64,000 nt of DNA from Streptomyces candidus (GTDB taxonomy: Bacteria > Actinomycetota > Actinomycetes > Streptomycetales > Streptomycetaceae): contig NZ_JACHEM010000001.1 of assembly GCF_014207445.1 (NCBI RefSeq), positions 310,001-374,000 on the forward strand, in the 5' to 3' direction. Below, piece by piece: positions 1 through 64,000 of the stretch. Every line of letters begins with the position of its first letter. The first letter of the stretch is position 1. A model generated the notes under the pieces. That model had not been told where the DNA came from and searched no databases. It worked only from the letters and a program-made list of their open reading frames with translations. The position numbers and the translations under genes were made by a program.

Positions 1-1162
1 CGAGTCCGTCGAGGACGCGGAGGCGATCGGTGAGGGCGCGCTGCTCGGCGCGTACGGCTTCACGGCGTACCAGGACCAGGGCGAGGACAAGGGCGACGCC
101 AAGCTGCCGCTCGCGGAGGTCACCCTGCTCGGCACGAAGCCGCGCGACAAGGCGTTCAAGGCCGCCGCGGAGCGTGCCGTCGCCGTCGCCGAGGAGATCA
201 ACCGGGCCCGCGACCTGGTGAACACCCCGCCGAACGACCTCTACCCCGAGTCCTTCGCCGCGGTGGCCCAGGCCGCCGCCAAGGAGCACGGACTCAAGAT
301 CCAGATCCTCGACGAGAAGGCTCTCGTCAAGGGCGGCTTCGGCGGCATCCTCGGCGTCGGCCAGGGCTCGGCCCACGGCCCGCGCCTGGTGCGGATCTCC
401 TACACCCACGCCAAGGCGGCGAAGTCCCTGGCCTTCGTCGGCAAGGGCATCACCTACGACTCGGGCGGCATCTCCCTCAAGCCGGCCGGCCACAACGAGA
501 CGATGAAGTGCGACATGGCCGGCGCCGCCGCCGTGTTCGCCGCCGTCGTCGCGGTCGCCCGGCTGGGCCTGAAGGTCAACGTCACCGGCTGGCTGGCGCT
601 CGCCGAGAACATGCCGTCCGGCACCGCGACGCGCCCCGGCGACGTGCTGCGCATGTACAGCGGCAAGACCGTCGAGGTCCTCAACACGGACGCCGAGGGC
701 CGCCTGGTCCTGGCGGACGCGCTGACCCGCGCCTCGGAGGAGCACCCGGACGCGATCGTCGACGTGGCGACGCTGACCGGCGCCATGATGATGGCGCTCG
801 GCTCGCGCACCTTCGGCATCATGGGCAACGACGAGTCCTTCCGCACCGCGATCCACGAGATCGCGGAGGAGGTCGGCGAGCAGTCCTGGCCGATGCCGCT
901 GCCGGCCGAGCTGCGCAAGGGCATGAACTCCGAGACCGCCGACATCGCCAACATGGGCGAGCGGATGGGCGGCGGCCTGGTCGCCGGCCTGTTCCTGCAG
1001 GAGTTCGTGGGCGAGGACATCGCCTGGGCGCACCTGGACATCGCGGGCCCGGCCTTCCACGAGGCCGCCCCGTTCGGCTACACCCCCAAGGGCGGCACCG
1101 GCGCCTCGATCCGCACGCTGGTGAAGCTGGCGGAGCGCACGGCCGCCGGCGACCTCGGCTGA
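1..1162 (+). CDS. pepA: Leucyl aminopeptidase (M17), 3' part
   Basis: This is a cytoplasmic metallo-aminopeptidase that removes N-terminal residues from peptides. The reading frame is open from base 2, so the gene begins before the window and about 387 codons are present; the family is usually about 500 residues long. The visible part covers the end of the N-terminal domain and all of the catalytic domain. The M17 signature NTDAEGRL is present. So are the metal-ligand stretches around GKGITYDSGG and CDMAGAA, giving the expected Lys, Asp and Glu ligands for two metal ions. The internal ATG at 218 is not the true start, because the upstream codons read as family sequence (for example ALLGAYGFTAY). 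A strong hairpin follows the stop. In S. coelicolor the same gene precedes the lpd/E2 pair, from memory. Confidence 0.93.
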   Translation, partial: ESVEDAEAIGEGALLGAYGFTAYQDQGEDKGDAKLPLAEVTLLGTKPRDKAFKAAAERAVAVAEEINRARDLVNTPPNDLYPESFAAVAQAAAKEHGLKIQILDEKALVKGGFGGILGVGQGSAHGPRLVRISYTHAKAAKSLAFVGKGITYDSGGISLKPAGHNETMKCDMAGAAAVFAAVVAVARLGLKVNVTGWLALAENMPSGTATRPGDVLRMYSGKTVEVLNTDAEGRLVLADALTRASEEHPDAIVDVATLTGAMMMALGSRTFGIMGNDESFRTAIHEIAEEVGEQSWPMPLPAELRKGMNSETADIANMGERMGGGLVAGLFLQEFVGEDIAWAHLDIAGPAFHEAAPFGYTPKGGTGASIRTLVKLAERTAAGDLG

Positions 1163-1174
1163 CCTCCCTGTCCC

Positions 1175-1204
1175 GCACGGCCCCGGGCTCTCCCGGGGCC
1201 GTGC
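1175..1204 (+). terminator. Hairpin terminator after pepA
   Basis: A perfect 13-bp GC inverted repeat (GCACGGCCCCGGG, loop CTCT) lies 13 bases after the aminopeptidase stop. There is no T-run, which is normal for Streptomyces terminators. Confidence 0.75.
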
Positions 1205-1224
1205 GTGCGCGCACGTACGGTTTC

Positions 1225-1262
1225 GCCCTCAACGAAATATTTGTACGTACGTACGCGTTGCC
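1225..1262 (+). promoter_or_regulatory. AT-rich island with GTACGTACGTAC palindrome
   Basis: A locally AT-rich stretch (AACGAAATATTTGTACG) runs into the self-complementary GTACGTACGTAC at 1243-1254, about 190 bases before the dihydrolipoamide dehydrogenase start. It is the only AT-rich segment in this intergenic region and is a plausible promoter or operator for the lpd/E2 operon. No clean -35/-10 pair was assigned. Confidence 0.3.
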
Positions 1263-1451
1263 ACCCCCTGAGGCGCGGTGTGCCTCCGTCTCAGGACCCG
1301 GCCCGGCGTCCCGCCATCCGTCAACAAGTGCGAAGATGGTTCACCGGCAGGACAGGGCCCCCACCACAGGGCCGAACAACAAGCGGCCGTACACCCCCGC
1401 CGCCCGGTCTTCGACGACCGGCGACCGGCGCACATGCATGGAGGACGTGAC

Positions 1452-2840
1452 GTGGCGAACGACGCCAGCACCGTTTTCGACCTAGTGATCCTCGGCGGTG
1501 GCAGTGGCGGTTACGCCGCGGCTCTGCGCGGCGCCCAGCTGGGCCTCGACGTCGCTCTGATCGAGAAGAACAAGCTCGGCGGCACCTGCCTGCACAACGG
1601 CTGCATCCCCACGAAGGCCCTGCTGCACGCGGGCGAGATCGCCGACCAGGCCCGCGAGAGCGAGCAGTTCGGCGTCAAGGCCACCTTCGAGGGCATCGAC
1701 ATCGCGGGCGTGCACAAGTACAAGGACGACGTGATCGCCGGCCTGTACAAGGGCCTCCAGGGTCTCGTCGCCTCCCGCAAGGTGACGTACATCGAGGGCG
1801 AGGGCCGTCTGTCCTCCCCGACCTCCGTCGACGTCAACGGCCAGCGCGTCCAGGGCCGCCACGTGCTCCTGGCGACCGGCTCCGTGCCGAAGTCGCTGCC
1901 GGGCCTGGAGATCGACGGCAACCGCATCCTCTCCTCGGACCACGCGCTGGTCCTGGACCGCGTCCCGGAGTCGGCGATCATCCTGGGCGGCGGCGTCATT
2001 GGCGTCGAGTTCGCCTCGGCGTGGAAGTCCTTCGGCGCGGACGTCACGATCATCGAGGGCCTCAAGCACCTCGTGCCGGTCGAGGACGAGAACAGCTCGA
2101 AGCTGCTGGAGCGCGCGTTCCGCAAGCGGGGCATCAAGTTCAACCTGGGCACGTTCTTCCAGAGCGCCGAGTACACCGACAACGGCGTCAAGGTCACCCT
2201 GGCGGACGGCAAGACCTTCGAGGCGGAGGTGCTGCTGGTCGCGATCGGCCGCGGCCCGGTCTCGCAGGGCCTCGGTTACGAGGAGCAGGGCGTCGCGATG
2301 GACCGCGGCTACGTCCTCGTCGACGAGTACATGCGCACCAACGTCGAGACGATCTCGGCCGTCGGCGACCTCGTCCCCACCCTCCAGCTCGCGCACGTCG
2401 GCTTCGCCGAGGGCATCCTGGTGGCGGAGCGTCTCGCCGGTCTCAAGACCGTGCCGATCGACTACGACGGTGTCCCGAAGGTGACGTACTGCCACCCCGA
2501 GGTCGCCTCCGTCGGTCTCTCCGAGGCCAAGGCCAAGGAGATCTACGGTGCGGACAAGGTCGTCGCTCTGAAGTACAACCTCGCCGGCAACGGCAAGAGC
2601 AAGATCCTCAAGACCGCGGGCGAGATCAAGCTCGTCCAGGTCAAGGACGGTGCCGTGGTCGGCGTCCACATGGTCGGTGACCGGATGGGCGAGCAGGTCG
2701 GCGAAGCGCAGCTCATCTACAACTGGGAAGCCCTGCCGGCCGAGGTCGCGCAGCTCATCCACGCGCACCCGACGCAGAACGAGGCGCTCGGCGAGGCCCA
2801 CCTGGCCCTCGCCGGCAAGCCGCTTCACTCCCACGACTAA
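1452..2840 (+). CDS. lpdA: Dihydrolipoamide dehydrogenase (E3)
   Basis: This flavoprotein reoxidises dihydrolipoyl groups on E2 subunits and passes the electrons to NAD+ in the 2-oxoacid dehydrogenase complexes. The N-terminus has the FAD-binding motif [10 protein letters not shown]. The redox-active disulfide motif is [13 protein letters not shown], with two Cys separated by four residues. A second Rossmann motif ([13 protein letters not shown]) binds NAD, and the C-terminal catalytic His-Glu region is [13 protein letters not shown]. The GTG start at 1452 was chosen because GGAGG lies 7 bases upstream and the protein then begins directly before the FAD fold. Longer upstream starts give non-homologous sequence. 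The product is 462 residues, the usual length. It is probably co-transcribed with the E2 gene 59 bases downstream. Confidence 0.95.
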
Positions 2841-2899
2841 TAGCGTTAGTCCGGGCGCGACGACCACTTCCGCACATTTCGTTAGGAGCAACTGAAACC

Positions 2900-4738
2900 A
2901 TGTCGGTTTCCGTAACCCTGCCGGCGCTCGGCGAGAGCGTCACCGAGGGCACCGTCACCCGCTGGCTCAAGGCCGAGGGCGAGCGCGTCGAGGCCGACGA
3001 GCCGCTGCTCGAGGTCTCGACCGACAAGGTCGACACCGAGATCCCGGCCCCGGCCGCGGGCATCCTGGCCTCCATCAAGGTCGCCGAGGACGAGACCGTC
3101 GAGATCGGCGCCGAACTCGCGATCATCGACGACGGCTCGGGCGGTGGCTCCGAGGCCGCCGCTCCGGCCGCCGAAGAGGCTCCGGCCGCTCCGGCCCAGG
3201 AGGAGGCTCCCGCACAGGAGGCCCCCGCCGCCGAGGCGCCGAAGCAGGAGGAGGCGCCCCAGCAGGAGGCGCCCGCCGCCGCCGGCTCCGCCGAGGGCAC
3301 CGACGTCACCCTTCCGGCGCTCGGCGAGAGCGTCACCGAGGGCACCGTCACCCGCTGGCTGAAGGAGGTCGGCGAGGAGGTCACCGAGGACGAGCCGCTG
3401 CTGGAGGTCTCGACCGACAAGGTCGACACCGAGATCCCGGCCCCCGTCTCCGGCGTTCTCCTGGAGATCGTCGTCGCCGAGGACGAGTCCGCCGAGGTCG
3501 GCGCGAAGCTCGCCGTCATCGGCGCGAAGGGCGCGACCCCGGCCGCCGCCCCGGCTCCCGCGCAGGAGGCCCCGAAGCAGCAGGAGGCGCCGAAGCAGGA
3601 AGCTCCCAAGCAGGAGGCCCCCAAGCAGGAGGCCCCCAAGCAGGAGGCCCCCAAGCAGGAGGCCCCGAAGCAGGAGGCTCCCCAGGAGGCCCCCGCCGCT
3701 CCGGACCCGGCCCCGGCCGCCCCCGCCGCCGCTCCTTCGCCGGCCCAGACGGCTCCCGCGGCCGCCCCGGCCGCCCCCGCCGCCAAGGCCCCGGCTCCGG
3801 CCGCGACGTCCGGTGACGACGGCGCGTACGTGACCCCGCTGGTCCGCAAGCTCGCCGCCGAGAACGGCGTCGACCTGGGCCAGGTCAAGGGCACCGGCGT
3901 CGGCGGGCGCATCCGCAAGCAGGACGTCTTGGCCGCCGCCGAGGCCGCCAAGACCCCTGCTCCGGCTGCCGCCCCGGCCGCGTCCGCCAAGGCCCCGGCC
4001 CTGGAGGTCTCGCCGCTGCGCGGTCAGACCGTCAAGATGACCCGCATGCGCAAGGTCATCGGCGACAACATGATGAAGGCCCTGCACGGCCAGGCGCAGC
4101 TCACCTCGGTTCTGGAGGTGGACATCACGAAGCTGATGAAGCTCCGTGCCGCCGCCAAGGACTCCTTCGCCGCCCGTGAGGGCGTCAAGCTGTCCCCGAT
4201 GCCGTTCTTCGTCAAGGCCGCGGCCCAGGCGCTGAAGGCCCACCCGGTCGTCAACGCCCGGATCAACGAGGACGAGGGCACCATCACCTACTTCGACTCG
4301 GAGAACATCGGCATCGCCGTGGACTCCGAGAAGGGCCTGATGACCCCGGTCATCAAGGGTGCCGGTGACCTCAACCTGGCGGGTATCGCGAAGAAGACCG
4401 CCGAGCTGGCCGGCAAGGTCCGCGGCAACAAGATCACGCCGGACGAGCTGTCCGGTGCGACCTTCACGGTCAGCAACACCGGCTCGCGCGGTGCGCTGTT
4501 CGACACGGTCATCGTGCCGCCGAACCAGGTGGGCATCCTGGGCATCGGCGCCACCGTCAAGCGTCCCGTGGTCATCAACCACCCGGACCTGGGCGAGACC
4601 ATCGCGATCCGCGACATGACGTACCTGTCGCTGTCCTACGACCACCGTCTGGTGGACGGCGCCGACGCGGCCCGTTACCTGACCGCGGTCAAGGCGATCC
4701 TGGAGGCCGGCGAGTTCGAGGTCGAGCTCGGCCTGTAA
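2900..4738 (+). CDS. sucB: Dihydrolipoamide acyltransferase (E2), two lipoyl domains
   Basis: This is the 612-residue core subunit of a pyruvate or 2-oxoglutarate dehydrogenase complex, which transfers acyl groups from lipoyl-lysine to CoA. Two nearly identical lipoyl domains occupy roughly residues 3-77 and 136-210, each with the lipoylation motif STDKVDTE. They are joined by Ala/Pro/Gln/Glu-rich linkers. A peripheral-subunit binding domain (about 310-345, [19 protein letters not shown]) precedes the catalytic domain, which carries the DHRLVDG active-site motif. A TAGGAGC ribosome site precedes the ATG. In actinobacteria one E2 of this kind is thought to serve both complexes, so the exact acyl substrate cannot be fixed from sequence. 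LipB and LipA, encoded 15 kb downstream, supply its cofactor. The second linker contains a recent-looking coding tandem repeat. Confidence 0.94.
3590..3679 (+). repeat. Six 15-bp tandem repeats in E2 linker (PKQEA)
   Basis: Six in-frame 15-bp units encode PKQEA between the second lipoyl domain and the binding domain. The four central units are identical at the DNA level, pointing to recent slippage or unequal crossover. The segment is a flexible linker, so unit number can probably vary without loss of function. Confidence 0.9.
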
Positions 4739-4758
4739 CACGCCTCCGCCGCACGTCC

Positions 4759-4793
4759 GCGCCCCCGCCCGGGTCCCTTCCGGGCGGGGGCGC
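4759..4793 (+). terminator. Hairpin terminator after E2 gene
   Basis: A 14-bp inverted repeat (GCGCCCCCGCCCGG with a 7-base loop) starts about 20 bases after the E2 stop and separates it from the GntR gene. Confidence 0.75.
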
Positions 4794-4840
4794 CGCCGTA
4801 TGGTCTACCCAGCGCGCCGGTTTTCCCCGAAGGAGCCCCC

Positions 4841-5464
4841 ATGACCCCGCCCGTCGTCCACTCGCTGCGCGAGCAGATCCGCGAGCACATCGTGGAGGGG
4901 ATCGTCAGCGGGCGCTGGAAGCCGGGCGAGCGGATCGTGGAGCGGCGGATCGCCACCGAACTGGAGGTCAGCCAGACACCCGTACGGGAGGCGCTGCGGG
5001 AACTGGAGACGCTGCGGCTGATCGAGTCGGCTCCGAACAAGGGCGTCCGGGTGCGCAACCTGACCGCCGCCGACCTGGAGGAGAGCTACCCGGTCCGGGC
5101 GGGCCTGGAGCAGATCGCCGCCGAGCTGGCCGCGCCGGTGCTCGCGGACGACGTCTCCGCGCTGGAGCCGCACGTGGTGGCGCTGTACGCGGCGGACCGC
5201 GCGGCCGACGGGGAGGCGCAGGTGCGGCACACGGTGGGGTTCCACCGGGAGCTGGTGCGGGCGGCGGGCAACGGGGTGCTGCTGCACACCTGGGAGGGCC
5301 TGGGCATCGAGGTGTTCACCGCACTGTCGATCCGTTGGCTGGGAACGGTGCAGAAGTCGTACGCGGAGGAGCACGAGGAGCTCGTGGACGCCTTCCGGCG
5401 GCGGGACCCGCGGATCGGGGAACTGGTGAAGGCGCACGTCCTGGGGTGTGCGCCCCGCGCGTGA
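4841..5464 (+). CDS. GntR family regulator (FCD-like)
   Basis: This is a 207-residue DNA-binding repressor or activator of the FadR/FCD branch. The winged helix lies at about residues 5-70, with the typical GntR helix sequence ATELEVSQTPVREALREL and wing NKGVRVRNL. The rest is an all-helical effector-binding domain with the spaced D and H residues expected for an FCD metal/ligand pocket (for example VGFHRELVRAAGN). AAGGAGCC stands 6 bases before the ATG. It lies directly upstream of aceE on the same strand, and a 17-bp palindrome in the 282-base gap between them is the best candidate operator. Regulation of pyruvate dehydrogenase by this protein is an inference from position, comparable with PdhR in enterobacteria. 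The ligand is unknown. Confidence 0.85.
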   Translation: MTPPVVHSLREQIREHIVEGIVSGRWKPGERIVERRIATELEVSQTPVREALRELETLRLIESAPNKGVRVRNLTAADLEESYPVRAGLEQIAAELAAPVLADDVSALEPHVVALYAADRAADGEAQVRHTVGFHRELVRAAGNGVLLHTWEGLGIEVFTALSIRWLGTVQKSYAEEHEELVDAFRRRDPRIGELVKAHVLGCAPRA

Positions 5465-5585
5465 GCAGGGACGCGGGACGGCCGGTGAGACACGGCTGAC
5501 ACCACCGCGTTTTGTCCTTTTTGACCTGCTTCACCCTGACACTTCGTGCCCTTTCCAGTGGCACCGAATGCCTACTTCTGCTCTC

Positions 5586-5603
5586 GGAGCATTTTTTTGC
5601 TCC
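5586..5603. promoter_or_regulatory. Inverted repeat GGAGCA-T6-TGCTCC before aceE
   Basis: A perfect 6-bp inverted repeat flanks a T6 run. It ends 6 bases before the -35-like hexamer of the presumed aceE promoter. It could be a short terminator of the GntR transcript or part of a regulatory site; the run of seven T residues is unusual in this GC-rich sequence. Confidence 0.4.
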
Positions 5604-5609
5604 CAGGCT

Positions 5610-5639
5610 TTGATCGATCATCGATCAGTTGCTTACAGT
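5610..5639 (+). promoter_or_regulatory. aceE promoter with overlapping 17-bp palindromic operator
   Basis: A -35-like TTGATC (5610-5615) and a -10-like TACAGT (5634-5639) are 18 bases apart. Most of the -35 box and the spacer are covered by the perfect palindrome TGATCGATCATCGATCA (5611-5627, odd centre). A repressor bound there would block RNA polymerase. The neighbouring GntR gene is the obvious candidate, because FadR-branch GntR proteins bind short palindromes of this size. The promoter is about 110 bases before the aceE start. Confidence 0.6.
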
Positions 5640-5746
5640 CGTCGACGGACCTCATCCGGTCCCGCACCTCGGGTCCCGTCCTGCCAGACATGACCCCCTG
5701 ATCCACTTCTCCACCCCCACCCCCTCCTTTACCGGAAGGCGGCGTC

Positions 5747-8419
5747 ATGACCGACTCCGTACGCAAGCTTCCGAGCGAGCTCGACCAGCTCCCGGACCGC
5801 GACACCGAAGAGACCGCCGAATGGGCGGCCTCCCTCGACGCCGTCGCCAAGGCCGCCGGCTCGAACCGCGCCGAGTACCTGATGCGGCGCACCCTCCAGC
5901 ACGCCGAGGCCGCCGGGCTCGCCCTGCCGAAGCTGCTGGAGACGGACTACGTCAACACCATCCCGACCGCCTCCGAGCCCGCCTTCGACGGCGACCTGGA
6001 GATGGAGAGCCGGATCACCGCCTGGAACCGCTGGAACGCGGCGGCCATGGTGACCCGCGGTTCGCGGTTCGGCGTGGGCGGCCACATCGCGACGTTCGCC
6101 TCCGCGGCCTGGCTGTACGAGACCGGCTTCAACCACTTCTTCCGCGGCAAGGAGGGGGACGGCTCGGGCGACCAGCTCTACATCCAGGGCCACGCCTCCC
6201 CCGGCATCTACGCGCGCGCCTTCCTCGACGGCCGCCTCAACGAGCAGCAGCTCGACAACTTCCGGCAGGAGGCGGGCGGCAACGGCCTCCCCTCCTACCC
6301 CCACCCCCGCCGCCTCCCCTGGCTGTGGGAGTTCCCCACCGTCTCCATGGGCCTGGGCCCGCTGTCCGCGGTCTACCAGGCGCGCTTCAACCGCTACCTG
6401 GAGAACCGCCGGATCAAGGACACCTCGAACTCCCACGTGTGGGCGTTCCTCGGCGACGGCGAGATGGACGAGCCCGAGGCGACGGCGGCCCTCACGCTGG
6501 CCGCCCGCGAGGGCCTGGACAACCTGACCTTCGTCATCAACTGCAACCTCCAGCGCCTGGACGGGCCGGTCCGCGCCAACTTCCGCGTCGTGCAGGAGCT
6601 GGAGGGCGCCTTCCGGGGCGCCGGCTGGAACGTCGTCAAGACTCTGTGGGGCTCTGCCTGGGACGAGCTGTTCCAGCTCGACACGACCGGTGCGCTGGTA
6701 CGCCGGCTGCGCGCCGTCCCCGACGCCCAGTTCCAGACGTACGCGACGCGCGACGTGGCGTACATCCGCGAGCACTTCTTCGGCGCGGAGCCCGCGCTCA
6801 AGCAGCTCGCCGACGTCCTCACCGACGCGAAGATCGCCGAGTGCTTCCACACCTCGCGCGGCGGCCACGAGGCCCGCAAGGTGTACGCGGCGTACAAGGC
6901 GGCCGTCGAGCACAAGGGCGCGCCGACCGTGATCCTCGCCCAGACGGTGAAGGGCTACACGCTCGGCCCCGGCTTCGAGTCGCGCAACGCCAACCACCAG
7001 ATGAAGAAGCTCACCGGCAAGGAGTTCCGCGCGATGCGCGACCTCCTGGAGCTGCCCATCCCGGACTCCGAGCTGGACGAGACCCTCGTCCCGTACGGTC
7101 ACCCGGGCGCCGACTCCCCCGAGGTCCGCTACCTCCAGGAGCGCCGCGCCGCGCTCGGCGGCCCTGCCCCGGCCCGCCGCACGCACCCCGTCGCGCCGCT
7201 GCCGCAGCCCGCCGAGAAGTCCTTCGCCGCCCTGAAGAAGGGTTCCAAGCAGGGCATGGCCACCACCATGGCGTTCGTCCGCCTGGTGAAGGACCTGATG
7301 CGCGACAAGGAGACCGGCAAGCGCTGGGTGCCGATCGTCCCCGACGAGGCGCGCACCTTCGGCATGGAGGCGCTGTTCCCCTCCGCGGGCATCTACTCGC
7401 CGCTCGGCCAGACGTACGACCCGGTCGACCGCGACCAGCTGATGTACTACAAGGAGGCCAAGGACGGTCAGGTCCTCAACGAGGGCATCACCGAAGCCGG
7501 GGCCATGGCGGACTTCATCGCCGCGTCGACCGCGTACTCCACGCACGGCGAGACGATGATCCCGTTCTACATCTTCTACTCGATGTTCGGCTGGCAGCGG
7601 ACCGGCGACCAGATGTGGCAGCTCGCCGACCAGCTCGGCAAGGGCTTCATCGTCGGCGCGACCGCCGGCCGCACGACGCTGACCGGCGAGGGCCTCCAGC
7701 ACGCGGACGGCCACTCGCACCTCATCGCCGCCACCAACCCCGCGTCGCTGAACTACGACCCGGCGTTCGCGTACGAGGTCGCGGTGATCGTCCAGGACGG
7801 CCTGAAGCGGATGTACGGGGAGAACCCCGAGGACGTCTTCTACTACCTCACCGTCTACAACGAGCCGATGCCGCAGCCCGCGATGCCCGAGGGCGTCGAG
7901 GAGGGCATCGTCAAGGGCCTGTACAAGTTCAAGGACGCCGCCGCCGCGACCTCGCCGGACGCCCCGCGCGCCCAGCTGCTGGCCTCCGGCACGGCGATCC
8001 ACTGGGCCCTGGAGGCCCAGGAGCTGCTGGCCGCCGACTGGGGCGTGTTCGCCGACGTGTGGTCGGCGACCTCGTGGGGCGAGCTGCGCCGCGACGCGCT
8101 GGAGGCCGACGAGGCGGCGCTGCGGGGCGAGTTCCGCACCCCGTACGTGACGGCCGCGCTGGCGGACGCGCCGGGTCCGGTGGTCGCGGTCAGCGACTGG
8201 ATGCGTCAGGTCCCCGACCAGATCAGCCAGTGGGTCGAGCAGGACTACACCTCGCTCGGCACGGACGGCTTCGGCATCTCCGACACCCGGGAGGCGGCCC
8301 GCCGCCACTTCGGCGTCGACGCGCAGTCGGTCGTCGTGGCGACGCTGGCCCGGCTGGCGAAGCAGGGCTCGGTCCCGGCCTCGGCGGTCAAGGAGGCCCG
8401 GGAGCGGTACGGCCTGTAG
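5747..8419 (+). CDS. aceE: Pyruvate dehydrogenase E1, homodimeric type
   Basis: This 890-residue thiamine-diphosphate enzyme decarboxylates pyruvate and reductively acetylates the lipoyl group of E2. Length and organisation match the single-chain AceE type. The N-terminal half carries the ThDP motif starting GDGEMDEPE and ending [10 protein letters not shown] (about residues 240-270). The middle domain includes the [12 protein letters not shown] and [11 protein letters not shown] stretches, and the C-terminal domain has [15 protein letters not shown]. The ATG at 5747 follows GGAAGG at a good distance. It stands alone downstream of the GntR gene, not in one operon with the E2 gene about 1 kb upstream. 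It probably responds to pyruvate or a related signal through the palindrome in its promoter. A short hairpin (TCGGGC/GCCCGA near 8447-8463) lies just after the stop. Confidence 0.96.
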
Positions 8420-8471
8420 CTCCCGTCCCAGCGAAAGAAGTACCTGTCGGGCACACGGCCCGACTGTCAGT

Positions 8472-8504
8472 GGCAGCGCGCATGATGACGTCATGCGCGC
8501 TGCC
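8472..8504. promoter_or_regulatory. Perfect 14-bp-arm palindrome across WYL start codon
   Basis: The left arm GGCAGCGCGCATGA (8472-8485) and right arm TCATGCGCGCTGCC (8491-8504) are perfect inverted repeats around the 5-base centre TGACG. The ATG start of the downstream regulator (8493-8495) lies inside the right arm. The site could be an autoregulatory operator or an RNA hairpin that hides the start codon. Confidence 0.7.
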
Positions 8505-9479
8505 CGTTTGATCAAGATGGTGCTGCTGCTCCAGTCCCGGCCGGCGATGACGGCCGCGGAGCTGGCGCGGGAACTGGAGGTGTCCGAGCGGACGGTCCAG
8601 CGCGACGCGCGGGCGCTCTCGGAGGCTGGCGTACCGGTCTACGCGGACCGTGGCAGGGACGGCGGCTACCGGCTCGTCGGCGGCTACCGCACGAGGCTGA
8701 CCGGGCTGGCCCGCAGCGAGGCCGAGGCGCTCTTCCTGTCCGGACTCCCGGGGGCGCTGCGGGAGATGGGTCTGGAGGACGCGGCGTCGGCGGCCCGGCT
8801 CAAGGTGTCGGCGGCGCTGCTTCCGTCGCTCCGGGACGCGTCCGCGAACGCGGCGCAGCGCTTCCACCTGGACGCCCCGGGCTGGTACCAGGAGCCGCAC
8901 ACCCCGGAGCTGCTGCCGGCGCTCGCGGAGGCGGTGTGGGGCGACCGGGTGGTGCAGGCCCGCTACCGGCGGGACGGCCGCGAGGTGGAACGGCGATTGG
9001 ATCCGTACGGGCTCGTGCTCAAGGGCGGCATCTGGTACGTGTGCGCGCGGGTCGTTGGGCCGGGGGACGTGCGGGTGTACCGCCTGGAGCGCTTCACGGC
9101 GGCCGTCGTGACCGACGAACCCTTCGTGCGGGCCGCGGACTTCGACCTGCCCGGATTCTGGGCGTCCCGGGCGGCGGACTTCGCGCGCTCCCTGCTGCGG
9201 GACGAGGTGACGCTGCGTCTCTCCGCGGCGGGGGCGGCGGCGCTCCCCCGGGTGACCGACGCGATGGCCTCCCGCGAGGCCCTGGCGGCGGCGGGGCCGC
9301 CGGACGCGGCGGGGTGGGTGCGGGTCACCCTGCGGGTGGAGTCCGTGGAGGTGGCGTACACGCAGTTGCTGGGGCTGGGGGCGGAGGTGGAGGTGCTGGG
9401 GCCGCGGGAGCTGCGGGGGCGGATGGCGGAGACGGGGAGGGGTGTGGCGGCGCTTTACGGGGGTGTGGGGGGCGTGTAG
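8493..9479 (+). CDS. HTH/WYL-domain transcriptional regulator
   Basis: This 328-residue protein has an N-terminal helix-turn-helix of the YafY/DeoR type (residues 1-60, LARELEVSERTVQRDARAL). A WYL domain follows at about 140-225, where RLDPYGLVLKGGIWYVCARV shows the typical core, and a C-terminal WCX-like segment completes it. WYL domains are thought to sense nucleic acid or small ligands. The start was set at 8493 because the protein then opens with the conserved MRAARLIKMVLLLQ stretch. There is no recognisable ribosome site, so the message may be leaderless or nearly so. The start codon lies inside a perfect palindrome, which suggests self-control. The gene follows aceE by 73 bases, but that palindrome argues for its own promoter. 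The target genes are unknown. Confidence 0.85.
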   Translation: MRAARLIKMVLLLQSRPAMTAAELARELEVSERTVQRDARALSEAGVPVYADRGRDGGYRLVGGYRTRLTGLARSEAEALFLSGLPGALREMGLEDAASAARLKVSAALLPSLRDASANAAQRFHLDAPGWYQEPHTPELLPALAEAVWGDRVVQARYRRDGREVERRLDPYGLVLKGGIWYVCARVVGPGDVRVYRLERFTAAVVTDEPFVRAADFDLPGFWASRAADFARSLLRDEVTLRLSAAGAAALPRVTDAMASREALAAAGPPDAAGWVRVTLRVESVEVAYTQLLGLGAEVEVLGPRELRGRMAETGRGVAALYGGVGGV

Positions 9480-9946
9480 GGGCGGGGTGCGTGGCAGTGG
9501 CGGGGCGTTTCGCGAGAGCGGGGCTGCCGCGGGGCGGGATGTGTGCACGGCGGGGCGTTTCGCGGGGGGCCGGGGCGCTTCGCGGGGGGGCCGCCCCCTT
9601 GCCCGCCCGTTCCGCCCTCGGGGGCGGCCCCGCCGCCCAAGGGGGCTCACGTCGGGCGGCCCCGCCATCCAAGGGGACTCACGTCGGGCGGCCCCGCCGT
9701 CCGAGGGGGCTCAGCGACTGTCCGCTCCACCGGGCCCGAGCGGGGTCCGCGGCCAGGTGTGCCACCGCCCGCCCCACGTACTCCGGTGACTCCGCGGTCG
9801 ATCCGCCCGACCAGCGCCCGAACCTGGTCGACCTCCAGGTGGTGGGTGGGTACGGCGATGCCCTCGCCCCCCGCCGCGGTGACGAGTCCATGCCGCCTCA
9901 TCCCGGCGCCTTCTGTCGGGATGACCGGCGGAATGACGCCGGTGCC
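9480..9946. other. 467-bp intergenic region with repeats
   Basis: No gene is supported here; the open frames are low-complexity GC sequence. It holds three direct copies of GGGGCGYTTCGCG (9502, 9552 and 9572), then the 32-bp tandem repeat block at 9622-9717. The remainder separates two convergent genes and probably holds their terminators. Confidence 0.6.
9590..9717. repeat. 32-bp tandem repeats; also dispersed copy near 60.1 kb
   Basis: Three head-to-tail 32-bp units at 9622-9653, 9654-9685 and 9686-9717 each begin GGGCGGCCCCGCC and continue to a CTCACGTC or CTCAGCGAC end. The segment 9590-9653 also reappears, inverted and nearly identical over about 65 bases, at 60124-60187. Each unit can form a short GC hairpin (GGGCGG/CCGCC). 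The element is a candidate dispersed extragenic repeat. Confidence 0.8.
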
Positions 9947-11965
9947 TCAGCGCAGACCTTCGAGCGTCGATCCGTCCGCCATCCGCGCCCGCAGCTCGGC
10001 CTTGACGCCCCGGGGCGCGCGCACGGCCATGGTGGCCCCGTTCGCGTCGGCCCGCACTCCGCCGGTCGCCTGGATCCTCTGCACCTTGCGGCTGCCGGCG
10101 GCGAGCAGGTACCAGTCGCCCGACTTCGGCCCCTTCCAGCCCGCGCCCGCGAGCACGTGCTGGCCGAACCGGCTGCACGCCGCGGTGTCCCGTGCCTCGA
10201 CGACCGGTACCCCGAGTGCCGTCGGTGACGTGCCGGGCAGCTGGAGCTGCACCAGGACCCGCCCCGGCCCCCGCCAGGTGTCGGCCCGGGTGCACACCCA
10301 GTCGGCCCGGCCGGCCCCTTCGGGCAGGGTCTGCTGCGCGTACACCCAGTTGTTGACGGCACGCACTCCCGCGCCGCGCAGCGACGGCAGGTGGCAGGCG
10401 GTGCGCGCCCAATTCGCCAGCGCCGCCGCGCCGGTGGCCTCGCGGGGCTGCCGGGCGGGGGCGCCACTGCCCGGCGGCGGGGTGTAGGTGAGGTGTACGG
10501 GTGCCAGATCGCCGAGGTCGGTCAGCAGGAAGGCGTGCTTCTCGACGATCAGCTCGGAGGAGCGGAGCTGGAGGACCGGCCAGGAGTCGCACGTGCCGCC
10601 CGCTCCCGGCCGGGGCACCGCCGCGGTGACGCCGTCGCCGCGCACCGCCAGCTCACCGCCCGGCGCGCCGGGTTTGAGCAGGTCGCGGGTGCGGGTCTCG
10701 TCGATCCAGGGGGCGAGCAGGAAACGGGAGGCGGGGCCCTCCCGCGTGACGACGAGGGCCGCCCCGGTCACCACGTCCGCGTCGTCGGTACGGGCGAAGT
10801 CCAGCACCGGGGGCTGTGACGCGTCGGCGGGCTCGGTGTACCGGACCGTGCGGTCGCCGTCGTTGAGCAGCACCACCGCGGCGCCGTCGACGTCGCCCGC
10901 GTACAGCAGCCGGGGCGGCTCGGCGGGCGGTGCGGTGCCGGTGCCGGGGGTGCTGGAGATCCGTACCGTACGGGCCGGAGCGGACCACACCTTGAGCGCG
11001 CGGTCGAGCAGCGCGAGGTCGTCCCGGCGGTCGCCGCGCGCCGGCCAGACGGTGAAGTCGACGCGCGAGGTGTCGGCCCATTCGTCGTCCTTGGCCCGCA
11101 CCAGGTTGCGGGGATCCGTGACCCGTTGGGCTATGGAGGCGTTGCGGGCGCCGGTGGCCGCTTCGCGTTCCTGCGTGCCGGGGCCCTCGCGCAGCTCCAG
11201 GGGCAGGGTCGCGGCGGCCACCGCGGCGACGACGAGGGCCGCTCCCGCCGTACGCAGCCGGTGCCGGCGGCGCAGCAGGTCGGTGGGCCGGGTGTGCACG
11301 AAGCAGGGGTCGAACTCGCCGGACAGCAAGGGGTGTCCGGCCCCCTCGGCCGACTCGCCGAGAGCCTTCTTGGCGAGCCGCTCGGCGGTGCGCAGGGCGA
11401 GGGCGGGTTCGGCGACCCCGGCCTCGGCGAGGAGGTCGCGGGTGCGGTCCTCCGTCAGGTCCTCGGCCCGGCGCAGCGCGAGGGCGGCGCGGGTGGCGGC
11501 GTCCGCCCCGGACAGGGCCTGCTCCAGGGCCAGTTCGTCGGCGCCGCCCGCGGCGGGGAAGACCCGCAGCCCCCACACGGCGGGCAGCACGTGCCGCAGC
11601 CGGTCCGGGGCGGGGACGCGGCCGGGCCACCAGCCGGGCCGTTTCCCGTACGCCAGGGACTCGCGCAGCACCCGGGCGCGCAGCGCGGCGTAGGCGCTCC
11701 CCCCGCCGGTACCTGCGGGGGCGGTGCGCTGTCCGGGGACGCCCGGCGCGGTCCGCCGGGCGGGGCGTGTGCGGGCCGGGAGGGCGCGCTGGGCGATGCC
11801 GTGGGCGACGAGCACCCGGCGGTGGCGGCCCAGGGCGGGCGGGAGGGTGATAAAGGCGAGTCGGACGAGGCGCGGATAGTGCTCGACCAGCGCGGCTTCG
11901 GCCTGTGCCACGCTCAGAGGGCCTTCGTGAGCCGCGGTGCGCTCGGTGCGGTCTTGCGTGTCCAT
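9947..11965 (-). CDS. Membrane protein with sigma-like N-terminus (copy A)
   Basis: I do not recognise a named family. The 672-residue protein has three parts. Residues 20-60 resemble ECF sigma region 2 (ALVEHYPRLVRLAF) but lack its acidic core. Residues 155-205 resemble region 4 (RAALALRRAEDLTEDRTRDLL). One membrane segment at about 239-257 follows Arg/His-rich sequence, so the N-terminal half should be cytoplasmic and the remaining 410 residues outside. The outer part contains four Cys that are conserved in a paralogue at 37647-39671 (for example DWVCTRADTWRG here), enough for two disulfides. The start ATG follows AGGGGT. It converges on the WYL gene and diverges from the DUF4240 gene. The role is unknown; a membrane-bound regulator is an inference only. 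Confidence 0.75.
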   Translation of the reverse strand: MDTQDRTERTAAHEGPLSVAQAEAALVEHYPRLVRLAFITLPPALGRHRRVLVAHGIAQRALPARTRPARRTAPGVPGQRTAPAGTGGGSAYAALRARVLRESLAYGKRPGWWPGRVPAPDRLRHVLPAVWGLRVFPAAGGADELALEQALSGADAATRAALALRRAEDLTEDRTRDLLAEAGVAEPALALRTAERLAKKALGESAEGAGHPLLSGEFDPCFVHTRPTDLLRRRHRLRTAGAALVVAAVAAATLPLELREGPGTQEREAATGARNASIAQRVTDPRNLVRAKDDEWADTSRVDFTVWPARGDRRDDLALLDRALKVWSAPARTVRISSTPGTGTAPPAEPPRLLYAGDVDGAAVVLLNDGDRTVRYTEPADASQPPVLDFARTDDADVVTGAALVVTREGPASRFLLAPWIDETRTRDLLKPGAPGGELAVRGDGVTAAVPRPGAGGTCDSWPVLQLRSSELIVEKHAFLLTDLGDLAPVHLTYTPPPGSGAPARQPREATGAAALANWARTACHLPSLRGAGVRAVNNWVYAQQTLPEGAGRADWVCTRADTWRGPGRVLVQLQLPGTSPTALGVPVVEARDTAACSRFGQHVLAGAGWKGPKSGDWYLLAAGSRKVQRIQATGGVRADANGATMAVRAPRGVKAELRARMADGSTLEGLR

Positions 11966-12162
11966 GGCGAGGGCAACCCCTTTGAGGGTGAGAGTGCGTG
12001 CGTCGCTTGCCCTTCAAACGAGTGAATCGTGGGACGGTCACACCAAGCCCGGGACAGCCGGGAACCGGAGGTCGGGAACGGAGGGGTGTGAGAAAGGAGA
12101 CGCTCTCCCGCCGCCCCCTCCGCGTGCGTCGCGCCCCCGCAGGCCGGATGCTGTACCTCGTG

Positions 12163-12681
12163 ATGGACGAGACGGAATTCTGGGAGACGGTCGACAGCAC
12201 CCGAGAGGCCGCCGAGGGCGACCCCGAGGACCACGCCGACCTGCTGGTCGAGCGACTGCTCCAGCTCGACCCCGACGCCGTGCTCGACTTCGCCAGACAC
12301 TTCGAGGTGCGGTACAACCGCGCCTACCGCTGGGACCTGTGGGGGGCCGCCTCGGTCCTGCTGGGCTCGGCGAGCGACGACGCCTTCGACTACTTCCGGT
12401 GCTGGCTGATCGGCCAGGGCCGGGAGGTCTTCGAGGGCGCGCTGCACGAACCGGACGACCTGGCCGGCCTGCTCGACGACTTCGACGACGAGATCGACGG
12501 GGACGGGGAGGAGTTCGGCTACGCGGCGGACGAGGCGTACGAGCAGTTGACCGGGGCGGTCGCGCCGGACCTGGGGGTCCCCGCCCAGGCGGCGGAGCCG
12601 GAGGGCACGCCGATCGACCTGGACGACGACGGGGTGCTGGCGGCCCGTTATCCGCGGCTCTGGGAGAGGTTCGGGAACTAG
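12163..12681 (+). CDS. DUF4240 domain protein
   Basis: This is a small acidic protein of 172 residues that fits the DUF4240 family, whose members open with a MDETEFWE-like motif and contain the YRWDLWGAASVL-type segment seen at about residues 48-60. The biochemical function of the family is not known. The start at 12163 makes the protein begin exactly at the family motif. An in-frame ATG at 12148 would add five residues, and neither has a convincing ribosome site. The C-terminal part is Asp/Glu-rich (DDFDDEIDGDGEEFGYAADE). It diverges from the sigma-like membrane protein gene, with about 200 bases between the two starts for both promoters. It faces the phosphatase gene tail to tail with a 24-base gap. 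Confidence 0.75.
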   Translation: MDETEFWETVDSTREAAEGDPEDHADLLVERLLQLDPDAVLDFARHFEVRYNRAYRWDLWGAASVLLGSASDDAFDYFRCWLIGQGREVFEGALHEPDDLAGLLDDFDDEIDGDGEEFGYAADEAYEQLTGAVAPDLGVPAQAAEPEGTPIDLDDDGVLAARYPRLWERFGN

Positions 12682-12705
12682 CGGACCGCTTCTTCCCGCG
12701 AGGGG

Positions 12706-13815
12706 TCAGCCGTTCCCCGGTTCCAGGAGCAGCAGGGCCACGTCGTCCTCCACCCCGCCGTGCGCGAAGCGCGCCAGGTCGGCGAGGACCGCCTCCGCGA
12801 GCGTGCCGAGTTCCTCCTCCGGCGCGGGCTCCGTCGTCACCATCGCGGAGAGGCGGGCGGCCAGCGGGTAGAAGTCGCCCCGCGCGTCGCGGGCCTCGGT
12901 GACACCGTCCGTGTGGGCCAGCAGGCGGTCCCCGGGGCGCAGCGGCAGCACGGTCACGGCGGGCGCGGCCAGGTCGGTCAGGCCGAGGCCGAGCGGCGGG
13001 GCCGGGTCGAGGGACAGTTCGGTCGCCGTCCCCTCGCGCAGCAGCAGGGGCGGCGGATGCCCGCAGGACACGACGTGCACGGACTTTCCGTCGGCCGGGA
13101 ACTCCAGCAGCACCGCCGTCGCGAAGAGTTCCGCGTGTTCGACGGCTGCCGAGTCGACGACCAGGCGGCGGTCCAGGCGGGCCGCCACCGCCGTCAGGTC
13201 CGCGTCGTCGAGGACGGCTTCCCGGAAGGCGCCGAGGAGGGCGGAGACCGTCGAGACGGCCGTGAGGTCGTGCCCCTCCACGTCGGCCACCACGGCCCGT
13301 ACGCCCCAGGGGCCCTGCCGCACGTCGTAGAGGTCTCCGCTGACCAGGGCGCCGCGGTGCGCCGCCCGGTAGCGGCCGGCGCACCGCACCCCTCCGACCA
13401 GCGCGGGCAGTGGCGGCAGGACGGCGAGCTGGGAGACCTCGGCCACCGTGCCGATGTGGACCAGCCGGGCGTCGCGCCGGCTGCGGACCCAGGCGAGCAG
13501 GACGCTGATCGCGGCGGCGATGACCAGCGGCAGCAGGTCGCCCCGCGCGGCCTGCCAGCCGGGGGTGACCGGACTGGCCACGGCGAGCACGCCCGCTCCC
13601 AGCAGGGCGGTGACCAGCGGTCCGTGCGCGAGGGCGGCGAGCGGCGGCAGGACGGTGAGGAAGAACCCCAGCCGGAAGTGGCTCGGGATGAGCATGTCCG
13701 CGAAACCCAGCACGAGCAGCAGGGCGACCGGCAGCACGCGCAGCCAGCGGGGCGCCCGTTCGCCCCGCAGCCACCCCGGGGTCTCCTCACCGCGTCGAGC
13801 GCGGACCGAGCTCAT
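12706..13815 (-). CDS. Membrane SpoIIE/PP2C-type serine phosphatase
   Basis: This 369-residue protein has three or four hydrophobic helices in its first 130 residues (WLRVLPVALLLVLGFADML and others), followed by a cytoplasmic SpoIIE-type PP2C domain. The metal-binding and catalytic motifs are all present: GALVSGDLYD, VVADVEGHD, SCGHPPPLLL, AHTDGVTEARD and GGVEDDVALLLL. It should dephosphorylate a Ser/Thr-phosphorylated partner such as an anti-anti-sigma factor, the usual role of this class in Streptomyces, but no such partner is encoded nearby. The ATG at 13815 was chosen because GAGGAG stands 8 bases upstream. A longer frame would add 24 Pro/Arg-rich residues without a ribosome site. Confidence 0.88.
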   Translation of the reverse strand: MSSVRARRGEETPGWLRGERAPRWLRVLPVALLLVLGFADMLIPSHFRLGFFLTVLPPLAALAHGPLVTALLGAGVLAVASPVTPGWQAARGDLLPLVIAAAISVLLAWVRSRRDARLVHIGTVAEVSQLAVLPPLPALVGGVRCAGRYRAAHRGALVSGDLYDVRQGPWGVRAVVADVEGHDLTAVSTVSALLGAFREAVLDDADLTAVAARLDRRLVVDSAAVEHAELFATAVLLEFPADGKSVHVVSCGHPPPLLLREGTATELSLDPAPPLGLGLTDLAAPAVTVLPLRPGDRLLAHTDGVTEARDARGDFYPLAARLSAMVTTEPAPEEELGTLAEAVLADLARFAHGGVEDDVALLLLEPGNG

Positions 13816-13940
13816 GGAAGAGGCTCCTCGGGGGCGACGGTGGGGCGGACGGGGCGCGACGGCCGGGTCAGGGGCACGCCGGGTCACTACCGGACCAGTA
13901 TGACCGTATTGCCCTTTTCGCGCCCGGCCGGGCGGCGGGC

Positions 13941-14465
13941 TCAGTCCGTCAGCGGCCTGCCCATCAGGACGTCGTCCACGTACTCCCCGTGCAGATGGAA
14001 CTCGCCGGGCAGCACGCCCTCCACGACGAAGCCCTCCGCCTCGTACAGGGTCCGGGCGGGCTTGTTGTGGCTCAGCACCCGCAGCGTGAGGCGCCGGGCA
14101 CCGCGGCGGCGCGCCTCGTCGCAGGCCGCCCGCACCAGGGCCCGGCCCAGACCCCGGCCGCGGGCCTCCTCGGCCACGGCGAGACCGTTGATCTGCAGAA
14201 CGTGCGCGTTGCAGGCCAAAGGGGTGGGCGGCACGAGCCGGACGTAGCCGAGGAGCCGGCCTGCCGCGTCGGGGTCCTCGGCGACGAGCACGTCGCCGGG
14301 CTGGTGGCGGGCGTCGAAGTACGGCGCGTACGGCGGCTCGGGCAGGGGCGTCACGGCGTGCAGCGGCGACCAGGTCTCCCGGTCGAGCCGCGCGAGCTCC
14401 GCGTCGTCGGACAGGTCGGCGGTGCGTATCGAGGGGGCGGAAGGGCGGTTTCGCGTCTCGGACAT
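13941..14465 (-). CDS. GNAT family N-acetyltransferase
   Basis: This 174-residue protein has the GNAT fold. The acetyl-CoA pyrophosphate-binding motif is EEARGRGLGRALVRAACDEA (about residues 97-116), preceded by the beta-strand LQINGLAV and followed by the ARTLYEAEGFV motif-B helix. The substrate cannot be told from sequence; the general layout resembles small-molecule or ribosomal-protein type acetyltransferases. The start codon is 56 bases from the divergent epimerase gene, so the two promoters share a short spacer. The stop lies 125 bases before the start of the phosphatase gene in the same direction. Confidence 0.85.
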   Translation of the reverse strand: MSETRNRPSAPSIRTADLSDDAELARLDRETWSPLHAVTPLPEPPYAPYFDARHQPGDVLVAEDPDAAGRLLGYVRLVPPTPLACNAHVLQINGLAVAEEARGRGLGRALVRAACDEARRRGARRLTLRVLSHNKPARTLYEAEGFVVEGVLPGEFHLHGEYVDDVLMGRPLTD

Positions 14466-14521
14466 GGCGTCACGATGCCATGGGACGCGCGAAAGCAGTG
14501 GCGCAGAGGCAGGATGGACCC

Positions 14522-15418
14522 ATGCGCATCGCGGTCACCGGCTCTACGGGCCTCATCGGTACGGCACTTGTACGTTCCCTGCGCGCGGACGGGCACGAGG
14601 TGGTGCGTCTCGTACGACGGCCGTCCAGGTCCCCGGACGAGGTGTGCTGGGATCCGAAGCGCAGTCACGTCGACGCGGGCGGACTCGCCGGCTGCGAAGC
14701 GGTGGTGCACCTCGCCGGTGCGGGCATCGGCGACCACCGCTGGACGGACGCCTACAAGCGGGAGCTGCGGGAGAGCAGGCTGCTCGGCACGGCGGCGATC
14801 GCGGAGGCCGTCGCCTCGCTCGACGTACCGCCGCGCGTCCTGGTCAGCGGCTCCGCGCTCGGCTTCTACGGGGAGACCGGCGATCGGCGGGTGGACGAGG
14901 ACGCGCCGCCCGGCCACGGATTCCTGCCCCAGCTGTGCGTGGAGTGGGAAGAGGCCGCGGCGCCCGCCGAGGAGGCGGGGATCCGGACGGTGTTCGCGCG
15001 CACCGGGCTGGTGGTCGCGAGGGGCGGCGGGGCGTGGGGCAGGCTCTTCCCGCTCTTCCGGGCGGGCCTGGGCGGCCGTCTGGGTGACGGACGGCAGTAC
15101 TGGAGCTTCATCGCGCTGCACGACGAGGTGGCGGCGCTGCGGCACCTGATCGACACGGAGTCGCTGTCGGGGCCGGTGAACCTGACCGCCCCGGAGCCGG
15201 TCACCAACCGGGAGGTGACGGCGGCGATGGGCCGCGTGCTGCGCCGGCCGACCGTGTTCGCCGTGCCCGGTCCGGCGCTGCGGATCGCGCTCGGCGAGCT
15301 GGCGGGAGATGTGCTGGGGAGTCAGCGGGTGGTGCCGGCACGGCTGCTGGAGTCCGGCTTCTCCTTCGCCTTCCCGACCGTCGACGACGCGATCCGGGCG
15401 GCGCTCCGCACCGACTGA
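14522..15418 (+). CDS. TIGR01777-type NAD-dependent epimerase family protein
   Basis: This is a 298-residue short-chain-dehydrogenase-like protein of the YfcH/TIGR01777 group. The Rossmann motif TGSTGLIGTAL starts at residue 6. The conserved VSGSALGFYGETGDR and VEWEEAAAPAEEAGIRTVFAR stretches and a C-terminal DUF1731-like segment (FAVPGPALRIALGELAG) complete the family pattern. The family is thought to bind NADPH, but its substrate is not established. The ATG at 14522 places the Rossmann motif at the N-terminus; an upstream in-frame ATG at 14480 would add 14 residues without homology. It is transcribed away from the acetyltransferase gene. Confidence 0.88.
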   Translation: MRIAVTGSTGLIGTALVRSLRADGHEVVRLVRRPSRSPDEVCWDPKRSHVDAGGLAGCEAVVHLAGAGIGDHRWTDAYKRELRESRLLGTAAIAEAVASLDVPPRVLVSGSALGFYGETGDRRVDEDAPPGHGFLPQLCVEWEEAAAPAEEAGIRTVFARTGLVVARGGGAWGRLFPLFRAGLGGRLGDGRQYWSFIALHDEVAALRHLIDTESLSGPVNLTAPEPVTNREVTAAMGRVLRRPTVFAVPGPALRIALGELAGDVLGSQRVVPARLLESGFSFAFPTVDDAIRAALRTD

Positions 15419-15430
15419 CCGAACGTTCTT

Positions 15431-15482
15431 GACCGGTTTTTGACGAGAGGGTGCCGGAAACCGGTCGCATGCTGGACCGGTT
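15431..15482. promoter_or_regulatory. Three GACCGGTT elements before FAD oxidoreductase
   Basis: GACCGGTT occurs at 15431-15438 and 15475-15482 in direct orientation and as AACCGGTC at 15459-15466 in inverted orientation. The first and second form an inverted repeat with 8-bp arms and an 18-base gap. The cluster is about 175 bases before the next gene and could be an operator for its promoter. Confidence 0.35.
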
Positions 15483-15655
15483 GTCGAGCGTTTCTCCACC
15501 GTTGTGCGACCGCTGTGCATCGGTGCCCGGGACGTGCGCGCCTGCCGCACGCGCCGTGGGGACTTCTACGCTGCGTCCTCCATACGGGTATTCAGCAGGG
15601 CTGTCGGGGGCAGGAGCCCTGCAACCACAGCCGCGCCGACCTCGGGGAGGGGCAC

Positions 15656-17188
15656 GTGCCGAACCCAGCACACCATGCGGACGTCATCATCGTGGGGGCC
15701 GGAGTCGCCGGACTCTGTGCGGCCCACCAGCTCATCAGCGCCGGTGTCACGGTCCGCGTCCTGGAAGCCGCCCCGCACGTCGGCGGGCGGATGGCCACCG
15801 AGGAGGTCGACGGGTTCCGGCTCGACCGGATCGGTCAGGTCCTCAGTACCGCCTATCCGGAGCTGCTGCGCACCCCCGGCCTCGAAAGCCTCGTCCTGCG
15901 GCCGTTCGCCCCCGGCGTCCTGGTCCACGGCGAAGGACGCCATCACCGCGCGGGCGAAGTGGGCGCGGCACGCGACGGATCACGCGGCACGGTCCGCGGC
16001 GGGGCGCTCAGCGGGGCACGCAACGGAGCCCTGACCGGAGCACGCAGCGGTGCCCGGAGCGCGAGGGGCGCACTGAACGCTGCGCGCGCCCTGGCAAGCG
16101 CCCCCCGCGGCTCCGCCGCCCGCACCGCCACGCCGTCCCGCACCGCCACGCCGTCCCGCGCCGCCACGACGCCCGTGCCCGGCACGCCACTGCCCGGCAG
16201 CCCGGCGACGGACCCCGCCCCGCTCCGGATCCGCCCCCTCGGCGGTCCCCTCGAACAGGCCCGGCTCGCCGCGGCCCTGTCGCGCTTCGCCGCCACCCCG
16301 GTGGAGCGCCTCCTGGCCCGGCCCGAACTCCCCGCCCTGGACGCCCTTGCCGGACGCGGCCTGCCGTCCCGCACGGTCGACGGGTTCCTGCGCCCGCTGC
16401 TGTCCGCGCTGCTCTCCGACCCCGGCCTCACCACCTCCAGCCGCTGCGCCGACCTGGCCCTGCGCGGCTTCGCACGCGGCCGGCTCTGCCTGCCCGAGGG
16501 GGGCGCGGGCACCCTGCCCGCACACCTCGCCGCGACCCTGCCGCCCGGCACGGTCCGTACCGGAGTGCACGTCACCGGCGCGTCCATCTCCTCGGTCACC
16601 ACCGAGGAGGACGGCGAGCTGGGCTGCCGTTCCCTGCTGGTGGCCACCGGCGCGCGCGCCGCCGCGGACCTCCTGCCCGGCCTGCGGGTGCCCGGCTTCC
16701 ACCCGGTCACCGTCCTGCACCACGCCGCGGCTCCCGGCTCGGCTCCCACGACCGGCTCCGCCCTGGTCCTGGACGCCGACCGGGGCGGCCCCGTCTCGCA
16801 CTCGGCCGTCATCAGCGCGGTCGACCCCAGCCGGGCGCCCGACGGCCGGGTGCTGATCTCCTCCACCGTGCTGGGCCTGCCCGTCACCCCGCCGGGACTC
16901 GACGCCGACGTCCGGTCCCACCTGGCGCGCCTGCACGGCACCCCGACGGACGACTGGGAGCTCCTCGCCGTCCACCACGACCCGGAGGCCGTACCCGCCA
17001 TGCCCGCCCCGCACGACGTGCACCGTCCGGTGCGGCTGCTGTCCGGCCTGTACGTGTGCGGCGACCACCGCGGCACCAGCACCGTGCAGGGGGCCCTGCA
17101 CTCCGGCCGCCGGGCCGCCCTGGAGATCCTGCGCGACTTCGGCATCCGGCCGGGCTACGCGGCCGAGGAACTCCGCGAGGCCGCCTGA
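15656..17188 (+). CDS. FAD-dependent oxidoreductase (amine oxidase/PPOX-like)
   Basis: This 510-residue flavoprotein starts with a textbook dinucleotide-binding motif ([18 protein letters not shown]) and the [21 protein letters not shown] segment typical of protoporphyrinogen oxidase, phytoene desaturase and amine oxidase relatives. The C-terminal FAD motif is [24 protein letters not shown]. The substrate is not identifiable. The GTG at 15656 follows GGGGAGGGGCAC and starts the protein ten residues before the FAD motif. Residues about 100-185 form a low-complexity Ala/Arg/Gly/Thr-rich insert (repeated GAR, SGAR and TATPSR units) with no counterpart in related enzymes that I know. It probably arose by repeat expansion and forms a surface loop. 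Confidence 0.85.
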
Positions 17189-17340
17189 GGCTCCCGCCGC
17201 ACGACGGCCGGCGTCGTGCCCCTGGCCTCCGATTCACGGCCCCGGACCGGAGACGTGCCCGCGGGAGAAGTGCTCACCTGCCTTCCCCGCGGGCCCGCAC
17301 ACCCGCCCCTCGCCCCGTCCGTGCGACGCGCACCGCCGCC

Positions 17341-18807
17341 TCAGCCCAGCGCGGCCACCCGGTCCCGGTACCCCCGTACCGCCGCCGCGTCCCGGTACGG
17401 CTCCAGCCTTCGCTCGAACTCGCGCACGTACTCCGTGGCCCGCGCCGAGCGCATCTCGGAGGCCTGCTGGGCCGCCTCCGCGCCGAGCGCGCACGCCTGG
17501 TCCAGTTCGCCGAGGCCCAGCCGTGCCTGGGCGAGGACCACCCGGCAGAACAGCCTGCTGCGGGCGTACCCGGCCGGCCTCAGCTGCAGGGACTTCTCGG
17601 CGTGCTGCGCCGCCGCCCGGTACTGCTGGAGGTCCCGGTGGCAGTGGCCGAACTCGTCCGCGAGCTGACCCTCGTCGAAGAACTTCGCCCAGTGCGGCAC
17701 GTCGTCCCCGGGGCGCGCGGCCTCCATCGCCCGTTCCGCCCGTACCAGCGAGGACGTACAGGCCCGTACCTCCCCCAGCACCCCGTGGCCGCGTGCCTCC
17801 ACCGCGTGCAGCATCGCCTGCACGACCGGCGGCGCCGAGGAACCGACGCCCTGCTGGGCGACCCGCGCCAGCTGGACGGCCTCCCGGCCGTGCCCGAGGT
17901 AGACGGCCTGGCGGCTCATGGTCACCAGGACGTACGACCCGTACGCCCGGTCCCCGGCCGCCTGCGCGAGACGCAGCGCCTGCACGAAGTAGCGCTGGGC
18001 AAGTCCGTGCGCCGCGATGTCGTACGAGGTCCAGCCGGCCAGTCGGGTCAGGTCGGCGACGGCCGCGAAGAGCCGGCGTCCCGTCGCCTCCCCGTAGACC
18101 CCCCTGAGCATCGGTTCCGCCTCGTGCTCCAGGTAGCGCACGAGGGCCTGGCGTGCGTGCCCGCCGCCGTAGGCGTGGTCGAGGGTGCGGAACAGCTCGG
18201 CCACCGAGCGCAGCGCCGCGACGTCCCCCGAGGTGACCCGCTGGCCGGGGCCCCGGTCGGTCTGCCGCTGCCGGGGCAGGACGGCGACCGGCCGCCCGCC
18301 CTGGGCGGGCACCCGCGCCGCAGGGGTGCCGTTGACGACCGGGGGCTCGGCCGCGCGGCCGACCCGGTCGTCGGCCCGGCCGATCAGCCAGTCACGGCTG
18401 GGGACGACGAGTCCCGCCGGGGTGAACGCGATCTTCCGCAGCTCGGCGTGGCTGCCGGAATCCTTGCGCCACAGCCCGCTCACGATGTCGACGGCCTCCT
18501 CGGGGGTGGCGGCGAATTCGAGTCCCGCGTAGACGGGGGCGCAGGCGTCGAGCCCGAGGTCCTGGGCGGAGAGGCGTCTGCCGAGTCTCCTGGTGAACAC
18601 CTCGGCGATGAGCGCGGGAGTGGTGCCGCGCGGCTGCTGGCCGCGCAGCCAGCGGGTGACCGAGGTCTTGTCGTACCGGAGGTCGAGCCCGTGCTCCAGT
18701 CCCAGCTGATCGACGCGCCGGGCCAGGCCCGCGTTGGAGAATCCCGCCTCCGCGATGAGCGCGGCGAGCTGTCGGTTGGGGATGCGCTGCGGAGGTCGTT
18801 CCGTCAT
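17341..18807 (-). CDS. HTH regulator with TPR-like C-terminus (NsdA-like)
   Basis: This 488-residue regulatory protein has an N-terminal helix-turn-helix-like region (about residues 8-75: [13 protein letters not shown] ... [16 protein letters not shown]). The long C-terminal part is made of helical repeats resembling TPRs (for example [25 protein letters not shown]). The layout resembles the Streptomyces NsdA/NsdB proteins, which affect sporulation and antibiotic production, but family membership is my judgement from pattern. The ATG at 18807 is preceded by AGGAGAGCC at normal spacing. The frame stays open a further 105 codons upstream, but that part is not supported because it overlaps the start of lipB on the other strand. 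It diverges from lipB. Confidence 0.8.
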
Positions 18808-19035
18808 CAGCTGTGGCTCTCCTGCCTTCCGGGCCCCGGGTGGCAGCCCTGCGTGGAACGGCGCGAATTTAGCGAGACCGGGCCCCGCAACCGGCCTCTG
18901 CGCCTCTACTTCATCCGTTCGTGTGAGGATTCCGGGAAGGCGCTGACGGAGACCCCGCTCCTCGCCCTGCCCATGGACCGCTTCCCGCGCCGCCGTACAG
19001 TGGCTGGGGCGAGGCGATACGAAGGAGACACCACC

Positions 19036-19854
19036 GTGAGTGAGCTGCGGTTCGTCCGACTGGGGTTCGGTGAGAACGCCGTCGAGTACCGGGAGGCCTG
19101 GCAGAGGCAACGCGAGGTGCACGCGGCCCGCTTCGCCGACGAGGTGCCGGACACGTGTCTGCTACTGGAGCACCCGCCCGTCTACACGGCGGGCCGTCGC
19201 ACCGAGGACAGCGAGCGCCCCCTGGACGGGACGCCGGTGGTCGACGTGGACCGCGGCGGCAAGATCACCTGGCACGGTCCCGGCCAGCTCGTCGGCTATC
19301 CGATCCAGAAGCTGCCGCGCCCGGTGGACGTCGTCGCCCACGTGCGGCGGCTGGAGGAGGCCCTCATCCGCACGTGTGCGGAGCTGGGCCTGGAGACGAC
19401 CCGCATCGAGGGCCGCAGCGGCGTGTGGGTCCTGGGCGACCCCGTCGAGCAGCGCCCGCAGATCGGCGGCCTGTCCCTCGACTTCGACCCGCGGCTGTCG
19501 GACCCCGAGTTCGACGCCCGGCTGAACGGTCCCCAGTACGCGCCGTCCAACGCCGGTCAGCGGCGCGAGGACCGCAAGCTCGCCGCGATCGGCATCCGGG
19601 TCGCCAAGGGCGTCACCATGCACGGTTTCTCGCTGAACGTGAACCCGGACAACACCTGGTTCGACCGGATCGTGCCCTGCGGCATCCGCGACGCGGGCGT
19701 CGCCTCGCTCGCCAACGAGCTGGGCCGGGACGTGACCATCGAGGAGGTCCTGCCGGTGGTGGAGAAGCACCTGGCGGCGGTGATGGCGGAGTCCGTCCCC
19801 GCGCCCCGCCCGGTCGAGAAGACATCCGCCCAGGGAATGCCCCTGCCCAGGTGA
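19036..19854 (+). CDS. lipB: Octanoyl-ACP:protein octanoyltransferase
   Basis: LipB moves octanoate from acyl carrier protein to the lipoyl lysine of target proteins, the first step of endogenous lipoylation. The 272-residue product shows the family motifs: [30 protein letters not shown], the catalytic Lys in [17 protein letters not shown] and the catalytic Cys in DRIVPCGI. The GTG at 19036 has GAAGGAG 8 bases upstream; a longer open frame continues upstream but is a chance extension. lipA follows 91 bases downstream, and the two act in sequence. Their target is the two-lipoyl-domain E2 encoded at 2900-4738, along with glycine cleavage H protein elsewhere. Confidence 0.96.
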
Positions 19855-19945
19855 GGGTTGCCCGGACGTAGAGCCATGTAAATATCGGGCGTACCCTGGT
19901 GTTCGCCGATGAATCGAAGCCGTTACGGCAAGAGGGAGTGCGGAC

Positions 19946-20911
19946 GTGTCCGCTGTCGCACCCGACGGGCGCAAGATGCTGCGTCTTGAGGTCCGGAACA
20001 GCCAGACCCCCATCGAGCGCAAGCCCGAGTGGATCAAGACCCGGGCGAAGATGGGTCCCGAGTACACCAAGATGCAGGCCCTGGTGAAGGGCGAAGGACT
20101 GCACACGGTGTGCCAGGAGGCCGGCTGCCCCAACATCTACGAATGCTGGGAGGACCGCGAGGCGACCTTCCTCATCGGCGGCGACCAGTGCACGCGGCGC
20201 TGCGACTTCTGCCAGATCGACACGGGCAAGCCCCAGGCCCTGGACCGCGACGAGCCCCGCCGGGTCGGCGAGTCCGTCGTCACCATGGACCTGAACTACG
20301 CCACCATCACCGGCGTCGCCCGCGACGACCTGGAGGACGGCGGGGCGTGGCTGTACGCGGAGACCGTGCGCCAGATCCACCAGCAGACCGCCGGCCGCGC
20401 CGAGGGCCGCACCAAGGTCGAGCTGCTGGCCCCCGACTTCAACGCGGTCCCCGAGCTGCTGGACGTCGTCTTCGAGTCCCGCCCGGAGGTCTTCGCACAC
20501 AACGTGGAGACCGTGCCGCGCATCTTCAAGCGCATCCGCCCCGGCTTCCGCTACGAGCGGTCCCTCGACGTCCTCACCAGGGCCCGCGAGGCCGGTCTGG
20601 TCACCAAGTCGAATCTGATCCTCGGCATGGGCGAGACCCGGGAAGAGGTCAGCGAGGCGCTGCGCGACCTGCACGAGGCGGGCTGCGAACTCATCACCAT
20701 CACCCAGTACCTGCGGCCCTCCCCCCGGCACCACCCCGTCGAGCGCTGGGTGAAGCCGATGGAGTTCGTCGAGCTGAAGGACGAGGCCGACGCGATCGGC
20801 TACTCCGGCGTGATGTCGGGTCCGCTGGTCCGCTCCTCCTACCGTGCGGGCCGGCTGTACGGTCAGGCGATGGAGCGGCGCGGGGCACCGGTGACCCCGC
20901 AGGCCGTGTGA
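19946..20911 (+). CDS. lipA: Lipoyl synthase (radical SAM)
   Basis: LipA inserts two sulfurs into the octanoyl group placed by LipB. The 321-residue sequence has both iron-sulfur cluster motifs: the auxiliary cluster Cys in [13 protein letters not shown] and the radical-SAM cluster motif [10 protein letters not shown]. The C-terminal stretch SSYRAG contains the conserved Ser that ligates the auxiliary cluster. The GTG at 19946 follows GAGGGAG. The gene lies 91 bases downstream of lipB and probably shares its transcript. A strong hairpin ends the unit. Confidence 0.96.
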
Positions 20912-20954
20912 AACCCGGCACAGCCGACGCACCGCAGTGCCCGCCGTGACGACG

Positions 20955-20996
20955 CGGCCCGTTCGACACCCGCAGGTGGGGGCGTTGAACGGGCCG
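20955..20996 (+). terminator. Hairpin terminator after lipA
   Basis: A 10-bp inverted repeat (CGGCCCGTTC and GAACGGGCCG) with a 22-base loop lies 43 bases after the lipA stop, before the promoter region of the next small gene. Confidence 0.65.
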
Positions 20997-21182
20997 TGTC
21001 GGCGTTTCACCCGTAACGTCGAGGTTTCATCGGTGTTTGACCGGTCGGTCACCTGCTGGTAACACCAGTCGGTGACGCTTGCTCCACGCACCGCAGTTCC
21101 ACCGAGGTTCCACAGCACCGCCGCACCGCAGCTCCACCCACCGCCGCCATTCGCCGTTGTTGTCACGAGAGGGAACCCCGAC

Positions 21183-21377
21183 ATGCAGGCCGTACGCGCC
21201 AAAGCCCTCCCGTCCGTCACGGACGCGCTGCGCACCGTCGAGACGTTGCTGATCGGCACCGGTCAGCGCACCGCCCGCCGCAACGCCTGGACCTCCGTGC
21301 TGGAGGACCGGCGCCGGGCGAAGGACCGGGTGGAGACGCAGGACGTACTGGAGGCGGTGTCCGCTCGTACGTCCTGA
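21183..21377 (+). CDS. Small conserved basic protein (64 aa)
   Basis: This is an unrecognised small protein of 64 residues, rich in Arg and Ala and predicted to be helical (for example VTDALRTVETLLIGTGQRTA and LEDRRRAKDRVETQDVLEAV). It has no membrane segment or cysteine. The ATG at 21183 follows GAGAGGGA at a usable distance. Its coding signal is supported by typical GC-rich third positions and by its place between lipA and the DUF4191 gene, where Streptomyces genomes usually carry a small hypothetical gene. The following gene starts 19 bases after its stop, so they are probably co-transcribed. Function is unknown. Confidence 0.65.
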   Translation: MQAVRAKALPSVTDALRTVETLLIGTGQRTARRNAWTSVLEDRRRAKDRVETQDVLEAVSARTS

Positions 21378-21396
21378 GCAACGTAAACTTTCTCGC

Positions 21397-22101
21397 ATGG
21401 CGAGGAAGGAACGCGCAGCGAACGCGGACACTGCGAACCCCGGGCGACTCAAGCAGATTGCCCTGACGTACAAGATGACCCGGCGGAACGACCCCAAGGT
21501 GGGTCTCGTCGTGGCGGGCGTGGGCATCGTCGTTTTCGGCGTCCTCCTCGGCCTCGGCTTCCTGATCGGGCACCCGGTCTACCTGGGCATCCTGGGTTTC
21601 CTGCTGGCTTTCCTCGCGATGGCGATCGTCTTCGGACGCCGCGCCGAGCGCGCTGCCTTCGGGCAGATGGAAGGGCAGCCGGGGGCGGCGGCGGCGGTCC
21701 TGGACCAGGTCGGCCGCGGCTGGACCACGACACCGGCGGTGGCGATGAACCGCAGCCAGGACGTCGTGCACCGGGCCGTCGGCAAGGCGGGCATCGTGCT
21801 GGTCGCCGAGGGCAACCAGAACCGGCTGCGGACGCTGCTGGCGTCCGAGAAGAAGAAGATGGCCCGCATCGTCGGTCCCGAGGTCCCGGTGACCGACATC
21901 ATCGTCGGCAACGGCGAGGGCCAGGTGCCGCTGAAGAAGGTCCGCACCACCATGCTCAAGCTGCCGCGCACCCTCACCGGCCCGCAGGTCACCGCGACCA
22001 ACGACCGGCTGCGCGCGATGGGCGACCTGATGAGCAACATGCCGATCCCCAAGGGCCCGATGCCCGGCACCAAGGGCATGAAGATGCCGCGCGGCCGCTG
22101 A
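21397..22101 (+). CDS. DUF4191 family membrane protein
   Basis: This 234-residue protein has two membrane helices close together (about residues 34-80: GLVVAGVGIVVFGVLLGLGF, a short turn, then LGILGFLLAFLAMAIVFG). A soluble C-terminal domain with conserved-looking segments (HRAVGKAGIVLVAEG, SEKKKMARIVGPEVPV) follows. It fits DUF4191, an actinobacterial family found next to lipA; the function is not known. The N-terminal 25 residues are basic and cytoplasmic. The genomic link with lipoate synthesis is repeated in many actinomycetes, from memory, but has no mechanistic explanation. Confidence 0.85.
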   Translation: MARKERAANADTANPGRLKQIALTYKMTRRNDPKVGLVVAGVGIVVFGVLLGLGFLIGHPVYLGILGFLLAFLAMAIVFGRRAERAAFGQMEGQPGAAAAVLDQVGRGWTTTPAVAMNRSQDVVHRAVGKAGIVLVAEGNQNRLRTLLASEKKKMARIVGPEVPVTDIIVGNGEGQVPLKKVRTTMLKLPRTLTGPQVTATNDRLRAMGDLMSNMPIPKGPMPGTKGMKMPRGR

Positions 22102-22132
22102 CCGTCCCCCTTCCGTTCCTTCTGTGCAGGCG

Positions 22133-22167
22133 ACGGCCCCGGAACCTTCTCCAGGTTCCGGGGCCGT
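22133..22167. terminator. Bidirectional hairpin terminator
   Basis: A 15-bp perfect stem (ACGGCCCCGGAACCT, loop TCTCC) lies between the convergent DUF4191 and RDD genes and can serve both. Confidence 0.85.
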
Positions 22168-22208
22168 CCTGCTGTCGCCGTCCCCCCGTCCGCGGGCCGC
22201 GTCCCGGG

Positions 22209-22676
22209 TTACATGCGCACCTGTACGGCGCGGGCCAGCCGGTCGTGCAGGCCGCGGCCGTCCCGGTCCCAGATCAGCGCCGGGACCGCCAGGCAGAGCA
22301 GCACGGAGCGCACCACGACCCGGCCGAGGCCGAGGCGTCCGCCGCGCTCGGAGACGACCCGCAGACCGAAGAGGCGCTTGCCGGGGGTACAGGCGACGGT
22401 GCCGACGGTGAGGACGCTCAGAACGAGGAAGATGCCCAGCGCCCAGTTGCCGGCCGCCTGCGAGTCGCCGCGAGCGAAGAGCCCGTAGGCGATGAGCAGG
22501 CACAGGCCCCAGTCGACGAAGAGAGCGCCGAACCGGCGGCCCAGCGGGGCGACGGAGCCCGGCCCCGCGGGGGGCAGGCCGAGGTGCTTGCCCCGGTGTC
22601 CGAAGTCGGCGCCCATCTCCTCGGCGGCCGCGCGCGGCCCGGAGAGCCACGATCCGATTGCTTGCCTGTTGTCCAC
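22209..22676 (-). CDS. RDD family membrane protein
   Basis: This 155-residue membrane protein has the RDD-family pattern. A first helix contains the Arg/Asp signature (RRFGALFVDWGLCLLIAY), a second is LGIFLVLSVLTVGTVACTP, and the conserved GKRLFGLRVV follows. A last hydrophobic helix leads into the closing WDRDGRGLHDRLA motif. Family members have been linked to transport but have no general assigned role. The GTG at 22676 begins the protein at VDNRQAIGSWLSGP, which I favour because the upstream 30 residues of the longer frame are Pro/Gly-rich. The ribosome site is weak. It diverges from glnA, and the GlnR-type boxes lie between them. Confidence 0.85.
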   Translation of the reverse strand: MDNRQAIGSWLSGPRAAAEEMGADFGHRGKHLGLPPAGPGSVAPLGRRFGALFVDWGLCLLIAYGLFARGDSQAAGNWALGIFLVLSVLTVGTVACTPGKRLFGLRVVSERGGRLGLGRVVVRSVLLCLAVPALIWDRDGRGLHDRLARAVQVRM

Positions 22677-22773
22677 CCCACAAAGGTACTGCGCCCCCGT
22701 TCGTCCCGGTCCGGGCGGGGCACACATAAGGGCGCCGGGAAGGACACCGGCGGGGTCCGTCACCACGCCCTGG

Positions 22774-22811
22774 TTAACTTGGGCGAAACAAATGGGTCAT
22801 GCTGGAGAAAT
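22774..22811 (+). promoter_or_regulatory. GlnR operator upstream of glnA
   Basis: Four 5-base elements follow each other at exact 11-base spacing: TTAAC, GAAAC, GTCAT and GAAAT. This matches the known Streptomyces GlnR pattern gTnAc-n6-GaAAc repeated twice. It lies about 110 bases before the glnA start, the expected position for nitrogen-responsive activation. Confidence 0.85.
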
Positions 22812-22921
22812 CCCGGCTGCCTATGGTCGACGCCAGCGTGTGCCACCGCACTGGCCCGCACGAAGACCCGCAGAAATAGCGGCAACCCCGTCCGGCCCCG
22901 GGCGGGAGTAGGAGGAGCTGG

Positions 22922-24331
22922 ATGTTCGGGAACGCCGACGAAGCCAAGAAGTTCATCGCGGACAACGACGTCAAGTTCGTGGACGTCCGGTTCTGCGACC
23001 TGCCGGGCGTGATGCAGCACTTCACGATCCCCGCGGCGGTCTTCGACCCGGACGAGGAGCTCGCCTTCGACGGTTCGTCGATCCGCGGCTTCCAGGCCAT
23101 CCACGAGTCCGACATGGCGCTGCGCGCCGACCTGTCGACGGCCCGCCTGGACCCGTTCCGCCGCGACAAGACGCTCAACATCAACTTCTTCATCCACGAC
23201 CCGATCACGGGCGAGCAGTACAGCCGCGACCCGCGCAACATCGCCAAGAAGGCGGAGGCGTACCTGGCCTCCACCGGTTTCGCGGACACCGCGTACTTCG
23301 GCCCCGAGGCCGAGTTCTACGTCTTCGACAACGTCCGCTTCCAGACGTCGGCGAACGAGAGCTTCTACCACATCGACTCCGAGGCCGGCGCCTGGAACAC
23401 CGGTGCGGTGGAGAACAACCGCGGCTACAAGGTCCGCTACAAGGGCGGCTACTTCCCGACCCCGCCCGTCGACCACTTCGCCGACCTCCGTGCCGAGATC
23501 TCCCTGGAGCTCGACAAGAACGGCCTCCAGGTCGAGCGCCAGCACCACGAGGTGGGCACGGCCGGCCAGGCCGAGATCAACTACAAGTTCAACACCCTCC
23601 TCGCCGCCGCCGACGACCTGATGCTCTTCAAGTACGTCGTGAAGAACGTCGCCTGGCGCAACGGCAAGACCGCGACCTTCATGCCGAAGCCGATCTTCGG
23701 CGACAACGGCTCGGGCATGCACGTCCACCAGTCGCTGTGGCAGAACGGCATCCCGCTGTTCTACGACGAGCAGGGTTACGCCGGTCTCTCGGACATGGCC
23801 CGCTACTACATCGGCGGCATCCTCAAGCACGCCCCGTCGCTGCTGGCCTTCACCAACCCGACGGTGAACTCCTACCACCGTCTGGTCCCCGGCTTCGAGG
23901 CCCCGGTCAACATGGTGTACTCGCAGCGCAACCGCTCCGCCGCGATGCGCATCCCGATCACGGGCTCCAACCCGAAGGCCAAGCGCGTCGAGTTCCGCGC
24001 GCCGGACCCGTCGTCCAACCCGTACCTCGCCTTCTCGGCCCTTCTGATGGCCGGTCTGGACGGCGTGAAGAACAAGATCGAGCCGCCGGAGCCGATCGAC
24101 AAGGACCTCTACGAGCTGGCCCCCGAGGAGCACGCGAACGTGCAGCAGGTCCCGACCTCGCTGCCGGCCGTCCTCGACGCGCTGGAGGCCGACCACGAGT
24201 ACCTGCTGGCCGGCGGCGTCTTCACCGCCGACCTGATCGAGACGTGGATCGACTACAAGCGCACGCACGAGATCGCCCCGATCCAGCTGCGCCCGCACCC
24301 GCACGAGTTCGAGCTGTACTTCGACCTCTAA
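22922..24331 (+). CDS. glnA: Glutamine synthetase type I
   Basis: GlnA makes glutamine from glutamate, ammonia and ATP in a cytoplasmic dodecamer. The 469-residue length is typical of GSI-beta. The beta-grasp domain opens with [20 protein letters not shown] and contains FDGSSIRGF. Metal-binding Glu residues lie in [10 protein letters not shown], and the ATP-binding segment is [18 protein letters not shown]. The sequence [11 protein letters not shown] contains the Tyr that is adenylylated in this class, so activity should be controlled by GlnE, encoded at 60380-63370. AGGAGGAG stands 5 bases before the ATG. A GlnR-type operator precedes it and a long hairpin ends the transcript. Confidence 0.97.
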
Positions 24332-24377
24332 ACCGGCCGGGTACGTATCCGTCCGACGCGCCTGACGCGTCGTGCGG

Positions 24378-24414
24378 GGAGCCCCGTCACCGCCTTCGGG
24401 CGGTGGCGGGGCTC
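24378..24414 (+). terminator. Hairpin terminator after glnA
   Basis: A stem of about 16 bp (GAGCCCCGTCACCGCC with a TTCG tetraloop and its near-perfect complement) follows the glnA stop by about 46 bases. It may also serve the convergent small gene at 24439-24744. Confidence 0.85.
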
Positions 24415-24438
24415 CCGTCGTGCCGGGCGCGGGACGCG

Positions 24439-24744
24439 TCAGCTCAGCTCGTCGCGGATCAGTTCGCGGACCAGCCGGCACGTGGTGCTGGACGGCGGGT
24501 GGACACCCACCCGGGCGGCGGTGGCGCGGATCCTTCGGTTGGTCGCCTTCTGCGGGACGTAGACCCCGGTGTCCATCAGGGCTATCGCCAGGCGCATGGC
24601 CTTGAGGCGGCGGTTGTGGGAGATGTACCACTCGCGCGGCCGGCCGGCCGGGAGGGGTTTCTTGTACAGCGGTTTCGGCGGTACGGGCTGGCGGCTCTTC
24701 GGCTTGCGGGGGCGGGCGTCGTCCCTCAGTACGGCAGCGGTCAC
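24439..24744 (-). CDS. Small basic hypothetical protein (101 aa)
   Basis: I do not recognise this family. The 101-residue product is very basic, with a Lys/Pro/Arg-rich N-terminal third (PRKPKSRQPVPPKPLYKKPL). A more ordered C-terminal part follows (SHNRRLKAMRLAIALMDTGV ... RIRATAARVGVHPPSSTTCR) that could be a nucleic-acid-binding helical domain. The GTG at 24744 is preferred over the ATG two codons upstream because GGGAGG is 6 bases before it but touches the ATG. It is convergent with glnA, and its promoter faces that of the ArsC-like gene. Conservation next to glnA in Streptomyces is from memory. Confidence 0.65.
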   Translation of the reverse strand: MTAAVLRDDARPRKPKSRQPVPPKPLYKKPLPAGRPREWYISHNRRLKAMRLAIALMDTGVYVPQKATNRRIRATAARVGVHPPSSTTCRLVRELIRDELS

Positions 24745-24873
24745 GGGCATCCTCCCGAGGCGTTCACGGACCCTCTCGGACGCTTCCCATTTTACTGGCC
24801 ACCACTGACAATCGCCGCTGGCCAGAAGGCATTTGACCGCTGTGCGGGGTGGGGCGGGAGGTATCTTCGGGGC

Positions 24874-25251
24874 ATGGAGATCTGGATCAATCCCGCGTGT
24901 TCCAAGTGCCGTTCCGCCGTGCGCATCCTCGACGAGGAGGGGGCCGACTACACGGTGCGCCGCTACCTCGACGACGTGCCCGACGAGGCGGAGATCCAGG
25001 CGGTGCTCGGCCGGCTCGGCCTGGAGCCCTGGGACATCACGCGCACCCGGGAGGCGGACGCCGAGGAGCTGGGCGTACGTGACTGGCCGCGGGACGCCGA
25101 CGCGCGCGAGCGGTGGATCACGGCGCTCGCCGCCCACCCGAAACTGATCCAGCGGCCGATCCTCACCGCCGACGACGGGACCGCGGTGGTCGGGCGTACG
25201 GACGAGGCGGTACGGGACGCCCTGGGGCGCTCGGCACGCCGGGGGAACTGA
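24874..25251 (+). CDS. ArsC/Spx-family thioredoxin-fold protein
   Basis: This 125-residue protein has the ArsC/Spx thioredoxin-like fold. The N-terminal active-site region is NPACSKCRSAVRILDEEGAD, with the CXXC pair at residues 9 and 12, and the C-terminal family motif is IQRPILTADDGTAVVGRTDE. True glutaredoxin-linked arsenate reductases (ArsC) have a single reactive Cys in this place, and Spx proteins have CXXC, so calling it an arsenate reductase is only a family label. No ars genes are nearby. The ATG was chosen because the protein then begins at the first beta-strand. It is separated from both neighbours by about 100 bases. Confidence 0.82.
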   Translation: MEIWINPACSKCRSAVRILDEEGADYTVRRYLDDVPDEAEIQAVLGRLGLEPWDITRTREADAEELGVRDWPRDADARERWITALAAHPKLIQRPILTADDGTAVVGRTDEAVRDALGRSARRGN

Positions 25252-25347
25252 GGAAAGCGCGCGACGGGGCATCCTGAGGGGCCGTTACGGGGCGGGCGGG
25301 GTTCCTCGGGCCCGGCCCCCGGCATCGGTGGCGGCCCGTGCCGTCGG

Positions 25348-26313
25348 TCAGGCGGTCGTGGCCGTCCGCGGCGCCGTCTCCCGGGCCGCGGTCAGCGCCG
25401 TGTCCGCCTGTTCCAGGATCTCCGTCACGCGCAGGCCGAAGCGGGCGTCGCAGGGGTGCGGGGTGCCGCTGCGGGCCGATTCCAGGAGGGCGTCGATCGC
25501 CGCGCCGAAGGACTCGGCCCCCGGCCCCCACGGGTTGGGGAGCGCCGCGACGCCGGAGGCGCCCCGCAGTTCGACGCCGACACCGGACGCCTCGGGCGGG
25601 GCGCTCAGGCTGAGGGTCGCCGTGCTGGACGCACCGGAGGCGTGCCGCAGGGCGAGGTGGGCCATGTCGCCGTGGCCGCCGGAAGCGGCCAGATGGGTGA
25701 CGTCGCCGAGGACCGGCAGGAGCACGGACAGGGCGTGCGGCCCCACGTCCCACAGGGCGCCCTTCTCGCCGCGCCACGGGGAGGCCGCGTACACGCTGTC
25801 GGAGTCCGGCGAGAAGAGCGCGCCCAGCCAGTACGCGTGGGCGGTGAACCAGCCGTCCACGGCGGCCTGTTCGGTGACCCAGGAGGACGTGCCGGTCGCG
25901 AAGCGCAGGGTGAAGAAGACGACGGAGGCGACGCCCGCCGCCTCGGCCGCCTCGGCGACCTGCCGCGCGCCGTCGGCGGTCGTCGCGACCGGCTTGTCGA
26001 GGAGCAGGTGGCAGCCGGCCTGTGCGGCGCGCACGGCGAGCGGCGCCTGGACGTCCGGCGGGAGGGCGATCGCGACCGCGTCGCAGTCCGCGAAGAGGGC
26101 GTCCACGTCGTCGTACGCCCGGGTGCCGTGCGCTTCGGCGATCTCCGCGGCGGCCTCGGGGCGGCGCCCCCACACGCCCACGAAGTCGACGTCGGGGTGG
26201 GCGGCGAGCGCCGGGGCCTGGGTGCGGTGGGCCCAGGGGCCGGTGCCGAGCAGTCCGATGCGGGTACGGGCGGGGGTGTGCGCCGGGGTGCCGGCGGGGG
26301 GCGTCGTGGTCAT
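25348..26313 (-). CDS. Gfo/Idh/MocA family oxidoreductase
   Basis: This 321-residue NAD(P)-dependent dehydrogenase-like protein has an N-terminal Rossmann motif (RIGLLGTGPWAHRTQAPAL), the signature LLDKPVATT containing the family EKP-type motif in DKP form, and a C-terminal alpha/beta domain. Family members act on sugars, inositol or related compounds, but the substrate cannot be inferred. The ATG at 26313 gives a normal length and a short Thr/Pro-rich lead; a longer frame overlaps the glnII promoter and is not favoured. It diverges from glnII across a 233-base gap that contains GlnR-like elements, so it might also respond to nitrogen. Confidence 0.85.
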   Translation of the reverse strand: MTTTPPAGTPAHTPARTRIGLLGTGPWAHRTQAPALAAHPDVDFVGVWGRRPEAAAEIAEAHGTRAYDDVDALFADCDAVAIALPPDVQAPLAVRAAQAGCHLLLDKPVATTADGARQVAEAAEAAGVASVVFFTLRFATGTSSWVTEQAAVDGWFTAHAYWLGALFSPDSDSVYAASPWRGEKGALWDVGPHALSVLLPVLGDVTHLAASGGHGDMAHLALRHASGASSTATLSLSAPPEASGVGVELRGASGVAALPNPWGPGAESFGAAIDALLESARSGTPHPCDARFGLRVTEILEQADTALTAARETAPRTATTA

Positions 26314-26389
26314 GCGACCAGTCTGCCCCTGGGGGCGCGAGTGATCCAGGCGGGCGGTGCGACGCACGTCACCCGGCACGGCTCGTGCG

Positions 26390-26427
26390 GTAACACGGGG
26401 TTCACAAACGGGCAACGGCCGGGAAAT
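26390..26427 (+). promoter_or_regulatory. GlnR-like operator upstream of glnII
   Basis: Four elements at 11-base period, GTAAC, TTCAC, GCAAC and GAAAT, approximate the gTnAc/GaAAc GlnR arrangement. They lie about 120 bases before glnII. The second element is a-type instead of b-type, so the match is weaker than at glnA. A further GTCAC exactly 22 bases upstream (26368) keeps the helical phase. Confidence 0.6.
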
Positions 26428-26546
26428 CGCGGGTTGCCAGGCTGCCGACCATCACCGCAGCAGCAACGGGGCCGCGATCCCGCCACCGCCGCAACCGGTG
26501 GCCGAGTCCCCCCGCAGCCGCGTAGAACCCGTAAAGGATGGCGTCC

Positions 26547-27566
26547 GTGACGTTCAAGGCCGAGTACATCTGGATCGACGGCACCGAGCCGACCGCCAAG
26601 CTCCGCTCGAAGACGAAGATCCTGGCGGACGGCGCCGCGCTGCCCGTCTGGGGCTTCGACGGTTCCAGCACCAACCAGGCCCAGGGGCACGCCTCGGACC
26701 TCGTCCTGAACCCGGTGTTCTCCTGCCCGGACCCGATCCGCGGCGGCGACGACATTCTCGTCATGTGCGACGTCCTGAACATCGACATGACGCCGCACTC
26801 CACCAACACGCGCGCGGAACTGCGGCCGCTGGCCGAGCAGTTCGCGGCCCAGGAGCCGATCTTCGGGATCGAGCAGGAGTACACGTTCTTCGAGGGCGAG
26901 CGCCCGCTGGGCTTCCCGGTGGGCGGCTTCCCGGCCGCACAGGGCGGCTACTACTGCGGTGTCGGCGCGGACGAGATCTTCGGCCGCGAGATCGTGGAGA
27001 AGCACCTCGACCACTGTCTGACGGCGGGCCTGGGGATCTCCGGCATCAACGCCGAGGTCATGCCGGGGCAGTGGGAGTTCCAGGTGGGACCGCTGTCGCC
27101 GCTGGAGGTCTCCGACCAGCTGTGGATCGCCCGCTGGCTGCTCTACCGCACCGCCGAGGACTTCGGAGTGTCCGCCACCCTGGACCCGAAGCCCGTCAAG
27201 GGCGACTGGAACGGCGCCGGCGCGCACACCAACTTCTCCACGAAGGCGATGCGCGAGGGCTACGACGCGATCATCACGGCGTGCGAGTCGCTGGGTGAGG
27301 GCTCGAAGCCGATGGACCACGTGAAGAACTACGGCGCCGGCATCGACGACCGCCTCACCGGGCTGCACGAGACCGCCCCCTGGAACGAGTACAGCTACGG
27401 CGTCTCCGACCGCGGCGCCTCGGTCCGCATCCCCTGGCAGGTCGCCCAGGAGAAGAAGGGCTACATCGAGGACCGCCGCCCGAACGCCAACGTCGACCCG
27501 TACGTCGTCACCCGGCTGATCGTGGAGACGTGCTGCACGGCCCTGGAGAAGGCCGCGCAGGTCTGA
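26547..27566 (+). CDS. glnII: Glutamine synthetase type II
   Basis: This is a eukaryote-like octameric glutamine synthetase, about 339 residues, doing the same reaction as GlnA without control by adenylylation. Typical GSII motifs are visible: VWGFDGSSTNQA near residue 38, QEYTFFEG for the metal-binding Glu, INAEVMPGQWEFQVGP, and GDWNGAGAHTNFSTKAMR. The GTG at 26547 is preferred because AAAGGATGG lies 5-6 bases upstream and the protein then begins TFKAEYIWIDGTEP like known GSII proteins. The ATG at 26538 would add three residues. GlnR-like boxes precede it. It is heat-labile in other actinomycetes and is used under nitrogen limitation. Confidence 0.96.
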   Translation: MTFKAEYIWIDGTEPTAKLRSKTKILADGAALPVWGFDGSSTNQAQGHASDLVLNPVFSCPDPIRGGDDILVMCDVLNIDMTPHSTNTRAELRPLAEQFAAQEPIFGIEQEYTFFEGERPLGFPVGGFPAAQGGYYCGVGADEIFGREIVEKHLDHCLTAGLGISGINAEVMPGQWEFQVGPLSPLEVSDQLWIARWLLYRTAEDFGVSATLDPKPVKGDWNGAGAHTNFSTKAMREGYDAIITACESLGEGSKPMDHVKNYGAGIDDRLTGLHETAPWNEYSYGVSDRGASVRIPWQVAQEKKGYIEDRRPNANVDPYVVTRLIVETCCTALEKAAQV

Positions 27567-27582
27567 ACCTCCCGCGCGGGAT

Positions 27583-27616
27583 GGGGCGTTCGCCGGTACG
27601 GACCGGCGGGCGCCCC
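27583..27616 (+). terminator. Hairpin terminator after glnII
   Basis: An interrupted GC inverted repeat (GGGGCG...CGCCGGT and ACCGGCG...CGCCCC) begins 16 bases after the glnII stop. Confidence 0.7.
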
Positions 27617-27711
27617 TTTCGCGTGCCCGGCGTGACGTCGGCGGTGTGGCCCGAACCGTGTGTCCGGGGGAGCACTGCCGCCCCCGCCGGGCCCGTGCTT
27701 GAATAGGGCGC

Positions 27712-27834
27712 ATGACCGGCTTTCAGAACTCCAGTGCCACGGGTCGTGGCGACCTGGAGCCGTTCTGGCCCTCCCGTCAGCACCACGACTTCGACCGGGT
27801 CTGTTGTCGCGCCGTGAACGCGCGCACCCTCTAA
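27712..27834 (+). CDS. Putative leader peptide with Cys-Cys (40 aa)
   Basis: A 40-codon frame starts at ATG 27712 and ends with the segment HHDFDRVCCRAVNARTL before TAA. It has no clear ribosome site; a -10-like TTGAATAG lies just upstream, which would fit a leaderless transcript. The Cys-Cys pair followed by Arg-rich residues resembles cysteine-containing leader peptides annotated upstream of regulated actinobacterial genes. A perfect 8-bp-stem hairpin begins one base after the stop codon. The next gene, a winged-helix regulator, starts 115 bases later in the same direction. Translation of the Cys codons could therefore influence the hairpin and downstream expression. That role is an inference. 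Confidence 0.6.
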   Translation: MTGFQNSSATGRGDLEPFWPSRQHHDFDRVCCRAVNARTL

Positions 27835-27835
27835 C

Positions 27836-27863
27836 GCCGTACCCCGGACCTCTCCGGTACGGC
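27836..27863 (+). promoter_or_regulatory. Hairpin directly after the leader peptide
   Basis: GCCGTACC and GGTACGGC form a perfect 8-bp stem with a 12-base loop, starting one base after the leader stop codon. A ribosome stalled on the Cys or Arg codons at the end of the leader would sit beside or partly over it, so it is a candidate attenuator element. Confidence 0.6.
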
Positions 27864-27949
27864 CTTCGGTCCGCGCGACCGGGCAGGAAGCAGCACGCCG
27901 CCGTGTGACTCCCCGCGGCGGTCTCCTCCGCGCGAAAGCAGACTCCGTC

Positions 27950-28606
27950 ATGGCCCACGCCACCGTCACCCGCCCCCTCCCCGCCCCCTCGCCGGCCCGC
28001 CCGCGCCGGACGGCGCCCGAACCGGTGCGCCCCGGGCCGCACCGGCTGCGCGCCGTCGAGCGCGACGAGGTGGTGTCCCCGGCAGCCTCCCCCTCGGGGC
28101 CGCGTCCCGCGTACGACGTGGCCGACTACCTTCCCCCCGGTGCCACCTGGCTGCCCGCCCCGCAGCACGTGCTGCCCGCCCTGCCGGGCCGCCCGCCGAT
28201 GGTCGGCTACCTCGTCCTCGTACCGGCGGACCGGCGGCCGGACACCGCTCCGGACGTCGCGGGGCGCGCCGCCGGACAGCGGGCCGTCGACCCTCCCGCC
28301 GACGAGGAGCGCGCCGACGTGCGGCACGGCGTTGTGCGGATCGACTCCTCGCGGCGGCTCGCCGAGGTGGACGGGCGGGCGCTGGACCTCACGTACCTGG
28401 AGTTCGAGCTGCTGGCGCACCTGGTGGCGCATCCCCACCGCGTGCACACCCGGGACCGGCTGGTGACCACGGTGTGGGGGTACGGACACGTAGGCGACGG
28501 CCGCACCGTGGACGTGCACATCGCCCGGCTGCGCCGCAAACTGGGGGCCGAGCACCGGCACACCATCCAGACGGTGCGCCGGGTGGGTTACAAGTACGCT
28601 CCCTGA
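27950..28606 (+). CDS. OmpR-type winged-helix regulator, possible GlnRII
   Basis: This 218-residue protein ends in a clear OmpR/PhoB winged-helix domain (about residues 122-218: LDLTYLEFELLAHLVAHPHR, then RLVTTVWGYGHVGDGRTVDV and TVRRVGYKYAP). The N-terminal half is Pro/Ala-rich and has no recognisable receiver domain or phospho-acceptor Asp. The position next to glnII, and the OmpR class, fit S. coelicolor GlnRII (from memory SCO2213), an OmpR-type protein reported to bind nitrogen-gene promoters, but identity is not proven here. The ATG at 27950 was chosen over an upstream GTG at 27905. A leader peptide and hairpin precede it, suggesting translational or attenuation control. Confidence 0.78.
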   Translation: MAHATVTRPLPAPSPARPRRTAPEPVRPGPHRLRAVERDEVVSPAASPSGPRPAYDVADYLPPGATWLPAPQHVLPALPGRPPMVGYLVLVPADRRPDTAPDVAGRAAGQRAVDPPADEERADVRHGVVRIDSSRRLAEVDGRALDLTYLEFELLAHLVAHPHRVHTRDRLVTTVWGYGHVGDGRTVDVHIARLRRKLGAEHRHTIQTVRRVGYKYAP

Positions 28607-28764
28607 GTGCTGCGTACGGGGTCCCGCGCGGGCGGTGGTGCCAGGTACACCCCGCCCCGGGTGCGGAACCCCGTGCCCCGGCCGCGTCCCCGGGGGAGAC
28701 TGTGCCTGCGGCCAGGCACGGAAGCCTCGGGGACACGGCCGCGGACGGAGAGGGACCCACCACC

Positions 28765-30042
28765 ATGAATGCCACCCGGATACGCGCCGCGCTGCTGGCG
28801 GGGGTGCGCGCGCTCGGCCTGTCGGTCGCCTCCGTCGCGGTCAGTTGCGTGCTGTTCTCCCTCACTCTGCTCTCGCTGGTCCTCGTCGGGATCGGCGTGG
28901 GCGTCTTCACCACCCCCGTGGTGCTGGGCTGGGTGCGGGCCTGGGCCGACCACCGCAGGCGGCTGGCGGCATCCTGGTCCGACGTGCGGATCGACGTCCC
29001 CTACCGTGCGCTGCCTGCGGACATCCGTTCCGGTGTGACCGGGCAGGTGGAGCGGACCTCGCTGATGCTGAAGGACCCGGCGACCTGGCGGGACCTCCAG
29101 TGGCTGTTCGTGGACCTGTCCGCGGGAGCCGTCACCGCGCTCGTCCCCGGGCTGACGCTCTGGTACTGGCTCTACGGGCTCGTGATCGCGGCCGGCCTGT
29201 GGCGGGTGTTCGCGCACAGTGGCGGTGAGTGGTTCCTCTTCGTCCGGGTGCACAGCCAGTTCACCGGCCTGCTCGCGCTCGCTCTCGGCCTCGGCATCCT
29301 CGCGCTCGGCCTCCGCTACAACACCACCCTTCTGCGGGCCCACTTCCGTCTCGCCAAGTGCTTCCTCGCCCCGACGAAGGAAGCCTCGCTGGCCCTGCGC
29401 GTGGCGAAGCTGACCGAGACCCGGCACGACGCCCTCGACACCTCGGCCGCCGAACTCCGTCGCATCGAACGGGACCTGCACGACGGCGCGCAGGCCCGGC
29501 TGGTCGCCATGGGCATGAACCTGGGCACCATCGAGGCCCTCATCGAGAAGGACCCGGCGAAGGCGAAGAAGCTGATCGGGGTGGCCCGCGCGTCCTCCGC
29601 CGAGGCGCTGACCGAACTGCGCGACCTGGTCCGCGGCATCCACCCGCCGGTGCTCGCCGAGCGCGGACTGGGCGACGCGGTACGGGCGCTGGCGCTGCGG
29701 CTGCCGATCGAGACGGAGGTGACGGTGGACCTGCCGGGGCGCTCCGAGGCGCCGGTGGAGTCGGCGGCGTACTTCGCCGTCAGCGAGGTGCTCACCAACG
29801 CGGTCAAGCACTCGGGCGCGGACCGCATCTGGGTGGACCTGCACCACACGGGCACCGGCCGCGACGGCATGATCCGCGTCTCGGTCACCGACAACGGATG
29901 CGGCGGGGCGAGGATCGGGGCGGGCTCCGGGCTGAGCGGGGTCGAACGCAGGCTCGGTACATTCGACGGTGTCCTGGCCGTCAGCAGTCCCGCGGGCGGT
30001 CCCACCATGGTGACCATGGAGATTCCTTGCGCGTCCTGCTAG
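28765..30042 (+). CDS. Sensor histidine kinase (HisKA_3 type)
   Basis: This 425-residue membrane kinase has an N-terminal sensor domain with four hydrophobic helices (first at about 12-52, later around residues 115-150 and 165-195). The phosphorylation helix is ELRRIERDLHDGAQARLVAM, where the His of RDLHDG is phosphorylated. A HATPase_c domain follows (SEVLTNAVKHSGADRIWVDL, VTDNGCGGA). These features define the NarL/DesK-like class. The ligand is unknown. The ATG at 28765 places the first helix near the N-terminus. The response-regulator gene overlaps its last codons, so the two are translationally coupled and form one two-component system. Confidence 0.92.
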   Translation: MNATRIRAALLAGVRALGLSVASVAVSCVLFSLTLLSLVLVGIGVGVFTTPVVLGWVRAWADHRRRLAASWSDVRIDVPYRALPADIRSGVTGQVERTSLMLKDPATWRDLQWLFVDLSAGAVTALVPGLTLWYWLYGLVIAAGLWRVFAHSGGEWFLFVRVHSQFTGLLALALGLGILALGLRYNTTLLRAHFRLAKCFLAPTKEASLALRVAKLTETRHDALDTSAAELRRIERDLHDGAQARLVAMGMNLGTIEALIEKDPAKAKKLIGVARASSAEALTELRDLVRGIHPPVLAERGLGDAVRALALRLPIETEVTVDLPGRSEAPVESAAYFAVSEVLTNAVKHSGADRIWVDLHHTGTGRDGMIRVSVTDNGCGGARIGAGSGLSGVERRLGTFDGVLAVSSPAGGPTMVTMEIPCASC

Positions 30043-30671
30043 CCGAAGACCTTTTCCTCCTCCGCGACGGCCTGGTGCGGATGCTCGAAGCGTTCGACTT
30101 CGAGGTCCTGGCCGCCGTCGAAACCGGGCCCGAACTCACCCAGGCCTTCGAGGAGTTGGAACCTGATGTCGCCGTCGTCGACGTCCGGCTCCCGCCGTCC
30201 CACACCGACGAGGGACTCCAGTGCGCACTCGCCGCCCGGCGCGCGAGACCCGGCCTGCCCATCCTCGTGCTGTCCCAGCACGTGGAGCAGTTGTACGCGC
30301 GCGAGCTGCTCGCCGACGGCAACGGGGGCATCGGCTACCTCCTCAAGGACCGGGTCTTCGACGCCGAGCAGTTCGTCGACGCGGTACGCCGGGTCGCCGG
30401 CGGGGGCACCGCCATGGACCCGCAGGTCATCTCGCAGCTGCTGTCGCGGCGGGCCCAGGACAAGCCGATCGGGCAGCTCACCCCGCGCGAGAAGGAGGTG
30501 ATGGAGCTGATGGCACAGGGCCGCTCCAACGCGGCCATCGCCGCCCAGCTCTTCGTCACCGAACGCGCGGTGGCCAAGCACACCTCCAACATCTTCGCCA
30601 AGCTGGACCTGCCGGTCTCCGACGACGACAACCGGCGGGTCCTCGCCGTGCTGGCGTACCTGGACCACTAG
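30027..30671 (+). CDS. NarL/LuxR-type response regulator
   Basis: This 214-residue regulator pairs with the kinase upstream. The receiver domain opens with RVLLAEDLFLLRDGLVRML and has the phospho-acceptor Asp in VAVVDVRLPP and the conserved Lys in YLLKDRV. The C-terminal LuxR-type helix-turn-helix is LTPREKEVMELMAQGRSN and LFVTERAVAKHTSNIFAKL. The most likely start is the rare TTG at 30027, because GGAG lies 5 bases upstream and the receiver fold begins at once. No ATG or GTG is suitably placed. It overlaps the kinase gene by 16 bases. Targets are unknown; the neighbouring secreted protease and DUF1996 genes are possible. Confidence 0.9.
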   Translation: MRVLLAEDLFLLRDGLVRMLEAFDFEVLAAVETGPELTQAFEELEPDVAVVDVRLPPSHTDEGLQCALAARRARPGLPILVLSQHVEQLYARELLADGNGGIGYLLKDRVFDAEQFVDAVRRVAGGGTAMDPQVISQLLSRRAQDKPIGQLTPREKEVMELMAQGRSNAAIAAQLFVTERAVAKHTSNIFAKLDLPVSDDDNRRVLAVLAYLDH

Positions 30672-30802
30672 GCCCGCGACGGGCCGGACCCCGCCCAAGG
30701 GCGACAACCTGTCGTGGCGTGCATAACCTATGGGCGCAGTGACCGACGGGAGCGGCCGAGCGGGCCGACCGGACAGCCGACCGGACAGAGGAGACGCCCG
30801 AC

Positions 30803-31600
30803 GTGCGTGAGCGGTGGTGGCAGGGGCCGGTGGCCGCTGCCGGGGTTGCGGGTCTGTTCGCCCTGGTCGGCGGGTGCGGTGGGCCGGTGGCCTCGGCACC
30901 CCGGCTGGACCCCGGCGTCTCCCCCACCGCGCAGCGGACCGCGGCCGTGATCGACTACCCGCCGTTCATCGGGGTGCTCGCCGAGGGCGCGGACCACTGG
31001 TGCACGGCGAGCGTCGTCGACAGTCCGAAGGGCAACATCGTGGCCACCGCGGCGCACTGCGTGCACGAGCCGGAGGGCGGGGAGAAGCGGACGATCTCGT
31101 TCGCGCCCGGCTTCTCCGGCGAGGGCAGCGGCAAGCAGCCCTACGGCACGTGGAAGGTACGGGCGATCCAGGTCGACGACCGCTGGCAGGAGCAGGAGGA
31201 CGACCCGTACGACTTCGCCTTCCTGACCCTGGAGCCCGACGCGGAGGGCCGCGACGTCCAGGACGTCGTGGGGGCCGCAGGGCTCGACTGGCAGTCCGGC
31301 CCCGAACGGCAGGTGACGGTGATCGGCTACCCCGAGCCCGGCCACAACCCGGACAACCGGCCGGTCACCTGTACCACCGGCAGCACGCTGGACCCCGATC
31401 TGCCGGGCATGCTGCGGATGGAGTGCGCGGGCTTCTGGAACGGCACCAGCGGCAGCCCCTGGCTCACCGGCTACCGGGGCTCCGACCGGCCGGGGAAGCT
31501 CATCGGCGTGCTGAGCGGCGGCGACACCGACGCCGAGTCGACGGCCGCCCTTTTCGGCAGCCCGGCACGGGCCCTTTATCAGCGGGCACTGAAGGCATGA
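30803..31600 (+). CDS. Secreted trypsin-like serine protease (S1), likely lipoprotein
   Basis: This is a 265-residue exported peptidase. The N-terminal signal peptide ends in LVGGC, a plausible lipobox, so it may be anchored on the membrane outer face. The catalytic triad of the S1 family is visible: His in VATAAHCVHE, Asp in DPYDFAFLTL and Ser in GTSGSPWLTG. The Cys residues around positions 74, 91, 191 and 212 suggest disulfides. The GTG at 30803 has GAGGAG 10 bases upstream. The gene lies about 130 bases after the response-regulator gene and 120 bases before the DUF1996 gene, all in one direction. A role in trimming other secreted proteins is possible but not shown. Confidence 0.87.
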   Translation: MRERWWQGPVAAAGVAGLFALVGGCGGPVASAPRLDPGVSPTAQRTAAVIDYPPFIGVLAEGADHWCTASVVDSPKGNIVATAAHCVHEPEGGEKRTISFAPGFSGEGSGKQPYGTWKVRAIQVDDRWQEQEDDPYDFAFLTLEPDAEGRDVQDVVGAAGLDWQSGPERQVTVIGYPEPGHNPDNRPVTCTTGSTLDPDLPGMLRMECAGFWNGTSGSPWLTGYRGSDRPGKLIGVLSGGDTDAESTAALFGSPARALYQRALKA

Positions 31601-31718
31601 GCGGGCATTCCGGGAATTCGTGCGTTTCCACGACATCGCGGTGCCGGTGAGGAAAGGCTGAACGCGGCGTTCCCCGCGTACGTATGGGACTTCGCCCGGA
31701 AGAAAGCGAAGGATCCTC

Positions 31719-33215
31719 ATGGGACACGAACGACACAAACGGTCGAAATTGGCGAACAGGACGATTGCTGCCACGGCCGCGCTGCTCCTCGGCGGGGGCG
31801 GGCTGGTCGCACTGAACGCGAGCGCCTCCGCCGACGAGGATCCGGCGCGGTTACGGGCCGCCGGACCGCGCATGGCGACCATCAGCTGTCCCGAGGCGGC
31901 GAACGCGCTGACCGAGGTGCCCCGGGGCGCGCGGCAGGACGTGGACCGCGAGCTGGCGGCGATGGACAGCCGGCTCACCGAGGCCTACCGGACGTTCGCG
32001 GAGTCGCAGGAGCGGGGCGGACAGCAGGACGCGGTACTCACCCCGCTGAAGGACGAGCGGGCCGCGTCCCTGGACCGGATCGGCGACGCCATCGAACGCC
32101 AGCCGGGCGCCGAACGCCCCCGTGACCTGGACGCACTCGCCGCGTGCACGATGCGGGCGGAGGACGGCGGGAACCGCGCCGGGGACAACGGGACCGACGC
32201 CGGCACCGGCGGGAGCGGCGGCGCAGGCTCCGGCAGAGGTGGCGGAGAAGGTGCCGGCCAGGGTGACGGCGCGGGGTCCGGGAACGGCGGCGTGCAGGGC
32301 GACGGCGGGGCCGAAGGGCCTCGCGGGGGCAACGGCCCCGAGTCCTCCGACTTCGTCGACATCCGGTCCGTACGCCCGAACGCCCCCCGCGTCCAGAACC
32401 GACGCAACGCGTCACGCGGCACCTTCACCACAGCCTGCGGCCGAAACGAGAACGGCAAATTCAACCCGGACAACGTCATCGTCGCGCCCGGTGTGAGCAA
32501 TGGTGCCCACCACATGCACGATTACGTCGGAAATCAGGCCACCGACGCTTTCTCCTCGGACGCCGTTCTCGCCGCAGGCGCGACGACCTGCCGCAATCCC
32601 GGTGACAAATCCACGTACTACTGGCCCGTCCTGCGGCTGCAGAACGGGAAGGACGAGGCGGACGCCGACGCCGACGGCGGCGGAAAGGACCAGAACACCG
32701 GGGAGATCCAGACCCCTTCCCAGGTGACTCTCGACTTCGTCGGGAACCCGACGGGCCGGGTCACGGCGATGCCGCGTTTCCTGCGGATCATCACCGGCGA
32801 CGCGAAGGCCTTCACCAACGGCGACGCGAACGCCAACGCGTCGTGGAGCTGCACCGGTTTCGAGAACCGGCAGCTGAAGGACAAGTACCCGGTCTGCCCG
32901 CGCGGCAGCAAGGTGGTCCGTACGTTCAGGTTCCAGAGCTGCTGGGACGGCGCGAACGCCGACAGCGCCAATCACCGCACCCACGTGGCCTTCGCCCGCC
33001 CCGACGGCTCGTGCGCCCTGGGCTTCCGCCCGATCCCGCAGCTCGTGCAGCGGGTGGTGTACACGGTGCCGCCCGGCCCCGGCTTCGCGGTCGACTCGTT
33101 CCCCGAGCAGCTGCACAAGCCGGTCACCGACCACGGCGACTTCATCAACGTCTTCGACGAGAAGCTGATGCGGCGGATGGTGAGCTGCATCAACAGCGGG
33201 CAGCACTGCCGCTGA
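31719..33215 (+). CDS. Secreted DUF1996 domain protein
   Basis: This 498-residue exported protein begins with a cleavable signal peptide (ATAALLLGGGGLVALNASASA). Next comes a mature N-terminal helical segment (ISCPEAANALTEVPRGARQD), then a Gly/Asp/Asn-rich linker at about residues 146-205. The C-terminal DUF1996 domain (from about 225) contains SNGAHHMHDYVGNQATDAF, RCPPGW-like Cys-bearing stretches (SCWDGANADSANHRTHVAF) and HVAFARPDGSC. DUF1996 occurs in secreted fungal and actinobacterial proteins; a sugar-binding or hydrolytic role has been suggested but is not established. AAGGATCC precedes the ATG. The two-part architecture with a glycine linker suggests separable binding and catalytic units. 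Confidence 0.87.
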   Translation: MGHERHKRSKLANRTIAATAALLLGGGGLVALNASASADEDPARLRAAGPRMATISCPEAANALTEVPRGARQDVDRELAAMDSRLTEAYRTFAESQERGGQQDAVLTPLKDERAASLDRIGDAIERQPGAERPRDLDALAACTMRAEDGGNRAGDNGTDAGTGGSGGAGSGRGGGEGAGQGDGAGSGNGGVQGDGGAEGPRGGNGPESSDFVDIRSVRPNAPRVQNRRNASRGTFTTACGRNENGKFNPDNVIVAPGVSNGAHHMHDYVGNQATDAFSSDAVLAAGATTCRNPGDKSTYYWPVLRLQNGKDEADADADGGGKDQNTGEIQTPSQVTLDFVGNPTGRVTAMPRFLRIITGDAKAFTNGDANANASWSCTGFENRQLKDKYPVCPRGSKVVRTFRFQSCWDGANADSANHRTHVAFARPDGSCALGFRPIPQLVQRVVYTVPPGPGFAVDSFPEQLHKPVTDHGDFINVFDEKLMRRMVSCINSGQHCR

Positions 33216-33237
33216 CGGCTCGTTCGCGCCGCCACGA

Positions 33238-33264
33238 CGGCCCGCCGGCCCACCCGGCGGGCCG
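33238..33264. terminator. Hairpin terminator after DUF1996 gene
   Basis: A 10-bp inverted repeat (GGCCCGCCGG, short loop) about 23 bases after the stop; it separates this gene from the convergent lipoprotein gene. Confidence 0.75.
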
Positions 33265-33329
33265 TCGCACGCGTACGGTGACTGCCGGACCAAGCGGCTG
33301 CCGGACCGATCGGCTGCCCCACCGGGTGT

Positions 33330-33806
33330 CTACCGGGCCGGGGGCGTCGTCCGTACGCCGAAGCCGACGGACCCGGTGTGACGGGTATGGCTCGTGTGAC
33401 CGCGGTGGTCCGCCGGCCCCTTCTCCCCGTCCCCCGAGTGGCTCTCCCCCTTCTCCACGCTTCCCCCGAGTCGGCCGCGCAGTGCGGTGAGCACGGCCTC
33501 GTCGCCGACGGCGACCCATTTGCGGCCGACCAGGTAGCTGCCGCCGTAGTCGTTCGCGGAGTCCAGCCACTCCTGCCGTCCCCGGTCGGTCGCGAACGTG
33601 GCCAGCAGGTAATCACCTTCGTCCGTGCGGCAATTGGCCTGCCTGATCTCCGCCGACGACGTCCCCGGCTCCGGTACGCAGCCCGCCTTCGCCGCCAGTT
33701 CCTCCAGGGTCCCGGCCGCCTCCGGCGGCACGTCCTGCGCGCCGCAGCCCGTCGTGAGCAGGAGGGCCGCCAGGGCCGGTATCCACACTGTCACTCGCTT
33801 GCGCAT
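33330..33806 (-). CDS. Small secreted lipoprotein
   Basis: This 158-residue protein of unknown function has a basic start (MRKRVTVW), a hydrophobic stretch and the lipobox LLTTGCG, so it should be lipid-anchored outside the cell. Two further Cys (in KAGCVPEPG and QANCRTDEG) probably form a disulfide. The middle section (YLLATFATDRGRQEWLDSAN, LVGRKWVAVGDEAVLTALRG) looks like a small folded domain. The His/Ser/Gly-rich tail (GHTSHTRHTGS) appears disordered. The ATG at 33806 fits the signal peptide. It is convergent with the DUF1996 gene and diverges from the rhomboid-like gene. Confidence 0.75.
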   Translation of the reverse strand: MRKRVTVWIPALAALLLTTGCGAQDVPPEAAGTLEELAAKAGCVPEPGTSSAEIRQANCRTDEGDYLLATFATDRGRQEWLDSANDYGGSYLVGRKWVAVGDEAVLTALRGRLGGSVEKGESHSGDGEKGPADHRGHTSHTRHTGSVGFGVRTTPPAR

Positions 33807-33893
33807 CCCCCCACCGTGCCGCCCCCGCCGACCCACCGGGGCCGAACGCCCCAACTGATGCGCCCGTTACGCCCCATGCGGGATCATGCCCCC

Positions 33894-34484
33894 ATGCACC
33901 TCCCTGCCCTCCCCGTGCTCGCCCCGGCCTACGTCGGCGGCGTCCAGCTCGCCGCGCACGCCGTGCGCCGTCACCTCGACGACGACGCCCGCGAAACCTT
34001 CCTGCGGGCCTGCTCCACCAACGTCGACCAGCTCGAAGGGGGCCGCTGGGGCACCCTGCTGACCAGCGCGGTCGTCGTCGAGGAGCCGATGCCGCTGCCG
34101 TACGCGCTCCTGCTGCTCGCGGTCCTCGGGTACGCCGAGTACGCGTACGGGGCGTGGTGGGCGGCCGGGGTGTTCCTGCTCGGCCACGCGGGGGCGACGC
34201 TGCTGGTGTACGGGGGGCTGCGCGCCAACCGCGCGGACTCGGCGACGCGCTCCGCGGTGGACGTCGGCACCAGCTACGGGTTCAACACCGTCCTCGGGGC
34301 CCTGACCGCCGCCCTGCCCGCCGGGCCGCTGCGGTTCGCCGCCCGCGCCGGGCTGCTGGCCGTCGGCGCCCGCCCCCTCCTCAACCGCGAGCGCCCCACC
34401 TTCACGGACGTCGGGCACTTCGCGGCGCTGGCGCTGGGCATCGGTCTCGGCGGGCTGGTCCCCCGGCCCTGCCGGGCGGCCTGA
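33894..34484 (+). CDS. Rhomboid-like small membrane protein
   Basis: This 196-residue integral membrane protein has about five hydrophobic helices. The segment FLRACSTNVDQLEGGRWGTLLTS, followed by hydrophobic helices and LLGHAGATLLVYGG, resembles the actinobacterial rhomboid-like family. That family often keeps the fold but lacks the Ser/His dyad; the GxSG protease motif is not visible here. An ATG at 33894 was selected. Other in-frame ATGs lie up to 36 bases upstream (33858, 33876), and no ribosome site decides between them. It may share a transcript with the phosphatase gene 76 bases downstream. Confidence 0.7.
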   Translation: MHLPALPVLAPAYVGGVQLAAHAVRRHLDDDARETFLRACSTNVDQLEGGRWGTLLTSAVVVEEPMPLPYALLLLAVLGYAEYAYGAWWAAGVFLLGHAGATLLVYGGLRANRADSATRSAVDVGTSYGFNTVLGALTAALPAGPLRFAARAGLLAVGARPLLNRERPTFTDVGHFAALALGIGLGGLVPRPCRAA

Positions 34485-34560
34485 GCAGGGCCCGCGTACC
34501 GTCTCGTGGAGCGCCCGTACGACCTCCACCCCTCACGCACGCCGCAGGAGTCCCGCCACC

Positions 34561-35379
34561 ATGACCGCACTCGTCTCGACCACCGTCGTCAATCTCCGCG
34601 ACCTCGGCGGCCTCCCCCTCTCCGGCGGCCGCACCGTCCGCCCCGGCCTGGTCCTGCGGGCCGGACAGCTCGACCGCCTGGACCCGGCCGCCGACCCGGT
34701 GGTGGCGGACCTCGCCCTCGCGACGATCGTGGACTTCCGCAGCGCGGCCGAGCGCCACGACCACCCGGACCGCGTGCCGGCCGGGGTGCGCCACGTCGTC
34801 GCCGACGCACTGGCCGACACCATCTCGGAGGCCGCCGCGCGCGGCGACGCGGCCGACAGGCCGGCTGCCGCGCAGCTCAAGCACGTCCTGTCCGACCCGC
34901 AGCTCGCCGAGGAGCACCTGGGCGGCGGGCGCGCGCGGGCCATGTTCGAGGACACCTACCGCGCGCTGGTCTCCTCCGCGTCGGCGGTCGCCGCGTACCG
35001 CACCTTCCTGACCGAGCTGGCCGCGCCGGACGCCGGCCCGCTGCTCTTCCACTGCACGGCGGGCAAGGACCGCACCGGCTGGGCGGCGACGATCGTACTG
35101 ATCCTGCTGGGGGCCGACGCCGAGACCGTCGAGGCGGAGTACCTGGCGGTCGACGAGGCGGTGCGGGAGGCGTTCGTCCCGCTCATCGACGGCTTCGTCG
35201 CGAAGGGCGGCGACCCGGCGATCGCACAGGCGGTCATCGGTGTCGTACCGGAGTACCTGAAGGCGGCGCTGGCCGAGGTCGACGAGAAGTACGGCTCGAT
35301 GGAGGCGTACGTACGGGACGGCCTCGGCATCCCGGACGAGGCCGTCGCCCGTCTCCGCGCCCGTCTGACGACCGGCTGA
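34561..35379 (+). CDS. Tyrosine-protein phosphatase (Y_phosphatase3 type)
   Basis: This 272-residue cytoplasmic protein phosphatase has the N-terminal family motif VVNLRDLGGLPL. The P-loop HCTAGKDRTGW (about residues 164-174) provides the catalytic Cys and Arg. A C-terminal helical part includes VEAEYLAVDEAVREAF. The sequence lacks export signals. Proteins of this class remove phosphate from Tyr and sometimes from phosphoinositides; the substrate here is unknown. GCAGGAG is 8 bases before the ATG. It is separated from the rhomboid-like gene by 76 bases with no terminator, so co-transcription is likely. Confidence 0.9.
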   Translation: MTALVSTTVVNLRDLGGLPLSGGRTVRPGLVLRAGQLDRLDPAADPVVADLALATIVDFRSAAERHDHPDRVPAGVRHVVADALADTISEAAARGDAADRPAAAQLKHVLSDPQLAEEHLGGGRARAMFEDTYRALVSSASAVAAYRTFLTELAAPDAGPLLFHCTAGKDRTGWAATIVLILLGADAETVEAEYLAVDEAVREAFVPLIDGFVAKGGDPAIAQAVIGVVPEYLKAALAEVDEKYGSMEAYVRDGLGIPDEAVARLRARLTTG

Positions 35380-35384
35380 TCACG

Positions 35385-35580
35385 GGGAGGGGGTCAGCGG
35401 CTTCTCCAGCAGCGTCACCGCGTACGAGGGGGCCCGCCCGGGGCCTCCTTCGCCCCGTTCTCCCCCACCGCCCGGTAGCCGGCCGAGTCGCCTGCGGCAC
35501 GGAAGGTGAGGGCCGCGGGGGTGTCGATCACGAGCAGTACGGCAACTGCCGCGTGAGCGGCCCCCGCAGAGGGCACCCGA
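35385..35580 (-). pseudogene. Possible gene remnant with frame change
   Basis: On the minus strand a protein-like stretch (LLVIDTPAALTFRAAGDSAG and following) ends at an early stop, and shortly after that YAVTLLEKPLTPSP continues in another frame to a stop at about 35391. A G/C run (near 35428-35442) sits at the change of frame. This could be the tail of a decayed or frameshifted gene, or chance. I cannot name a family. Confidence 0.22.
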
Positions 35581-35585
35581 CCCCT

Positions 35586-36302
35586 ATGGAACGCACAGAC
35601 GCGCCTACGGAGAACCCGGCGACGGACGACCCCCGACCCGTCGCCCCCGAAGCCGCCCGGCCGCCGCGCCGCCGGGTCTCCCTCTGGATCAAGATCCCCG
35701 GCGTGCTGCTCGCCCTGCTCGCCGTGCTCCTGCTGGGCACCCGGCTGTTCCTGATCCCGGGCCTGGGCGACCTCTTCGGCACCGAGACCAAGGACAGGAC
35801 CGGGCCCGCCGTCCTCAAGTCCCTTCAGGACATGAGCAATTACGAGGCAGCCGCCGGAAACTTCCAGGTCGTGGTGGACCTGGAGAAGGACGCCAAGCTC
35901 CTGCCCGACGCGATCCGGGGCACCCGCACGCTGTACGTCGGCGCGGGCACCGTCGGAGCGAGCGTCGCGATGGGCGGGCTCGGTGCGGGTGACGTCACGG
36001 TGAACGAGGACCGGACCGCCGCCACGATCCGGCTCCCGCACGCCACCCTCGGCAAGCCCGCGCTGGACCCGGACCGCTCGTACGCCGTCTCCAAACAGCG
36101 CGGTCTCCTCGACCGGCTGGGCGACTTCTTCTCCGACAACCCGAACGACGAGCAGGCCGTGCACCGGCTCGCCGCCCAGCGCATCGGCGAGGCCGCGAAG
36201 GACAGCGGGCTGACCGCCCGCGCCGAGAAGAACACCACCGGCATGCTCCAGGGGCTGCTGCGCTCCCTCGGCTTCAAGGACGTGACCGTCATCTACAAGT
36301 GA
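35586..36302 (+). CDS. DUF4230 family membrane-anchored protein
   Basis: This 238-residue protein has a Pro-rich cytoplasmic N-terminus, one membrane helix at about residues 34-56 (IKIPGVLLALLAVLLLGTRL) and an outer DUF4230 domain. Its core reads VLKSLQDMSNYEAAAGNFQV, then LLPDAIRGTRTLYVGAGTVG and later YAVSKQRGLLDRLGDFF. The DUF4230 family is widespread and uncharacterised. The ATG at 35586 gives a typical topology; no strong ribosome site is visible. It is convergent with the TetR regulator gene, with 114 bases between the stops. Confidence 0.82.
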   Translation: MERTDAPTENPATDDPRPVAPEAARPPRRRVSLWIKIPGVLLALLAVLLLGTRLFLIPGLGDLFGTETKDRTGPAVLKSLQDMSNYEAAAGNFQVVVDLEKDAKLLPDAIRGTRTLYVGAGTVGASVAMGGLGAGDVTVNEDRTAATIRLPHATLGKPALDPDRSYAVSKQRGLLDRLGDFFSDNPNDEQAVHRLAAQRIGEAAKDSGLTARAEKNTTGMLQGLLRSLGFKDVTVIYK

Positions 36303-36416
36303 CGTGCCCGGCGCGGCAGTTCGGCCGGACACCTCGCGGAAGGTCCGGCACTGGGGCCCGCCGGGACGCGAAGCCGCCGGGGTCGTGGGACCGGCGGGGC
36401 CCGACGGCGACCCGGT

Positions 36417-37145
36417 TCAGCCGGTCGCCGCCCGCGGCCCCGGCACCACCGGCAGCAACGGCTCCAGCAGGGCCAGCCGGCCGGCCAGTTCACCGAAGGG
36501 GCCGTCGGAGGGTTCGTCGGCCAGTATCCGCAGTACGAGGGACGCCGTTTCCGGATCGTACGCCGCACTGACCGCCATCAGCGCCGCGAAGTCGTGGACG
36601 AGCTTCAACTCCAGTTCGGGGCGCGGGATCTCGCGCCCGTCGAGCCAGAGCAGCGCGGTCGACTCGGCCAGCGAGACCCAGGAACGGACGACCAGCGCGA
36701 GCCGGGCGGACGGTTCGCCGACACCCAGATGGTCGAGGATCTGCTCGTACGCGGCCTGCCGGACCTCGTCGATCATCGCGTTCGTCGTGGACGAACCGAC
36801 GGCCGGGCCGCCCCGCATCAGCGCGAAGAACCCGGGGCCGTGCTCGTCGACGAAGCCGAAGAAGCGGCTCATCACCCGCAGCAGCCGCGCCCCCAGCGGC
36901 CCTTCGTGCGGTTCCTGGAACCGGGCGGCGAGCTCGTCCGCCGCACGCCGCAGGGCCGCTTCGTACAGGCTCTGCTTGCCGGGAAAGTAGTGGTAGACCA
37001 GCGGTCGCGAGATGCCCGCGGCGGCGGCTATCTCATCTATCGAGACCTCATCGGGCGAGCGATGGCTGAACAACTCCAGCGCCACGCCGATCAGTTGCTG
37101 CCTGCGCTCTTCGACGCCCATCCTGCGGCGCACCCCGGTCGTCAT
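36417..37145 (-). CDS. TetR family regulator
   Basis: This 242-residue repressor-type protein has an N-terminal TetR DNA-binding domain (about residues 12-58: RRQQLIGVALELFSHRSPDEVSI, then IAAAAGISRPLVYHYFPGKQSLYEAA). The C-terminal helical domain is for ligand binding and dimerisation. The effector is unknown. The ATG at 37145 starts the protein just before the DNA-binding domain; the frame stays open for 80 codons upstream, but that part is not protein-like. A 9-bp-arm inverted repeat lies 27 bases upstream of the start and is the best candidate for autoregulation. No obvious target gene is adjacent. Confidence 0.88.
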   Translation of the reverse strand: MTTGVRRRMGVEERRQQLIGVALELFSHRSPDEVSIDEIAAAAGISRPLVYHYFPGKQSLYEAALRRAADELAARFQEPHEGPLGARLLRVMSRFFGFVDEHGPGFFALMRGGPAVGSSTTNAMIDEVRQAAYEQILDHLGVGEPSARLALVVRSWVSLAESTALLWLDGREIPRPELELKLVHDFAALMAVSAAYDPETASLVLRILADEPSDGPFGELAGRLALLEPLLPVVPGPRAATG

Positions 37146-37171
37146 CCCACCAGCGTAACCGCCAGGCCCGT

Positions 37172-37200
37172 GATCGGGGCAGCAGGGCCCGGCCCCGATC
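37172..37200. promoter_or_regulatory. Inverted repeat upstream of TetR gene
   Basis: GATCGGGGC (37172-37180) and GCCCCGATC (37192-37200) are perfect 9-bp arms with an 11-base gap, located 27 bases before the regulator start. Its spacing suits a TetR dimer. Confidence 0.5.
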
Positions 37201-37646
37201 GGCCCCTGAGCTGCCCCTATAGGGTCCCCACCGCCGCTCACCTCTCCCCTGAGGTCGAGGAGGAAGCGCCCCCGGGCCGCCGCAGGACGCGGACCAGGAA
37301 CGAGCCCCCGTGCCCGGCACGGGTCGTCCACCCCTCCCGGCGGCCGGTCCCGCCGTCGCCCGCCCACAGCCGACGCGTACCGCAAAAGCCCTGTTCAACG
37401 GGGTACGGGCGGTGCGCCGCTCCCGTTTCGGCGCGAGCGAGGGCCGGAGTGCCAACGGGAACCTGCACCGTGGTGCCGGTCGGGCGCGGCGGCCCTTCGC
37501 ACGCCCGGAGCCTCCGGCGCCCACGCCCGGCGCACAGCTCCCGACGTGCAACGAACAGTGGCCCGGCAGCGCTTCCTCCGCCGCTCCCCGCTTTCTCCGG
37601 GCGACAGCGGTGCACCGCCGCCACCCGGGTCGGCCCGCCGCGCGCT
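37201..37646. other. 446-bp intergenic region
   Basis: No gene is supported; the open frames here have no recognisable protein pattern. It separates the TetR start from the 3' end of the sigma-like copy B gene. CCCTATAGGG at 37216-37225 is a perfect 10-base palindrome, unusual for its TATA core in this GC-rich DNA. Nothing else was recognised. Confidence 0.5.
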
Positions 37647-39671
37647 TCACCGCAGCACGTCCGCCTCCGTCCCGTCCTTCAGCTTTCCGCTCAGGTCGGC
37701 CCCTGTGCCCGCCGTCACCGGTACGGCGAGGAGGTTGCCGTCGGAGCTGCCCGCGGCGCCGCCGCGCACCGACAGCGACGCGAACTCGTCGTTCCCGGCC
37801 GCGAGCAGGTACGGCGCTCCGGCCTTGGCCTTCCACAGCACCCCGGCGAGCACCTTCGGGTCCTTCGCCCCGCAGGCCGCCGAGTTCTCCGCCTTCGCGG
37901 CGACCGCACCGGGCGCGCCCCTGCCCGGGCCGGGCGGCTGGAACTGGGCGAACACCCGGCTTCCGTTGCCCCGCCAGGTCTCGGCGCGGGTGCACACCCA
38001 GTGCGCCGTGCCGTTCGACTCGGGGAGGGCCTGGGCGGCGTACGCCCACGAGTTGACGCTGCGCACTCCGCGCGAACGCACCGTCGGCAGCAGGCACGCG
38101 GTGTGCGCCCAGCGCTCCCGGTCCGCCGTCGACCTGAGGTCCGCCGGCGCGGCGGGCGGACCGGAGGTGAGCCGGGCCGGGGTGAGTTCGCCCAGGTCGG
38201 TGAGGGTGCGGGTGCCGGTGGCGTCCCGTACCTCCATGGCGTCCCAGGTGCGGCAGTCGCGGGACGTCGAGGGCGCGGCGAGAGGGTCGGTGATGCCGTC
38301 GGGGGCACGCCGCAGCGCGCGGGGCGCGGCGGCGGGGTCCAGCAGGTCACGGACGGCGACCCGGTCTGCCCACGGGGCGGTGAGGTAGCGGACGTGGGTG
38401 TCGGTGCGGGCGACGACCACCGCGGCCGCGGACGCCTCCGAGGCACCGTCGACGCGGGCGAAGTCCAGGACGACGCCGGCGCTTCCGTCGACGGGCTCGG
38501 CGTACCGGACCAGACGCAGCCCGTCGTACAGGACGACCACCCTCGCGCCGTCCACTTCACCGGCGTACAGGAGTTGCGGCGGGCCCATCGCCGGACCGGT
38601 GGGGGTCTGGGGGGTCGCGGAGACACCGGCGCTCTCGCCGGGACGGGCCCACACGGCGAGGGCGCGGCCCAGCAGTGCGAAGTCCTCGGCGAGCGATCCG
38701 CGCACCGGCCAGACGGAGAAGTCCGTGCGGTCGGAGGTCTTCCAGGCGTCCGCCGGGGCGATCGTCAGCCGGGCCGGGTCCAGCGCGCGTTCCGCCGAGG
38801 GGTTCTGCGCGTACAGCGGCCCGGACGCCCCATCGGTGCCGCCGATCAGGACCGCGCCGACGGCGAGGGCGGCGACGGCCGCGACAGCGGCGCGGGTGAA
38901 GTGGCGGCGGCGCATCAGGTCGGTGGGCCGGGCCTGGAGCGAGCACGGGTCGAACTCGGCGGATTCCAGAAGTGCGGACGGCTCGACGGTGTCCGCCTCG
39001 GCGAGCGCCGCCGCCGGGTCGGCGACCCCGCAGCCGTCGAGCACCCCGCGTACCTCCGGGTCGGTCAGCCGCTCCAGCGTGCGCAGCACGTACGCGGCGC
39101 GGCCCGCGCCGGTGAGGGCCGCGAGCTTCTGGTCCAGGGCGAGTTCGTCCGCCCCGCCGGACTTGGGAAAGAGCCGGACCCCCCACACCTGCGGCAGCAG
39201 CGGCGGCAGTTGCGACCGGGTGGGCCAGGCCCTGCGCAGCAGTGGCTGCTCGGCTTCCAGGGCGCGGCGCAGCACCTGCTGGCGTACGTAGGCGTGGCCG
39301 CGGTCGCGGCCCGAGGTCCCGGCGGTTGCCGTTGACCCGGTCTCGGGGCGGGGCAGCGGGATGCCGGCGACACTCTGCGGGGTGCGGCCGGTCCGGCCGC
39401 GCGGCAGGGCGCGCTGGGCGAGCGAGTGGGCGGTCAGGACACGGCGGTTGCGCCCGAGGTGCGGGGGCAGCACCAGGTAGGCGAGGCGAACGAGGCGCGG
39501 GTAGTGCTCGACGAGCGCGGCCTCCGCCTGCTCGACGCCGACCGCCACGGTGGCTGCGGGGTCGGCGGGCGTGGCCTCGGCGTCGGCTTCGTCGCCGGTT
39601 CTGCCGGGGTGGGCAGCGGGGGCGTCGGTGGGCTTGCGGGGGCGGCTGATGACATCCTGTGGGCGTCGCAC
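37647..39671 (-). CDS. Membrane protein with sigma-like N-terminus (copy B)
   Basis: This 674-residue protein is a paralogue of the one at 9947-11965. Both share the region-2-like ALVEHYPRLVRLAYLVLP followed by LGRNRRVLTAHSLAQRALP, the GGADELALDQ motif, the region-4-like RAAYVLRTLERLTDPEVRGVL and the juxtamembrane RPTDLMRRRH. One membrane helix (about 255-272) and a large outer domain with WVCTRAETWRG follow. Four outer Cys line up in both. The acidic patch that binds core polymerase in true ECF factors is absent, so activity as a sigma factor is doubtful. The N-terminus before residue 45 is poorly ordered, so the start is uncertain. Function is unknown. Confidence 0.75.
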   Translation of the reverse strand: MRRPQDVISRPRKPTDAPAAHPGRTGDEADAEATPADPAATVAVGVEQAEAALVEHYPRLVRLAYLVLPPHLGRNRRVLTAHSLAQRALPRGRTGRTPQSVAGIPLPRPETGSTATAGTSGRDRGHAYVRQQVLRRALEAEQPLLRRAWPTRSQLPPLLPQVWGVRLFPKSGGADELALDQKLAALTGAGRAAYVLRTLERLTDPEVRGVLDGCGVADPAAALAEADTVEPSALLESAEFDPCSLQARPTDLMRRRHFTRAAVAAVAALAVGAVLIGGTDGASGPLYAQNPSAERALDPARLTIAPADAWKTSDRTDFSVWPVRGSLAEDFALLGRALAVWARPGESAGVSATPQTPTGPAMGPPQLLYAGEVDGARVVVLYDGLRLVRYAEPVDGSAGVVLDFARVDGASEASAAAVVVARTDTHVRYLTAPWADRVAVRDLLDPAAAPRALRRAPDGITDPLAAPSTSRDCRTWDAMEVRDATGTRTLTDLGELTPARLTSGPPAAPADLRSTADRERWAHTACLLPTVRSRGVRSVNSWAYAAQALPESNGTAHWVCTRAETWRGNGSRVFAQFQPPGPGRGAPGAVAAKAENSAACGAKDPKVLAGVLWKAKAGAPYLLAAGNDEFASLSVRGGAAGSSDGNLLAVPVTAGTGADLSGKLKDGTEADVLR

Positions 39672-39856
39672 ATTACGCAGAACGAGCGATACATCCGATG
39701 GTCACCCACGACTCCCGGGCGGTTCGCGCCCGGCTCGTCCGAACGAGCACAAGGGGCCCGGCGCAACCTGCGCGACGGTCCCCCGCGGCTCCCTCCGCGG
39801 CGTCCACGCCGTGGCCTGCGAGCAGCCGACGGCTTGGCCCCGTGTCCCCCCGCACG

Positions 39857-42217
39857 TCAGGGGCGCGGGCGCAACAGGGCCAGGGTCAGGGTGGAGTCCG
39901 GGTGGGCGGCCAGGCCCTCCGCGTACGCCCGCTCGTACGCCGCGTCACCGATCCCGGCCCGCGCGCGCCGCTCGCACTCCTCCCGCACCGGGGTCAACTC
40001 CGGCGTCCCGCGCTGCGGTTGGCCGACCCTGCTCCAGTAGGCCTGGCCCAGTCCGTACACCCGGGCGGCCTCCTCCCCCGACCCGCCGTACGCGAGAGCC
40101 GCCGCGAGCAGGTCGAGGCCGAGTGCCGTGCCGTAGCTGTCGCCGATGAGGTGCTTGCTGTCGAGCATCGCGCGCGCGTACTCGGCCGCCTCGTCCGGCC
40201 GGCCCTGGAGGAGGGCGATCAGCGACAGGGCGTACTCGGCGTAGGAACGCGTCCACACCTCGCCGTGTTCCGCGCACAGTTCGCGCAGGGCGTGCGCCTC
40301 GGCGTGCGCCTCGTCGAGACGGCCGAGGCCGGTCAGGGCGTAGGTGCGCACGAAGCGGCAGCGCAGTTGGGAAGGGGAGTCGAAGGGTGCGCCGGGGCGG
40401 GCGGCGAGAGCCCGGTCGGTGAGCGTGTGGGCGGCGAGCGGGCGGCCCGCCATGAGGTGGGTGACGCCGAGGAGGTACGCGGCGGCCAGCATGTCCTCGG
40501 GGTCCTTCGCCTGCCAGGCGGCCACCGCGCACTGCTCGCCCAGCCACTTCGCGCTGTCCTGGTCGCCGGAGACCGTGGCGGTGAAGCCGAGCGCCCACAG
40601 CGCGCGGGAGCGGTGCGGGCCGGGCGCGCTGTGCAGTTCGAGGGCGCGGGTCAGGTAGCTGCGGGCCTCGGGGAGGTGGCCGCAGCAGCCCCAGAAGAAG
40701 CCGACCCGGCCCGCCATTTCGAGGGCACGCTCGGGTGCGGCCTCCAGGAAGTGGTCCAGGGCGGCGCACAGGTCGGCGTGGGCGGCTCCGACCCTCCGGT
40801 ACCAGTCGGCCTGCTGCGGGCCGAGCCAGTTCTCCTCGGCCCGGCGGACCAGGTCGGCGTAGTAGGCGGCGTGGCGGGCCGCGGCGGGCGGGGCCTCGCC
40901 CAGCTCGCGCAGCCACATGGCGCCGTACTCGCGGAGGGTGTCGAGCATGCGGTAGGTGCGCGGGCTCGGCTCGGCGGACCGGGTTCGGGGGCGGGGCGGG
41001 CCGTGGTGCGGGGGCTGGTGCGGGTACGGGTGCTGGTCCTGCTGCTGGTGCCGGTCGCGGGTCTGTTCCTGGCCGGCCCGGTCCAGGCCGCGGTCCTCGT
41101 GTACGACGGACTTGCGGATCAGATCGTGCAGCGTGCGGGAGACGGCGTCGCCGTCGAGCGGGCCGCCCGCGCACACCTCGCGGGCCTCCGCCTCCTCGAA
41201 GTCGCCCCGGAACACGGAGAGCCGCGCCCACAGGAGACGCTCCAGCGGGGTGCACATCTCGTGGCTCCAGCCGATGGCGGTGCGCAGGGCACGGTGCCGC
41301 GGGGGCCAGGTGCCGTCCTGGGCGAGGACGTCCAGCGGGGAGGCGAGCAGGCGGCGGGCGAGGGACTGGACCCTTCCGGTCGTGCCGTCGGCGTCGCTCG
41401 TGCTGTCGGGGTGCTCGGTGCTGTCGGCGGGCCCGGTGCCGTCGGGGTGCTCGGTGCTGCCGGCGTGCCTCGTACTGTCGGCCTCGCTCGTGGTGTCGTC
41501 CGGGTCGCCGCTCGGGTCGCCGCTCGGGTCGCCGCTCGGGTGGCTCAGCTGGGCGCAGGCGAGTTCCAGGGCGAGGGGAACGCCTTCGAGGCGGGCGCAG
41601 ATCGCGTCCACGGCTTCCGCGGCGGCCGGATCGTCCGTGGCGTCGGAGCCGTCGACGGACAGGCCGGGAACGTACCGGCGGGCCCGGTCGCGGAAGAGGG
41701 CCGCCGCGCCGTCCGGCCCGTGCAGCGGCAGCGGGGGCACGTCGAGGACGAACTCGCCCCGGGACCCGAGGGGCTGCCGGCTGGTCGCCAGGACGGTCAG
41801 CCCCGGGGCGGTGGTGAGAAGTTCCGCGACGAGGTGGCCGCAGGCGGCGGCGAGCCGTTCGCAGGAGTCCAGTACGAGGAGCAGCTGTTTGCCCTGCAGC
41901 CATTCGCAGAGGGCCTCGGCGGGCATGCGCCGGGCGTGGTCGGCGTAGTCGGCGAAGTCGACGGCGTCGGAGACGGTCGCGACGAGGAGCTGGTCGTCGC
42001 GGAGCGGGGCGATGTCCGCCCACCAGACCCCGTCGCAGTGGCGGGGAGCGGCGTGGCGGGCCGCGCGCAGGGCAAGGCGGCTCTTGCCGACGCCGCCGGG
42101 GCCGGTGAGGGTGATCAGGCGGTGCGTACCGAGGGCGTGGTCCACGCGGGCCAGTTCGGGGCGGCGGCCGACGAAGCTGGTCGTTTCCTCGGGGAGGTTC
42201 CCCAACACGGGGGCCAT
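39857..42217 (-). CDS. NB-ARC/TPR ATPase (AfsR/LAL-like regulator)
   Basis: This 786-residue STAND-class ATPase starts with the usual NLPEETTSFVGRRPEL lead. A P-loop follows (GPGGVGKSRL, about residues 39-48), then a Walker B-like LLLVLDSCERL and the VLATSRQPLG sensor segment. A Ser/Asp/Thr-rich low-complexity linker (about 235-290) precedes the helical winged part. The C-terminal 350 residues are TPR-like (RSYLTRALELHSAPGP, LGVTHLMAGRPLAAHTLTDR). Related regulators usually have a DNA-binding domain at one end; none is visible here, as the protein ends in LALLRPRP. It may act by binding partner proteins. G-rich DNA precedes the start and no clear ribosome site is seen. Confidence 0.85.
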   Translation of the reverse strand: MAPVLGNLPEETTSFVGRRPELARVDHALGTHRLITLTGPGGVGKSRLALRAARHAAPRHCDGVWWADIAPLRDDQLLVATVSDAVDFADYADHARRMPAEALCEWLQGKQLLLVLDSCERLAAACGHLVAELLTTAPGLTVLATSRQPLGSRGEFVLDVPPLPLHGPDGAAALFRDRARRYVPGLSVDGSDATDDPAAAEAVDAICARLEGVPLALELACAQLSHPSGDPSGDPSGDPDDTTSEADSTRHAGSTEHPDGTGPADSTEHPDSTSDADGTTGRVQSLARRLLASPLDVLAQDGTWPPRHRALRTAIGWSHEMCTPLERLLWARLSVFRGDFEEAEAREVCAGGPLDGDAVSRTLHDLIRKSVVHEDRGLDRAGQEQTRDRHQQQDQHPYPHQPPHHGPPRPRTRSAEPSPRTYRMLDTLREYGAMWLRELGEAPPAAARHAAYYADLVRRAEENWLGPQQADWYRRVGAAHADLCAALDHFLEAAPERALEMAGRVGFFWGCCGHLPEARSYLTRALELHSAPGPHRSRALWALGFTATVSGDQDSAKWLGEQCAVAAWQAKDPEDMLAAAYLLGVTHLMAGRPLAAHTLTDRALAARPGAPFDSPSQLRCRFVRTYALTGLGRLDEAHAEAHALRELCAEHGEVWTRSYAEYALSLIALLQGRPDEAAEYARAMLDSKHLIGDSYGTALGLDLLAAALAYGGSGEEAARVYGLGQAYWSRVGQPQRGTPELTPVREECERRARAGIGDAAYERAYAEGLAAHPDSTLTLALLRPRP
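41502..41537. repeat. 12-bp coding tandem repeat (three units)
   Basis: Three exact GGGTCGCCGCTC units encode the (SGDP)n part of the ATPase linker. Degenerate related repeats (GGTGCTGTCGG-like) occupy the adjacent 41390-41480, so the whole linker looks slippage-derived. Confidence 0.85.
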
Positions 42218-42250
42218 TGTTCACCACTTGCGGGTGGCGCGGGGCCCTGC

Positions 42251-42287
42251 GGGGCGGGGGCGGGGGCGGGGGCGGGGCGGGGGCGGG
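42251..42287 (+). other. Potential G-quadruplex array
   Basis: Seven G-runs of three to five bases separated by single C residues lie within 37 bases. The G-rich strand is the template strand of the ATPase gene, 34-70 bases before its start. A quadruplex there could affect transcription; this is untested. Confidence 0.5.
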
Positions 42288-42427
42288 TGCGCGTGGCGCG
42301 GCGGGGTGGTTGTGCGTGGCCCTCCGGGGCGGTGGGGGGCGGTTGCCTGCGGCGCCGGGCCCTCCCCGCCCCTTCCCGAAACCGCTGGCCGCGGGGCTTG
42401 ATGGTACGGGTGGGAGGGTGGCTGGTC

Positions 42428-42518
42428 GCGCAGTTCCCGGCGCCCCTGGAGGGGCGCCCCGGAGCGGCGGTCGGCTGTGCGGGTGGGTGCGCGGTTCCCC
42501 GCGCCCCTGGAGGGGCGC
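42428..42518. repeat. Two 30-bp extragenic repeats with hairpin
   Basis: Copies at 42428-42457 and 42489-42518 share the pattern GCGCRGTTCCCSGCGCCCCT plus GGAGGGGCGC. Each folds as GCGCCCCT/AGGGGCGC. The motif is familiar from memory as a common Streptomyces intergenic repeat and may act as the pullulanase terminator. Confidence 0.7.
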
Positions 42519-42559
42519 GGGGTGGAGGGACAGTTGCGTTGTCCGGTGGGACAGTTGCG

Positions 42560-47896
<5,337 letters not shown>

Positions 47897-47947
47897 GGGG
47901 CAGGGTCTCCTCGGAACGGCGCGCGTCGGCCGATCGGCCGCTGAATG

Positions 47948-47979
47948 TTCTTGCTGCAAGGGAGCAGAAAGTTCTTGCA
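47948..47979 (-). promoter_or_regulatory. MalR-type operator before pullulanase
   Basis: CTTGCTGCAAG (47950-47960) and a second TTCTTGCA (47972-47979) lie about 55-85 bases before the start. Read in the gene direction this is GCAAGAA ... CTTGCAGCAAGAACAT, nearly the same as the site before the alpha-amylase. CTTGCAG-type repeats are known in Streptomyces amylase and maltose promoters as targets of LacI-family MalR. Confidence 0.7.
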
Positions 47980-48156
47980 CGGGACGCTACGAGGGTGGCG
48001 GGTGGGGGTCAACCCTTTGTGCGGGGGGAGTAGTTGGGAGGGTGGCAGCGGGGGCGGAGGTGGGGCGAAAGGGCAGGTGGGAGGGGGTCGGAGGGGGGTG
48101 CACGTCAGTCGGCCCCCGCCCGGGGAGCCGGGCGGGGGGGGCGGCTGGGTCACTGA

Positions 48157-49857
48157 CTAGTCGCGCCAGGTGTCGGTGAGGGGGAGGAGGCCGGTGGGCG
48201 GGATGGTGGCGGTGCGGTTGGGGCCGCTTTCCCAGGTGACGTTCCCGGCGGCGTCCTTCCGCACGTACTTGTACGAGAAGGAGGTGCCCGCCGGCAGGCG
48301 CACGTCCAGCTTCCAGACCGGATACGCGGCCGGGTCCAGCTTGGGCGCGGCGGCCGGGTTCCAGTTGCCGAGGGCGGGCAGGTCACCCGTGACGTGGATG
48401 TTCTGCCCGTACTGGGTGGTGGCCCGCACGCCGAAGGACGCGCCGCTCTCCACCGTCGGCGCCTTGCAGTCGCGTGCCCCCGCGTGCAGGGCGACGGCCG
48501 TACCGGGGGCCAGCGTCGCGGTGAAGCGGCCCGAGCCGTCCACGGTGACCGGACGCCCGCTCTGCACGTCGCAGTAGTCGCCCGCCGCCAGGGCGGTCTG
48601 GAAGGTACGGGTGAGCGGGGAGCCCTCGTGGTTCAGGGCGACGTACGCCCGGTCGCCGCGCCCGAAGGCGATCTGGCTGCCTCCGTTGTCCCACCAGCCG
48701 GTCACCGGCTGCCCCTTGGCAGTGTTGCGCAGGCCGACCATGGAGGAGATCTCGCGCCAGGAGTGCTGGCACTTCCAGCCGTCCGCACCGCAGGCGTTGA
48801 CCTGTCCGCCGCCGGGCGGCCCGGCGTTCTTGTCGGTCCACTCGTAGCCGGAGTGGACGTCCGGTGCGCCGTAGGGCCAGGCCAGCATGAAGACGTGGGC
48901 GAGCGTGTAGGCACTGCCGGCCTTGTAGTTGAGGGTGTCGCCGACGCGCTCGGTGTCGTGGTTGTCGACGAAGACCGCCGACTTCCCGGACTCCATGAAC
49001 CCCCAGCCCGCCCCGAAGTTCTTGAGGTCGGCGAGCCTGCCGCCGCCGGTGAACACCTGCTTGAGTCCGCGCCCGTACCGGAACTCCTGCACGTCGCCGG
49101 TGCCGAGGTACTCGCCCGGCGAGACCGCCTCGCCCTCGCCGTGAATGGCCTCGTGCTTCCAGTACGCGCCCGGGTCGCTCAACTTGCCCTTGATGGCGGC
49201 GAGATCGGTGGCGGGCATGTGCTTGGCGGCGTCGATGCGGAAACCGTCGACGCCGAGCGAGAGCAGGTCGTTGAGGAACCCGGCGATCTTCGTGCGGACG
49301 TACTCCTCACCGGTGTCCAGGTCGGCGAGTCCGACGAGTTCGCAGTTCTGGACGTTGCCGCGGTTGCGGTAGTCGGTGACCTCGGCCCGGCAGTCGTCCA
49401 TGTCCGCGCCCGAGTAGAGGCCGGGGTAGTCGTACTTGCGGTACGCGGTGCCGCCCGTGCCCGTGCCGTCGCCGGCGGCCATGTGGTTGATGACGGAGTC
49501 CACGACGACCTTCACACCCGCCGCGTGGCAGGTGTCGACCATGCTCCTGAAGGCGGCGCGGTCGCCGAGCCGTCCGGCGATCCGGTAGCTGACGGGCTGG
49601 TACGAGGTCCACCACTGGCCGCCCTGGATGTGCTCCTGGGGAGGCGAGACCTGGACGAACCCGTACCCGGCGGGGCCGAGGGAGTCGGTGCAGGCGCGGG
49701 CGACGGACGAGAACTTCCACTCGAAGAGCACCGCGGTGACGTCCCGGTCACCGGCCGGTGCGGCCTGGGCGGTGGCGGCGGGTGCGACGAGCACCGCGGC
49801 AGGTGCGAGCAGGGCGGCGGTTGCCGCGGATATGGCGGACAGCAGTCTGCGGGCCAT
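48157..49857 (-). CDS. Secreted alpha-amylase with CBM20
   Basis: This 566-residue exported endo-amylase has a signal peptide ending near ATAQAA. Its GH13 motifs are VDSVINHM (about residue 117), GFRIDAAKH (about 202, nucleophile Asp), a Glu in EAIHGEGE (about 235) and FVDNHDTE (about 297). The C-terminal CBM20 starch-binding domain (about 470-566) shows [17 protein letters not shown] and [17 protein letters not shown]-type core residues, so it should bind raw starch. AGGAGGAAT before the ATG at 49857 supports that start over the longer frame. An operator-like repeat lies 110-145 bases upstream. Its presence inside the mal cluster, next to a regulator and glucosidase, links extracellular digestion to uptake. 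Confidence 0.95.
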
Positions 49858-49970
49858 GGGGATTCCTCCTGCGTGGGCGGCCTGGATACGGCCTGTGAGG
49901 GGGGAGGCGTGCGGCTCTGGGGATAGCCGTCGGCGGCGTGCGAGGGGGCGCACGCCGCCGACTGCATGTT

Positions 49971-50001
49971 CTTGCTGCAAGAAGTCAGCAGCTTCTTGCG
50001 G
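49971..50001 (-). promoter_or_regulatory. MalR-type operator before alpha-amylase
   Basis: CTTGCTGCAAG (49971-49981) and CTTCTTGCGG (49992-50001) lie between the LacI gene and the amylase. In the gene direction the site reads CGCAAGAAG ... CTTGCAGCAAGAACAT, matching the pullulanase site closely. Confidence 0.72.
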
Positions 50002-50085
50002 AGGAACGGTACGAGCCGCCCCGGAGGAGGTCAATCCCTTGCGCAGGACGAGAAATGAGAGCGGAGGGGAACGCGAACCGGCAGG

Positions 50086-51141
50086 TCAGACCCGCGCCAT
50101 CGCGGTGGACCCGCGCACCATCAGCTCCGGCTGGAACACGTACTCCGTGCGCTGCACGGGGCTGCCGCCCAGTTCTTCCAGCAGCGCGCCGACCGCGGCC
50201 GTCGCCATCGCCTGGACCGGCTGGCGGACGGTGGTGAGCGGCGGGTCCGTGAACGGGATGAGCGGCGAGTCGTCGTACCCGACCACCGACACGTCCTGCG
50301 GGACGCGCAGCCCCCGTTCGCGGGCCGCGCGGACGACGCCGAGCGCCATCATGTCGGACCCGCAGACGATGCCCGTGCACCCCTGGTCCAGCAGCTCGCC
50401 CGCGGCGGCCTGACCGCCCTCGACGCTGAACAGGGTGTGCTGGACGGCGAGTTCGGCGCGGTCGGCCGGGACGTCGAGCAGCTCGGCGAGCGCGTCGATG
50501 AACCCGTCGCGTTTGCGCCGGGAGGGGACGTAGCGCACCGGGCCGACCGCCAGGCCGATCCTCTCGTGGCCGAGATCGGCGAGGTGGCCGACGGCCATCC
50601 GGACGGCGGCCCGGTCGTCCGGGGACACGTACGGGGCGCTGATCGCCGGGTTGTAGCCGTTGATCAGCACGTACGGGATGCCGCGCGCGTCCAGTGCCCA
50701 GTACCGGGCGGGATCGGTGGAGAGGTCGGCGTGCAGCCCGGAGAGGAAGACGATGCCGCCGACGCCGCGTTCCACGAGCTGCTCGACGAGTTCGTCCTCG
50801 GTCGCGCCGCCGGGGGTCTGCGTGCACAGGACCGGCGTGTAGCCGCGTCCCGCCAGGGTCTGCTCGATGACCTGGGCGAACGCCGGGAAGATCGGGTTGG
50901 TCAGCTCGGGGATGACGAGCCCGATCAGGTCCGGGGTGCGCTGTTTGAGACGTACCGGCCGTTCGTAACCGAGCACGTCGAGGGCGGCCAGCACCCGCTG
51001 CCGGGTGCCGTCGGCCACGCCCGCCTTGCCGTTCAGGACACGGCTGACGGTGGCCTCGCTGACCTCGGCCTGCGCGGCGATGTGGGCCAGCCGGGGAGCG
51101 GGGGCGCCGCTCCCCGGCGTCGTCAGCGTCACACGGCCCAC
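50086..51141 (-). CDS. LacI family maltose regulator (copy 1)
   Basis: This 351-residue repressor has the LacI helix-turn-helix HIAAQAEVSEATVSRVLNGKAG and hinge region near the N-terminus, followed by a periplasmic-binding-protein-like effector domain (LIGLVIPELTNPIFPAFAQV, GIVFLSGLHADL, CTGIVCGSDMMALGVV). It is about 70 percent identical by eye to the second copy at 58007-59026, with the same recognition helix, so both should bind similar operators. The GTG at 51141 overlaps the glucosidase stop by 13 bases, and a GTG six bases later is a possible alternative. The gene is at the end of the malEFG-glucosidase run and so is probably co-transcribed with the genes it controls. Effector: likely maltose or a maltodextrin, by analogy with MalR. 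Confidence 0.85.
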   Translation of the reverse strand: MGRVTLTTPGSGAPAPRLAHIAAQAEVSEATVSRVLNGKAGVADGTRQRVLAALDVLGYERPVRLKQRTPDLIGLVIPELTNPIFPAFAQVIEQTLAGRGYTPVLCTQTPGGATEDELVEQLVERGVGGIVFLSGLHADLSTDPARYWALDARGIPYVLINGYNPAISAPYVSPDDRAAVRMAVGHLADLGHERIGLAVGPVRYVPSRRKRDGFIDALAELLDVPADRAELAVQHTLFSVEGGQAAAGELLDQGCTGIVCGSDMMALGVVRAARERGLRVPQDVSVVGYDDSPLIPFTDPPLTTVRQPVQAMATAAVGALLEELGGSPVQRTEYVFQPELMVRGSTAMARV

Positions 51142-52802
51142 CAGACGGTGGTGTCCGCGGGCAGTTCCAGCTCGCCGTCGACGACCACGACGTCACCGCT
51201 GGCGAGCAGCAGCCGGCCGGGGGCGGCGAGGCGCACCGGGGCGTGGGAGGCGTTCGCGGTGCAGACGAAGCCCTCGCGGGCGAAGGCCAGCACCCCGGCC
51301 GGCGCGTCCGGCAGCCACGTCACGTCCGTGCCCGCACCCAGGCCCTGGTGGTCACGGCGCACCGCGAGCGCGGAGCGGTACAGCTCCAGGGTGGAGGCGG
51401 GGTCGCCGGTCTGCGCCTCCACGGACAGGTCCGCCCACGACGCGGGCTGGGGCAGCCAGCTGCCGCCCGTGCCGAACCCGTACGAGGAGCCGGCGGACGT
51501 CCACGGGATAGGCACCCGGCAGCCGTCGCGGAAGCCGTCCTGGCCGGCCGCGCGGAAGAAGGACGGGTCCTGGCGTACCTCGTCGGGGAGGTCGGTGACG
51601 TCCGGCAGACCCAGTTCCTCGCCCTGGTAGACGTACGCCGAGCCGGGCAGGGCCAGCATGAGCAGCGTGGCGGCGCGGGCCCGGCGCAGCCCCAGCTCGC
51701 GGTCGCCCGCGGTGCGGATCTGGGTGCCGAGGCCGGGCGGGTTGGCGAAGCGGGTGGCGTGCCGGGTCACGTCGTGGTTGGACAGCACCCAGGTGGCGGG
51801 GGCGTCGACGGGGCGCATCGCGGCGAGCGAGGTGTCGATGACCTCGCGGAGCGCGTCGGCGTCCCAGTGGGTGCCCAGGTACTGGAAGTTGAAGGCCTGG
51901 TGCAGTTCGTCGGGGCGCACGTAGTTCGCGGTGCGTTCGACGGTGGGGGTCCACGCCTCGGCGACGCCGATGCGCTCGCCCGGGTACTCGTCGAGGATCT
52001 GCCGCCAGGAGCGGTAGATGGCGTGCACGCCGTCCTGGTCGAAGAACGGCATGACGTCGTTGCCGAGCAGTTTGAGCTGGTCGTGGGAGCCGATGTCGGG
52101 GAGGCCCGCGGCCTTGACGAGGCCGTGGGCGACGTCGATGCGGAACCCGTCGACGCCCATGTCCAGCCAGAAGCGCAGGATCGAGCGGAACTCGTCGGCG
52201 ACGGCCGGGTGCTCCCAGTTGAAGTCGGGCTGCTCGGGGGCGAAGAGGTGCAGGTACCAGTCGCCGGGCGTGCCGTCGGGGTCGGTGGTACGGGTCCAGG
52301 CGGGGCCACCGAACACGGACTCCCAGTCGTTGGGCGGGAGTTCGCCGTTCGCGCCCTTGCCGGGGCGGAAGTGGTAGCGCTCGCGCAGGGCGGATCCGGG
52401 GCCTTCGGCGAGGGCGCGCTTGAACCAGTCGTGCTGGTCGGAGGAGTGGTTGGGGACGAGGTCGGTGATGACGCGCAGGCCCAGTTCGTGGGCGTCGCGG
52501 ATCAGGCCGTCGGCGTCCAGCAGCGTGCCGAACATCGGGTCGATGGCCCGGTAGTCGGAGACGTCGTACCCGGCGTCCGCCTGTGGGGAGGCGTAGAAGG
52601 GGCTGAGCCAGACGGCGTCCACGCCCAGGTCCCGGAGGTACGGCAGGCGGCTGCGGATGCCCGCGAGGTCGCCCATGCCGTCGCCGTTGCCGTCGGCGAA
52701 GCTGCGCGGGTAGACCTGGTAGATCACCGCGTCGCGCCACCACTCGGTGGGCGTGGCGGCCGTGGCGGGGGCAGGGGCAGGGGCAGCGAGGTGCTGGGTC
52801 AT
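51129..52802 (-). CDS. aglA: Cytoplasmic alpha-glucosidase GH13 (copy 1)
   Basis: This 557-residue intracellular enzyme hydrolyses alpha-1,4 glucosides from imported maltodextrins. It has no signal peptide. GH13 oligo-glucosidase motifs are in order: ITDLVPNHSSDQH, GFRIDVAHGL (nucleophile Asp), IGVAEAWTP (acid Glu) and LSNHDVTRH. QADAGYDVSDYRAIDP is typical of this subfamily. The ATG at 52802 starts the protein just before the conserved WWRDAVIYQVYPRSFADGNG block, after an Ala/Pro-rich lead. It lies 65 bases after the malG stop and overlaps the LacI gene. In S. coelicolor the equivalent gene is aglA beside malEFG. The divergent copy at 56380 shares most of its motifs. Confidence 0.92.
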   Translation of the reverse strand: MTQHLAAPAPAPATAATPTEWWRDAVIYQVYPRSFADGNGDGMGDLAGIRSRLPYLRDLGVDAVWLSPFYASPQADAGYDVSDYRAIDPMFGTLLDADGLIRDAHELGLRVITDLVPNHSSDQHDWFKRALAEGPGSALRERYHFRPGKGANGELPPNDWESVFGGPAWTRTTDPDGTPGDWYLHLFAPEQPDFNWEHPAVADEFRSILRFWLDMGVDGFRIDVAHGLVKAAGLPDIGSHDQLKLLGNDVMPFFDQDGVHAIYRSWRQILDEYPGERIGVAEAWTPTVERTANYVRPDELHQAFNFQYLGTHWDADALREVIDTSLAAMRPVDAPATWVLSNHDVTRHATRFANPPGLGTQIRTAGDRELGLRRARAATLLMLALPGSAYVYQGEELGLPDVTDLPDEVRQDPSFFRAAGQDGFRDGCRVPIPWTSAGSSYGFGTGGSWLPQPASWADLSVEAQTGDPASTLELYRSALAVRRDHQGLGAGTDVTWLPDAPAGVLAFAREGFVCTANASHAPVRLAAPGRLLLASGDVVVVDGELELPADTTVWWAV

Positions 52803-52867
52803 GTCGTCCCTGGGGGTGTGGGGTGGGCGTCCGGGTGCGGACGTACGTACAGGAGGGGCGGGGCGGG

Positions 52868-53770
52868 TCAGCCCTTGGTGGCACCCGCCGTCATGCCGGC
52901 GACGAGGTGGCGCTGGGCGAAGACGAAGAAGACGCCCGCCGGGATGGCGATCAGTACGGAGGCGGCGGCCATCGGGCCCCACTGGCTGCTGTACTGGTTG
53001 ACGAACTTCTGGAGTCCGCCGGCGAGGGTCATGTTCTCGTCGCCGACCAGAAAGGCGGAGGCGTAGGCGACCTCGCCCCAGGCGGTGATGAAGGAGTAGA
53101 AGGCGGTCACCGCGATGCCCGGCTTGGCGAGCGGCAGCACGAGACGCCAGAACGTGCCGAACGGGTTGAGCCCGTCGACCTGCCCGGACTCGTCGATCTC
53201 GCGCGGGATGCCGTCGAAGAAGCCCTTCATCATCCACGCGCAGAACGGCACGGAGATGGTGAGGTACGTGATGACCAGGCCCATCGGCTGGTTGAGCAGC
53301 CCGACCTTGGCCATGATGTTGTAGATCGGCACGATCAGGACGGCGACCGGGAACATCTGGGTGATCAGCAGTGTCCACATCAGGCCGCGCTTGCCGGGGA
53401 AGCGGAAGCGGCTGATGGCGTAGCCGGTGGTCGCGGCGACGAAGACACCGAGGACGGTGGACAGGCCCGCGATGAGCAGCGAGTTCCAGAACCAGGTGAG
53501 GAACGGGGTGTCGCTGAGCAGGCTGGTGTAGTTGGTGAGCGTCGTCTCGCGGACGAAGTCGGTGGTGGTCGCGTACTTGGCCGGCTTGAGCGAGGTCAGC
53601 AGGACCCACAGCACCGGGAAGACGGCGACGACGGACGCGACGACGAGGGTGGCGTGCAGGCCGAACGACGCGAGGGGCGAACGGCGGGCGCGGCGCTGGA
53701 CGTTGGCGCTCTGGCCGGTCACCAGCGTGCCCTTCGCCGGGGCGGTCGTCACCGGGGTGGTGGTGCTCAC
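52868..53770 (-). CDS. malG: Maltodextrin ABC permease MalG
   Basis: MalG is one of two membrane subunits that pass maltodextrins into the cell. The 300-residue protein has six predicted helices (first around FGLHATLVVASVVAVFPVLW). The permease EAA-type loop that contacts the ATPase is in MKGFFDGIPREIDESGQVDG and continues to LPLAKPGIAVTA. The GTG at 53770 overlaps the malF stop as GTGA, showing translational coupling. No ATP-binding protein is encoded in the window. In Streptomyces MalEFG is known to use the shared ATPase MsiK, encoded elsewhere. Confidence 0.93.
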   Translation of the reverse strand: MSTTTPVTTAPAKGTLVTGQSANVQRRARRSPLASFGLHATLVVASVVAVFPVLWVLLTSLKPAKYATTTDFVRETTLTNYTSLLSDTPFLTWFWNSLLIAGLSTVLGVFVAATTGYAISRFRFPGKRGLMWTLLITQMFPVAVLIVPIYNIMAKVGLLNQPMGLVITYLTISVPFCAWMMKGFFDGIPREIDESGQVDGLNPFGTFWRLVLPLAKPGIAVTAFYSFITAWGEVAYASAFLVGDENMTLAGGLQKFVNQYSSQWGPMAAASVLIAIPAGVFFVFAQRHLVAGMTAGATKG

Positions 53771-54798
53771 CAGACTTCTCCCTGCTTGCGGAGGACGCGC
53801 CGGTAGAACACGGCGAAGATCAACAGGAGTACGAGGATCAGCACGCCCCACGTGGAGGACTGCGCGAAGTCGCGCGGGCTGATCTCGAAGGAGAACTTGT
53901 ACGCCTGCGTGACGAGGATCTGGGTGGCGTCGCCGGGCCCGCCGCGGGTGAGCAGGAAGATCACCGGGAACATGTTGAAGGTCCAGATGGTGGAGAGCAG
54001 GATCACGGTCGTGCTCACCGGACGCAGTCCGGGCAGCGTGATGTGCCGGAAGCGCTGCCAGGCGGTCGCGCCGTCCATCTCCGCGGCCTCGTACATCTCG
54101 CTCGGGATGGACTGGAGCCCGCCGAGCAGCGCCACCATCATGAACGGGATGCCGAGCCAGACGTTCACGGAGATCACCGCGAACTTCGCCCAGGTCGGGT
54201 CGTTCAGCCACGGCACGGCGTCGATGCCGCCGCCCGCGAGGATCTTGTTGAGCAGCCCGTTGTCCGTGTTGTACAGGAAGCGCCAGGCGAAGACGGAGAC
54301 GAAGCCGGGGACCGCCCAGGGCAGCACCAGCAGCACGCGGTACAGGCCGCGGCCCGCGATCCTGCGGTTCAGCATGTTGGCGAGGCCCATACCGAGTCCG
54401 AAGGTGATCGAGACGCAGGCCACGGTCCACACGACGGTCCAGCCGAGGGTGCCGAGGAACTGGCTGCCGGTGATCGCTTCGACGTAGTTGTCGAGGCCGA
54501 CGTACTGGTACGTCGCGTCGATCGTATTGACGCCGATGGTGCGCTCGACGTTGCGCTCGTTGGCGTCGGTGAGCGACAGGTAGATGCCCCGCAGCAGCGG
54601 GTACCCGATGATGACGCCGATGACGACCACCACGGGGGCGACCATCGTCCAGGCGTACCAGTGCGTCGACAGTGCCCGGCGGAGTCCGCCCGGCCCCTTG
54701 CCCGGTGTGTGGCGTCCGGCGTCGCGGCTCGGGCCGCGGGAGACGATGTCGTCTCCCGCGGCCTTCACCAGGGGCCGGCCGGTGTCAGCGGCAGCCAT
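53767..54798 (-). CDS. malF: Maltodextrin ABC permease MalF
   Basis: MalF is the second membrane subunit of the maltodextrin transporter, 343 residues. After a cytoplasmic N-terminus of about 45 residues it has about seven hydrophobic segments (WTMVAPVVVVIGVIIGYPLL, VYWTV-like and others). The EAA loop is SIPSEMYEAAEMDGATAWQR followed by FRHITLPGLRPV. The start ATG has GGAAG about 12 bases upstream and is only six bases from the malE stop. Overlap with malG at the other end confirms a malEFG operon. Like other actinobacterial MalF it lacks the large periplasmic loop of the E. coli protein. Confidence 0.93.
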   Translation of the reverse strand: MAAADTGRPLVKAAGDDIVSRGPSRDAGRHTPGKGPGGLRRALSTHWYAWTMVAPVVVVIGVIIGYPLLRGIYLSLTDANERNVERTIGVNTIDATYQYVGLDNYVEAITGSQFLGTLGWTVVWTVACVSITFGLGMGLANMLNRRIAGRGLYRVLLVLPWAVPGFVSVFAWRFLYNTDNGLLNKILAGGGIDAVPWLNDPTWAKFAVISVNVWLGIPFMMVALLGGLQSIPSEMYEAAEMDGATAWQRFRHITLPGLRPVSTTVILLSTIWTFNMFPVIFLLTRGGPGDATQILVTQAYKFSFEISPRDFAQSSTWGVLILVLLLIFAVFYRRVLRKQGEVW

Positions 54799-54804
54799 CA
54801 GTTG

Positions 54805-56079
54805 CTACTTCCAACCCTTGAGGAGCTTGCGGTACGACTCGCCGGTGGTCTTCACGCCCGCCTCGGGCGCGGTCTGTCCGGTGAGGACCTTCGTGTACTC
54901 GGTGACCAGCGGGGCGAACAGGCTGCCGGTCTCGGGGATCCAGGGGCGCTCGACGGCCTTCTCGACGACCGGCTTGAAGAAGCCGACGATCTCGTTCTTG
55001 GCGACGTCGGGCTGTCCGTAGACCGAGGTGCGGGTCGGGAGCAGGTTGAGGTCCTTGGTGACCTGCGCCTGGACCTCGGGCGAGGACATGTACTCGACGA
55101 AGGCGTAGGAGGCGTCCAGGTTCTTGGAGCCCGCGTACACGGCGAGGTTGTGACCGCCCTGCGGGGCGCCCTGTCCGGCGGAACCGGCGGGGACCGGGGC
55201 GATGCCCAGGTTGGCCTTGTCCGTGAACTGGTCTCCGCTGTAGGTGTCGGCGATCGCCCACGGGCCGTTGATCATCATGGCGACCTCGCCGGACTTGAAC
55301 GCCTTCTGCATGTTGTCGAAGCCGTCGGTGGCGTCGGTCTTGGCGGCCCCGGAGGTCACCAGGTCCTTGACGACGTTCATTGCCTTGACACCGGCCGCGT
55401 TGTCGACGGTGACCGTCTTGCTCTCGGCGTCGACCAGGTCGCCGCCCTCGCCGTAGAGGAAGGAGAGGAACCAGTACGCGTCGTCGCCGCGCAGGTACAT
55501 GCCGGTCTTGCCGGTCTTCTCCTTGATCTTCTTCGAGACGGTCTTCAGCTCGTCGATCGTCTTGGGGACCTCGACGCCGGCGGCCTTGAACATCTTCTTG
55601 TTGTAGAAGACGCCCATCGAGTCGATGACCTGCGGGACGGCGTACGTCTTGTCCTTGTACTTCGTCGACGCCGCGGCCTGCTTGAGGAAGTCGTCCTGGT
55701 TCTTCAGGGCGGCGGTGCCGTCCAGCGGGGCCAGGTAGCCGAGGTCCGCGAAGTCCGGGGTCCAGGCGACCTCGGCACGGATCACGTCGGGGGCGCCGGT
55801 GCCCGCCTGGGCGGCGTTCTTGAACTTGTTCTGGGCGTCACCGAAGGGCACGTTGACGTACTTGACGGTGACCTTGGGGTGCTTCTTCTTGAAGTCCTCG
55901 GCGATCTTCTTGAAGACCTTGTCCTCGCTGCCGACCGTGGAGGTGTCCCACCAGGTGACCTCGCCGGCGAGCTCGCCGCCCTTGCCCTTGGTCTGGCCGC
56001 CGTCACTGTCGCCGCCACAAGCGGTCGCCGCGAGCGCCAGGGTCGCGACCAGGGCGGTGGCTGCTATGCCACGTCGCAT
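54805..56079 (-). CDS. malE: Maltodextrin-binding lipoprotein MalE
   Basis: This 424-residue extracellular solute-binding protein is lipid-anchored to the membrane and delivers maltodextrins to MalFG. The signal sequence ends in the lipobox LAATACGG. The mature domain is a typical family-1 binding protein (LAGEVTWWDTSTVGSEDKVF, INGPWAIADTY, ASYAFVEYMSSPEVQAQV). Aromatic residues such as the WW pair near residue 47 and WAIADTY suit sugar stacking. It is the first gene of malE-malF-malG-glucosidase-regulator, transcribed from the region shared with the divergent second glucosidase gene. AAGGAGTT precedes the ATG. Confidence 0.95.
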   Translation of the reverse strand: MRRGIAATALVATLALAATACGGDSDGGQTKGKGGELAGEVTWWDTSTVGSEDKVFKKIAEDFKKKHPKVTVKYVNVPFGDAQNKFKNAAQAGTGAPDVIRAEVAWTPDFADLGYLAPLDGTAALKNQDDFLKQAAASTKYKDKTYAVPQVIDSMGVFYNKKMFKAAGVEVPKTIDELKTVSKKIKEKTGKTGMYLRGDDAYWFLSFLYGEGGDLVDAESKTVTVDNAAGVKAMNVVKDLVTSGAAKTDATDGFDNMQKAFKSGEVAMMINGPWAIADTYSGDQFTDKANLGIAPVPAGSAGQGAPQGGHNLAVYAGSKNLDASYAFVEYMSSPEVQAQVTKDLNLLPTRTSVYGQPDVAKNEIVGFFKPVVEKAVERPWIPETGSLFAPLVTEYTKVLTGQTAPEAGVKTTGESYRKLLKGWK

Positions 56080-56175
56080 CTGAACTCCTTCAACTGCCGT
56101 ACCGCTCCGTCGCGGCGCCGGGTCGAGGAGGAACGTAACAAGCCTGAAAGAAGTCCGAAAGAGTTTGCGGGAAAT

Positions 56176-56185
56176 TTCTGCAAGG
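56176..56185 (-). promoter_or_regulatory. Operator element nearer malE
   Basis: TTCTGCAAGG, read CCTTGCAGAA in the malE direction, resembles the CTTGCAG half-element of the other mal-locus operators. A degenerate partner GTTTGCGGGAA lies 10 bases nearer malE. Confidence 0.5.
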
Positions 56186-56290
56186 GGGGTGGATCGTTAC
56201 ATCGGCGTGTCCGGAGTATTGCCGTCCGAAGCGGCACGGGGCAGGTGGGAGGCGTTCAAGGGGGCGGGCAGGGGGTTGCACCGCACCGAC

Positions 56291-56306
56291 CGCAAGAACT
56301 TGCAAG
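56291..56306. promoter_or_regulatory. Palindromic operator before glucosidase 2
   Basis: CGCAAGAACTTGCAAG combines two near-symmetric CTTGC/GCAAG elements in 16 bases, about 75 bases before the glucosidase start. It shares GCAAGAA with the sites before the amylase and pullulanase. Confidence 0.65.
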
Positions 56307-56379
56307 CCTTGTTACTTTCGACGGGTCCCGGCGTTGATCACGTTGTTGCCGCCAGGAAATCCGTACGAGAGGGAGCGCC

Positions 56380-57981
<1,602 letters not shown>

Positions 57982-58006
57982 CAGGCGCCCGGTAAGGTCC
58001 ACAGAC

Positions 58007-59026
58007 ATGACCGCACGGCTAGCCGACATCGCAGCCCAGGCGGGTGTCAGCGAAGCGACGGTCAGCCGGGTCCTGAACGGCAAGCCGGGTGTTGCCTCGG
58101 CCACCCGCGAGTCCGTTCTGGCCGCGCTCGACGTCCTCGGGTACGAGCGCCCGGTCCGGCTGCGCCGGCTCAGCGCGGGCCTTGTCGGGCTCATCACCCC
58201 CGAGCTGGAGAACCCGATCTTCCCCGCGCTCGCCCAGGTGATCGGCCAGGCCCTGACCCGGCAGGGCTACACCCCGGTACTCGCCACCCAGACCCCCGGC
58301 GGCTCCACCGAGGACGAACTGACCGAGATGCTGGTCGCACGCGGCGTCTCCGGCATCATCTTCGTCTCCGGCCTGCACGCCGACACCACGGCCGACATGC
58401 GGCGCTACGAACAGCTCCGCGCCCTGGGTGTCCCCTTCGTCCTCGTGGACGGTTTCTCGCCGAAGGTGCAGGCGCCGTTCATCTCCCCCGACGACCGGGC
58501 GGCGATGCGGCTTGCCGTGACGCATCTCGCCTCTCTCGGCCACACCCGGATCGGGCTGGCGGTGGGCCCGAAGCGGTTCGTACCCGTCCTGCGCAAGATC
58601 GAGGGCTTCCGCAGCAGCGTGCAGGAGCGGCTGGGGCTGTCGGCGGAGGAGGCCGACGACCTGGTCCAGCACTCCCTCTACACGCTGGAGGGCGGCCAGG
58701 CCGCCGCCTCGGCGCTCATCGAGCGGGGCTGCACGGCGGTCGTCTGCGCCAGCGACATGATGGCTCTCGGCGCGATCCGGGCGGCCCGGCGCCTGGGCCT
58801 GGAGGTGCCGCGCGACGTGTCCGTGGTCGGCTTCGACGACTCCCCGCTCATAGCGTTCACCGACCCGCCCCTGACGACGATCAGGAAGCCCGTCACCGCG
58901 ATGGGGCAGGCGGCGGTGCGGGCCCTGCTGGAGGAGGTCGGGGGGACCCCCGCCCCGCACAGCGAGTTCGTGTTCATGCCGGAACTGGTGGTGCGCGGGT
59001 CGACCGCCTCCGGTCCCCGCCTCTGA
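58007..59026 (+). CDS. malR: LacI family maltose regulator (copy 2, MalR-like)
   Basis: This 339-residue LacI repressor has the helix-turn-helix DIAAQAGVSEATVSRVLNGKPG. The effector domain (LVGLITPELENPIFPALAQV, GIIFVSGLHADTT, CTAVVCASDMMALGAI) is about 70 percent identical by eye to copy 1. In S. coelicolor malR lies divergently upstream of malE. Here that position is held by the glucosidase 2 and regulator pair, so this copy is the better positional match to MalR, while the symbol remains provisional. AAGG(T)CC stands before the ATG. The 25-base gap to the glucosidase suggests one transcript. Likely effector: maltotriose or another maltodextrin, by family knowledge. Confidence 0.82.
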   Translation: MTARLADIAAQAGVSEATVSRVLNGKPGVASATRESVLAALDVLGYERPVRLRRLSAGLVGLITPELENPIFPALAQVIGQALTRQGYTPVLATQTPGGSTEDELTEMLVARGVSGIIFVSGLHADTTADMRRYEQLRALGVPFVLVDGFSPKVQAPFISPDDRAAMRLAVTHLASLGHTRIGLAVGPKRFVPVLRKIEGFRSSVQERLGLSAEEADDLVQHSLYTLEGGQAAASALIERGCTAVVCASDMMALGAIRAARRLGLEVPRDVSVVGFDDSPLIAFTDPPLTTIRKPVTAMGQAAVRALLEEVGGTPAPHSEFVFMPELVVRGSTASGPRL

Positions 59027-59146
59027 AGTGCGGCTTTCCGGGGGCTCTCCCCCGTGAGGTCGTCGTCCTCAGGTCGGACGTCGGCCGGACCGGAACCCAC
59101 TCGAGGATGATCGGGCTTCCATAACGATCTGGCAGACTTCCGTTTC

Positions 59147-60049
59147 ATGGGTGAAGCGACCACGAGAACCGAGGCAGGCCAGCGGGCCACCATCCCGTCA
59201 CCCACGGTGAGCGGGGAGGGGGCGTCACCGGCCCGCCGTTCGGTCGGTCGCTCCCTCGGCTCCACGATCGGTGCCGCGATCACCCGCATCAGGTCGCCGC
59301 GCCGTCCGCGCATCTGGTTCGAGATTTTGCTGCTCGTGGTCAGCTACTGGATCTACTCGATGATCCGCAACGCCGTCCCCGAGCAGAAGGCGAAGGCGCT
59401 CGCCAACGCCGACTGGATCTGGAAGGTCGAGAACGAACTCGGGATCGCCGTCGAGAAGACGATCAACCATGCGGTGGACTCCGTCACCTGGCTGGTCGTG
59501 TCGATGAACTACTACTACGCGACCCTGCACTTCATCGTGACGATCGGCGTGCTGATCTGGCTCTACCGGTGGCAGCCGGGCAGGTACGCGGCGGCCCGCA
59601 CGATCCTCTTCGCGACGACCGGCGTGGCCCTGGTGGGCTACTACCTGTACCCGCTGGCACCGCCCCGCCTGATGAACGGCGGCGGCTTCGTCGACACCGT
59701 GCTCGTGCACCACACGTGGGGGTCGATGGCCTCCGGCGACCTCAAGCACATGTCGAACCAGTACGCGGCGATGCCGTCCATGCACATCGGGTGGTCCACG
59801 TGGTGCGGGCTGACGATCTTCTTCCTGGCCTCCGTGCCATGGGTGCGGGTGCTGGGGCTGCTCTACCCGACGCTCACGCTCGTCGTGATCGTGGCCACCG
59901 CCAACCACTTCTGGCTGGACGCGGTGGGCGGCCTGCTGTGCCTGTCCTTCGGATACGCGGTGGCCTACGCCTGGTACGGGTCCCTGCCCCACCGACTCCC
60001 GAAACTGGTGACCCCGGGCGCCGGCCCCCTCCTCCCAGCCCGCGCCTGA
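59147..60049 (+). CDS. PAP2/AUR1-like phosphatase or inositol phosphotransferase
   Basis: This 300-residue integral membrane protein has about six helices after a 60-residue basic cytoplasmic N-terminus. The motif YAAMPSMHIGWSTW and the later ANHFWLDAVGGLL give the Ser-His and His-Asp residues of the PAP2/AUR1 catalytic site. The arrangement fits the group that includes inositol phosphoceramide synthase and phosphatidylinositol-type phosphotransferases. The real substrate is not known, and a lipid phosphatase is equally possible. The ATG at 59147 lacks a ribosome site. No function related to maltose is expected; it lies between malR and glnE and has its own 120-base promoter gap. Confidence 0.83.
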   Translation: MGEATTRTEAGQRATIPSPTVSGEGASPARRSVGRSLGSTIGAAITRIRSPRRPRIWFEILLLVVSYWIYSMIRNAVPEQKAKALANADWIWKVENELGIAVEKTINHAVDSVTWLVVSMNYYYATLHFIVTIGVLIWLYRWQPGRYAAARTILFATTGVALVGYYLYPLAPPRLMNGGGFVDTVLVHHTWGSMASGDLKHMSNQYAAMPSMHIGWSTWCGLTIFFLASVPWVRVLGLLYPTLTLVVIVATANHFWLDAVGGLLCLSFGYAVAYAWYGSLPHRLPKLVTPGAGPLLPARA

Positions 60050-60379
60050 CACCCGCCCACTGCTGATCGCGGCAGGGCCGCACGCCCCGCCCCCGTAGGC
60101 CCCTCGGGCGGCGGGGCCGCTCTACGTCGGCCCCCATGGGCGGCGGGGCCGCCTCCGGGGGCGGAACGGGCGGGCAAGGGGGCGGTCCCCCACCGGACGG
60201 TGCATTACGACCCCACGCCCCGCCACCTGCCGCACCCGGGCACCGCCCACCCCCCGTACCCGCACCCCCGCCCCCACTTCCGCCACGCCTACCCGCACCC
60301 GACCCCCGCCTCCCCCACCCCCTACGCTCGGAACCCGCACCCCTTTCCGCCAGCGCCAGCAAATTGCGGGGAACCAAAG
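60050..60379. other. 330-bp intergenic region with dispersed repeat
   Basis: No gene is supported; open frames are Pro/Arg-rich low-complexity sequence. It contains the inverted copy of the repeat from 9.6 kb (60094-60187). A run of CCCCCAC-rich DNA follows before glnE. A promoter for glnE must lie here or the gene is read from upstream. Confidence 0.6.
60094..60187. repeat. Inverted dispersed copy of the 9.6-kb repeat
   Basis: Bases 60124-60187 are the near-identical reverse complement of 9590-9653. A second partial unit (GGGCGGCGGGGCCGC) lies just upstream at about 60106. Two GGCGGCGGGGCC units in tandem resemble the 32-bp repeat arrangement at 9622-9717. Confidence 0.75.
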
Positions 60380-63370
60380 ATGACCGTGCCCGGCCGCCGC
60401 AGCTCGACCTTCACCCGCCTCATCCGGCACGGCTTCACCGACCCGGCCGCCTCCGAGCGCCTCCTCGACGAGGACGCCCTCGCCTCCGTACGGCACGACC
60501 CGGTCCTCCTGGACGCCCTCGGCGCGACCGCCGACCCCGACCTCGCCCTGCGCGGCCTGGTCCGCCTCGCCGAGGCCCAGCCGGACGACGACAAGCGGCA
60601 GGAGTTCCTCCGTACGCTCGTGTCCGCCAAGCCGCTCCGGGACCGTCTCCTGGGCGTCATGGGCGCGTCCGAGGCCCTCGCCGACCACCTCGCCCGCCAC
60701 CCCGGCGACTGGCACGCCCTGCTCACGTACGAGGCGGCGGACCTGCACCCCGGAGTGGCGGAGTTCGAGCGGGGGCTCTCCGAGGCGGAGGACCCGGACG
60801 CGCTGCGGGTCGCCTACCGCCGCTGCCTGCTGTCGATCGCGGCCCGCGACGTGTGCGGCACGACCGATGTCGCGCAGACCGCCGCCGAGCTGGCCGATCT
60901 CGCCACGGCCACCCTGCGGGCCGCGCTCGCCATCGCCCGCCGGGCCACCCCCGCCGACGCCGCACAGTGCCGGCTGGCGGTCGTCGCGATGGGCAAGTGC
61001 GGCGGCCACGAGCTGAACTACGTCTCGGACGTGGACGTGATCTTCGTCGGGGAGGCCGTGGACGGCGCCGACGAGGACAAGGCGATGCGCGCGGCGACCC
61101 GGCTCGCGGCGCATCTCATGCGGATCTGCTCGGAGACGACCGGTGAGGGCGTCATCTGGCCGGTGGACGCCAACCTCCGCCCCGAGGGCCGCAACGGCCC
61201 CCTGGTCAGGTCGTTGTCCAGCCACGTCGCGTACTACCAGCGCTGGGCGAAGACCTGGGAGTTCCAGGCGCTGCTGAAGGCCCGCCCGGTGGCCGGGGAC
61301 CCGGCGCTGGGCGAGGAGTACGTCGCGGCCCTCTCCCCCATGGTGTGGCAGGCCGCCGAGCGGGAGAACTTCGTGCCCGACGTGCAGAAGATGCGCCGCC
61401 GGGTGGTCGACAACATCCCGGTCGGTCAGGTGGAGCGCGAGCTGAAGCTGGGGCCCGGCGGACTGCGGGACGTCGAGTTCGCCGTACAGCTGCTGCAGCT
61501 GGTGCACGGCAGGAGCGACGCGTCGCTGCACAGCGGGTCGACCCTGGAGGCGTTGCAGGCGCTCGCCGCCGGAGGATACGTGGGGCGGGCGGACGCCGCG
61601 CAGCTCGACGAGGCGTACCGGTTCCTGCGGCAGATGGAGCACCGCATCCAGCTGTACCGGCTGCGCCGTACCCACCTCGTGCCGGAGGGCGAGGCCGACC
61701 TGCGGCGGCTGGGACGTTCGCTGGGCATGCGGGGCGAGCCGGTCACCCAGCTCCAGCAGGCGTGGCGGCGGCACGCGTCGGTGGTCCGCCGCCTGCACGA
61801 GAAGATCTTCTACCGTCCGCTGCTGGACGCGGTGGCCCAACTCGCTCCCGGCGAGACCCGGTTGAGCCCGCGTGCGGCCGGCCAGCGGCTCGAAGCCCTC
61901 GGCTACGCGGACCCGGTGGGCGCGCTGCGTCACCTGGAGGCCCTGTCGTCGGGCGTGACGCGCAAGGCCGCCATCCAGCGCACCCTGCTGCCCGTTCTGC
62001 TGGGCTGGTTCGCGGACTCCGCCGACCCGGACGCCGGACTGCTGGGGTTCCGTAAGGTGTCGGACGCGCTCGGCAAGACCCCCTGGTACCTGCGGCTGCT
62101 GCGGGACGAGGGGGCGGCGGCCGAGAACCTGGCCCGGGTGCTGTCGGCGGGGCGGCTCGCCCCGGACCTCCTCCTGCGGGCCCCGGAGGCGGTGGCCATC
62201 CTCGGCGACCCCAAGGGCCTCCAGCCGCGCGGCCGCGACCACCTGGAGCAGGAGGTACTGGCGGCGGTGGGCCGCGCGGACGGCGCCGAGGGCGGGGTGG
62301 CGGCGGCGCGTGGAGTGCGGCGGCGTGAGCTGTTCCGTACGACCGCCGCCGACATCATCGGCTCGTACGGCACGGAGGACAGCCCCGCCGAGTCCGACCC
62401 GGGTGCCCTCGTCGACCGGGTCTGCGGCGCGGTCAGCGACCTCAACGCGGCGACCCTCGCGGGTGCCCTGCGTGCGTCGGTGCGCGAACAGTGGGGCGAC
62501 GAGCTGCCGACGCGTTTCGCGGTGATCGGGATGGGCCGCTTCGGCGGTCACGAGCTGGGGTACGGGTCGGACGCCGACGTGCTGTTCGTGCACGAGCCGC
62601 GCGAAGGCGTCGACGAGCAGGAGGCCGCGCAGGCCGCCAACAAGGTCGTCACCGAGATGCGGCGGCTCCTGCAACTCCCCACCGCCGATCCGCCGTTGCT
62701 GATCGACGCGGACCTGCGGCCGGAGGGCAGGAGCGGGCCACTGGTCCGCTCGCTGAAGTCCTACGAGGCGTACTACCGGCGGTGGTCCCTGGTGTGGGAG
62801 AGCCAGGCGCTGCTGCGGGCCGACCCGATGGCCGGCGATCCGGATCTGGGGCGGCGCTTCATCGAGCTGGTGGACCCGTTGCGCTACCCCGTGGAGGGGC
62901 TCGGCGACGACGCGGTCCGCGAGATCCGCCGCCTCAAGGCCCGTATGGAGTCCGAGCGGATGCCGCGCGGCGCGGACCCGACGCTGCACACGAAGCTCGG
63001 GCGGGGCGGGCTGAGCGACGTCGAGTGGACGGTCCAGCTCTTGCAGATGCAGCACGGGTGGGCGGAGCCGGGACTGCGCACCACGCGCACGCGGGCCGCA
63101 CTGGCCGCGGCACACGCGGCGGGGCTGATTCCCACCGAGGAGGCCCAGATCCTGGACGAGGCGTGGGTACTGGCGACGCGGGTGCGCAACGGCGTGATGC
63201 TCGTACGGGGACGGGCGGGCGACACGTTCCCGTCGGACGGCCGCGAACTGGCCGCCATGGGAAGGTACTTGGGGTACGACCCGGGGCACGTGGGCGACAT
63301 GCTGGACGACTACCGGCGGATCACCCGCAGGGCGCGCGCAGTGATGGAGGAACTCTTCTACGGAGCGTAG
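60380..63370 (+). CDS. glnE: Glutamine synthetase adenylyltransferase
   Basis: GlnE adds and removes AMP on the Tyr of type-I glutamine synthetase. The 996-residue protein is close to the usual 950-1000. It has two nucleotidyltransferase halves with the GlnE motif. The first is MGKCGGHELNYVSDVDVIFV (about residues 205-225, deadenylylation-type half). The second is MGRFGGHELGYGSDADVLFV (about 718-737, adenylylation half). Each is followed by a DLRPEGRNGPLVRSL-type block, and the GPGGLRDVEFAVQLLQL and GRGGLSDVEWTVQLLQM segments complete the halves. The ATG at 60380 was chosen because homology begins there; the frame continues 60 codons upstream through low-complexity sequence. It acts on GlnA (22922-24331), far away in this window. 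Confidence 0.95.
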   Translation: MTVPGRRSSTFTRLIRHGFTDPAASERLLDEDALASVRHDPVLLDALGATADPDLALRGLVRLAEAQPDDDKRQEFLRTLVSAKPLRDRLLGVMGASEALADHLARHPGDWHALLTYEAADLHPGVAEFERGLSEAEDPDALRVAYRRCLLSIAARDVCGTTDVAQTAAELADLATATLRAALAIARRATPADAAQCRLAVVAMGKCGGHELNYVSDVDVIFVGEAVDGADEDKAMRAATRLAAHLMRICSETTGEGVIWPVDANLRPEGRNGPLVRSLSSHVAYYQRWAKTWEFQALLKARPVAGDPALGEEYVAALSPMVWQAAERENFVPDVQKMRRRVVDNIPVGQVERELKLGPGGLRDVEFAVQLLQLVHGRSDASLHSGSTLEALQALAAGGYVGRADAAQLDEAYRFLRQMEHRIQLYRLRRTHLVPEGEADLRRLGRSLGMRGEPVTQLQQAWRRHASVVRRLHEKIFYRPLLDAVAQLAPGETRLSPRAAGQRLEALGYADPVGALRHLEALSSGVTRKAAIQRTLLPVLLGWFADSADPDAGLLGFRKVSDALGKTPWYLRLLRDEGAAAENLARVLSAGRLAPDLLLRAPEAVAILGDPKGLQPRGRDHLEQEVLAAVGRADGAEGGVAAARGVRRRELFRTTAADIIGSYGTEDSPAESDPGALVDRVCGAVSDLNAATLAGALRASVREQWGDELPTRFAVIGMGRFGGHELGYGSDADVLFVHEPREGVDEQEAAQAANKVVTEMRRLLQLPTADPPLLIDADLRPEGRSGPLVRSLKSYEAYYRRWSLVWESQALLRADPMAGDPDLGRRFIELVDPLRYPVEGLGDDAVREIRRLKARMESERMPRGADPTLHTKLGRGGLSDVEWTVQLLQMQHGWAEPGLRTTRTRAALAAAHAAGLIPTEEAQILDEAWVLATRVRNGVMLVRGRAGDTFPSDGRELAAMGRYLGYDPGHVGDMLDDYRRITRRARAVMEELFYGA

Positions 63371-63471
63371 GGGGCGGGCCCGGGAGCCGACGGGACACGG
63401 CCGCGCTGCCGGGGCTCCGGGGCGGGTCCGCGGGGGCGGCGAGGGCTGCACTCCCCGGATGTGCGCCCCGG

Positions 63472-63993
63472 TTACGCCCCGACCACCCCGTCGATGCCCT
63501 CCCGCAGGAAGTCCGCGTGCCCGTTGTGGCGCGCGTACTCGTGGATGAGGTGCAGCATCACCATCCTCAGCGACACGTCCTGCTCCCACCGGGCGAAGTA
63601 CCCGGTGACGTCGAGCGACTGTGCTTCCCGCTCGATGCGTCGGGCGTGTTCGACCTCCGCCTCCCAGGCCGTGAACACCTGCGCGCGGGTCGAGCTGCTC
63701 GCGTCGTACGCCTCCTGGTAGTCGCCCTTCGCCGACCAGAGGAAGGGAAGGTCCCGCTCCTGGTTGACGACCCGGCGGAACCAGGTGCGCTCCACCTCGG
63801 CCATGTGCCGTACGAGGCCGAGCAGACAGAGGGTGGACGGAGGCATGGACCGGCGGCGCAGGTCCTCGTCGCCGAGGCCCTCGCACTTCATGGCGAGGGT
63901 CGCCCGGTGGAAGTCGAGGTACGCGCGCAGGGTTTCGCGTTCGTCGCCGCGCAGGGGCGGGGCGGGGCGCTGGTCACCGAGGGGAACGCTCAC
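63472..63993 (-). CDS. DinB/DUF664 family protein
   Basis: This small helical protein of the DinB fold is 173 residues from the GTG at 63993. Actinobacterial members of this group often bind a divalent metal through three His. The sequence shows His in GLVRHMAEVERTWFRRV, and the C-terminal LHLIHEYARHNGHADFLREG carries the paired His residues. Thiol or mycothiol-dependent reactions have been shown for some relatives, so a detoxification role is possible, but nothing here proves it. The start may lie further upstream beyond the window end, because only seven bases remain and the frame is open. It is convergent with glnE, 101 bases apart. Confidence 0.8.
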   Translation of the reverse strand: MSVPLGDQRPAPPLRGDERETLRAYLDFHRATLAMKCEGLGDEDLRRRSMPPSTLCLLGLVRHMAEVERTWFRRVVNQERDLPFLWSAKGDYQEAYDASSSTRAQVFTAWEAEVEHARRIEREAQSLDVTGYFARWEQDVSLRMVMLHLIHEYARHNGHADFLREGIDGVVGA

Positions 63994-64000
63994 CGGGTCA

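Follow-up and report, generated by a model that had tools for sequence, protein, structure and literature searches.

A conserved leader peptide with an invariant cysteine codon ahead of GlnRII in Streptomyces: a probable translation attenuator

Introduction

Leaderless leaders that respond to cysteine have been described in mycobacteria (Canestrari 2020, as cited in PMC13236596 and PMC9094748). Where PMC13236596 turns to the polycysteine short ORFs of these bacteria, they are presented as cysteine-responsive and their mode of action is termed translation attenuation. A leaderless cysteine attenuator had also been foreseen in PMC4633059. As a kind, then, such attenuators are known already from the mycobacterial polycysteine ORFs. 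The ermC translation attenuator works through mutually exclusive RNA pairings: the pausing of a ribosome releases the Shine-Dalgarno sequence (SD) of the next gene.

The leader considered here lies in front of a regulator of the GlnRII type. It had been picked out in an earlier note on a stretch of 64,000 nucleotides from Streptomyces candidus (NCBI RefSeq assembly GCF_014207445.1, contig NZ_JACHEM010000001.1, positions 310,001 to 374,000), which as a whole is called the window below. The elements of the locus are the following.

26538..27566, + strand: glnII, the upstream neighbour (NF041605, 688 bits)
27696..27704, + strand: extended -10-like element TGC-TTGAAT of a putative leaderless promoter, 7 nt before the ATG, conserved in relatives
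27712..27834, + strand: leader peptide ORF of 40 codons with the core DLEPFWPSRQHHDFDRVCC, recognised by pN/pS and cross-genome matches
27802..27807, + strand: tandem Cys codons TGT TGT, the first being the invariant, putatively regulatory codon (TGT bias, opening-energy minimum)
27808..27813, + strand: segment a (CGCGCC), predicted to pair with d beside the SD (consensus fold, pair counts, minimum-energy fold of the window sequence)
27819..27829, + strand: segment b, the end of the leader ORF, predicted to pair with c (consensus fold, pair counts)
27836..27863, + strand: perfect 8-bp hairpin GCCGTACC/GGTACGGC at the tip of the b:c helix, not conserved
27868..27877, + strand: segment c (GGTCCGCGCG), predicted to pair with b (conservation, consensus fold, pair counts)
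27930..27941, + strand: segment d (GCGCG) and the adjoining SD-like AAAGCAG of the regulator; GCGCGAAAG near the start codon is conserved
27950..28606, + strand: GlnRII-type winged-helix regulator without receiver domain (PF00486), the putative controlled gene

The leader peptide and its promoter

The frame at 27712-27834 (+) translates into MTGFQNSSATGRGDLEPFWPSRQHHDFDRVCCRAVNARTL. A profile built from 13 relatives matched it at E<1e-10 in 172 of 199 Streptomyces genomes; 19 of the others gave weak matches only and 8 gave none. The leader is also matched in most other genera of the Streptomycetaceae. Changes relative to the window number 88, 66 and 463 at codon positions 1, 2 and 3, respectively. 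The 56 Streptomyces-type sequences give a pN/pS of 0.038; across all 77 diverse ones it is 0.24. Such a pattern of substitutions marks the 40 codons as a gene that is translated and strongly held by purifying selection. The earlier note had singled the frame out for its Cys-Cys end, and conservation and codon substitution, both proposed there as checks, confirm it as real, far beyond chance. Literature searches yielded no published description of this leader.

Six to seven bases 5' of the ATG, nearly all of 151 relatives carry TGCTTCAAT or a close variant of it (the window reads TGCTTGAAT), with the T at -12 and the A at -9 being conserved in 100% of them. A consensus promoter scan at the leader found no match, because the -10-like element is not of the form TANNNT. 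The gap between this element and the ATG leaves no room for a Shine-Dalgarno sequence. The conserved element so close to the ATG supports, by its position, a leaderless message, which agrees with what the earlier note had suggested from the -10-like sequence of the window.

The tandem cysteines, which the same note had taken for the key feature, have to be seen differently. Only the first of them (Cys1) is invariant; the second (Cys2) is replaced by Arg, Pro or Gln in several lineages. Cys1 is encoded by the rare TGT in 175 of 176 leaders. This holds for all 14 leaders without GlnRII seen downstream (13 of these precede other genes and one lies at a contig end). By comparison, TGT accounts for 12.5% of the 152 Cys codons in the 37 predicted genes of the window, which served as background, and Cys2 is encoded by TGC in 120 of 150 leaders. 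As far as codon choice can tell, the TGT bias marks the decoding of the Cys1 codon as a selected step.

A predicted RNA switch

A consensus fold derived from 32 Streptomyces leaders pairs segment a, just 3' of the Cys codons, with segment d, just 5' of the GlnRII SD, and this a:d helix encloses a second one, b:c. The 20 consensus pairs hold in 95.3% of cells. The b:c helix is paired in 96% of cells and shows compensatory changes at columns 112-217 and 115-214. Five pairs were changed on both sides, versus 1.9 expected in shuffles; the covariation score was reached by none of 500 shuffles, a control that ignores relatedness. The a:d helix has one covarying pair only, and when a and d partners were swapped between genera, pairing within genera was no better than between them. 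In the minimum-energy fold of the window sequence, the a:d pairing of this genome extends across the Cys codons (27800-27813). An Rfam search of the region gave no match among 4227 covariance models (E up to 1).

The perfect 8-bp hairpin that the earlier note had placed one base after the stop codon is present as described. Its arms are GCCGTACC (27836-27843) and GGTACGGC (27856-27863), it begins one base past the leader stop, and 0.084 such 8-bp repeats would be expected by chance in this interval. As a switch, as which it had been proposed, it finds no support: just 1 of 162 relatives has it, the stem is not followed by a T run, and a terminator scan of the leader region found none. The count among relatives rules it out as a conserved element; it appears to be a local feature, peculiar to this genome within the set of 162, that caps the conserved b:c helix.

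The energy needed to open d, SD and ATG was computed with the footprint of a ribosome masked codon by codon. This measure was adopted after the consensus fold had been seen and is not a blind test; it was then run against two shuffled controls. A first measure of accessibility, the mean unpaired probability of six SD bases, had given no clear signal. In 59 Streptomyces-type sequences, opening costs 13.6 kcal/mol in the free RNA and about 12 kcal/mol while the ribosome is still upstream of the Cys codons. The cost drops to 7.7 kcal/mol, in 98-100% of the sequences, when the P site is no more than one codon away from Cys1, and returns to about 10-12 kcal/mol after Cys1. For 18 sequences belonging to other genera or to divergent lineages it is 11.9 kcal/mol in the free RNA, about 7 kcal/mol at Cys1, where nearly all of them show the fall, and about 12.5 kcal/mol thereafter. 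A trough, defined as >2 kcal/mol on both sides of Cys1, is found in 74% of the real sequences versus 9% of recoded-and-shuffled and 15% of spacer-shuffled controls. For the window itself, the cost is lowered from 21.3 to about 8 kcal/mol at Cys1 and, in this simple model, stays low afterwards. Since the start site is open past Cys1 in the model of the window, switching off would require a to re-pair behind the ribosome. In silico, and with controls, a ribosome at the regulatory codon thus frees the next SD, as is typical of a translation attenuator. The trough at Cys1 and the TGT bias also support, in silico, the ribosome-mediated control centred on the Cys codons that the earlier note had envisaged.

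The putatively controlled gene and its surroundings

The regulator is, as the earlier note had suggested, of the winged-helix GlnRII type and follows glnII. It has the OmpR-type winged helix without receiver domain and the place beside glnII by which GlnRII (SCO2213 type) of Streptomyces is described in PMC10704036. Its orthologs in relatives are 68-76% identical. Translation most likely starts at ATG 27950, because the SD-like GCGCGAAAG and this ATG are conserved elements, which disfavours the upstream GTG 27905. Further downstream on the same strand (28763-30671), the ORF list of the window suggests genes for a membrane sensor histidine kinase and for a LuxR-type response regulator.

Among the 37 Streptomyces genomes covered by both the leader and the GlnRII search, 34 have the leader and a close GlnRII ortholog and three have neither. 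One of these three (G022) has a 51%-identical paralog in place of the close ortholog. In other genera the leader is still found upstream of GlnRII, where glnII is elsewhere: glnII is adjacent in 119 of 127 Streptomyces-type loci versus 2 of 29 loci of other types. As the leader stays with GlnRII while glnII moves, the conserved unit consists of leader and GlnRII.

Paralogs of GlnRII are 51-63% identical to it, and those examined share the N-terminal VGYL.LVP. Their clusters comprise luciferase-like monooxygenases, an FMN reductase, TauE, an Rrf2 regulator and an NMT1-type binding protein. At the loci L279/L280, L282 and L283, GlnRII paralogs reside in organosulfur-assimilation clusters together with cysteine leaders of the NF042934 type, an arrangement of which no description was found in the literature searched.

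Relatives of the leader in other families

In a class-wide search, a broader profile with the core L.P.W..R....FD..C detected clear relatives in several actinomycete families. According to Pfam, the genes downstream of these encode cysteine dioxygenase, TauE/SafE sulfite exporter, luciferase-like monooxygenase, family 5 solute-binding protein and beta-carbonic anhydrase, but also GlnRII-like regulators. In some of the leaders the stop follows immediately after the Cys. The family has no match in NCBIfam, Pfam or Rfam and, as far as the literature was searched, is a distinct family of leader peptides that was not previously described. The SD switch did not show up in leaders of TauE, cysteine dioxygenase or solute-binding protein.

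Two groups may be mentioned. In one actinomycete genus with genomes of 4-6 Mb (loci L238-L245), the leader ends with FDEWCRAR or FDEWCCPRP about 80 nt 5' of a TauE/SafE exporter; its TGT is mostly followed by a CGCGCGCGC run. At further loci (L178-L181, L185, L233 and L246), the gene behind a leader of this family is that of cysteine dioxygenase, and in L233 and L246 a rhodanese-like gene comes next. Cysteine dioxygenase leaders are expected to respond to an excess of cysteine, the opposite of what is proposed for GlnRII.

Mechanism and alternatives

The conservation of the peptide, the leaderless promoter pattern, the selected TGT, the RNA switch tuned to the Cys codon and the linkage to GlnRII, all of them observed in silico, point to the region 27712-27950 as a leaderless leader-peptide attenuator of GlnRII translation that is tuned to cysteine, and we consider this model probable. 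In the free leader RNA, a would pair with d beside the GlnRII SD around b:c, and GlnRII would be poorly translated. A ribosome slowed at the rare UGU would cover a, leave b:c intact and free d and the SD, whereupon GlnRII could be made. A shortage of charged tRNA-Cys would bring the pause about. The conserved peptide probably assists in pausing, and the pause probably owes its sensitivity to the FWPSR...FD stretch lying in the exit tunnel. In this way GlnRII would become responsive to the supply of cysteine or sulfur. The earlier note had spoken of control by cysteine supply: that the control is centred on the Cys codon stands, in silico; cysteine starvation as the signal, the rise of GlnRII and its subsequent action are what we infer.

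The main rival is a nascent chain that senses a ligand. While in the exit tunnel, the peptide L.PFWPSRQ.H.FD..C would bind a small molecule (cysteine, a thiol or a sulfane-sulfur species) and arrest at the Cys; the signal would then be a metabolite, not uncharged tRNA-Cys. A peptide conserved so far upstream of the Cys indeed exceeds the need of a pure codon-supply sensor, which counts against the attenuator model as just outlined. The invariant residues in question (L, P, W, R, F and D) suggest that the nascent chain takes part, be it by rendering the ribosome prone to pause or by sensing a ligand. A single Cys is enough in several genera, and some leaders end at it. The W stands 12 residues before the Cys, as does W12 before P24 in TnaC. 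Also, some members of the family precede a cysteine-degrading dioxygenase, an enzyme that one would expect to be induced by excess. The near-absolute TGT, however, suggests that what is timed is the decoding of the Cys codon, and the ligand is hypothetical. Arrest by a ligand strikes us as rather unlikely.

Two other explanations fare worse. Transcription attenuation would take the hairpin 27836-27863 or b:c for a terminator that is released by ribosome stalling, and a stable stem directly after the leader stop codon would fit. Yet an intrinsic terminator, i.e., a stem with a T run, was not found by the terminator scan, the hairpin is practically confined to this genome, and the pairing that is conserved extends to the Shine-Dalgarno region. 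Termination by Rho is the form that this explanation could still take, and we regard the explanation as very improbable. The peptide might also be a small protein acting in trans, e.g., a metal- or thiol-binding one, with GlnRII merely happening to lie downstream. Its strong conservation at the protein level, including His, Asp and Cys, would comply with such a role, but the peptide varies at its ends and past the first Cys, and this, together with the TGT bias, the coupling to an RNA switch and the occurrence of one motif before several different genes, favours a cis-acting leader. We hardly give this idea any credit at all. The cysteine-tuned attenuator thus remains the model that we prefer.

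Sulfur or nitrogen?

The earlier note had seen in the locus a link of the sulfur state to nitrogen regulation. The sulfur part of this proposal gains from the paralogs in organosulfur clusters and from leader kin in front of sulfur genes. The nitrogen part comes out weaker: the adjacency of glnII is nearly limited to Streptomyces, which leaves the sulfur link the better supported one. The context suggests a sulfur role for GlnRII, which so far has been filed under nitrogen. A review reports that GlnRII binds promoters of nitrogen genes, whereas the glnRII mutant is unlike the glnR mutant (PMC10704036), which is a puzzle; sulfur and cysteine are absent from the text of that review. A cysteine-tuned switch, together with the paralogs in organosulfur clusters, suggests a testable new role of GlnRII in linking sulfur to nitrogen control.

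More broadly, one might envisage that leaders with L.P.W..R....FD..C and an invariably used UGU at the Cys form one family of nascent-chain sensors throughout the class, which reads cysteine or a related thiol inside the ribosome exit tunnel and controls sulfur genes of actinomycetes, its target in Streptomyces, GlnRII, being a sulfur-responsive regulator. This is a tentative view, conceivable rather than probable. What is new here is the peptide family, the UGU rule, a transcription regulator as target and the sulfur reading of GlnRII.

Comparison with known systems

With the mycobacterial Ms5788A (NF042933) and Ms4527A (NF042936), the GlnRII leader has in common the leaderless short ORF, the C-terminal Cys codons and the upstream position. 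Like the cysteine-responsive leaderless attenuators, it is a short ORF that is translated and has its putatively regulatory Cys codon close to the start of the next gene, its leaderless nature being deduced from the position of the promoter. It differs in that Ms5788A and Ms4527A precede sulfur genes, whereas the GlnRII leader precedes a transcription regulator, and in having one invariant Cys and the conserved FWPSR...FD stretch. It does not match the models NF042933 and NF042936 and is not a member of either family.

NF042934, a cis_reg_atten model named 'putative leader peptide' (R.H.DL.R....C), likewise describes a short ORF, one that ends near a Cys. Its members are common in actinomycetes and occur in this genome too; motif and Cys spacing differ from those of the GlnRII leader. 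Membership is defined by a 19-position model and >27 bits. A control R.H.DL leader matches it at 30.9 bits, whereas GlnRII, CDO and CA leaders do not match up to E=10. The resemblance of SR.H.D. had made membership a candidate, which is ruled out by profile comparison (hhalign probability 0.3%). The habit of using TGT is the same: the terminal Cys is TGT in 25 of 27 NF042934-type leaders (L249-L278), a rule on which no statement was found in the literature searched. UGU at the regulatory Cys, being common to both, could help to find such switches elsewhere.

By mechanism alone, the GlnRII leader may be likened to the ermC type, with which it shares the logic of pairing; its pause would be at a Cys codon and needs no antibiotic. 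With the arrest peptides TnaC and SpeFL it shares, without any claim of a sequence relation, conserved residues of the nascent chain at a fixed distance from the stall, the tryptophan of TnaC keeping the same distance from its stall as that of the GlnRII leader from its Cys.
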